Below, piece after piece: positions 1 to 35,299 of a DNA stretch of 35,299 bases. The notes under the pieces are model-generated. The model saw only the letters and a list, made by a program, of their open reading frames with translations, did no database searches and was not told the DNA's origin. Made by a program: the position numbers and the translations under genes. The stretch is from Bacillus sp. (in: firmicutes) (GTDB lineage Bacteria > Bacillota > Bacilli > Bacillales > Bacillaceae), in the NCBI GenBank assembly GCA_031180405.1, contig JAPSLU010000019.1, forward strand, positions 1 to 35,299, in the 5' to 3' direction. Positions within the stretch are counted from its first letter, which is position 1, and each line of letters opens with the position of its first letter.

Positions 1-567
1 GTCAAGCAGAACAGATAGAATTGCGCTGCTTGATGTTGTATTGCCAATGCCCATTTCTCCTAGAATCAGACATTTTATTCCTTTTGTAATTAGTTTTTCA
101 GCTTGTTCATACCCAATAGTAAGTGCTTGTTCAGCTTCTTCTCTAGTCATTGCATCCTGTTCACAAAAGTTTGCTGTACCGTACCTTACTTTTTTATGAA
201 CTAGACCTTCTGCAAGAATATCTTCGGCAACACCAACATCAACAATCTCAAACATTGCTCCTATTTGTCGTGAAAAGACATTAATAGCGGCCCCTCCATG
301 TAAAAAGTTCAACACCATTTGAGCTGTAACAGTTTGTGGAAAGGCAGAAACGCCTTCATTTACGACGCCATGATCTGCTGCAAACACAATGACGCCAGGA
401 GGTGTTACAGTTGGAAAGCTATCAGAAGTCATTTCAGCTAGTTTAATAGCCAATTCTTCTAAACGACCTAAGCTTCCGGGCGGCTTTGTTAACGTGTCAA
501 TGTAAGAACGAACGCTTTCTCCTACTTGTTTATTTAATGGTGGAATGTCAGGAAAAGTATGCATCAT
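1..567 (-). CDS. cobT: Nicotinate-nucleotide--dimethylbenzimidazole phosphoribosyltransferase CobT (3' part outside window)
   Basis: The visible 189 residues are the N-terminal half of CobT, which transfers phosphoribose from nicotinate mononucleotide to a lower-ligand base (dimethylbenzimidazole in the classical case) to give alpha-ribazole phosphate for the nucleotide loop of cobalamin. Recognisable blocks are KPPGSLGRLE near residue 28, the ADHGV segment near 65-70 and GEMGIGNTT near 170. The family is usually about 350 aa, so roughly half lies beyond position 1. The start is the first of two adjacent ATGs. It overlaps the cbiP stop as ATGA and follows AAAGGAG, so translation is probably coupled to cbiP. 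It is the most distal gene of the cbi operon visible here. Identity is secure from the motifs; the missing half, including the expected catalytic glutamate region, cannot be checked. Confidence 0.95.
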   Translation of the reverse strand, partial: MMHTFPDIPPLNKQVGESVRSYIDTLTKPPGSLGRLEELAIKLAEMTSDSFPTVTPPGVIVFAADHGVVNEGVSAFPQTVTAQMVLNFLHGGAAINVFSRQIGAMFEIVDVGVAEDILAEGLVHKKVRYGTANFCEQDAMTREEAEQALTIGYEQAEKLITKGIKCLILGEMGIGNTTSSSAILSVLLD

Positions 568-2081
568 ATTGATAAACTCCTTTGGTGGAAATTCTCCATT
601 TCCCGTTGTATCACATCCATATCAACATGTTTACGAACATGATCTGCTAATCGGTCGAAAGCTTCCTCACGCAATTGGTTAAAGGAAATACGATCTTTAA
701 TGGGGGGGAGTCCCTTACTGTTGCGAATCGTATTGAGGTACTCAGTGCGAAAGGAATCATTATGAAAAATCCCGTGAAAATATGTGCCTATCACTTGTTC
801 ATTTGAAGTTTTACAACCGTCCTCCCGATCAGAAGACTGAATGAACACTTCATGATCTCCTTTATACTTGGTTTCACCCATATGAATCTCATAGCCTTTC
901 ACATTGAAGGGTTTTTGATTAAATACAAGCTCTCCCTCTGATAGTAGGGTTGTTTTTTCTTTAGTCATGGTCGTTGTTAGTGGAAACAGACCTAGAGCAT
1001 ACATAAACCGAAGGGGAGACTCCACCGCATCCGGGTCTTGAATTTCAGATCCTAGCATTTGAAATCCACCACAAATACCGAAGATATGACATTGCTTTTT
1101 TTCATATAAATCTAGTAATCGTTGTGCAATTCCACTGTTCTTTAAAAATTGCAAATCCTCTAACGTATTTTTACTACCAGGCAAAATCACTAGATCTGGT
1201 TCCTTTAGCTGGTCTTCTCGTGTGATAAATCGAACATGACAGTCAGGTTCATGAAAAAAAGGGTCAACATCTGTGAAGTTTGAAATTTTCGGGTATTGAA
1301 TGACCGCAATATCGATTTCTTTTTCATCGTTTAAAGCTGATGTGTATTGATTTAAAATCACAGAGTCCTCCGCATCTATGTTTATATGAGGAAGATAAGG
1401 GATAACACCTAATACTCGTTTCCCAGTGTATTCCTCAAACCATTTAAGACCTGGCTCAAGTAAGCGAATGTCTCCTCTGAATTTATTTATAATTACTCCA
1501 ATAATCCGATCATGATCCTCAGGCTCTAGTAGCTGAAGGGTTCCAACAAGACTCGCAAAAACCCCGCCTTTTTCAATGTCCCCAATTAATACAACAGGTG
1601 CATTTGCCATTCTAGCCACGCGCATATTAACGAGCTCACGGTCATTTAGATTAACCTCTGCAGGACTACCGGCACCTTCTATGACAATCCGGTCATATGT
1701 ATGTGAGAGATGTGAAAGAGACTCCTGAATTAACCTCAAACCAGTTGAAAAAAATGATCTTCGGTATTCACTAGCTTCCATATTTTTATAAGGCTTTCCG
1801 TGTACAACGATTTGGGATTCATAATCGCGATTTGGTTTAATTAAGATTGGGTTCATATCAGTTGTGGCTTGAATAAAAGCTGCTTCGGCCTGAACACCTT
1901 GTGCTCGCCCAATTTCTTTTCCATCTATCGTAATGTAAGAGTTTAAAGCCATGTTTTGTGATTTAAAAGGGGCTGTTTTGTAGCCATCTTGAGCAAAGAT
2001 CCGGCAAAATGCTGTGACTATCACACTTTTGCCTGCATCAGAATGGGTACCCTGAAACATAATAGGTAATGCTTTAGCCAT
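564..2081 (-). CDS. cbiP: Cobyric acid synthase CbiP/CobQ
   Basis: This 505-aa enzyme amidates the b, d, e and g side chains of adenosylcobyrinic acid a,c-diamide with glutamine and ATP, giving cobyric acid. An N-terminal dethiobiotin-synthetase-like P-loop domain has GTHSDAGKS at about residues 11-19. The C-terminal class I glutamine amidotransferase domain has the nucleophile context GICGGFQMLG near residue 336 and the catalytic His in YFHGIF near 436. The reading frame stays open upstream, but the family start MAKALPIM is the ATG at 2081, preceded by AAGGAG; the upstream extension is not conserved. It overlaps the end of cbiA by 8 nt and its own stop overlaps the cobT start. Length and motifs are normal for the family. 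Confidence 0.97.
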   Translation of the reverse strand: MAKALPIMFQGTHSDAGKSVIVTAFCRIFAQDGYKTAPFKSQNMALNSYITIDGKEIGRAQGVQAEAAFIQATTDMNPILIKPNRDYESQIVVHGKPYKNMEASEYRRSFFSTGLRLIQESLSHLSHTYDRIVIEGAGSPAEVNLNDRELVNMRVARMANAPVVLIGDIEKGGVFASLVGTLQLLEPEDHDRIIGVIINKFRGDIRLLEPGLKWFEEYTGKRVLGVIPYLPHINIDAEDSVILNQYTSALNDEKEIDIAVIQYPKISNFTDVDPFFHEPDCHVRFITREDQLKEPDLVILPGSKNTLEDLQFLKNSGIAQRLLDLYEKKQCHIFGICGGFQMLGSEIQDPDAVESPLRFMYALGLFPLTTTMTKEKTTLLSEGELVFNQKPFNVKGYEIHMGETKYKGDHEVFIQSSDREDGCKTSNEQVIGTYFHGIFHNDSFRTEYLNTIRNSKGLPPIKDRISFNQLREEAFDRLADHVRKHVDMDVIQREMENFHQRSLSI

Positions 2082-3450
2082 ATGTATGAATCTCCTTACA
2101 AAACGCGATCCAATTTTCGACCATTTCCGGATAGGAAGCAAAATGAAAATGAGTATAACCGGCAACAACATGATGTGTTAAGCAGCCCTCGAGTTTTTTT
2201 CCTCTCATTCCTTTTGTTTCATAAGCATGGTCAATCTCTTTATTTGGTTCAAAGGTTGAGTAATGGAACTCATGACCTCTTGCTTTTTGATTTTCATTAA
2301 TAAGGAAATTACCAGGACGTCCACTAATTTCTCGATAGCCTAGCGCAACTCTTTTCGTGTGCATCTTCACTGCACCTGAAATAACTCCGACCATTTCATA
2401 TCGGGAACCTTCTGTTGTTTCAATTGAATCGGTCAGATACATAAATCCCCCGCATTCAGCGAGTGTAGGGAGCCCATTAACAATAGCGTCTTTAATCGTT
2501 TGTTTTGCTAGGTGGCTTTCAGAAAGCTCTTTGGCAAATTCCTCTGGAAATCCTCCACCGATATAAAGACCATCTATATCTTTTGGTAAGGCTTCATTAG
2601 CTAACGGTGAAAAATAAACAAGCTCAGCACCTTTAGCTTCTAATATTTCAAGATTTTCAGGGTAATAGAAATTGAAAGCGGCATCCTTTGCTACAGCTAT
2701 TTTGACTGATTTCTCTCTCTTTACTTCAAAAAGAGAAGTGTGTAGTTTGGGATCGATAAGACCTGCTTGGGATAATTCAAGCAATTGATCGATATCTACG
2801 GTTTCTAAAACGAGATCACCTAATCTATCAAAGAAAGGTTCCAACTCACCTCTTTCAATGGAGGGGATAAGACCTAAGTGTCTTTCTGGTATCTCGATTT
2901 CAAGCTCACGCTTTAAGTAGCCAATAACTGGTACATGACACTCCTGTTCAATTGCTGTTTTAACTAGCTTATAATGTCCTTCACTTCCTACTTTGTTTGC
3001 AATAACCCCAACAATATTTGGATCTTTAGAAAGCAACTGAAATCCTTTTACAATGGCTGCTGCGCTTCGAGCCATGCTTGCACAATTCACGACAAGTAAA
3101 ACAGGACTCTGCGTAATTATGCTAATGTCAGCTGTACTACCTTCATTTGTTTTAGGGTCTTTTCCATCATAAAATCCCATAACCCCCTCAATAATCGAGA
3201 TATCTGCTCCCCGACTTCCATGAGTAAAGATATCTAATACTGTTTCTTTTGAAAGCATCCAGCTATCGAGATTTCGAGAAACTCGATTTGTTACAGCTGT
3301 ATGATACGAAGGGTCGATATAATCTGGACCACACTTAAAGCCTTGCACGGTCAAACCTTTTTTTCTAAGTGCTGACATTAAACCAATTGTAAGGGTTGTT
3401 TTTCCAACACCGCTTCCAGTTCCAGCTATTACAATTCTGTTATTAGTCAT
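2074..3450 (-). CDS. cbiA: Cobyrinic acid a,c-diamide synthase CbiA
   Basis: This 458-aa glutamine-dependent amidotransferase amidates the a and c acetate side chains of cobyrinic acid in the anaerobic pathway. The sequence shows an N-terminal P-loop, GTGSGVGKT at about residues 10-18, the NLDSWM and EGVMGFYDG blocks of the CobB/CbiA family, and a C-terminal glutamine amidotransferase domain with AECGGFMYL (nucleophilic Cys near 332) and HEFHYS. The open frame extends 13 codons upstream, but the ATG that gives MTNNRIVIAGTG matches the family start and follows AGAGGCAGG. There is a 19-nt gap from cbiG, and the end overlaps cbiP by 8 nt. CbiA and CbiP are paralogous; the shorter length and block order separate this one from CbiP. 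Confidence 0.96.
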   Translation of the reverse strand: MTNNRIVIAGTGSGVGKTTLTIGLMSALRKKGLTVQGFKCGPDYIDPSYHTAVTNRVSRNLDSWMLSKETVLDIFTHGSRGADISIIEGVMGFYDGKDPKTNEGSTADISIITQSPVLLVVNCASMARSAAAIVKGFQLLSKDPNIVGVIANKVGSEGHYKLVKTAIEQECHVPVIGYLKRELEIEIPERHLGLIPSIERGELEPFFDRLGDLVLETVDIDQLLELSQAGLIDPKLHTSLFEVKREKSVKIAVAKDAAFNFYYPENLEILEAKGAELVYFSPLANEALPKDIDGLYIGGGFPEEFAKELSESHLAKQTIKDAIVNGLPTLAECGGFMYLTDSIETTEGSRYEMVGVISGAVKMHTKRVALGYREISGRPGNFLINENQKARGHEFHYSTFEPNKEIDHAYETKGMRGKKLEGCLTHHVVAGYTHFHFASYPEMVENWIAFCKEIHTYG

Positions 3451-3469
3451 CTTGAAAAACCTGCCTCTC

Positions 3470-4594
3470 TTAATAAGGAATAATACCAACAGAAATCGTT
3501 ACATTCCCTGATTTTTTCTTTGTGAGTGAAAGTGAGTGAGCACCACTATATAAACGAGCAGCAGGTTCACTTACCCCATATGCACCCGTAAATTTATACA
3601 CTGTTTCAGAAGGAAGTTCGATATGAGCTGTATTTAATTCCTTAGCGGAATAACAGGTAAATTCCCATTGATATTTTTGTGCGACTTCAATGATTCCAGC
3701 TTCATCTTTTTTCAGATCAATGGAACAAATTGCTTTCACGCTTTTAATAGAAAACTTTAATTCTTGTAAAGTATCTAAGATGACTTGTTCGATTTCTTCC
3801 TTTGACGTTCCGCGGTTACAGCCTATACCAAGTACAATCACCTTTGGTCGATAAAGAACTCCGTTTTGGAGAATGTCTTGTTCATCTTCAACTAAATTTC
3901 GGTGTGTCACGACAAGTGCTGCTTTCGGCTTAGCTTCTAAGGCGTCTTTTATCGTCGGGTAAATTTTTAGCATTTCTGGAAGTGGTTTATCATATGTCCA
4001 CCATTCTTTTTCCCCAGATTCTTGAACAATGGCGACATGTTCTTCATTGACAACAGATGCACTAACAGGTGTTAGCTTGTCTGCACTTTCCCATACCCAG
4101 CCAAAGCGACTACCAAATAAGTCCACAGGTATCGTTTTTTGGACGTCTGAAGCTGTTGTAATGACAGGTGTTGCCTGTAACATTTCAGCAATTTCCCTTG
4201 TTAACTCGTTTGCTCCACCTAAATGACCGGATAAAACGCTAATGACATGATTTCCTTTATCATCGATGACGACAACAGCCGGATCAGTTTTTTTATCTTT
4301 CAAAAGAGGCGCAATCATTCGTACAACTGCACCTAAAGAAATAATCATAATAATTCCTTTATAGCTTTGAAAAAGGGATGGTAGAAGCATTCGAACATTT
4401 CCTTCGAAAAGAGAAATGTTCCGATCAGTTTCATCTCCCTTTTCAAACTTACTCATGTAAAATAAATCAGCTTGATGGAAGCTTGCATGTAAATGACGTG
4501 CTAGCTCTACTCCATGCTTCGTAATAGCCACAATCGCATATGTTCCATTTTGGTTAAGTTTGATTAGCTTACCTTCTTCTAAAACAAGTGTCAT
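3470..4594 (-). CDS. cbiG: Cobalt-precorrin-5A hydrolase CbiG
   Basis: CbiG opens the delta-lactone of cobalt-precorrin-5A and releases the two-carbon fragment as acetaldehyde, a step special to the anaerobic cobalamin route. The 374-aa protein has the N-terminal CbiG domain (AIVAITKHG), the middle block GAVVRMIAPLL and SVLSGHLGGANELT near residues 95-135, and the C-terminal CobE-like domain beginning around VLGIGCNRGTSKEE. The ATG overlaps the cbiF stop as ATGA and follows AAAGGAG with good spacing. CbiG itself, rather than an oxygen-using CobG, is one of the clearest signs that this operon encodes the cobalt-early pathway. Confidence 0.95.
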   Translation of the reverse strand: MTLVLEEGKLIKLNQNGTYAIVAITKHGVELARHLHASFHQADLFYMSKFEKGDETDRNISLFEGNVRMLLPSLFQSYKGIIMIISLGAVVRMIAPLLKDKKTDPAVVVIDDKGNHVISVLSGHLGGANELTREIAEMLQATPVITTASDVQKTIPVDLFGSRFGWVWESADKLTPVSASVVNEEHVAIVQESGEKEWWTYDKPLPEMLKIYPTIKDALEAKPKAALVVTHRNLVEDEQDILQNGVLYRPKVIVLGIGCNRGTSKEEIEQVILDTLQELKFSIKSVKAICSIDLKKDEAGIIEVAQKYQWEFTCYSAKELNTAHIELPSETVYKFTGAYGVSEPAARLYSGAHSLSLTKKKSGNVTISVGIIPY

Positions 4595-5364
4595 TCTTTC
4601 ACTCCTTTACGAAAACCATGAGTAAAGGCTTTATCATAAAGCTTTGATTTAAAGTCTTTTTGATGAATGTTTTTATCAAGCGCCCATCCTGCTAGGATCA
4701 TCGCTTGTTTACGTATTCCATTTGTTCGCATATCTTCATCAAGATGCTCTAGTGTGGATCGGACAATTTTTTGATCAGGCCAAGTTGCCTTGTACACGAC
4801 TCCTACTGGTGTGTCCTTGCTCCAGCCTGCATCTAAAAATTCCTTTACAATCTTTTTGGTAAGTGTGGCACTTAAAAACAATGCGATTGTACAATTATGC
4901 TTTGCTAAATCTTTTAATTTCTCCGCATCGGGAACGGGCGTTCTTCCCTCTGCACGAGTAAGAATAACTGTTTGTGTAAGCTCTGGTATGGTTAACTCTG
5001 CACCTAATGCCGCGGCTGATGCAAAAACAGAGCTTACTCCAGGAATAATTTCAACGTGAACATCTTTTTTGTTTAAGATGGCAATTTGCTCCATGATGGC
5101 ACCATAAACAGCAGGATCTCCAGTATGAACACGGACTACCTTCTTCCCTTCCTGAACGCGGTCTACCATTACTTCCACCATTTCTTCAAGGTGCATGCCT
5201 GCTGTTTTAATGACTTCTGCTTCAGGCTTTGCTTTTTCAATTAGTTCTGTATTAACTAATGAATCTGCGTATAGTACCACGTCTGCCTCTTGAAGAAGTT
5301 TTAAGCCTTTTACTGTAATTAGATCAGGATCTCCAGGTCCAGCCCCTATGATTGTGATTTTCAT
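4591..5364 (-). CDS. cbiF: Cobalt-precorrin-4 C(11)-methyltransferase CbiF
   Basis: This 257-aa SAM-dependent tetrapyrrole methylase methylates C-11 of cobalt-precorrin-4. It has the class III methyltransferase signature GAGPGDPDLITVKG at the N-terminus, the VHTGDPAVYGA block near residues 85-95, and the CbiF/CobM block VLYADSLVN. The frame is open for 22 more codons upstream, but that segment overlaps cbiL out of family register. The ATG giving [11 protein letters not shown] shares one nucleotide with the cbiL stop (TAATG) and follows GGTGGTGAG. CbiF, CbiL, CbiH and CbiE are paralogous; assignment rests on the CobM-like N-terminus and the position next to cbiG. Confidence 0.95.
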   Translation of the reverse strand: MKITIIGAGPGDPDLITVKGLKLLQEADVVLYADSLVNTELIEKAKPEAEVIKTAGMHLEEMVEVMVDRVQEGKKVVRVHTGDPAVYGAIMEQIAILNKKDVHVEIIPGVSSVFASAAALGAELTIPELTQTVILTRAEGRTPVPDAEKLKDLAKHNCTIALFLSATLTKKIVKEFLDAGWSKDTPVGVVYKATWPDQKIVRSTLEHLDEDMRTNGIRKQAMILAGWALDKNIHQKDFKSKLYDKAFTHGFRKGVKE

Positions 5365-6068
5365 TATTTTCTCACCACCATTAATGTTAAATATTCGAGT
5401 TCTACTCGATCTAACTCGCGAATGTCCCAAATAATTTCTTCATCAGATGTTACCTTTGTAACAACAGATGCTTTATCCATTAAATCAAGTTCACGTAAAA
5501 TTTGTAGCATGAGATCCATTACCTTTGCGACTTTAATGAAAATCACACAATCATTTTCAACAATTGCTTTTTTCATTGTTTCATAGTCGTCTCTCGCAGG
5601 AATAATAGAAACATGGTCATCTCCCTCTGCTAAGGCAATTCCTAATCTTGAAGCAGCTCCATTAATGGATGAAATACCAGGAACCGTTTGAATGCTTACC
5701 TCTGGGTAACGCTCTTTTACAAGGTTCATCATATGAATAAACGTACTGTATAGGAGAGGATCACCTTCTGTTACAAACGCAACATCTTTGCCTGTTTTAA
5801 GCTTTTCCCATACAAGCTCTACCGTATTAGACCATTCCCGTTCAAGAATGTCTGGATCCTTTGTCATAGGAAAGACGAGCCCTAACATTTCCTTTTCACC
5901 AGGTGTTATGTATACATCAATAATTCGTTGGGCATAGCTTTTGCTGCCTTTTCTTTTTTTGGGATACGCAATAACAGGAGCTTCTTTGAGCTTTCTAAAG
6001 GCTTTTACTGTTAAAAGCTCAGGATCTCCTGGTCCTACACCTAAACCGTATAACGTTCCTATCATCAT
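5364..6068 (-). CDS. cbiL: Cobalt-factor II / precorrin-2 C(20)-methyltransferase CbiL
   Basis: CbiL adds the C-20 methyl group to cobalt-factor II, giving cobalt-factor III for ring contraction by CbiH. The 234-aa sequence starts with the SAM-methylase loop [16 protein letters not shown], then has the C20-methyltransferase block [10 protein letters not shown] near residues 30-42, [11 protein letters not shown] near 105-115, and [15 protein letters not shown] near 130-145. These distinguish it from the C11 and C17 enzymes. Two adjacent ATGs are possible starts (6068 and 6065); both follow GGAAGGGG, and the first overlaps the cbiET stop as ATGA. The 3' end shares one base with the cbiF start. 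Confidence 0.95.
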
Positions 6069-7276
6069 TTTTCCCCTTCCTTATGCATTGCCGTAATAAT
6101 ATAGATTGGATTTAAGGCATCGAATCGTGTGAGATTTAAAATGGGTTTACTTCTTGAAATTTGGGATAGGGTAATGTTGACGTCAAGGCCATTACGTCTA
6201 AAGCCATCAACAGCTTGTGATAGATTTTCAATCGTAACCGCATTTAATACGATTCTTCCTCCCCGCTTTAAACGGGAACTGCAAATAGATAGAATATCCT
6301 CCATTCCACCAGCAGTTCCACCGATAAAAATAGCATCAGGGTCTGGAAACTGATCTAATTTGTCAGGTGCTTTACCTTGAACTACTGTAAAGTCAGTTCT
6401 GAATTTCCGCATATTTAAGCGACAGTTCTCTAAATCATGGTCATTTTTTTCTATTGCATACACCTGTCCCTCTTTTGCAATCAAACAGGCCTCTATTGCC
6501 ACTGAACCCGTACAAGTGCCAATATCCCAAACAACACTCTTTGAAGTAAGCTTCATTTCACTTAGACTAAGAGTTCTAATTTCTCTTTTTGTTAGTAATC
6601 CTTTTTCAGGTTTTCTTTGATGAAATTCCGCATCATCTATTCCAAACGACCATGTTTTTCCTTCAGTAGTCTTTTTTAAAATGACAACATTTAGCGAAGA
6701 GAACTCCGTGTTCTCCATTTCCTCTAGCTCGTAAAAGGCATAGCGCTCATTTTCGCCACCAAGATTTTCTGCAACAAACGCCTTGTATTCATTCATATCA
6801 AAAGAGCGTAAATAGCGGGCAATCTGAGAGGGACTGTTTGTAGCATCAGTAAGAAGGGCAATTTTTTCACGCCCATTTATTCGTTGGGCAAGACCTTTCA
6901 TACTTCTCCCGTGAACACTTACGATGTAGGCGTCCTGCCAGCTTTCGTTCATCTTTGAAAAAGCTTGTTGTAAAGAACTTAAATAAGGATAAACTTCCAC
7001 ATTTAGCTTTTTCGCAAGGTAGCTACCGATTCCATAAAATAATGGATCCCCGGATGCGAGTACAACAACGTTTCGTTTTTCCTTTTCTAGTTTCGTGATG
7101 AGTGATGATAATCCACCTTTAATCATCACTTTTTCTCCATTAAAGTCTTGAAAAAATGACAGGTGTCGTTCTCCACCTACCAGTACATCACTCTCATAAA
7201 TCCATTTTTCATAGATTGGTAGAAGACTTTGTTTACCATCGTCTCCTATGCCAATAACCTTAATTTTATCCTTCAT
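6065..7276 (-). CDS. cbiET: Fused cobalt-precorrin-7 C(5)-methyltransferase / cobalt-precorrin-6B C(15)-methyltransferase CbiET
   Basis: One 403-aa polypeptide joins two enzymes. The N-terminal half (about 1-200) is the CbiE tetrapyrrole methylase ([19 protein letters not shown]). The C-terminal half (about 205-403) is CbiT, a Rossmann SAM methyltransferase with [15 protein letters not shown] near residue 250 and the [12 protein letters not shown] block near 310. CbiT also decarboxylates the C-12 acetate chain. CobL of the aerobic pathway has the same fusion; here the neighbours place it in the anaerobic route. A TTG codon at 7294 could extend the frame by six residues, but the ATG at 7276 follows AGGCAGG at proper spacing. 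The start overlaps the cbiD end by 11 nt. Confidence 0.95.
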
Positions 7277-8378
7277 GTTTTCCTGCCTTTCCAAGCAATG
7301 TACCCTTCATCGTGTACAAACTTGTTTCAATCGAAATTCCGCCACCAATTTCCTTTAGTCCGGAGGAACAGCAATAGGTACAAAGGAGAGTGAAAAAGGT
7401 ATGGTACCCATTTTCGAAAAGTAAATCTCCTACTTGTGATGCGGTATTCGCTTGTTTAATTGTCTCAAGTAGCTCTTCATCGTTAACACCTGCTTCTGCA
7501 GCTACATTCGCAAGAAAGTTAAAGTCAACCGGGGCACTTTTTGAATGAACCATCATGACTCCTTGAGCAACTTTTGAAAATTTCCCCATCATCCCGACAA
7601 GCGAGACCTTCTTTATTCCTTGGCGTTTGCATTGTTTAAGGGTGAACCCGACAAAATCCCCCATTTCAATAAACGCTTCTTCAGGTAGGTCCGGGTACTG
7701 CTTCATACCATATTTTTCGCTTCGACCACCTGTTGTAATGACAACATGCTCACATTGACTTGCCCTTGCCACACTAATCGCTTGAACGATGCTTGCCATA
7801 TAAGCGGAGCTTGAAAATGGAATAACGGTGCCTCTTGTCCCTAAGATGGAAATGCCACCTATGATACCAAGTCGTTTATTTAAGGTTTTTTCTGCTATTT
7901 TTTCCCCATCAGGAACGGAGATGATAATTGAAATACCTCTAGTAATCCCATGGCTTTTAAGAACTTCTTCGGCAGTCTCAAGGATCATTTTCTTTGGAAC
8001 AGGGTTAATGGCTGCCTCACCAACGGGGACAGGCAACCCATCCTTTGTTACCCGACCAACACCAATTCCACCATCAAGTAAAATTCCGGGTTTATCACTC
8101 CAAGATACGGTCGATATAATAAGTGCCCCATGTGTAGCATCTGGATCATCGCCTGCGTCCTTAATTGTTCCTGCCTCAGCATAGTCAGACGCAACTACAC
8201 AACTCTCCATTTCAAACGTTGCAAATTTCCCTACCGGTAAAAAAATCGTGCTCTCTGTTTGGTGTTCGCCAGTGATTAAGGCAAGCAAGGCCGCTTTTGT
8301 AGTGGCCGTTGCACATGCACCTGTTGTATAACCTGAACGCATTTCTTTTTTATCTTTCTTTTTGGAGTTTCCGTCCAT
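7266..8378 (-). CDS. cbiD: Cobalt-precorrin-5B C(1)-methyltransferase CbiD
   Basis: CbiD methylates C-1 after CbiG has removed the two-carbon fragment; it is specific to the anaerobic pathway and has a fold unlike the other corrin methylases. The 370-aa protein begins, after a lysine-rich leader, with the family signature [17 protein letters not shown]. It then shows [11 protein letters not shown] near residues 73-83, [22 protein letters not shown], and [13 protein letters not shown] near 215-230, all typical CbiD blocks. The ATG follows AAAAGGA, with only 2 nt between it and the cbiC stop. Length and motif order are normal. Confidence 0.96.
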
Positions 8379-8380
8379 TG

Positions 8381-9028
8381 CTATTCCTTTTCTGCAAGAA
8401 GGGAAATTGCATTTAACGCAGCAACCGTGACCGTACTACCACCTTTTCTTCCAACATTTGTAATAAAAGGTACATCTAATTTTGCTAATTCTTCTTTTGA
8501 TTCAGGTGCTGAGACAAAACCAACTGGTAATCCAATTACTAAACTTGGCTTTGCTTCCCCTTCTTTAATTAGTCGAATTAATTCAAGTAAAGCCGTTGGT
8601 GCATTGCCGATGGCAAAGATTCCACCATCAAATTGTTTTATAGCTTTTCTTACTGAAATAATTGCCCGAGTTGTGTTTAAGCGCTTTGCTTCTTCCATAA
8701 CGTCCGGATCTGAAATGTAAACGTGGACACCGCCGCCATGTTTTTCGATTCTACCTTTACTTACTCCAGCTAAAATCATTTGAACATCCACATATACTTG
8801 TTCTCCATTACGTATAGCGTCAATTCCAGCTTGAATGGCTCTATCATGAAATTGCATACTATGGCCTAAGTCAAAATCAGCAGATGCATGAACAACACGC
8901 TGAACGACCTTGTATTGGTCATCAGTGAAGGAATGTTCCCCAAATTCTGAATCAATCATATTAAAACTAATGCCTTCAATTTCTTGTGGTTGGACGGTTA
9001 GTGGTTTAAATTCTGTTTTAAAATCCAT
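8381..9028 (-). CDS. cbiC: Cobalt-precorrin-8 methylmutase CbiC
   Basis: This 215-aa mutase moves the methyl group from C-11 to C-12 to give cobyrinic acid. The segment VHASADFD carries the expected catalytic histidine at about residue 47. Later blocks are GVSKGRIEK near 98, AIGNAPTALLELI near 145 and a C-terminal GRKGGSTVTVAALNA, all characteristic of CobH/CbiC. The ATG is preceded by AGGAGG at good spacing. It lies between cbiJ (40-nt gap) and cbiD (2-nt gap). No unusual feature was seen. Confidence 0.95.
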   Translation of the reverse strand: MDFKTEFKPLTVQPQEIEGISFNMIDSEFGEHSFTDDQYKVVQRVVHASADFDLGHSMQFHDRAIQAGIDAIRNGEQVYVDVQMILAGVSKGRIEKHGGGVHVYISDPDVMEEAKRLNTTRAIISVRKAIKQFDGGIFAIGNAPTALLELIRLIKEGEAKPSLVIGLPVGFVSAPESKEELAKLDVPFITNVGRKGGSTVTVAALNAISLLAEKE

Positions 9029-9068
9029 CTTATATTCCTCCTATTGTTTCAATATTTTCAATCGTTAC

Positions 9069-9833
9069 TTATTTAATAATTTCCTCCATATGGCTAAGAA
9101 CGCTATGGAAATCAGAAAAAGCATTTCCGTATTGAATCTTTGGTCTTTGTATCATGATTGTCTCAATCCCTAGTTCTAGTGCCGCTTCTAATTTTTCATC
9201 AACAGAACCTGCTTTCCCACTTTCCTTTGTAATCATCGTTGTTACGCCATATTGCTTGTATAAAGCAGAATTAAATTCCTTTGTAAATGGTCCTTGTATG
9301 GCGACAATGTCTTTTTGTGGAAAACCGAGTTTTTCGCATTTTTCCATATTGTCCTTTCTTGGTAGCATGCGAGCAATCACCCTTGTTTCTGGTTGGTTTA
9401 ACAATTTGCGAGTAAATGTTTCTAATGTTTTACTACCAGTTGTAAGCATGATAATACCCTTTCTTTCAGCTGCTACCGTTGCGGCCTGCTCATAGTTTTC
9501 GACTAATGTAATTTTAGGGTGTTGATAGGATTGTGATTCACGCTCATATCTGATATAAGGAATTCCGGCTTCTTTTGCACTTAATAGAGCATTTTTGCTT
9601 GCTTCTTCGGCAAAAGGGTGACTAGCATCAACGACAGCTTTAAAGTCTTGTTCTTGAATCATGTTTACAAAATCCAGATGGGTTAGTCTTCCAACATAAA
9701 CATCTAGCCCCACCCTTTGCATTTCTTTTCCTGCATTTTCTGTCACGACAGTTGTAAGAATATTGTATCCTGCTTCTTTTATGGTTAAGGCTAATGCTCT
9801 TGCATCACTTGTACCGGCTAAAAAGAGAATCAT
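9069..9833 (-). CDS. cbiJ: Cobalt-precorrin-6A reductase CbiJ
   Basis: CbiJ reduces the macrocycle of cobalt-precorrin-6A using NAD(P)H. The 254-aa protein starts with the CobK/CbiJ signature LAGTSDARALA, and has VVDASHPFAEEASKNAL near residues 65-80, YIRYERES near 95, a TTGSKTLE block near 130 and TKESGKAGS near 203, all standard for the family. Its ATG overlaps the cbiX stop as ATGA. The ribosome binding site is weak (an AGG about 11 nt upstream), which fits coupled translation from cbiX. It is followed by a 40-nt gap, the largest internal spacer in this half of the operon. Confidence 0.94.
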   Translation of the reverse strand: MILFLAGTSDARALALTIKEAGYNILTTVVTENAGKEMQRVGLDVYVGRLTHLDFVNMIQEQDFKAVVDASHPFAEEASKNALLSAKEAGIPYIRYERESQSYQHPKITLVENYEQAATVAAERKGIIMLTTGSKTLETFTRKLLNQPETRVIARMLPRKDNMEKCEKLGFPQKDIVAIQGPFTKEFNSALYKQYGVTTMITKESGKAGSVDEKLEAALELGIETIMIQRPKIQYGNAFSDFHSVLSHMEEIIK

Positions 9834-10720
9834 CGTTTTTGAGCCTCATGTTCATGGTGGTGATGGTGGTGATGATCGTGGTCATGGTCGTGATCATGAT
9901 GGTGGTGATGGTCGATATGCTCCATCGCTTCAATTCGATAAACACACGTATCACAGTTCATTTTCACTTCACCACGTAATGCCTCTTCAATTCGGTCGTT
10001 AATAATGGTTCTTAACCTTGTATGGAACCCAAAATAACCTGCAAGCTTGAACTCAATACCTGGATATTTTTGCTCAAACTCTTTGATCATGCTTTCAAGG
10101 CGTTTGATTAAAATGCCTGTAAAAAGAAAATAGGGTAATATGACGATCCTTTTTGCTCCTAACTTGATACAGCGTTCAACGCCTTCTTTTACTAAAGGAT
10201 CTGTAACACCCATAAAAGCTGGCTCTACAAATTTATAGTTCAGTTTTTCCCATAATAAGCGAGTGATCTTATATAAATCACTATTAGCATCAGGATCGCT
10301 TCCGCCTCGGCCTAATAAAATGACAGCTGTATCCGGATCTTCTTCATTTATTTTCTCGCCGACTTCTTCTAAACGGCTTTTACAAATTTCGATTGTTTCC
10401 TCATGAATGCCGAACGGTCTCCCATACGTAAACGAAACATGTGGGTATTTCACCTTTGCTTCATCAATCGCCGCAGGGATATGGATTTTTGAATGTCCAG
10501 CTGCTAGCAGCATAAGTGGAATGACAAAAACACTTGTCGCACCCTTTTCTACGCATGTTTGAATGCCTTGATCAATCGTTGGCCTTTCAAACTCTAAAAA
10601 ACATGTTTCGACTAAAAGCTCTGAATCTATCTGTGGCTTTAATTCTTCAATGGTTTGCCTTACCTGATCATTTCCTTCTGGGTCTCTACTTCCATGTCCA
10701 ACTAATAAAATTGCTTTCAT
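9830..10720 (-). CDS. cbiX: Sirohydrochlorin cobaltochelatase CbiX, long form with Cys motif and histidine-rich tail
   Basis: CbiX inserts Co2+ into sirohydrochlorin, the committed step of cobalt-early synthesis. The 296-aa protein has two related halves: VGHGSRD with a metal-binding His at about residue 9, and the GHSKIHIP block with His76 and His80. The second half is degenerate, as in long CbiX. Near the C-terminus an M-x-C-x-x-C motif (Cys256, Cys259) is followed by a tail with 17 histidines in residues 268-291, mixed with Asp and Glu. Long CbiX of Bacillus megaterium is known for an Fe-S centre and a His-rich tail, and this matches. The frame extends 11 codons upstream to an ATG overlapping cbiH60, but ATG 10720, after GGGGAG, gives the family start MKAILLVGHG. 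Confidence 0.96.
   Translation of the reverse strand: MKAILLVGHGSRDPEGNDQVRQTIEELKPQIDSELLVETCFLEFERPTIDQGIQTCVEKGATSVFVIPLMLLAAGHSKIHIPAAIDEAKVKYPHVSFTYGRPFGIHEETIEICKSRLEEVGEKINEEDPDTAVILLGRGGSDPDANSDLYKITRLLWEKLNYKFVEPAFMGVTDPLVKEGVERCIKLGAKRIVILPYFLFTGILIKRLESMIKEFEQKYPGIEFKLAGYFGFHTRLRTIINDRIEEALRGEVKMNCDTCVYRIEAMEHIDHHHHHDHDHDHDHHHHHHHEHEAQKR
9845..9925. repeat. Low-complexity His/Asp codon run in cbiX
   Basis: On the plus strand this is a run of ATG, GTG, ATC and GTC triplets; on the coding strand it is CAT/CAC and GAT/GAC codons for the histidine-rich tail of CbiX. Repeats of this sort are prone to slippage, so tail length may vary among strains. It is part of an intact gene, not an independent element. 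Confidence 0.85.
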
Positions 10721-10740
10721 ATGCTTCTCCCCTATCCCTT

Positions 10741-12381
10741 TTAATCTCCACATGGAGCTGGTTCAATTTCAATCTTTGGTGTCATATCTTTATATGTATA
10801 GCCTTGTATAGTTCCAACACGTCTAAAATATTTGAAAAACCTCTCATTTGGATGTCCTTTTTCTTTGTATTCATAGACAATATTTTCAATAACCTCGACG
10901 ATTTTGTCTGGCTCAATCCCTTCCGCTACGGGTTGACCTGCGTGGGCTGTTCTTCCAACTGTTTTAGCACCTAAAAATAAATCGAATTTTCCCTTTCTAA
11001 ATATAATTCCAATGTCTTCATTTACCGCACCGAAACATGCCATACCACAGCCGTTGAAGCCAACCTTCAACTCCTTAGGTAAATCAAGACCGCTTAGCTT
11101 TTGATGAAGCTCTTCTGCATGAGGAATGGAATCTTTCTTTTCCCCTTCACAAAAGTCACATGCTTTGAGTTGAAAAACATCGCCAATAGGTTCTAATAGA
11201 AACCCAACATCGCTTAACTTTTTCGTGATCACGTCGGGTTCACTTGTAGGAATTCTTAAAATAATTTGATGGTGTGGTGTATATTCCATAGAGCCTTCAC
11301 TACCAACAACCTCAGCAAGTGTCATCATTTGTTGTGGTGTAAACTTCTTATTGGCAACTCCAGGGCTTACAGCTAATTCAAAAATGGAGGTTACCGTGTT
11401 TTTTACTGGAATTTGTTCATGTATCTGGTTTTCGATTGTTGTCTTGTTTGGATCACGATCTACTTTTTCAAGAGCCTCTAGAGCAATTTGTAGTGAACTT
11501 TCTTCAACTTTGTTCGGCTTTGCCTTTTTTGTTGGCGGCATATCATTGATCCCTTTATGTAGAGCCCATGGCTCGTTTTCATGTCGGAGTCGTTCATGTG
11601 GCTTTAACCGTTGTTCAGTTGAATTTAACGTGTATTTTCGTTGATAGCCTCTAGGAGTGATCAATTTATTGTCATATAAAAAAGTTGTCGAGTTTCCAAT
11701 GACAACGGTTGTGAGCATTCCAATATCATAATCAAGCATATGTTCAAGGTCGGTAATGACGATATGTTGCCGATCACGATAAGCGCTTTTGACAAGTCCA
11801 ACTGGTGTAGATGGTGATCGATAGTTTAAAAGAATTCTTTGTGCTTCTTGAATTTGTCTAGTTCTACGGCCGCTTTTTGGGTTATAAAGCGTAACAACAA
11901 AATCAGCCTGTGCCGCTGCATCGATCCGCTTTTCGATGATATCCCAAGGAGTTAGATGGTCACTTAGACTTATTGTGCACGCATCATGCATGATAGGGGC
12001 TCCTAATAAGGATGCACAGGAATTGATCGCCGAAACACCAGGAATAACTTCCACACTAACTCCTGTTGCTTCCTTCCAACCTTTTTCAATCAATACTTCA
12101 TATACAAGACCAGCCATTCCATATACTCCAGCATCGCCACTTGAAATAACTGCTACTGTTTTTCCTTCTTCAGCAAGACGTACGGCCGCTTGGGCACGGC
12201 TTACTTCCTCTGACATTCCAGTACTAATAATCTCTTGATCTGTCAATAAATCTTGAATAAGCTCAACATAAGTTTTGTATCCAATAATACAATCGCTCTC
12301 CTGTATGGCATCCTGAGCTCTTTTTGTCATATGCTCAAAACTTCCCGGTCCGAAACCAATAACAAGTAATTTTCCTAGCAA
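10741..12381 (-). CDS. cbiH60: Cobalt-factor III C(17)-methyltransferase, ring-contracting, with Fe-S reductase-like domain (CbiH60)
   Basis: This 546-aa protein joins a CbiH/CobJ SAM methylase (about 1-245: GFGPG, SSGDAGVYGMAG, VIPGVSAINS) through a charged linker to a nitrite/sulfite-reductase-like half domain (about 320-530). The second part holds a CDFC motif near 406-409 and CGMAC near 446-450, which would bind a [4Fe-4S] cluster. The fusion is known as CbiH60 in B. megaterium, where it contracts the corrin ring by methylating C-17 and forming the delta-lactone. An upstream TTG at 12411 is in frame, but the TTG at 12381 sits 8 nt after AAAGGAGG and gives the family start (M)LGKLLVIGFGPG, so it is preferred. 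It lies between cbiW and cbiX. Confidence 0.95.
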   Translation of the reverse strand: MLGKLLVIGFGPGSFEHMTKRAQDAIQESDCIIGYKTYVELIQDLLTDQEIISTGMSEEVSRAQAAVRLAEEGKTVAVISSGDAGVYGMAGLVYEVLIEKGWKEATGVSVEVIPGVSAINSCASLLGAPIMHDACTISLSDHLTPWDIIEKRIDAAAQADFVVTLYNPKSGRRTRQIQEAQRILLNYRSPSTPVGLVKSAYRDRQHIVITDLEHMLDYDIGMLTTVVIGNSTTFLYDNKLITPRGYQRKYTLNSTEQRLKPHERLRHENEPWALHKGINDMPPTKKAKPNKVEESSLQIALEALEKVDRDPNKTTIENQIHEQIPVKNTVTSIFELAVSPGVANKKFTPQQMMTLAEVVGSEGSMEYTPHHQIILRIPTSEPDVITKKLSDVGFLLEPIGDVFQLKACDFCEGEKKDSIPHAEELHQKLSGLDLPKELKVGFNGCGMACFGAVNEDIGIIFRKGKFDLFLGAKTVGRTAHAGQPVAEGIEPDKIVEVIENIVYEYKEKGHPNERFFKYFRRVGTIQGYTYKDMTPKIEIEPAPCGD

Positions 12382-12426
12382 TGAATATTCCTCCTTTAAA
12401 AACCGTATCAAGTTAACGTATTTTAA

Positions 12427-12807
12427 CTAAACCTTACTTTTTTGTTTATCTATTCCAACAATAGATTCTGATTGTTCAGGAGCGATAAACTGATGTTGAT
12501 CATATGTATAAATCACACTTTCTTCTATCACTCTTCCGCCAACTAGGTGATCTTGGACAATTTCCCTTGCTAATTCAGGGGACGCAGCCTTATACCATAC
12601 TCCTTCGGGATAGACCACAACAACACAAGCATCTTTACATCTGCCATTACAGCGTGTTCTTGTTGTATGGATTTTATGGTCCATTTCTAAGTTTGTAATT
12701 TCTTCCCGTATCGCTTGTGTAACTTCTTCGCCGCCTTTTCTCATACAGCTACTTCCATTGCATATTAAGACATGGTGTTGTGTGTCCGTTAAGTTCCAAG
12801 TTGTCAT
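12427..12807 (-). CDS. cbiW: CbiW, thioredoxin-like [2Fe-2S] ferredoxin-type protein
   Basis: This 126-aa protein is the first gene of the operon. It contains CNGSSC near residues 16-21 and CNGRCKDAC near 53-61, the four-cysteine pattern of thioredoxin-fold [2Fe-2S] ferredoxins, followed by VYPEGVWY, a strand common to that fold. In B. megaterium the gene at the same place, before cbiH60, is cbiW; its role is not settled. Because the next gene encodes an Fe-S methyltransferase, delivery of electrons to CbiH60 or CbiX is a reasonable inference, not something the sequence proves. The ATG has a modest GGAAG upstream. It is separated from cbiH60 by 45 nt and follows the riboswitch terminator by about 35 nt. 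Confidence 0.88.
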   Translation of the reverse strand: MTTWNLTDTQHHVLICNGSSCMRKGGEEVTQAIREEITNLEMDHKIHTTRTRCNGRCKDACVVVVYPEGVWYKAASPELAREIVQDHLVGGRVIEESVIYTYDQHQFIAPEQSESIVGIDKQKSKV

Positions 12808-12842
12808 CTAAACACTTCCAATCTATTTTTATTTGAGAAATA

Positions 12843-12873
12843 TAAAAAAGCACCTCCATATAGGCAGAGGTGC
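12843..12873 (-). terminator. Rho-independent terminator of the proximal cobalamin riboswitch
   Basis: On the minus strand GCACCTC (12873-12867) pairs with GAGGTGC (12856-12850) across a 10-nt loop, and a run of Us follows. It lies between the proximal aptamer and the cbiW start, so it is the OFF state of the expression platform. Its 5' arm and loop also pair with 12909-12926, which makes an antiterminator. Confidence 0.9.
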
Positions 12874-12926
12874 ATGAAAAATACCGCTAAAACTTTAGCG
12901 TTTTTAACTACACGTCTACCTATATG
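12857..12926 (-). promoter_or_regulatory. Antiterminator pairing of the proximal riboswitch
   Basis: The RNA from 12926-12909 can pair with RNA 12874-12857 over 18 positions, with two G-U pairs and one C-C mismatch. This removes the 5' arm and loop of the terminator. The same upstream strand can instead fold back, 12917-12922 with 12931-12936 (6 bp), next to the aptamer; that competing stem would free the terminator. This was read by eye; no folding program was run. A small hairpin (CGCTAAA / TTTAGCG) lies in the spacer between the two strands. Confidence 0.7.
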
Positions 12927-12950
12927 CCCGTAGGTATATGTATGAAAAAA

Positions 12951-13105
12951 AGGCAGGTCTCCTGACTAAGGTTCATCGCTTTATTACGTCTTCCCAAGTT
13001 GAATTAGTGACATCGTGTAATAAAGCTCACCATTACAGTGGCGGGTACCGTGTCGGATTTTAACCGACTTCCCTTTTGGCACAACAAGTTGTTATGCACC
13101 TTTCT
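12951..13105 (-). promoter_or_regulatory. Cobalamin riboswitch aptamer, proximal copy
   Basis: The minus strand carries the ordered cobalamin-aptamer blocks: AGGTGC at the 5' end, GCCAAAAGGGAA, AAAATCCGAC, the CCCGCCACTGT core (around 13035-13045), and the 3' B12 box AGTCAGGAGACCTGCC (ending near 12951). It is followed by its own antiterminator and terminator, then cbiW. Known members of this class turn off downstream genes when adenosylcobalamin binds. A second aptamer lies upstream in the same transcript direction. Confidence 0.95.
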
Positions 13106-13185
13106 CTCAATCTATTAAGTTACTCATCCTTAGCGTATTACTTCATATTACAAATTATGTCCAATATAAATAATAACGAAAAAAG

Positions 13186-13215
13186 CAAAAAATCCGCTCA
13201 TAGAACCTGAGCGGA
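13186..13215 (-). terminator. Rho-independent terminator of the distal cobalamin riboswitch
   Basis: On the minus strand TCCGCTCA (13215-13208) pairs with TGAGCGGA (13200-13193), 7-nt loop, then six Us. It ends the distal riboswitch module with no ORF before the next aptamer, about 80 nt downstream. Upstream RNA around 13288-13269 can pair with 13229-13211, overlapping the terminator's 5' arm, so an antiterminator is present here as well. Confidence 0.9.
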
Positions 13216-13311
13216 TGAAAAGGGTAGACGAAAGCAATCCAAGCTAAAAATTGATTATGGCTGCGGTCGTCTCACCTTCTCACCTCCCGAAGAAACTGAA
13301 ACTTTATAAAT

Positions 13312-13480
13312 TAAGACAGGTCTCCTGACTTGTGCTTCACTCTACTTTAAGCCCTTCCCATATAGATGACTTTTTAAAAGCATCTTTACAGTGGTCTACT
13401 TATTTCGTCAGCACTTACAGTTGCGGGGACAGTTCTGGACTTACACCAGATTCCCTATTAAGCCTATTAGGCATCCTAAT
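13312..13480 (-). promoter_or_regulatory. Cobalamin riboswitch aptamer, distal copy
   Basis: A second complete cobalamin aptamer on the minus strand: GGATGCC at the 5' end, GGCTTAATAGGGAA, AAGTCCAGAACTG, the CCCCGCAACTGTAAG core (around 13415-13428) and the B12 box AGTCAGGAGACCTGTC near 13312-13327. Outside the conserved blocks it differs strongly from the proximal copy, so this is not a recent tandem duplication. It is followed by a separate expression platform and terminator at 13186-13215, with no gene between it and the proximal riboswitch. Confidence 0.95.
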
Positions 13481-13531
13481 TTACTTGCTTAAATATTTTG
13501 AAAAATATAGTTATGATAAGTTACTCGTATT

Positions 13532-13560
13532 ATCATAATAGAACTTTCGGGACATTTCAA
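13532..13560 (-). promoter_or_regulatory. Likely sigma-A promoter of the cobalamin operon leader
   Basis: TTGAAA (13560-13555), a 17-nt spacer and TATGAT (13537-13532) match the sigma-A consensus well. Transcription would begin about 45 nt before the distal aptamer. It is the best promoter seen upstream of the two riboswitches. Confidence 0.7.
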
Positions 13561-13748
13561 CGTATTAATTGTAAATATGACAAAAGTTTCATCAAAGACT
13601 TTTCTAATTCATGTAAATAATGGGCTAGCAGTCTCAAATGAAAACGTATGTCTTTCGAAACATGAAAAGCTGTGAAAATTGAAATTAATAAGCACCGCAG
13701 TAGGGTGATTAACAAGAGTATGAGCGTGTGTCAACCACTTTGATAAAA

Positions 13749-13889
13749 CTATGCTTCATCTTTTTCGTCATATGCAATCAATACAATGTTCTCATTTGTT
13801 TCGTTTCGAAGCTCATTTTCTAGAGTTAGAATTTTTTTGAGTTGATGATCATCAAGGTTTGCTACTGGAAAATTGTCATAAACACTCAT
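13749..13889 (-). CDS. Small acidic protein of 46 aa upstream of the cobalamin leader, unknown function
   Basis: This short frame encodes MSVYDNFPVANLDD at the N-terminus, a middle rich in Leu, Glu and Asn, and ends NIVLIAYDEKDEA. The ATG follows AAGGGAG at about 9 nt, a good Bacillus ribosome binding site. No signal peptide, membrane segment or cysteine motif is present; a short amphipathic helix is possible around residues 13-30. I do not recognise the family. Support for it being real is a second, frameshifted copy at 27866-27986 that keeps NFPVAN and ELRTELNENIVLIAY in pieces. It lies upstream of the tandem riboswitches on the same strand, about 190 nt before their likely promoter, so it is probably a separate transcript or reads through into the leader. 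Confidence 0.7.
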   Translation of the reverse strand: MSVYDNFPVANLDDHQLKKILTLENELRNETNENIVLIAYDEKDEA

Positions 13890-14375
13890 TTGCAATGCTC
13901 CCTTCACTCTTTATATTAAAATTTTGAGCTTTCTTCATTGTTTTTATGTAATTTATTTTTAAAATAACTTTGTTATCAAAATAATTTTAGAGCATTTAAA
14001 ATGGCAAAAGTAGTAAGGGGAAAATTGTGAACGTGCGATATTTCCATATTTTACATCTAAAAGTTAAATTTTAATTTAGAGATGATGTGATCATTTTATC
14101 TATATGAATTTATTTTGCTAAAAAATTAAATTCACTAAGAAATAATAGGTTAGTTAATGCCAGTGTAATGAGGTAAGTTACTTCCCAATTAACATTTTAT
14201 TTCTGAAAAAAAGATTAATTCTTTGACTATCTTAGGATTTTTATAGTAATACGGTACAAGGATATTATATAGTTATCTTTTTTAATCAATAATCAAATTG
14301 TTTATTTATTTCCGATTTGATATATTAATAGAATAATTAGATGGTTGAAATGAAAAATAGAGAGAGTGAAGTGTT
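13890..14375. other. Intergenic region between the 46-aa ORF and the EamA transporter
   Basis: This is a very AT-rich divergent spacer of 486 nt. No convincing ORF, RNA gene or repeat was seen. It should hold the promoter of the 46-aa ORF (minus strand) near its left end and that of the transporter (plus strand) near its right end. Confidence 0.6.
14298..14326 (+). promoter_or_regulatory. Possible promoter of the EamA transporter gene
   Basis: TTGTTT, a 17-nt spacer and TATATT are placed about 50 nt before the ATG. The -35 element is weak. Another TTGACT is seen at about 14223, but no good -10 lies at the right distance from it. Confidence 0.4.
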
Positions 14376-15293
14376 ATGAAGAAGTTCTCTGTCCTTTTAT
14401 TCCTCGTGTTAGCTAACTTGTTTTGGGCCGGTAACTATGTATTTGGAAAGTATCTTATTGCGGAGATGTCACCTCTACAAATAACTTTTTCAAGATGGTT
14501 AATCGCAGTAATCCTGTTAATTCCTATTGCTCATTGGGTTGAACGTCCAAATTGGAAAAATGTTTGGAGTGAATGGAAAACCCTCCTTATTTTAGCTGTA
14601 TTAGGGGTTATAAGTTATAATTTTCTTTTGTATGAAGCATTACAATACACGACTTCCTTAAATGCAGCATTAGTTAATTCAATTAATCCTGCTGTGATCG
14701 TTTTATTTTCAGTTTTATTCCTAAAAGAAAAAATTTCATTTAAAAATGGAATTGGATTAATGGTTTCTCTTCTAGGTGTCTTACTTGTTTTAACAAAAGG
14801 TAAATTACACATGATTATTCATACTAATTATAATCAAGGTGATTTACTTATGTTAATTGCAATCTTAGTTTGGACAATCTATTCAATCATAGGCAGAAAA
14901 ACAAAATCCATTCCTCCCATTGCAGCAACTTCTATAACGGTTATTTTTGCGCTACTCATTATGCTGCCGATGGTTATCGTCTCTGCTCCTGACTTTAATT
15001 ATCATTTAAGTAAACAAGCGATTGCCAGTATTGTTTATATGGGTATTTTTCCTTCAGTTGGCTCTTTTATTTTTTGGAATATATCACTTCGACAAATTGA
15101 TGCAAGTAAAGCTGGGGTTTATTTAAACTTAATCACTGTGTTTACGGCTATTTTTAGTTTACTATTAGGAAATACGATTTCTTTTATTCAAGTAGTCGGC
15201 GGTTTACTTGTCTTTACTGGAGTTTATTTAACAAGTGATAAAGGAAAAAGAGGAAAGGTAAAACAACTGTCACCATTGGAAACACAGGTATGA
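14376..15293 (+). CDS. EamA/DMT-family membrane transporter
   Basis: This 305-aa, very hydrophobic protein is made of two EamA repeats, about ten membrane helices in total. The first helix carries the typical NLFWAGNYVFGKYL pattern. The first repeat ends near residue 140 (LLVLTKGK) and the second begins near 153 (GDLLMLIAILVWTIYSIIGR). The family exports or imports amino acids, nucleosides, drugs and other metabolites; the substrate cannot be read from sequence. The C-terminus is short and basic (KGKRGK). The ATG follows GAGAGAGTGAAG. It stands alone, divergent from the cobalamin region, with a hairpin terminator directly after it. Confidence 0.9.
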   Translation: MKKFSVLLFLVLANLFWAGNYVFGKYLIAEMSPLQITFSRWLIAVILLIPIAHWVERPNWKNVWSEWKTLLILAVLGVISYNFLLYEALQYTTSLNAALVNSINPAVIVLFSVLFLKEKISFKNGIGLMVSLLGVLLVLTKGKLHMIIHTNYNQGDLLMLIAILVWTIYSIIGRKTKSIPPIAATSITVIFALLIMLPMVIVSAPDFNYHLSKQAIASIVYMGIFPSVGSFIFWNISLRQIDASKAGVYLNLITVFTAIFSLLLGNTISFIQVVGGLLVFTGVYLTSDKGKRGKVKQLSPLETQV

Positions 15294-15303
15294 TAACAGA
15301 TGA

Positions 15304-15338
15304 AAAAAAGTGCTAAGCTTGATGCTCAGCACTTTTTC
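15304..15338 (+). terminator. Rho-independent terminator after the EamA transporter
   Basis: AGTGCTAAGC and GCTCAGCACT form a stem with one mismatch around a 5-nt loop, followed by TTTTT, 11-45 nt after the stop. It also has a run of A on its left side and could act weakly on the minus strand. Confidence 0.8.
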
Positions 15339-15493
15339 CTTTATTTAAGGCTATTTTCGTAAATATTGTAGCTATTAAGAAATTATAGGAAATTAAAGGA
15401 AATAACCTTGTATCAATTATAGTGGCATCTTTTCTTCTAGAGTAGAGTACCTTATCAGATAATTAGGTCAGTAAACAACTTTTAGAAAAAGCC

Positions 15494-15868
15494 TTATTTA
15501 AAAAACACCTTGTCCACATTGTATTTTGCTTGAAGGGTATTAATCGCATACGTTTCGTATATATCTCTTTCCATCGGATCTTCAACGATGGCTGTATCAA
15601 TTCGATAAATTTCATCTCGATGATCCTTTAATGGTGAAACTGTATCTTCAAGGTGCTTTTTCACACGTTGTCTCAGTTTTCTTGCTTTTCCTACAAACAA
15701 GAGCTCGTCCTGTCTGTTAAAAAATAGGATGATCCCACCCTTATCTCTTGGAATTTCATGAAGGTCAATAAAGCCTTGAATAGACTTTATAATAGGTGTA
15801 TTTTCCTGATCAGGTTGTTTTCTCTTTATGATCGAGACATCACTTTTTGGTAATTTAATGTTAATCAA
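15494..15868 (-). CDS. GIY-YIG-like (UvrC N-terminal-like) protein, YurQ-type
   Basis: This 124-aa protein matches the N-terminal nuclease domain of UvrC without the rest of that protein. GGIILFFNRQDELLFVGKAR (about 44-63) corresponds to the GIY...YIG strands, LRQRVKKHL carries the conserved Arg, and YETYAINTLQAKYNV (about 104-118) matches the UvrC segment with the catalytic Glu. The first tyrosine of GIY is replaced by Ile and the YIG tyrosine by Phe, so nuclease activity is uncertain. Stand-alone copies are annotated as nucleotide excision repair endonuclease (YurQ-like) in Bacillus. The start is TTG after AAAGGAAG; no better ATG is available. It is monocistronic. Confidence 0.75.
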   Translation of the reverse strand: MINIKLPKSDVSIIKRKQPDQENTPIIKSIQGFIDLHEIPRDKGGIILFFNRQDELLFVGKARKLRQRVKKHLEDTVSPLKDHRDEIYRIDTAIVEDPMERDIYETYAINTLQAKYNVDKVFFK

Positions 15869-16067
15869 TATTACACTTCCTTTATTGTTGTTGTTTGAAC
15901 CTTATTTAAATATAGCTTTCCTTACTGTATTATACAATCTTTTTTCATAATTACATCTCATACTATGGTAACCAAAAATGCTACTAACAATAATTGAACT
16001 TCTCTTCTAAATTATGCAATAATGAAAGAGATGAAAGAAAAGGGATACATATTAGGAGGGATTAGCA

Positions 16068-16361
16068 ATGGTTGAACATATTGTCATTTTAAAATTTAAT
16101 GAACAGACTACATTAGAACAACAAACAGAAGCTATTCAAAGACTAAAATCGTTAAAGCAAGAGATTCCAGGTATTGTTGATATTCAAGCGGGATTCAATT
16201 TTTCTGAGAGAAGTCAAGGTTTTGAAGTTGGCCTTACTGTTCGATTTGAGGATAGACAAGCTCTAGAAGTATATGGTCCTCATGAGAAACATCAGGAAGC
16301 TGTTTCTTTCTTAAAGGAAATTGGTCTATCAGATATAATTGTTGTAGATTTTGAACTTTAA
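16068..16361 (+). CDS. Dabb (stress-responsive alpha/beta barrel) family protein
   Basis: This 97-aa protein begins MVEHIVILKFNE, has a long helix around residues 17-33 and ends DIIVVDFEL, the usual pattern of the ferredoxin-like dimeric Dabb domain, including VYGPHEKHQEAV near 67-79. Proteins of this family are small cytosolic dimers; some are stress-induced and some are enzymes, but no function can be assigned here. The ATG follows TAGGAGGG with good spacing. It forms a single-gene unit, convergent with the downstream hydrolase and ending at a strong hairpin. Confidence 0.9.
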   Translation: MVEHIVILKFNEQTTLEQQTEAIQRLKSLKQEIPGIVDIQAGFNFSERSQGFEVGLTVRFEDRQALEVYGPHEKHQEAVSFLKEIGLSDIIVVDFEL

Positions 16362-16368
16362 AATGAAC

Positions 16369-16416
16369 GAGGATGATCAATTGACTGATGTAAACTGATC
16401 ATCCTCATTGTTTTTT
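16369..16416 (+). terminator. Terminator after the Dabb gene
   Basis: GAGGATGATCA (16369-16379) pairs with TGATCATCCTC (16396-16406), followed by ATTG and a run of six T. It lies between convergent genes. The minus-strand side has only a weak U-rich tract, so it acts mainly on the plus strand. Confidence 0.85.
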
Positions 16417-16417
16417 C

Positions 16418-17575
16418 TTATTCCAAGGATGTAAGTATGGATATTGCTTCTTTCCCTATTAAAAAGCCTCCAATTGCGTACGCCTCTCCTCGATCTTGAA
16501 GCTCTTTAAGAGTGGATTGCTCACTGTTTATTATTAAGCGATAAAGCTGATCATCTGTTTCTGCTTGAAAAGCATTGTTCAAATAAGTTGCTGCTTCATC
16601 AAGCGCTTGTTTACCTCGATGCATCACTTCGTAAAAAGAAATAAATCCATGCATCACACCGTTGTATCGAATGGCTTTTACAGGTGTTTGATGTTCAGCT
16701 AACCTTTTTGCATATTCTTCTCCTTCATCACGTAAAGGATCAAACTCTGCCGTGATGATGAGTGCAGGTGGTAAATTCTTAAGGTTTGCATCAAGGGGTG
16801 ATGTGTATGGATTTGACCACATCTTTTCATCTGGGGTGTAATTTTCTCTAGCTTTCTCCATGACACTTCTTGAAATTAAATAGTAGCCACTATCATAGGT
16901 TTCCCGTGAGGAAAAAGTAACATCCTGAAAAGTTGTTAATGGATAAAATAAAGCTTGAGCAGTTATTTCAGGTCCTTTACGATCACGAGCCATCATGGTT
17001 ACAACAGTAGCAAGATTTCCCCCGGCACTATCACCTGCTACAGCTATTTTGGTCGGATCTCCATTAAATAGATCAGCATTTTCCGCAGCCCAAAGTAGTG
17101 CTTCATAGCTATCCTCTGTTGCTGTGGGAAAAGGAAATGTAGGTGCAAGTCGGTATCCTACGGAAATAACCACACTATTCGTTTTGGAGGCTAATGCTCG
17201 GACAATATTGTCATGTGTTTGAATATTGCCGTACCCTTCTAAAAATGCTCCACCATGGTAATAAAGAACGATAGGATGTGGTCCAGCTGCTTTTGGTTGA
17301 TAGACTCTGACTGGAATTTCTGCACCGTCAGACATTTCGATATTAAATGTGTTTCTGTGAAAACGGGATTCACCAGATCTTGAAAAAATCTTTGGAGTTT
17401 TCATATCGGAAGTAACAATTCTTTTATCCACCGCATGTAATAAAACAGCAGTTTTTGCTGGTACTTTTCCAGCTTCAGTATGAGTCCAATATTCAACGGT
17501 AATGATAATACCTAAGCAGCATAATAGTAAAATAGTTAGACATGTGAGGACGAGTTTCTTTAGTTGTTTAATCAT
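16418..17575 (-). CDS. Membrane-anchored alpha/beta hydrolase (HSL/acetyl-esterase type)
   Basis: This 385-aa esterase/lipase has a hydrophobic N-terminal segment (about residues 8-28) that would anchor it or act as an uncleaved signal. The catalytic domain has the oxyanion motif HGGAF (residues 107-111), the nucleophile elbow GDSAGGN with Ser183, the acid in FDPLRDEGE (Asp279) and His309 in MHGF. This is the hormone-sensitive-lipase family. About 75 residues follow the catalytic His, more than usual, predicted mainly helical. The substrate is unknown, probably short-chain esters. The start is ATG 17575, with a weak ribosome binding site upstream. It is a single-gene unit. Confidence 0.9.
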   Translation of the reverse strand: MIKQLKKLVLTCLTILLLCCLGIIITVEYWTHTEAGKVPAKTAVLLHAVDKRIVTSDMKTPKIFSRSGESRFHRNTFNIEMSDGAEIPVRVYQPKAAGPHPIVLYYHGGAFLEGYGNIQTHDNIVRALASKTNSVVISVGYRLAPTFPFPTATEDSYEALLWAAENADLFNGDPTKIAVAGDSAGGNLATVVTMMARDRKGPEITAQALFYPLTTFQDVTFSSRETYDSGYYLISRSVMEKARENYTPDEKMWSNPYTSPLDANLKNLPPALIITAEFDPLRDEGEEYAKRLAEHQTPVKAIRYNGVMHGFISFYEVMHRGKQALDEAATYLNNAFQAETDDQLYRLIINSEQSTLKELQDRGEAYAIGGFLIGKEAISILTSLE

Positions 17576-17689
17576 GTTGTTGCTTAATCCGCAAACACTC
17601 CTTTTTAGGATCTCTTGAATTCTTTTATTCTAGTATAATAGATGAATTATAGAATAGGATAAGCCAATTTAAGGAAGAGATCCTTTTTG

Positions 17690-17725
17690 TGAAAAACCTC
17701 CAATTCATTTAGAATTGGAGGTTTA
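17690..17725 (-). terminator. Terminator of the SNF2 helicase gene
   Basis: AACCTCCAATTC and GAATTGGAGGTT form a 12-13 bp stem with a 5-nt loop. On the minus strand a run of Ts follows (plus-strand A run at 17692-17696). It starts right at the stop of the helicase gene. Confidence 0.9.
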
Positions 17726-20700
17726 GATCTGTAAGATTTCTCTTATATCTTCTTCTGTAAGTGTAGAAGTTTTATTTCCATTTGATTCAATAATTTCAGC
17801 AACAAGGTCTCTTTTCTTATCTTGTAACTCATTTATTTTTTCTTCAATTGTTCCTTTTGCTACGAGCTTAATAACTTGAACGGAATTTTTCTGCCCGATT
17901 CTATGAGCTCGATCGGCAGCCTGTTCTTCTACCGCTGGATTCCACCATGTATCATACAAAATGACCGTATCAGCACTCATTAAGTTAAGGCCTGTTCCGC
18001 CAGCTTTGAGGGAAATAAGGAAATAATCTCGCTCTCCTTTATTATATCGATCACAAATCGCTACTCTCTCTTCAGCAGGAGTTTGTCCATCCAGATAAAA
18101 GAAAGAAAGCCCTCTTAATGTAAGCTCACGACCAATTAGCTCAAGCATTTTTGTAAACTGTGAAAAAATTAACACTCTTCTTCCAGAAACCTTTGATTCT
18201 TCAATGATGTGTAAAAGTTGTTCAAATTTAGCAGAACTGCCTTTGTAACCATCGACAAACAGTTTTGGATGACAACAGATTTGACGTAATCGAGTTAACC
18301 CTGCTAAAATTCTAATCCGATTTTTGCGAATCGTTTCTTTGTCTAAATGCTTTAGTGTGTCATGTCTTAGTTTTGCCAAGTACGCAGCATACAGTTTCTT
18401 TTGTTCAGGAAGAAGTTCAACTGAGTCGGTTTCCTCGAACTTTTTAGGGAATTCATGTAATACATCTTCCTTCATTCTTCTTAATAAAAAAGGCTCAATT
18501 CTACGTGAAATCGTTTTTGGTGTTAACTGACTATACTCCTTTAACCCTAAAAATAACTGAGGGAACACAACGTGGAAAATGGACCAAAGCTCTTCAAGTG
18601 AATTTTCCACCGGTGTCCCAGTAAGAGCATAGCGGTATTTTGATTGTATTTTTTTCGCCGCACGCGCTGTTTGGGTCAAAGGGTTTTTAAAAGCCTGTGC
18701 TTCGTCATAAAATACTGTATGAAATTCTTGTTTTTCATACCATTTGATGTCTTTTCTTAATAATGGATAAGATGTAATGACCACGTCTATATCTTGTACG
18801 TCCCGTTGATGTGACTCTCTTTCTGATCTATTACCATCAAGTACAATTGCGTGTATTGCAGGAGCAAATTTAAAGAATTCACTTAACCAGTTGTATGTTA
18901 ATGAGGATGGACAAACAATAAGTACAGGACTCTTTGAATCACGTATTGTTGAGAGCTCTGACATGATAAACGCAATGCTTTGTACTGTTTTCCCAAGGCC
19001 CATATCATCTGCTAAAATACCTCCGAACCCATAGTGTGCAAGGGTCTTCATCCATTTAAAGCCGACTTTCTGATAATCTTTTAAAATGGTGTCTAAGTTT
19101 TCAGGGATTGGAAACTCCAAACTTCCGGGTTCCTTAATGGTTTTGTAAAATTGGCGAAAAGATTCTTCCAATTGAAATGATTCACTACCATCCACATAAT
19201 CAAGAAGCTGAAGACTTTGCTCAATTGGTAGCTCAAGACCTTCAGATAAGCTTTTACCCTGGATATATGGAGCTTGAAGAAAACGCTGAATTTCATTAAA
19301 TTCTCTTGTTTCCAGAGATAGTAATGAACCATCTCTTAAGCGGAAGTACTTTCGTTTTTCCTCAAGTGCTATTAATACTTCACGAATCTCATTTTCGTTT
19401 ATACCATTCATTTCAAAGGTGAATTCTAACCAATTTGTTCGTTCTTTTTTCATCTTTATTTGAATTTGTGGTTTAATATTTTCCCTGAAAATTCGGGATC
19501 TAACCGCTGTAGTAGCATATAGATGTGAAATTTTTTGAAGCTTTGGGACTACATGATACAAGAATTCATATTCAAGCTCTTCATTTTGCAAGTAAAAACC
19601 GCCTTCAGTTTTCGAGAATAAGCTTTCTTCCATCATTTTTAAAATATGATCTTCCTTATCAATATCCCTAATCAATATCGTTCCTGCTGGAGGCTCACGA
19701 GTTTCTAATGGGTTAAGAATAATATTTTCATAATGAAATTCGATACCTACAAGTAACCGATTTTTTATTCGATCGAGATATATTTTTGCTACCAAGGGCG
19801 TTTTGTTCATTAAGCTACTCACTGCGTGAGAGACTGTAACTTTACCAAGTTTTCTAAGACCGGGTACTACTTTTTCAAAAAAGAAGTTGATTTGGTTTTG
19901 AGCTATCAACATTCGATGTGTACCAGAAGAAATCGTCATTTGTTGCAGTTCAGACAAACGCGAGGAATCATCTTTCTCTAGAAATGAAAGTTTATTTTCG
20001 TACAAAACAGCGTTATAAGGCTGTAAAACAATCAACTCACTCAGCCCATTAATTGTTAATTCAATTCCATTATTTCGAGCTTTTCCTATATGAAAATCAA
20101 TCGGAAGTAACTCTTCTGATTCTAAAATTCCTTGGAAGGTTTTATTCCGATATTCTATTTTCGTTATTGGTGCATGAAGAAGTAAAGGAAATATTTTTTC
20201 AAAAGAAGTTGGCGGAATGAGTAAGATCTTGGAATTACTCCTTACATTAATCATTCGATTTTTATCGTCTTTGTAGAACTTCTCATCATGAACAATTTGA
20301 ATAAGCTGTTTTAAGATCACATCATCCTCACGTTGAAAGCAATGCTTATCTTGATGAAATAAAAATGTATCGGATACTTGAAATGGTTTTCCTTGTTTCA
20401 TTTTTTCTAAAAAGAGACTGATATTATTTACTTTCTTTTGATTTATACTCAATTCTATACCAAATAAACAATGACCATTTTCCTTTGTGACAGTTTTACA
20501 CAAAAACTCAGCATTTAGCACTTGCCGGTTTTCAAAATGAAATTGTTTCCCACTAGATCGTATTGGTTGATTTTTAAATAATGTGATTAATCCTTCTGTT
20601 AATTGTTCATCTGGTAATTCTGTTTCATCGTAAGGCATTGTTCCATTACGTTGTTGTTCGTATATCGATAATAAAACCGCAGCAATATGCTGGCAATCTT

Positions 20701-20929
20701 TATCAAAAGAAGCTAGTTTTGGACAGGAGCACTCTGCCTGAAGCTCTCCTTTTGTGTTCAGTTTTATGGTTACATCAAAATCATCTGCTCCCTTGACTGT
20801 TGCTTTATAAAGCTTGTTTTGATAGGAATCATAGATCACTTTATTTGCATGATAAAAAGCACTTCCTCTTTTGAAGGACGTCATGCCACACATATCTTTT
20901 ATGATTTGTTGAGTTAATTTTATATTCAA
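17723..20929 (-). CDS. SWIM zinc-finger SNF2-family helicase/ATPase
   Basis: This 1068-aa protein begins with a SWIM zinc-binding motif, C-x-C-x9-C-x-H (Cys67, Cys69, Cys79, His81). A long bacterial SNF2-associated region (about 100-600) follows, then a SNF2 ATPase core: Walker A in DDMGLGKT near 640, DEAQ near 744, LTGTPVENSLEELWS, QFTKMLE near 915, and motif VI DRAHRIGQ near 1006. Such proteins are DNA-stimulated ATPases that move along double-stranded DNA and displace proteins; bacterial examples of this architecture have no clear role. The start is TTG, 9 nt after AGGAGG; no ATG gives as good a site. It is a single-gene unit, and its length is normal for this architecture. Confidence 0.93.
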   Translation of the reverse strand: MNIKLTQQIIKDMCGMTSFKRGSAFYHANKVIYDSYQNKLYKATVKGADDFDVTIKLNTKGELQAECSCPKLASFDKDCQHIAAVLLSIYEQQRNGTMPYDETELPDEQLTEGLITLFKNQPIRSSGKQFHFENRQVLNAEFLCKTVTKENGHCLFGIELSINQKKVNNISLFLEKMKQGKPFQVSDTFLFHQDKHCFQREDDVILKQLIQIVHDEKFYKDDKNRMINVRSNSKILLIPPTSFEKIFPLLLHAPITKIEYRNKTFQGILESEELLPIDFHIGKARNNGIELTINGLSELIVLQPYNAVLYENKLSFLEKDDSSRLSELQQMTISSGTHRMLIAQNQINFFFEKVVPGLRKLGKVTVSHAVSSLMNKTPLVAKIYLDRIKNRLLVGIEFHYENIILNPLETREPPAGTILIRDIDKEDHILKMMEESLFSKTEGGFYLQNEELEYEFLYHVVPKLQKISHLYATTAVRSRIFRENIKPQIQIKMKKERTNWLEFTFEMNGINENEIREVLIALEEKRKYFRLRDGSLLSLETREFNEIQRFLQAPYIQGKSLSEGLELPIEQSLQLLDYVDGSESFQLEESFRQFYKTIKEPGSLEFPIPENLDTILKDYQKVGFKWMKTLAHYGFGGILADDMGLGKTVQSIAFIMSELSTIRDSKSPVLIVCPSSLTYNWLSEFFKFAPAIHAIVLDGNRSERESHQRDVQDIDVVITSYPLLRKDIKWYEKQEFHTVFYDEAQAFKNPLTQTARAAKKIQSKYRYALTGTPVENSLEELWSIFHVVFPQLFLGLKEYSQLTPKTISRRIEPFLLRRMKEDVLHEFPKKFEETDSVELLPEQKKLYAAYLAKLRHDTLKHLDKETIRKNRIRILAGLTRLRQICCHPKLFVDGYKGSSAKFEQLLHIIEESKVSGRRVLIFSQFTKMLELIGRELTLRGLSFFYLDGQTPAEERVAICDRYNKGERDYFLISLKAGGTGLNLMSADTVILYDTWWNPAVEEQAADRAHRIGQKNSVQVIKLVAKGTIEEKINELQDKKRDLVAEIIESNGNKTSTLTEEDIREILQI

Positions 20930-21226
20930 TGTTTGGCACCTCCTGAGGGTTTTTATAGGTATTTTTCAAAACTTATTGCTCTTATATTTTTATATCAGAT
21001 AATTATCAAACTACAGTTTACCATGAATTTAATTGATATAGGTAATCCGGTATTTGAATGACCGTCTATTAAAAAACATTTCCTGGGCAAGCGCAAAAAC
21101 TGACAATTTTCTATAAATTTAGTTATGATCAAAAATGTTGGTAAACCCATCTCTTCCTATAAAAAGGGTATTTAGGATTAGATATAGAATATAGCTAAAA
21201 GAATTTTTAAGATAAGGATGATGAGA

Positions 21227-21778
21227 ATGTCAGTAAATTATTGTATAAAGTGTGGTTCACCAATGGAAAAGCGTGAGATAGATGGTGTAACAAGAAAAGC
21301 GTGTCAAAGCTGTGATTTTGTGTTTTGGGGAGATTATAGTATTGGTGTTGGAGGATTGGTGATAAAAGATCAAAAAATCCTCCTCGTTAAACGTGCGCAT
21401 GATCCTGGTAAAGGATACTGGACAAACCCCGGTGGTTATATTGAACAATTTGAGAATATTGAGGAAACAATTGTCAGAGAAGTGAAAGAAGAAGCAGGTA
21501 TTAATGCGAAGGTAAATCGAATTGTGGCGATCAGAGATCTTCCACGACAGGTACATAATTTATATATAGCCTTTGCAATGGAATATCTTGATGGTGAACC
21601 AAATCCTGATGGTATTGAGTCTGATGAAGCGGGATTTTATAGTCATGAGGAAATTGAGACTATGAATGTGGCTCCCTTTACAAGATGGTTGGTAAAAGTA
21701 GCGTTTGAAGGGAAAGAACGTGGATTAAATAAAGATGAGGAAACAATGTTGAAAGATCATTTGCTGTATTCTGTTTAA
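21227..21778 (+). CDS. NUDIX hydrolase with N-terminal zinc ribbon
   Basis: This 183-aa protein opens with a zinc-ribbon (two CxxC pairs: YCIKC near residues 5-8 and CQSC near 26-29). A complete Nudix box follows, with Gly, Glu and REVKEEAGI at the required spacing near residues 71-93. Nudix enzymes hydrolyse nucleoside diphosphate-X substrates; the zinc-ribbon form resembles NudC-like and ADP-ribose or NADH-type hydrolases, but the substrate is not visible. Two ATGs lie just upstream (21218, 21221), but AAGGA at 21214-21218 is correctly spaced only for the ATG at 21227. It is a single gene, convergent with the following minus-strand unit. Confidence 0.9.
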   Translation: MSVNYCIKCGSPMEKREIDGVTRKACQSCDFVFWGDYSIGVGGLVIKDQKILLVKRAHDPGKGYWTNPGGYIEQFENIEETIVREVKEEAGINAKVNRIVAIRDLPRQVHNLYIAFAMEYLDGEPNPDGIESDEAGFYSHEEIETMNVAPFTRWLVKVAFEGKERGLNKDEETMLKDHLLYSV

Positions 21779-21799
21779 GTTTAAAAAGACCTGTGCATA

Positions 21800-21844
21800 T
21801 AACAAAAATACCTCTAAAGGATGTTACAATCATCCTTTAGAGGT
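21800..21844 (-). terminator. Terminator ending the 21.8-23.4 kb minus-strand unit
   Basis: ACCTCTAAAGGATG (21810-21823) and CATCCTTTAGAGGT (21831-21844) form a perfect 14-bp stem with a 7-nt loop. On the minus strand ATTTTTGTT follows. It overlaps the stop codon of the 77-aa gene. It may also stop plus-strand transcripts from the NUDIX gene, although no T-run follows on that side. Confidence 0.85.
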
Positions 21845-22077
21845 TATTGGTCAATCTGCTTTTTTACTTCATCCCGAATAGATTCAATAAGCTGATCTGA
21901 TAAATTGGCTGGTAGTGATGAGTTGTTTTCTAATACCCATGTATTTAAAATTTCAAGGTCTGACTTTTTAAACGTGATACTGTATTCTTTTTTATTATGA
22001 GTAAATTCAGTTGTAACCGCTTCTTCCCCATCAAACCCATCATCAATAATCATATGTGTAATTTCATAATTTTCCAC
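21844..22077 (-). CDS. Conserved-looking hypothetical protein, 77 aa
   Basis: This small acidic protein has no signal peptide, membrane segment or cysteine. The N-terminal half (to about residue 38) looks like beta strands (YEITHMIID, EYSITFKKSDL) and the C-terminal half is helical (LSDQLIESIRDEVKKQID). The start is GTG, 8 nt after GGAG in a GAGGAGAG tract; ATG codons downstream are not preceded by a ribosome binding site. I do not recognise the family. It lies 76 nt after the LLM oxidoreductase gene and shares its terminator, so it is probably the last gene of that unit. Confidence 0.75.
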   Translation of the reverse strand: MENYEITHMIIDDGFDGEEAVTTEFTHNKKEYSITFKKSDLEILNTWVLENNSSLPANLSDQLIESIRDEVKKQIDQ

Positions 22078-22153
22078 AAAATTCTCTCCTCTACCTAAGA
22101 CTGTATCATATAGAATTGACTATAACTGATGTTTTATACTCGATTTCTAATTG

Positions 22154-23152
22154 TTAAATCAGAGCTTCTGCAATTAATCGGTACGATTTTAATCGATCTT
22201 CCGGAGAGTGAGTATTCGTGACAATCATGATCTCATTTGCTTGATAAGAAGCTTGTAAATCGTTTAACTTCTCTTTGACCTCTACTGGATTACCAATGAT
22301 CATTTTTTGTTTTAGTTTCTCCTTAGTTTGTTTCTCAGAATCAGAGAAAGGATATTCTTTTGCTTCCTGAATAGAAGGGATTCCTTTTTGTCCTTCTCCT
22401 TTTTCTTTTTGAATTGCCCAGAGTAATGAGCTTAATGCTATTTCTTTTGCACGCGATGTTGTTTCTGCACAGAATACAGATACAGTTAAAATAACATCAG
22501 GTTTTCTTCCCGTATTCCTTGCTCTAAAATGATCGAGATATTGTTTGATAATATCAGAGCCATTATTGTCACTCATAAATTGACCGAATGCATAAGATAG
22601 TCCTGTTTCTGCTGCTAGCATGGCACTTTTTTTACTAGTTCCAAGGAGCCAAGGTACAGGTGCTCTGTTTGGAATTGGCGAAGCTGTTACCTTTGCATAT
22701 TCATGGTCAGATGGAAAATCGTTATATAAAAAATGGAGTAATTCATCAAGTGATTTAGGTAAATCCCAGACTTGTTGTAGAAATCGATCTGTCAAAGCAT
22801 TTGTGGCTTCAGCTGATCCACCTGGTGCGCGTCCAATACCAATATCAACTCGATCTGAGAATAGGGTCGCTAGCATGTTATAGGTTTCAGCCACTTTATA
22901 AGGTCTGTAATAAGGCAATAAAACAGCCCCTGAGCCAATTCTTATCGTATTAGTGTTTGCACCAATATATGCTAACATTACTTCAGGAGCTGAACATGCT
23001 AGCCCAGCTATGTCATGATGTTCAGCAATCCAATATCTTGTATAGCCTAACTGTTCACCTGCTTGGGCTAAACGTAATGATTCCTGTAATGCATCTTGAG
23101 GTGTTTGATTAGAAGAAATAGGTGCTTGATCTAATATACTTAGCCTCATCAT
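22154..23152 (-). CDS. LLM-class flavin-dependent oxidoreductase (luciferase-like monooxygenase family)
   Basis: This 332-aa protein has the bacterial luciferase-like TIM-barrel pattern: (M)RLSILDQAPI at the N-terminus, RYWIAEHHD near residues 39-47, a flavin-binding SGAVLLPYYRPYKVAE near 74-90, DRVDIGIGRAPGG near 99-111, and VPWLLGTSKKSA near 165-177. The pattern of YWIAEHH with GIGRAPGG is typical of the MsnO8-type group. These use FMNH2 or F420; in Bacillus FMN is expected. The substrate is unknown. Two adjacent ATGs are present; the second (23149) is better spaced from GTAGGG. It is 12 nt downstream of the DUF3219-like gene, so the two are probably cotranscribed. Confidence 0.92.
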   Translation of the reverse strand: MMRLSILDQAPISSNQTPQDALQESLRLAQAGEQLGYTRYWIAEHHDIAGLACSAPEVMLAYIGANTNTIRIGSGAVLLPYYRPYKVAETYNMLATLFSDRVDIGIGRAPGGSAEATNALTDRFLQQVWDLPKSLDELLHFLYNDFPSDHEYAKVTASPIPNRAPVPWLLGTSKKSAMLAAETGLSYAFGQFMSDNNGSDIIKQYLDHFRARNTGRKPDVILTVSVFCAETTSRAKEIALSSLLWAIQKEKGEGQKGIPSIQEAKEYPFSDSEKQTKEKLKQKMIIGNPVEVKEKLNDLQASYQANEIMIVTNTHSPEDRLKSYRLIAEALI

Positions 23153-23164
23153 ATCCCTACTTTC

Positions 23165-23449
23165 TTATTTTGCCTGCTCTATGATTTGTAACGAAAATTG
23201 TGATACTTGGTTTTCCTTATATAAATTTGTTAATGAAGTGGAGTAACTCTTGATTACTCCATAAAAAGTGAGATTTCTTTCCGGAACTTTTACACGAAAA
23301 TTATTTTCATATAATAAGGTTGTGATTGCATGATAGTCTGTACTAGTAACGAGAAATTCAACTGATATTTGGATGAGCTCATTTACCGTCCTTTCTTCAT
23401 ACTTCTTAACTGAGATCGTTGTATTGTTTAACATGATTTTACTAGCCAT
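23165..23449 (-). CDS. Small protein resembling DUF3219 (YkvR-like), 94 aa
   Basis: The sequence starts MASKIMLNNTTISVKKYEE and continues as a short, beta-rich protein (FLVTSTDYHAITTLLYEN, FYGVIKSYSTSL, QVSQFSLQIIEQ). The pattern resembles the DUF3219 family of Bacillus, known from YkvR, but I identified it from memory and could not align it. There is no signal peptide or membrane segment. The ATG follows AGGAGG. It leads a probable unit with the LLM oxidoreductase and the 77-aa protein, which does not clarify its function. Confidence 0.65.
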   Translation of the reverse strand: MASKIMLNNTTISVKKYEERTVNELIQISVEFLVTSTDYHAITTLLYENNFRVKVPERNLTFYGVIKSYSTSLTNLYKENQVSQFSLQIIEQAK

Positions 23450-23542
23450 AGAATCCTCCTAATTAATTTCTTGTATGTAAACTCCATCATATACTGAATT
23501 TCATCTTTTTAAAAATAGATTGACTTGTGGAGGTGATCGTAA

Positions 23543-23580
23543 CTAAAAAAAAAAACGATCTTTCTCTGATGAAAGATCGG
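23543..23580 (-). terminator. Terminator after the YtkA-like/PepSY unit
   Basis: CGATCTTT (23556-23563) pairs with AAAGATCG (23572-23579), with an 8-nt loop. On the minus strand a run of 11 Ts follows (plus-strand A run at 23545-23555). It lies 14 nt after the lipoprotein stop. Confidence 0.92.
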
Positions 23581-23593
23581 ATTATCTCAAATT

Positions 23594-24064
23594 TTAATGT
23601 TGATGTTCATGATTTTCGGCTTGGCTTTTTATCCCGTCTTGTAAAAATTCCAATTCATTTCTAGAAAGATCTCCTACAATAAATTGTTTTTGTGGCATTA
23701 TAATTGAACCATTTTTACTTGCATGTATTTTAGCAAAATAAAGGCCTTCTTGATTTAAATCTTTCGTTACACTATATAAACCGTTACCTATTTCTTTCGC
23801 TTGCTCCATCGCATATTTCACAGAACCATCTTGTTTCCAAATCTCAACATGGACATAATCTGCATCCTCTACCCTTTTTTCATTTTGTGTAAGTGAAATG
23901 ATGATCACATCAGGTTCATTTGACGAAAAAGAGTCAGGAATAATGATTTCAGCATGAAGAGGTTCTTCTTGTTTATATAAAGTAGCAACATTTTGTTTAA
24001 GTGAACATGCACTTAGAACCAAGCTAAGTATAAAGAAAGTAAAAATTCTTCTTATCTTTTTCAC
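23594..24064 (-). CDS. YtkA-like (FixH-type) lipoprotein with His-rich C-terminus
   Basis: This 156-aa lipoprotein has a basic start (MKKIRR), a hydrophobic stretch and the lipobox VLSAC with Cys20 as the lipid-modified residue. The mature part has the strand pattern of YtkA-like domains (HAEIIIPD, VHVEIWKQDG, GLYFAKIHASKNG) and ends in NHEHQH, with three histidines in the last five residues, which could bind a metal. Seven codons upstream an ATG is in frame, but it has no ribosome binding site; the GTG at 24064 follows GAGGTGG and gives a normal signal peptide. It lies 27 nt after the PepSY gene and precedes a strong terminator, so the two form an operon. Metal or redox maintenance at the membrane is only inferred. 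Confidence 0.8.
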   Translation of the reverse strand: MKKIRRIFTFFILSLVLSACSLKQNVATLYKQEEPLHAEIIIPDSFSSNEPDVIIISLTQNEKRVEDADYVHVEIWKQDGSVKYAMEQAKEIGNGLYSVTKDLNQEGLYFAKIHASKNGSIIMPQKQFIVGDLSRNELEFLQDGIKSQAENHEHQH

Positions 24065-24091
24065 ACCACAATCCACCTCATCCATTTTAAA

Positions 24092-25462
24092 TTAAGCATT
24101 GAAAAATTTCTTTATGACAGGTATTCGTTGGATGATGAGCCAGTCTAAGAACCAAACAACCAAAATGGATAGGCCTACAAGTGGGAACAATATGGCTAGT
24201 CCAATTAATAGAATGAGAAATAAATTTATTTTTTTACTAATAGATGCTTTTGGTGGACTTAATCCTTTTTTCGGCTTTCGTTTCCACCATAGATAAAATC
24301 CGCTACATACAACGAAAATGATACCTAAGCAGATGAAAAGACTAACCAATTGGTTCGCCAAACCAAATTGAGTTCCTTTATGTAAGGTAATTCCCCAAGC
24401 AACAATTTTGCCGATCAGACCATAGTGATCATATCGATAGTCAGCAAGGACTGCCCCTGAATATTGATCGATATGGATGGTCACTTCATCTTGTGCTTTT
24501 GGTGGAAAAGCAGACAGTGTAAATACTCCTTCTCTATCAGTTGGAAAAATTACCGTATAGCTAGGGTGAATACCTGCAGTGTTTGCAATTAGTAAAACAT
24601 CGTCAATAGATAGTTGAACAAACCCCTCAAGTGTTGATTTAGGGACATCTAATGTTTCAGCTGCCCAAGGAACATCTGCAATATCTTTTGTTTTTATGGT
24701 CGATGTTGGTGCACTTCCAATCCAAACCGAGGGTGGATATCCGTGTCCAGTATTGGTGACAGCTGTTTGAAACTGATTACCCCAAAAACCTGACCATGGC
24801 AATCCTGTTAAAATTAAGAATAACATGCCCGCAGTAATCCAAAAGGCAGGAATCGCATGAAGATCTCTTCTAAGTATTTTTTTTCCCTTATGAAACCTTG
24901 GTACAAAAATACCTGAAAAACTTATCTTTTTTCTTGGAAACCATAGATAAAGTCCAGTAACAATGAGGACGATTGCCCAACAAGCTACTAATTCAACAAT
25001 TCGATCTCCTATCGTGCCTGCCATTAGTTCTCCATGAAATTCTTCGATTCTATCCATTATTCGATGATTATTATTTAATATTCCAAGAGATTGTCCCGTG
25101 TAGGGATCGATAAAGACTGTAAAAGAATTTTGATTTATCGTAATGGTGATTTCACTAGAACGTGTAGCATCTTCCCCAGGTCGATATTTTGTCACCACTG
25201 CATCTGGATAGATCTTCGTCACTTCTTCTATCTGCTGAGATGCTTGTAGTTTCTTACCACTTGCAGTGACTTCGAAATATTCTTTATACAGAATTTGCTC
25301 AATTTCCGGTTTGAATAAATAGATTGAGCCAGTTACTGAAAGAATGATGAGGAACGGAGCGAAAATAACTCCTGCATAGAAATGCCATCTCCATATAGTT
25401 CGATAAAAAGAGGGTTTTGATTGTTTAAGAGTAACATTATTTTCAATATTAATTAATTCCAA
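24092..25462 (-). CDS. PepSY-associated membrane protein (PepSY_TM family)
   Basis: This 456-aa protein has the PepSY_TM layout: a first membrane helix after FYRTIWRWHFYAGVIFAP (about 20-48), a large extracellular PepSY-like region (about 50-150), helices near 155-175, 205-225 and 365-390, a second PepSY-like segment ending GAVLADYRYD, and a final pair of helices at the C-terminus. Conserved His residues in WRWHFYAG, EFHGELM and LHKGTQFG are those proposed to bind haem in related proteins. Homologues include siderophore-linked PiuB-like proteins and probable ferric or cupric reductases. The start is TTG, 8 nt after GGGAG. No Fur box was seen by eye. It is cotranscribed with the YtkA-like lipoprotein. 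Confidence 0.88.
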   Translation of the reverse strand: MELINIENNVTLKQSKPSFYRTIWRWHFYAGVIFAPFLIILSVTGSIYLFKPEIEQILYKEYFEVTASGKKLQASQQIEEVTKIYPDAVVTKYRPGEDATRSSEITITINQNSFTVFIDPYTGQSLGILNNNHRIMDRIEEFHGELMAGTIGDRIVELVACWAIVLIVTGLYLWFPRKKISFSGIFVPRFHKGKKILRRDLHAIPAFWITAGMLFLILTGLPWSGFWGNQFQTAVTNTGHGYPPSVWIGSAPTSTIKTKDIADVPWAAETLDVPKSTLEGFVQLSIDDVLLIANTAGIHPSYTVIFPTDREGVFTLSAFPPKAQDEVTIHIDQYSGAVLADYRYDHYGLIGKIVAWGITLHKGTQFGLANQLVSLFICLGIIFVVCSGFYLWWKRKPKKGLSPPKASISKKINLFLILLIGLAILFPLVGLSILVVWFLDWLIIQRIPVIKKFFNA

Positions 25463-25671
25463 TTATTCAACTCCCTTATATTTTCAGCAAAAAATCGACG
25501 GTTATGTTTAATTCCCACCTAATCTGTTAAACAACCTAGTGTTTTTCATAAAGCCAACGATTAAATTCATTAAAAAGGTCATATAATATACAGATTATTT
25601 TATTTCTTAGGTAAAGAAAAGTAACTTTATAATAAAATTGTGAAAAATATCGAACTCTATTATTTTTATTT

Positions 25672-25701
25672 TTAATTGAAAAAAGAGCAGAAATAGCTCT
25701 T
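25672..25701 (-). terminator. Terminator after the M48-ankyrin gene
   Basis: AAGAGC (25683-25688) and GCTCTT (25696-25701) form a 6-bp stem with a 7-nt loop. On the minus strand a T-rich run follows. It lies 11 nt after the stop codon. Confidence 0.75.
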
Positions 25702-25712
25702 CATTTGCATTA

Positions 25713-26993
25713 CTAATAATACAATTCGAATAGTTGTACAAACTCAAGTTCCTCATAGTCAACGGCATAGTCAATCGCTGACATTTCATCTGAATCCTTT
25801 AATGTTGGATCCGCACCAGCCTCTAATAATAATTTTCCTGATTCAAGATCTCCCGTTACAACAGCTGACATTAATGGTGTCCATCCGTAGTCATCTTGAA
25901 GATTAGGATCTGCACCATATTCTATGAGAATCGGGAGATATTGTGGTCTTTCATTCACAATTGAAACTAATAAGGCACTTTCTCCATATTCATTAAGCAC
26001 ATTTGGATCTGCCCCATCTGCTAATAATTGCTCTACCGTTTCTTGGTCGTTGTCAATAATAGCTTGCATTAATGGATCATACTCAAGTGGTGCTTCTATT
26101 TCACTTAAAAAATCAAGCTTTGAAACAACCATTGCAACACCAACTGAAATCCCGATAAATACCGCCGGGAAGAGGATGAAGACTAGAGCTAAAATTATGA
26201 TGATTTGCCTTGTTCTTCTTTGCAAACTTACAGTTGGTTCATCATTCATAAATGTTTGTATTTCATGAATTCGCTTTGGAAGCGGAGGATGTGTTGATAG
26301 TAACTCTGTAAGTGTTGCAAAGAAACCTTTTTTTTCATTATATTGTTCCATGTATTCCTTAAGGTTCACTTTATTATACAGACGTCTTCCTGCTGCTAGA
26401 ATTAATAGTCCGTTGATTGCATTCTGTGGTTTCTCTGTATAATAAGCTGCCATACGATCACAAGTATATTCAGCCATCCGTAAGTAACTTGTCCCTAGAA
26501 ATGGGATCCACATAGCCAATGATACAAATACACTCTTCAGAATATGATTTTGTTTAAGATGTGCTAGTTCGTGCGCAATAATATAATCAATATCAAAGTC
26601 AGGCATCTCCTCAGCTATATCAACAAAATCAGAATATAATACAATCATATTTTTTCCTGACAAAGCTAATACTTTTGTTGCGAACGCATTTAATAATCCC
26701 CCAGATTCAACAATGTAGACTTCAGGTACATTACTTAATTCCATTTTATTCGAAAGGTCAACGACTTTGTCATACAACTCAGGTAATTGTGACTCACGTA
26801 GTCTAACTCCGTTTAATTGGATATGTGACATCGAGATTATATGAGAAAATAACGAAAGAAGAGCAAGTGCTAGGAAAATAAAAATCCCAACGATCGATAA
26901 AAGTAAATATAAAGCTATGATACTGGTTGTAATCACACATATAATAAATAGTAGATTTTCATGTTTATGTACTAATGATTGATTTGATTTCAT
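25713..26993 (-). CDS. M48-family membrane metalloprotease fused to C-terminal ankyrin repeats
   Basis: This 426-aa protein has an HtpX-like M48 protease followed by ankyrin repeats. There are membrane helices at about 14-55 and 260-290. The zinc site is HELAH (His141, Glu142, His145) with a third ligand probably Glu175 in AEYTCDR. From about residue 300 there are four ankyrin-like repeats: DPLMQAIIDNDQETVEQLL, ESALLVSIVN..., GWTPLMSAVVTGDLESGKLL and a weaker final one, with the GADPN turn repeated three times. The protease would degrade membrane or nearby proteins; the repeats should lie in the cytosol and bind a partner or substrate. The ATG follows AAAGGAG. It stands alone. The fusion is uncommon and is described as a finding. 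Confidence 0.9.
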   Translation of the reverse strand: MKSNQSLVHKHENLLFIICVITTSIIALYLLLSIVGIFIFLALALLSLFSHIISMSHIQLNGVRLRESQLPELYDKVVDLSNKMELSNVPEVYIVESGGLLNAFATKVLALSGKNMIVLYSDFVDIAEEMPDFDIDYIIAHELAHLKQNHILKSVFVSLAMWIPFLGTSYLRMAEYTCDRMAAYYTEKPQNAINGLLILAAGRRLYNKVNLKEYMEQYNEKKGFFATLTELLSTHPPLPKRIHEIQTFMNDEPTVSLQRRTRQIIIILALVFILFPAVFIGISVGVAMVVSKLDFLSEIEAPLEYDPLMQAIIDNDQETVEQLLADGADPNVLNEYGESALLVSIVNERPQYLPILIEYGADPNLQDDYGWTPLMSAVVTGDLESGKLLLEAGADPTLKDSDEMSAIDYAVDYEELEFVQLFELYY

Positions 26994-27620
26994 ATTATGT
27001 TAACTCCTTTATAAGATTTTACGTTAATTGTGCCACAAATAAACTTTAATATATGCTAAATATATTTATGTTTATTATTTGTAAATTAACCAATATACGG
27101 AATAAAACAAGGGAATTCCTTTATGTTACCCAGTTTAGCTAAGCTAATATAATTGGTTAGTTTAACAGTAACTCTTACTCATTTCCCCCCCAATTGTTTT
27201 ATCTAAATGAAAGCTTTTGGAAAGATATCAGTACAACCACCGTATTTCTTCGTAAAACATGTGTCCCCCTCGAGTTGGATTAAACGTAACACATAATTGT
27301 TAAAAAAGTTGCTTTAAGTCCTTCGATTTTAAGACTAAGAAACTTTGAGGCAATTCCAAGACTACATAGAACTGACAGTAGTAGCTTTGTGAGAAACTTC
27401 TAAGTATCAACCTACATTTAGATAGGACCAGTTTTAAAAACTACGACCATCTCTTCTTGTTTCAATGACTTTAGTAGAATGCCTTTTTCTCTTCCTCCGT
27501 ATTTACAAAAACAATTAGACTATTTTCCTCATAATATATTTAAGTGCACATATAAAAGACAAAACTGGAGAGAAGGAGGCATATTTAAAGCAATTCTAGC
27601 AATTCAATTCTGGAATGATG

Positions 27621-27755
27621 TGAAAAATCCGCTCAGTTAGTCTGAGCGGATCAACATAAAAACGAAAAGACCAAAAAGATAAGGCTTTAATCGTCTTGCC
27701 AACTTCTACCCAAGACATAGCCTCTTAGACAGGTTTCCTACTAGCTTTCAATTTA
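27621..27755 (-). pseudogene. Remnant of a cobalamin riboswitch (B12-box-like 3' end and expression platform)
   Basis: On the minus strand a damaged B12 box, AGTAGGAAACCTGTCT (compare AGTCAGGAGACCTGTC at 13312-13327), is followed by a spacer that resembles the platform of the distal riboswitch (compare 27680-27700 with 13265-13290). The same TCCGCTCA-type terminator stem then follows. The conserved aptamer core (CCCGCAACTG, AGGGAA) is absent, so it cannot bind cobalamin in the normal way. It lies about 110 nt from a decayed copy of the 46-aa ORF, the same order as in front of cbiW. Confidence 0.65.
27622..27650 (-). terminator. Terminator of the decayed riboswitch module
   Basis: TCCGCTCAG (27628-27636) and CTGAGCGGA (27642-27650) form a perfect 9-bp stem around a 5-nt loop. 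On the minus strand TTTTTC follows. The stem shares TCCGCTCA/TGAGCGGA with the terminator at 13186-13215. It is intact and may still stop transcripts. Confidence 0.8.
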
Positions 27756-27865
27756 CTTTCTACCATATTAGCATATAATTTTATGGTATATGAAGTGTTC
27801 AATAGATATCATCATATAAGAATTCATCCAATTTTTCAACATAAATTGAAATTTTTTACAAATTT

Positions 27866-27986
27866 TTTCTTCATATGCAATAAGAACAATATTCTCATTT
27901 AATTCAGTTCGAAGTTCTTTTCAAGAGTTAAAATTTGTAGTTCTCGGGAGCGAAGTTAGCAACCGGAAAGTTACATTAGGATTCAT
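27866..27986 (-). pseudogene. Frameshifted copy of the 46-aa ORF found upstream of the cobalamin riboswitches
   Basis: The minus strand keeps an ATG at 27986, then, one base out of frame, NFPVAN, and in the distal part ELRTELNENIVLIAYEEK, which match NFPVAN and ELRNETNENIVLIAYDEK of the ORF at 13749-13889. The middle has lost about 5 nt and contains stops, and the start has lost one base and its ribosome binding site. No intact product is possible. It is a decayed paralogue, not a shadow frame, because both ends match in the right order on the same strand. Confidence 0.8.
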
Positions 27987-28363
27987 TTATATTTTGCTGT
28001 ATTCCGTTTTTTTTTATGGATTATTGATTGAATTCAGTTTAGACCTTTTGTTAAAAAGAGGCACCTGTACACCATTCCCACTCCCCAAATGTTGCTAAGT
28101 AGTTTATCCATTTGCTACAGTGCACTAAATAAGTATTTAAATGACAAAGTATCATACCAGATAAAAGGGTTTGGTGGTGATATGGCTTTAAATTCTAAAT
28201 TAACTCACTCCATTATTAATAAGTTGTCCTTTGATATCATTATTATTCTTTTATAACTAAAGTAAGATGTTGGACATTTTTTTCGTCTAATTGGACAAGA
28301 TAAAACTGAGCACCTGTTATCTGTGCTTAAAGTTCCTAAACCATTCAAAAGGGGTGTTGTACA

Positions 28364-28549
28364 ATGGCAAGAAATAAATTAGTTGTGCCAGGTGCAGAAA
28401 ATGCTCTGAATTCCATGAAAGAGGAAATTGCGAATGAATTTGGGGTACAACTTGGAGCCGATACAACCGCTCGTGCAAACGGTTCAGTTGGTGGAGAAAT
28501 GACCAAGCGATTAGTCGCAATGGCTGAAAACCAACTTCGAAACCATTAA
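28364..28549 (+). CDS. Alpha/beta-type small acid-soluble spore protein
   Basis: This 61-aa protein binds and protects DNA in the dormant spore and is degraded at germination. It has the first family signature with the GPR protease site EFGV (cleavage after Glu25), then [22 protein letters not shown] and MAENQL. The length is typical. The ATG follows AAGGGGTG. Known genes of this type are read by the forespore sigma factor G; I could not find a clear sigma-G promoter upstream. It shows that the organism forms spores. It is monocistronic and is followed by a hairpin. Confidence 0.97.
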
Positions 28550-28564
28550 CATGAATCTTACATT

Positions 28565-28595
28565 TAAGGGACCTCTATGTAATGAGGTCCCTACA
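28565..28595. terminator. Hairpin between the SASP gene and the GNAT gene
   Basis: AGGGACCTC (28567-28575) pairs perfectly with GAGGTCCCT (28584-28592). It lies between convergent genes. Neither flank has a strong T-run, so it may be a weak bidirectional terminator. Confidence 0.65.
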
Positions 28596-28598
28596 CGT

Positions 28599-29099
28599 TT
28601 ATAAATTAAGTTGAAATGCTTTAACAATCACACCGTCGTTAGCAGGTTCAAAATCGTATTGTGGAATTCGATTAAACCCAAATTCCTTGTATAGCTTCAT
28701 CGCACTTTTCATAAAATCAGCTGTATGTAGGCCTATCGTTTCAATTCCTTTTTCTTTTGTACGGTTGATACATTCAGATAAAAGAGCTGAGGCAACACCT
28801 TTTCCTCTAGCCTCAGGACTAACAGCTAATAGGCGAATCTCTGAGTAATCAAGTTGGTCAACTACTCCTTCATAGGCATCAGATTGTGGAGGAAACAAAG
28901 CAACACTTCCAACAATTTTCCCTTCTAATTCGGCAACAATTAACTCTACACCAGGCTGAGCATCAGCCTCGGAAGAGATTGCTTGTTTAAGAGCTTGCCA
29001 ATGATCAGCGGAAATGGCGCTGGAATGTTCGCTATAAGCTTCAATCCTTTGTTTTCTAATAAAGAGTCTTTCTTCTTTTAAAGCATCTCGAATTCTCAT
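28599..29099 (-). CDS. GNAT-family N-acetyltransferase
   Basis: This 166-aa protein shows the GNAT fold: strand-helix start MRIRDALKEERLFI, a central strand VELIVAELEGKIVGSVALFPP (about 53-73), the acetyl-CoA loop in LAVSPEARGKGVASALLSECI (about 90-111, RGKGVA) and FMKSAMKLYKEFGFNRI near 125-145. It should transfer an acetyl group from acetyl-CoA; the acceptor is not visible. The ATG follows TAAGGAG. It is 13 nt downstream of the GST-like gene and so probably shares its transcript. Confidence 0.92.
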   Translation of the reverse strand: MRIRDALKEERLFIRKQRIEAYSEHSSAISADHWQALKQAISSEADAQPGVELIVAELEGKIVGSVALFPPQSDAYEGVVDQLDYSEIRLLAVSPEARGKGVASALLSECINRTKEKGIETIGLHTADFMKSAMKLYKEFGFNRIPQYDFEPANDGVIVKAFQLNL

Positions 29100-29112
29100 T
29101 TTTAAATTCTCC

Positions 29113-30141
29113 TTAATACTTAATAATAAATTTCTCCTTATTTTTACTTATCTTGTGTCTCTCATGATCAGCATTCCAGAACATTAAATCTGGTCCTTTC
29201 GGTAATATTTTAACATCTTCCTTATCGGTAAAAATTGTAATGGAAAGATGATAGTGTTTTTTTATCGCATCGAAATCAGTCGTATCTCCAAACCCAGGTG
29301 TTTGAAATAAATCACGTACATAGCCTGATAAGTTTGGAAATTCACGAATTAATGTTCGGTTTGTGTTAAAAGCTGTGTAATAGGCTGCATCAAACCGAAC
29401 TAATGTAGTAAAGAGTCGAACGTCTGAGTCAGTTATATAATCTCCATGCAAGAAACGGTTGCTAGATAGTCTCTGATCCAACTCATCTAAGCGTGAAAAT
29501 AGTCTATGAAATGAGTCCTCATATGCTTCTTGGGATCGTGCAAATCCACATTTATAAACCCCATTATTAATATCACGAAAAATCACATCATTCAAAGCAT
29601 CGATATCTGCTCTTAGTTGTTCAGGATATAAATCAGGGGCGTTACTTTTATGATACGGAGACCAAACGGTTTCAAAATAATTAGTGAGTTTAAAGTAATC
29701 ATTATTTACTGCTTCTCCCTTTATTACATCAACCATAACCGGTACAGTTGGTCTTCCTGTGTATTCCGGATCAGTATTAAGGTAAATTTCACTCACATAT
29801 TGAATTCCTAAAACAGGGTCAACCCCATTTTCATCAAGCGAAAATTCCCAGTCAACTCGATCAAGTTTTGGACGCAGAGGGCTTGCTGTACCCAAGCTGA
29901 TTGTATTTTCAAGTCCAAGTATTTTTCGAACGATTACGGCTCGATGTGCCCATGGGCAAGCAGCTGTCCATAATAGTCGATAACGTCCTTCTTCGATCGG
30001 AAGTTCGTCTGGTTGATGACCAAAAGGGGTCGTAAATCTATTTACTTGTCGATTAAATGATCCATCAGCCCTGATTTCTGTTGCTTTAGAACTGACTTTT
30101 TGTTGAGGGGCTATCTCACAACTTTGATTTTTTTCTGACAT
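29113..30141 (-). CDS. Xi-class glutathione transferase-like protein (ECM4/YqjG family)
   Basis: This 342-aa protein belongs to the S-glutathionyl-(chloro)hydroquinone reductase group. It has the active-site motif ACPWAHR with Cys62, then RPTVPVMVD (about 128-136), and the C-terminal helical domain with NNGVYKCGFA, DELDQRL, FLHGDYITDSDVRLFTTLVRFD and a conserved GFGDTTDF. In Gram-negative bacteria these enzymes reduce glutathionylated quinones. Bacilli normally make bacillithiol, not glutathione, so the thiol partner is uncertain. The ATG lies 12 nt after AAGGA, a weak site. It precedes the GNAT gene by 13 nt. It is of normal length and intact. Confidence 0.92.
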   Translation of the reverse strand: MSEKNQSCEIAPQQKVSSKATEIRADGSFNRQVNRFTTPFGHQPDELPIEEGRYRLLWTAACPWAHRAVIVRKILGLENTISLGTASPLRPKLDRVDWEFSLDENGVDPVLGIQYVSEIYLNTDPEYTGRPTVPVMVDVIKGEAVNNDYFKLTNYFETVWSPYHKSNAPDLYPEQLRADIDALNDVIFRDINNGVYKCGFARSQEAYEDSFHRLFSRLDELDQRLSSNRFLHGDYITDSDVRLFTTLVRFDAAYYTAFNTNRTLIREFPNLSGYVRDLFQTPGFGDTTDFDAIKKHYHLSITIFTDKEDVKILPKGPDLMFWNADHERHKISKNKEKFIIKY

Positions 30142-30232
30142 GTAGAGTCCACATCCTTTTCAAGTACTACCGTTATTTTAGTTCTTTCTTAAATTATCAG
30201 TCAATTAATTGTGCTTACAATTAGCTAAGCAC

Positions 30233-30272
30233 AAAAAGGCCTGAACCCAATAATAAAGGATTCAGGCTTTTG
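30233..30272 (-). terminator. Terminator of the TRAP transporter operon
   Basis: AAGCCTGAATCC and GGGTTCAGGCCTT form a long stem around a short A/T-rich loop, and on the minus strand a run of Ts follows. It lies 6 nt after the stop of the TRAP permease gene. Confidence 0.88.
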
Positions 30273-30277
30273 TCAGC

Positions 30278-32248
30278 TTAATTTGTCATTTTTAATGTAT
30301 TCTCTTTATCACGTTTCCAAAAAATCTGAAGTGCAAGCAAAGCTGCAAATGCAATGATTCCAGTAATGTCCGATACACCTTCTGGATAGATCAAAAGCAA
30401 ACCTGTAATGATAGCGATTATTCGTTCTGCCCAGTGTAGCTTTCTAAACCAGTACCCGATAATACCGGCACCAATTGCAATCATACCTGAGAACGCAGTA
30501 ATGATTACCCAAACTAACTCAAGCCATGTTGTATCTATCATGAGAAGCTGTGGTGAGAGTACAAATATATATGGGATGATAAAGGCTGCTATCGCTAATT
30601 TTGCTGAATTGACTCCAGTGCGTAACGGTTCCCCTCCAGCAACACCAGCTGCTGCAAATGCCGCTAATGCAACAGGCGGTGTGATATCTGCTATAATACC
30701 GAAATAGAAGACAAATAAATGAGCTGATAGATCTGGCACACCTAATAATATAATAGCTGGTGCAGCAATTGTTGAAGTAATAACATAGTTCGCTGTCGTA
30801 GGGGATCCCATTCCAAGAACTAAAGCTGCAAGCATTGTAAGCATTAATGTAGGTATTAAGTATCCTCCAGCAAGATCGATTAAACCATTGGCCATTTTCA
30901 ATCCTAGACCAGTTTTCGTTACGATACCAACAATAATCCCTGCGGCTGCTGTTGCAGCAGCAACACCTAAAGCAGAACGAGCTCCGTCGACAAGTGCCAA
31001 TACAAACTGCTTAGGTCCCATTCTTGTATCTTTATTAATAAATCCAACTAGAATGGCAATTAAAATTGAATATAGTGCCGCGTGTGTAACAATCATACCT
31101 GACATCAATAGGACAATGACTGAAATAATCGGAAGCAATAAGTAAATTTTCTTTAGTACTTCCTTTCGATCAGGCATTTCTTCTTTAGTTAACCCACGTA
31201 GACCAATTCTTTTAGCTTCAAAGTGTGTCATAATCCATATTCCTGCAAAGTAAAGAACGGCAGGTATTGCAGCAGCCTTTGCAATCTCCCAGTACGTAAT
31301 ACCGCCACCAATAAATTCAACCATTAGGAATGCAGCAGCACCCATAATTGGAGGCATTAGCTGTCCACCAGTTGACGCAGCAGCTTCAACAGCTCCGGCG
31401 AACTCTTTCTTATATCCGAGTTTTTTCATCATTGGAATTGTAAAAGAACCTGATGTTACAACGTTTGCCACGGAACTTCCACTGATCGTTCCTTGAAGTG
31501 CACTAGAGAAAATTGCTACCTTTGCAGGTCCACCAATTCTTCGTCCGGCGATCGAAACAGCTAAGTCATTAAAATATTGTCCTACTCCTGTTCTAACTAG
31601 AAACGCTCCAAATAATAGGAATAAGAAAATGAAGGTCGAAGACACCGCAAGAGGTGTACCTAAAATTCCCTCAGTAGTAAAGAACATAGTCTGTACGAGT
31701 CGCTCAAGGGATAATCCTCTGTGTGCAAGAAAACCTGGCATAAATTGACCGTACAAGCCATATATCAAGAAGATAACAGCAATTATAGTAATCGGAAGAC
31801 CAACTGCTCTTCGTGTTGCTTCAAGAACTAATAAAATAGCAATAACACCAACAATAAAATCTATTGTTGATAAACGACCGACACTCATGACTAAATCATT
31901 AAAGAATAATGGCCAATATGCACCTACTCCAACACTTAGTAGAGCTAAAACAGCATCATACCAAGCAATTTGAAGCTTCCCCTTTTGACGCTTCTTTCGA
32001 TTAGCTGGGAAAAGTAAGAAAATTAATGATAATGCAAAACCTAAGTGAACAGTCCTTTGAATCTGAGCAGTAAATACACCGAAAATGGCTGTATATAATT
32101 GGAAAAGGGAGAATGCTAATAATCCTAAAAATGCAATCCACCCAATAATTCCAGTAAGCTTCCTCGTGCCCGCTTCAGGGTCGTATTTTTCTAAAAGAGC
32201 CTGTTGTTCCTCTTCAGTTAGAGTCTTTATTTCTTCATTTTTACTCAC
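30278..32248 (-). CDS. TRAP transporter fused permease (DctQ-DctM type, TAXI class)
   Basis: This 656-aa membrane protein joins the small and large TRAP permease subunits. A cytosolic N-terminus rich in Glu (about 1-30) leads into four helices (about 30-140), then a DctM-type domain with many helices, including GTISGSSVANVVTSGSFTIP near 250-270 and GMGSPTTANYVITSTIAAPA near 475-495, the two halves of the transport site. Such permeases move organic acids with Na+ or H+ and depend on an extracytoplasmic receptor; here that is the TAXI protein encoded upstream. The start is GTG, 9 nt after AAAGGAG; it overlaps the end of the DUF1850 gene by 8 nt. Confidence 0.93.
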   Translation of the reverse strand: MSKNEEIKTLTEEEQQALLEKYDPEAGTRKLTGIIGWIAFLGLLAFSLFQLYTAIFGVFTAQIQRTVHLGFALSLIFLLFPANRKKRQKGKLQIAWYDAVLALLSVGVGAYWPLFFNDLVMSVGRLSTIDFIVGVIAILLVLEATRRAVGLPITIIAVIFLIYGLYGQFMPGFLAHRGLSLERLVQTMFFTTEGILGTPLAVSSTFIFLFLLFGAFLVRTGVGQYFNDLAVSIAGRRIGGPAKVAIFSSALQGTISGSSVANVVTSGSFTIPMMKKLGYKKEFAGAVEAAASTGGQLMPPIMGAAAFLMVEFIGGGITYWEIAKAAAIPAVLYFAGIWIMTHFEAKRIGLRGLTKEEMPDRKEVLKKIYLLLPIISVIVLLMSGMIVTHAALYSILIAILVGFINKDTRMGPKQFVLALVDGARSALGVAAATAAAGIIVGIVTKTGLGLKMANGLIDLAGGYLIPTLMLTMLAALVLGMGSPTTANYVITSTIAAPAIILLGVPDLSAHLFVFYFGIIADITPPVALAAFAAAGVAGGEPLRTGVNSAKLAIAAFIIPYIFVLSPQLLMIDTTWLELVWVIITAFSGMIAIGAGIIGYWFRKLHWAERIIAIITGLLLIYPEGVSDITGIIAFAALLALQIFWKRDKENTLKMTN

Positions 32249-32750
32249 TGATGTTCACTCCTTTCAATTGCTCCCAAAATGATAATTTTTTTGTTGAAAT
32301 CCTTATCCAAGTCCCTGGACTAATAAAATTAGATAATGTATATGTGTGGTCCTTATAAATAATTCGATGGTCTGCTCTCACTTGTCCAAGTCTTAAATCA
32401 ATATATTGAAATTGACGATTCATATTTGTGATATAGTATGTACCATTTCTTTCCTCAAATACCTCGTCCCCTTCTGCATTAGAAGGCATTCCAACCGCGA
32501 AATCTTCGTATGAAAGCTCCTTAAGCGTAATTTGCTTGTCCGAGGCGGAGTATGTTTCAATCACATCTGAGAGGTGAATGGAATGGGTGTATTTAATTTG
32601 AAAGGTTTGTTCAACTTCTATAGGTAAGTAAGCGAGAATTTTGTCTTCATCTTCAAATGTGAAGGCAATAATTTGTTTATAAGGAAAGAATAATGAAAAT
32701 GCCATAAGTAAAAGTAGAGGTATGATTATTAAAAATATTTTTAATTTCAT
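32241..32750 (-). CDS. DUF1850 protein of the TRAP-TAXI locus
   Basis: This 169-aa protein has one N-terminal membrane helix (about residues 2-22) and an extracytoplasmic beta-rich domain: YLPIEVEQTFQIKYTHSIHLSDVIETY, then LRLGQVRADHRI and a C-terminal ISTKKLSFWEQL. YTHSIHLSDVIE matches the conserved block of DUF1850, a family often found between TAXI receptor and fused permease genes. Its function is unknown; an accessory role in receptor-permease docking is only inferred from position. The ATG has a weak ribosome binding site. It overlaps the permease gene by 8 nt and lies 76 nt after the receptor gene. Confidence 0.85.
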   Translation of the reverse strand: MKLKIFLIIIPLLLLMAFSLFFPYKQIIAFTFEDEDKILAYLPIEVEQTFQIKYTHSIHLSDVIETYSASDKQITLKELSYEDFAVGMPSNAEGDEVFEERNGTYYITNMNRQFQYIDLRLGQVRADHRIIYKDHTYTLSNFISPGTWIRISTKKLSFWEQLKGVNISE

Positions 32751-32782
32751 AATACCCAGCCTTTATTTCATTTGTAACAATG

Positions 32783-32816
32783 AAATCGATAGACCGCTCA
32801 TGCGATCTATCGATAT
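32783..32816 (-). other. Intercistronic stem-loop between TAXI receptor and DUF1850 genes
   Basis: ATCGATAGA (32785-32793) and TCTATCGAT (32806-32814) pair across a 12-nt loop. There is only a short T-rich flank, so it is probably not a full terminator. A hairpin after the receptor gene could stabilise its mRNA and give more receptor than permease, as in many ABC and TRAP operons. Confidence 0.6.
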
Positions 32817-32826
32817 GTTAAAGCAA

Positions 32827-33834
32827 TTATTTTGAAATGCCTTTTTCTTCAAAATATTTAACTGCGCCAGGATGTAATTCTAAATCGCCTAAACCTTCTA
32901 ATGCTGTCTCAGGTGTTATGAACTCCCCTTTAGCATGTGTGATTTGATCAGTGTTTTCAAATAGAGCTTTTGTCATCTCATAAACTAAATTTTCATCAAG
33001 ATCCTTAGAAGCTACTAGCATTGCTTTAACGGCAACAGTTTTTACTTCGGACTCAAGCTTGTATGTTCCGCTCGGTACAGTGTCTTCTGAATAGTATGGA
33101 TACTTCTCAACTAATTCAGCAATTTTATCTTCTGCAATCGGAATGATTACAACGTCTTTTTGTGCTGATAATGCTTCAACTGCTCCAGTTGGAGTACCAG
33201 CAGTAACGAATGCTGCATCAATATTACCTGCTTGAATTCCATCAGTGGATTCATCAAATGATAGGTTTTGCACTTTAATATCATCAGTTGTTAAACCGTG
33301 GATTTCAAGAATTTGCATCGCGTTGATATAAACACCAGATCCAGGTGCACCAACTGATACAGCTCTTCCTTTCAAGTCTTCTACTGATTTTATTCCGCTA
33401 TCTGCAGTTGTAACAAGTTGAACTGTCTCTGGATAAAGAGATGCAATCGCTTGGATATTATCGATAGCAGCTCCCTCAAACATTTCCTTACCTTCTAGTG
33501 CATATGAAGCTATGTCTGTTTGTGAGAAAGCAAGCTCAGCTTCACCATTTCTCAGAGTTTCCATGTTCTCTGCAGAAGCCCCAGATGTTTGGGGTGTAAT
33601 ATTCGCATCTGTGTTATCAGAAATAATATTTCCGATTTGTCCACCAAGTGGATAGTATGTACCACCAGTACCACCAGTTAATAGGCTTAGGTTTTGTGTA
33701 CCGCCACCGTCACTAGTGCCACCTTCTTCACCAGCACCGCTTGTCCCGCCTTCATTACCACCACCACAGGCAGTAATAATCATCGTGAGTGTAAGCACCA
33801 TGATGAATAAAAAACTACTACGAAGTTTTTTCAT
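32827..33834 (-). CDS. TAXI-family TRAP transporter solute receptor, lipoprotein
   Basis: This 335-aa lipoprotein has a basic start (MKKLRSS), a hydrophobic segment and the lipobox IITAC with Cys23, followed by a Gly/Ser/Glu-rich linker (about 24-47). The mature domain has the TAXI pattern: LLTGGTGGTYYPLGG near 50-65, AELAFSQTDIASYA near 97-110, VSVGAPGSGVYINA near 160-172 and DAAFVTAGTPTGAVEAL near 205-222. The receptor binds its ligand outside the membrane and gives it to the permease; the ligand is unknown, although some TAXI proteins bind glutamate or other acids. The ATG follows AGGGGG. It is the first gene of the operon. Confidence 0.95.
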   Translation of the reverse strand: MKKLRSSFLFIMVLTLTMIITACGGGNEGGTSGAGEEGGTSDGGGTQNLSLLTGGTGGTYYPLGGQIGNIISDNTDANITPQTSGASAENMETLRNGEAELAFSQTDIASYALEGKEMFEGAAIDNIQAIASLYPETVQLVTTADSGIKSVEDLKGRAVSVGAPGSGVYINAMQILEIHGLTTDDIKVQNLSFDESTDGIQAGNIDAAFVTAGTPTGAVEALSAQKDVVIIPIAEDKIAELVEKYPYYSEDTVPSGTYKLESEVKTVAVKAMLVASKDLDENLVYEMTKALFENTDQITHAKGEFITPETALEGLGDLELHPGAVKYFEEKGISK

Positions 33835-34002
33835 CGTGTAAAGCCCCCTTTTTTTGGTAATTTTGTGTGTAGAAACACATCATTATACTACCATAGGTTA
33901 TTATAAGCTTGTCAAATGAAATGTTAGATTATTCTACATAGTAGTTTGTAATTAATAGACAAACTAAAATGACCAAAATGAATGTCTATCATTATTAGAT
34001 GC

Positions 34003-34039
34003 ACCAACACATCCTCTAACGCTAGAGGATATGTTGGTA
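34003..34039 (-). other. Long hairpin after the M14 peptidase gene
   Basis: ACCAACACATCCTCTA (34003-34018) pairs with TAGAGGATATGTTGGT (34024-34039) over 16 positions with one C-A mismatch, around a short loop. It begins 7 nt after the stop codon of the peptidase gene. No U-run follows on either strand, so it may protect the mRNA 3' end or be a terminator without a typical tail. Confidence 0.6.
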
Positions 34040-34046
34040 TAATTCA

Positions 34047-35111
34047 TTATTCGTCGGCTTCTTCATTTGAACGGTTTGTTTGCGTTGGTAGAGTATCCCA
34101 GAAGCTAATATCAGCTTTTTTTATTGATCCATCTGATATAGCACGAACTGTAGCATCTAACGTTGTGATCGTTTGTTTAATGAGGTAGCCATTACTCTTT
34201 TGGCCAAGTGCGTAAGACTCGTAATAATGGTCTGACATTCCTCGCATCTCAAAAAGAAGAGTTGAGATATCATAGCGAACTGCTGCACCATTTCGACCAA
34301 TATTTTCTCCCGAACCTCCATTATACTTTCCAATATGACCCCAACCGGTATCTTCAATCGAATGATAAACAACTGATCCTAGTTGTTTCGACGCTTCTAA
34401 AACTTCCGGTTTTACGTTTAAGTTTGTAGGATACAGTATAGAACCTGAAACAAGCTCCCCATTTGTTTGGCTTTCAGTACCCTGATGATGAAGGTCAATC
34501 ATATAATCGATCGTATATTTTTCAAAGACATTTTCATGAAGAACTCTTGCTTCAGGCTCCATCTCTTTCGTAGCTTTATCATGTTCACGGTTTAAATCCA
34601 CATTATTGGCATTATAACGTGTTAGATGGCGGTCTCCGTCTGCTAAATAATCTTCTAATGAAAAATTAACGTCACCCATAGCTCCATCAGCATTCAACAT
34701 TGGAATAATGAGGACATTCACATTATCCAAAACAACTTTTGTTTTATTTGTGCCTAAGTGCTTAATGAATTCAAGTGCACCTTCAGTAGTTAGCTGTTCA
34801 TTACCGTGCTGCTGAGTAAGAAATAAAATTGTTGGGTTTTCAGGGTTTGATATGTATTTCGCCATGTAGATGTCTCGACCTTTGACTGTTTGTCCAATCA
34901 CTTCAAGCTCCATTGCTTCTTGTTTGTGATCTTGAGTTTTTAAGTAATCTACTAGACTTTCATATGTATGGAGTATAGAGGTTTGGATTGATCCATTTCC
35001 AGTGTTAGGACCATTCCCAACCGCACCAACAGGTAAAGAAACAGCCGTCATGGCAACAAATGCTAATAAACTAGATAGATAAACGGATAACACTTTCTTT
35101 TTTACACTCAT
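34047..35111 (-). CDS. Secreted M14-family zinc carboxypeptidase
   Basis: This 354-aa enzyme has a signal peptide (basic start MSVKKK, hydrophobic to about residue 27, probable cleavage after VGA near 30, no lipobox). The M14 domain has the zinc motif H-x-x-E in QQHGNEQ (His102, Glu105), NVDLNREHD near 170-180, IDLHHQGTES with the third zinc ligand near 217, and LLFEMRG near 296 with the likely catalytic Glu. It should release C-terminal residues, or gamma-D-Glu-linked residues from cell-wall peptides; which is not visible. The ATG lies about 13 nt after GGAGG, rather far. It is monocistronic, and its 5' leader runs towards the right edge. Confidence 0.92.
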   Translation of the reverse strand: MSVKKKVLSVYLSSLLAFVAMTAVSLPVGAVGNGPNTGNGSIQTSILHTYESLVDYLKTQDHKQEAMELEVIGQTVKGRDIYMAKYISNPENPTILFLTQQHGNEQLTTEGALEFIKHLGTNKTKVVLDNVNVLIIPMLNADGAMGDVNFSLEDYLADGDRHLTRYNANNVDLNREHDKATKEMEPEARVLHENVFEKYTIDYMIDLHHQGTESQTNGELVSGSILYPTNLNVKPEVLEASKQLGSVVYHSIEDTGWGHIGKYNGGSGENIGRNGAAVRYDISTLLFEMRGMSDHYYESYALGQKSNGYLIKQTITTLDATVRAISDGSIKKADISFWDTLPTQTNRSNEEADE

Positions 35112-35299
35112 ACTTATTTTAATTCCTCCCCGTTGAATAATTATGGCACATTATTATTTTACAATTATTTGTGGGGTGTAGTAATAGAGTGGATCACCTA
35201 TCAATTAGACATATTTTGCTGTAAAGACTATTTTCTAAAAGAGTTTAATTATGACTTTAATATTATTCTTTCATAGTAAATATGAAGTGTTTAAAGGTA

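Follow-up and report, generated by a model that had tools for sequence, protein, structure and literature searches.

Tandem riboswitches that respond to the same ligand are usually explained by steeper control of the genes behind them. Pseudo-cooperative tandem adenosylcobalamin (AdoCbl) riboswitches have been described (Sherlock et al. 2022, PMC9481103, citing Sudarsan 2006), and the 26 AdoCbl doublets reported there in 2022 may include the leaders considered here. In 2007, tandems made up less than 1% of AdoCbl leaders (PMC2258182), and the three families that the available text of a 2025 survey gives as enriched for contiguity (PMC12452182) do not include cobalamin; the sole mention of Metabacillus in that text concerns thrS T-boxes. 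In this study, we describe a cobalamin riboswitch pair in the leader of a corrin operon of Bacillus sp., which resembles the doublets of PMC9481103, as far as these are set out in its available text, in having two complete same-ligand riboswitches with an expression platform each in one leader, and differs from them in the unlike ancestry of its two members and in being traceable by position over 22 loci. The two THI-elements before thiSGHFE of Desulfovibrio (PMC545781) likewise form a same-ligand series with a terminator for each member, for another ligand (TPP) and other genes; the available text there does not take up how the two copies are related by descent. The SAM-I/AdoCbl tandem before metE, described as a NOR gate (PMC9481103), is also a series of independent terminating switches, one of them for AdoCbl, with two ligands where the present pair has the same ligand class twice. 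Tandem AdoCbl riboswitches are thus already known, and the pair described here is real, conserved and of informative origin. In the open-access listings and passages searched, we found no description of this leader or of its mixed ancestry.

The window, that is the whole stretch of DNA analysed, comprises 35,299 nucleotides (contig JAPSLU010000019.1, positions 1 to 35,299). An earlier note made from these letters had claimed that two complete aptamers, at 13312-13480 and 12951-13105, lie on the minus strand before cbiW, each with a terminator and with no gene between them. The aptamers, their terminators and the operon behind them are as follows.

13298..13493, minus strand: A1, the distal cobalamin aptamer, transcribed first and of full length (RF00174, 111.2 bits, E 2.9e-27)
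13192..13216, minus strand: T1, intrinsic terminator of A1 (fold -13.9 kcal/mol, z -4.6)
12935..13118, minus strand: A2, the proximal cobalamin aptamer, full length (RF00174, 117.8 bits, E 3.7e-29)
12850..12873, minus strand: T2, intrinsic terminator of A2 (fold -12.4 kcal/mol, z -3.3)
12427..12807, minus strand: thioredoxin-like 2Fe-2S ferredoxin (PF01257, 36.1 bits), first gene of the operon and next on the strand, which we take to be cbiW
10741..12411, minus strand: precorrin-3B C17-methyltransferase with a C-terminal nitrite/sulphite reductase domain (TIGR01466, 334 bits; PF00590; PF01077), presumably cbiH60
564..10753, minus strand: the remaining corrin operon, cbiX, cbiJ, cbiC, cbiD, cbiET, cbiL, cbiF, cbiG, cbiA/cobB and cobQ

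The scan with the Rfam cobalamin model that the earlier note had proposed bears out its description. When cmscan was run over the whole window, only two matches exceeded the gathering score, both to RF00174 (gathering score 31.5 bits), and both span model positions 1-189; they run from 13493 to 13298 and from 13118 to 12935, with the coordinates given earlier lying inside them. These two full-length matches rule out that only one of the two is a true aptamer. The 179-nt gap between A1 and A2 contains no open reading frame of at least 30 amino acids starting on the sense strand, so that two complete aptamers of one ligand class share one strand and one leader with a gene-free gap. Across relatives, 22 of 38 predicted pairs in A1 (21 sequences, the decayed A1 of locus L067 being omitted) and 21 of 38 in A2 (22 sequences) have both partners altered with pairing retained. 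The genome assembly has five RF00174 matches, A1 and A2 being two of them. Elsewhere in the window, a 46-codon small open reading frame upstream of A1 (13749-13889, minus strand) is without a Pfam match and has copies 80-83% identical in L040, L041 and L042, and a predicted protein at 25713-26993 (minus strand) combines an HtpX-like zinc-metalloprotease part with C-terminal ankyrin-repeat model matches, all of these matches being below the curated cut-offs.

The pair is not confined to this genome. CbiW counterparts of at least 65% identity occur in 12 of the 21 genus (Metabacillus-like) genomes, our own included, and 20 of the 23 CbiW loci were scanned with cmscan, the three weakest matches (L056-L058) being left out. 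Exactly two RF00174 matches were found in all 12 close genus cbiW leaders, which rules out a chance pair; at the 8 more distant CbiW relatives there was no RF00174 match by cmscan within 1.5 kb of flank. The named CbiH60 loci, the closest of which is that of Metabacillus bambusae (93% identical), number 62; by our in-house model all of them carry at least one aptamer, and 15 carry two in tandem upstream. Five of these 15 (L059, L060, L062, L064 and L065) are Metabacillus loci already counted among the 12, and all 15 sit among the 24 CbiH60 loci assigned by genus name to the Bacillaceae in the wide sense, where nine loci have a single aptamer, L066 being cut by a contig end. A tandem pair occurs in none of the 38 Paenibacillus, Aneurinibacillus and Brevibacillus CbiH60 loci, among which L085 has two aptamers on opposite strands. 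Rfam confirms both aptamers in 10/10 tandem loci of Bacillaceae other than Metabacillus, and the distinct pairs are therefore 22, namely 12 of the genus and 10 of other Bacillaceae. The rarity of tandem copies stated in the earlier note thus holds for AdoCbl leaders overall, by the figure in the available text of PMC2258182, and fails within the genus, where the pair is the rule (12/12).

Single switches and altered pairs were also seen. The A1-type switch stands alone before the same operon in six loci (L075-L078, L100 and L118), and an A2-like platform stands alone, as judged by eye, in L073, L074 and three Paenibacillus leaders inspected. In L067, which was kept among the 22, a decayed A1 (L067:3764-3950, 37.2 bits) lacks T1 and lies beside an intact A2; the pair is therefore dispensable in at least one species, and L067 appears to be losing one switch of its pair. 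A2 and cbiW of Halalkalibacter alkalisediminis are about 3.2 kb apart (L061:1351-4604), and the pair may control extra genes there. As a separate observation, A2 of L043-L047 has CAGGAAACC as its B12 box in place of CAGGAGACC, and the CAGGAAACC form is also found in several other switches, for example L078, L118 and A1 of L061.

The earlier note had argued from differences outside the conserved blocks that the two aptamers are not a recent duplication, and the phylogeny agrees. Each of the 44 aptamers of the 22 pairs has its nearest neighbour among the other tandem aptamers at the same position in another species, and A1 and A2 of one locus are only 0.445-0.618 identical (mean 0.54). A tree of 108 aptamers splits all A1, the decayed one of L067 included, from all A2 with support of 98.9/100 (SH-aLRT/UFBoot), and in it A2 forms a clade with the single switch L066 (97.3/97). 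AU tests on 105 of the 108 rows (A1 of L067, L026 and L128 left out) rejected a cbi-specific clade of A1 and A2, a group defined by position, with a p value of 7e-21. Recent tandem duplication is thus ruled out by the AU test, the same-position neighbours and the tree split, and the neighbours and the rejection together indicate an old pair made of two modules of different lineages.

The origin of A1 may differ between genera. The 12 A1 of Metabacillus form a clade with L100 and with 20/20 nrdA-linked switches (96.3/96 in one tree), these links being assigned by tblastn with the protein of L004, the ribonucleoside-diphosphate reductase alpha subunit encoded behind a switch of our own genome. 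L004 shares the aptamer lineage and the P13 motif of the Metabacillus A1 and, unlike the tandem, is a single switch before another gene. The A1 of other genera group instead with the switches before cbiM (L006) and before an adenosyltransferase-cobQ pair (L010), with one switch lacking a gene assignment (L128) and with five A1-type single switches. A clade of all A1 together with six A1-type singles and without the nrdA switches, a group named after the tree had been seen, was not rejected (AU p 0.192), for which reason a separate origin of A1 in Metabacillus stays a suggestion. The expression platform points the same way: nrdA leaders carry a little-changed form of the Metabacillus A1 motif TTTCTTCGGG...GAGAAGGTGAGACGA, and the nrdA leader L127 also shares the A1 terminator arm ATCCGCTCA. 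These likenesses suggest a separate recruitment of A1 in Metabacillus. We tentatively propose, as a possibility that we would put somewhat below an even chance, that whole riboswitches, aptamer and platform together, move between operons, and that an upstream switch was placed before a resident A2, one of nrdA type in the ancestor of Metabacillus and, separately, one of cbiM or adenosyltransferase-cobQ type in other Bacillaceae. Eleven nrdA leaders (L004, L030, L121, L122, L126, L127, L130, L131, L133, L136 and L137) keep the aptamer and the P13 motif, with a terminator clear to the eye only in L127, and those without one may act on translation.

Each aptamer has an expression platform of its own, with T1 serving A1 and T2 serving A2. 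In Cbl-I riboswitches, the ligand docks L5 on L13, the P13 hairpin holds and the terminator forms, which makes an OFF switch. The corresponding elements of the present leader are listed below.

13276..13295, minus strand: P13/L13-like hairpin of A1, TTTCT-TCGGGAGGTG-AGAAG, read from the sequence
13275..13284, minus strand: left half of the A1 antiterminator, GGTGAGAAGG, from the lowest-energy structure of a platform truncated within T1
12918..12935, minus strand: P13/L13-like hairpin of A2, ACCTA-CGGGCATA-TAGGT, read from the sequence
12909..12925, minus strand: left half of the A2 antiterminator, from the minimum-energy fold of the whole platform

Between 12500 and 14500, both strands together have seven terminator-like sites against 0.9 expected from shuffled sequences. 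T1 passes the energy test in 20 of the 22 loci, with none in L067 and a weak one in L068; in L039 that test picked another hairpin, yet T1 itself was seen there by a separate test. T2 is present in 21/22 loci by each of two tests, one of which misses L038 and the other L072.

The predicted switching is clearest at A2. Its hairpin loop CGGG can pair with CCCG of L5 near 13046-13041, and CTACGGG is found in the A2 platform of 22/22 loci. The left half of the A2 antiterminator is predicted to pair with 12874-12858, the left arm of T2, and at minimum energy the whole platform folds into this antiterminator. Over the 22 loci, the antiterminator duplex has a mean energy of -17.2 kcal/mol with a locus's own partner, -15.5 across loci and -7.3 (sd 2.6) when shuffled. 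At A1, the hairpin loop can pair with L5 near 13429-13423, and 11 of the 12 genus leaders have the same P13 motif. The antiterminator's left half, which shares bases with P13, is predicted to pair with 13223-13213, and GGTGAGAAGG can pair into CCTTTTCATCC, covering the first four bases of T1 (13216-13213). When the complete A1 platform is folded, T1 is predicted to form and part of the antiterminator helix to remain. The competition is less clear at A1 than at A2, since the overlap is only four bases and T1 coexists with part of the helix in this fold. With no chance control for any of these counts, L5 and L13 can form 4-6 uninterrupted pairs in 12/12 genus A1, 4-5 in A2 of 22/22 loci and 3 in 9/10 A1 outside the genus, the pairing being absent in L067. 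Being short and uncontrolled, this pairing is not counted as evidence of joint change between lineages. The platforms of A1 and A2 seem to share one logic with unrelated sequences.

We consider it likely that A1 and A2 are two independent ligand-OFF Cbl-I switches in series on one transcript begun upstream of A1. Sequence comparison establishes the two aptamers, the two P13-like hairpins, the two terminators, their serial order, the conservation of the pair and the strong predicted antiterminator of A2. From these we infer ligand binding, the OFF direction, a single promoter and a benefit of having two switches. A transcript starting upstream of A1 would cross two riboswitches of the adenosylcobalamin class (Cbl-I). 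At either one, bound ligand would dock L5 on L13 and hold the P13 hairpin, and the held hairpin would remove the left half of the antiterminator so that the terminator forms; with no ligand, the antiterminator would form and RNA polymerase would read on. With abundant corrinoid, the long corrin operon would be shut more tightly, and at a somewhat lower ligand concentration, than by one switch.

Since polymerase has to get through both T1 and T2, one after the other, the leak of such a series would equal the two single leaks multiplied. In a series model with termination of 95% at each terminator, the floor falls from 5% to 0.25%; with equal affinities and full termination, the half-point lies at 0.41 of that of a single switch and the effective Hill coefficient is 1.19. 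The main gain from the pair is thus expected to be a tighter off state, with a lower threshold and a response that is only slightly steeper. A tighter off state agrees with the argument made for ligand-repressed tandem switches in the available text of PMC545781, and the wording "digital" in that of PMC9481103 is stronger than what our series model leads us to expect. The earlier note had thought of a steeper or a two-threshold shut-off of the operon: the model leaves room for the first weakly, with an effective Hill coefficient of at most about 1.2, and for the second only with unequal affinities together with incomplete termination. Such a stepped decrease, in which A1 and A2 would differ in affinity or in preferred corrinoid, draws on the low mean identity of the two aptamers (0.54), their different lineages and the nrdA-like character of A1 in the genus, and corrinoid selectivity does vary among riboswitches according to the available text of PMC9600662. 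However, since the modelled curve becomes much broader only when the affinity ratio is large and termination incomplete, we regard two thresholds as rather unlikely.

Whether the two switches in series share one transcript depends on the promoters. Upstream of A1 lies one promoter-like site.

13532..13560, minus strand: P1, TTGAAA-17-TATGAT, with 10/12 consensus matches

In 11 of the 12 genus leaders, the highest score upstream of A1 falls to TTGAAA-17-TAT(G/T)AT or TAATAT; the site is located further upstream in L046, and L047 has none. In single leaders, shuffled sequence equals a P1-type score in 0.07-0.5 of trials. Between T1 and A2, the best sigma-A-like site was matched by shuffles in 0.65-1 of trials, and so was no better than chance, in the 9/12 genus leaders that could be tested, and the fractions for L072, L069 and L070 were 0.62, 0.22 and 0.11. 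The T1 tract ends at most 12 nt from A2 in 6/22 loci (L047, L061, L063, L071, L081 and L102), which leaves no room for a promoter, so that A2 there would be reached only by read-through of T1; in L068, the weak T1 ends 5 nt from A2. A short conserved block was observed just before A2 (13119-13165 of the window, minus strand, and L037-L043 and L045): it reads TGGACATA in six genus leaders and GACATA in three more (9/12), followed by TAATA-like letters, and is kept although the remaining spacer varies. The block may represent a weak promoter, some other signal or a piece of the RNA itself. If it were a promoter, the leader would hold two independent units, A2 and T2 controlling the transcripts of both promoters and A1 and T1 only those of the distal one. 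The conservation of the block in nine of twelve leaders speaks for this, as does its place beside A2 even where repeats have been inserted further up in L038; its -10-like hexamer, however, is poor, shuffles reach the gap sites as often as stated in the nine leaders tested and L072, and six to seven of the 22 loci offer no room, all of which makes a second promoter improbable.

That A1 is a relic with no regulation left is very unlikely. Decay can happen, as it has in L067, but within the genus A1 is better conserved than A2 (mean pairwise identity 0.846 vs 0.707), 22 of its 38 pairs carry pairing-preserving changes on both sides, and its P13 motif is all but invariant among the leaders (11/12).

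The spacers between A1 and A2 range from 110 to 516 nt across the 22 loci. In L038, the spacer is enlarged by two repeat copies at 171-nt spacing between T1 and A2 (L038:2419-2746), perhaps a mobile repeat; no internal repeats were found in the long spacers of L069 (430 nt) and L070 (365 nt). Part of another copy lies after T2 (L038:2010-2090), the riboswitch pair there being still intact. The range of spacer lengths and the L038 insertions fit two independent modules. Several long spacers contain short sense-strand open reading frames of 31-73 amino acids, which differ in place and length, and in none of the 22 spacers did the comparison of leaders in relatives suggested by the earlier note reveal a recognisable gene. 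Its idea that the distal switch once served a gene since deleted from between the two is therefore unsupported and, with a lone A1-type switch directly preceding cbiW in L118, hardly credible.

Our results therefore favour two OFF switches in series, with family-wide counterparts, sister species that have a single type of switch, and a likely relative before nrdA in the same genome. These make it testable whether the benefit of a second OFF switch lies in leak, threshold or steepness, and whether the tandem originated by duplication or by recruitment. If the recruitment of whole modules proposed above is true, same-ligand tandems would come about through recruitment and convergence instead of local duplication.
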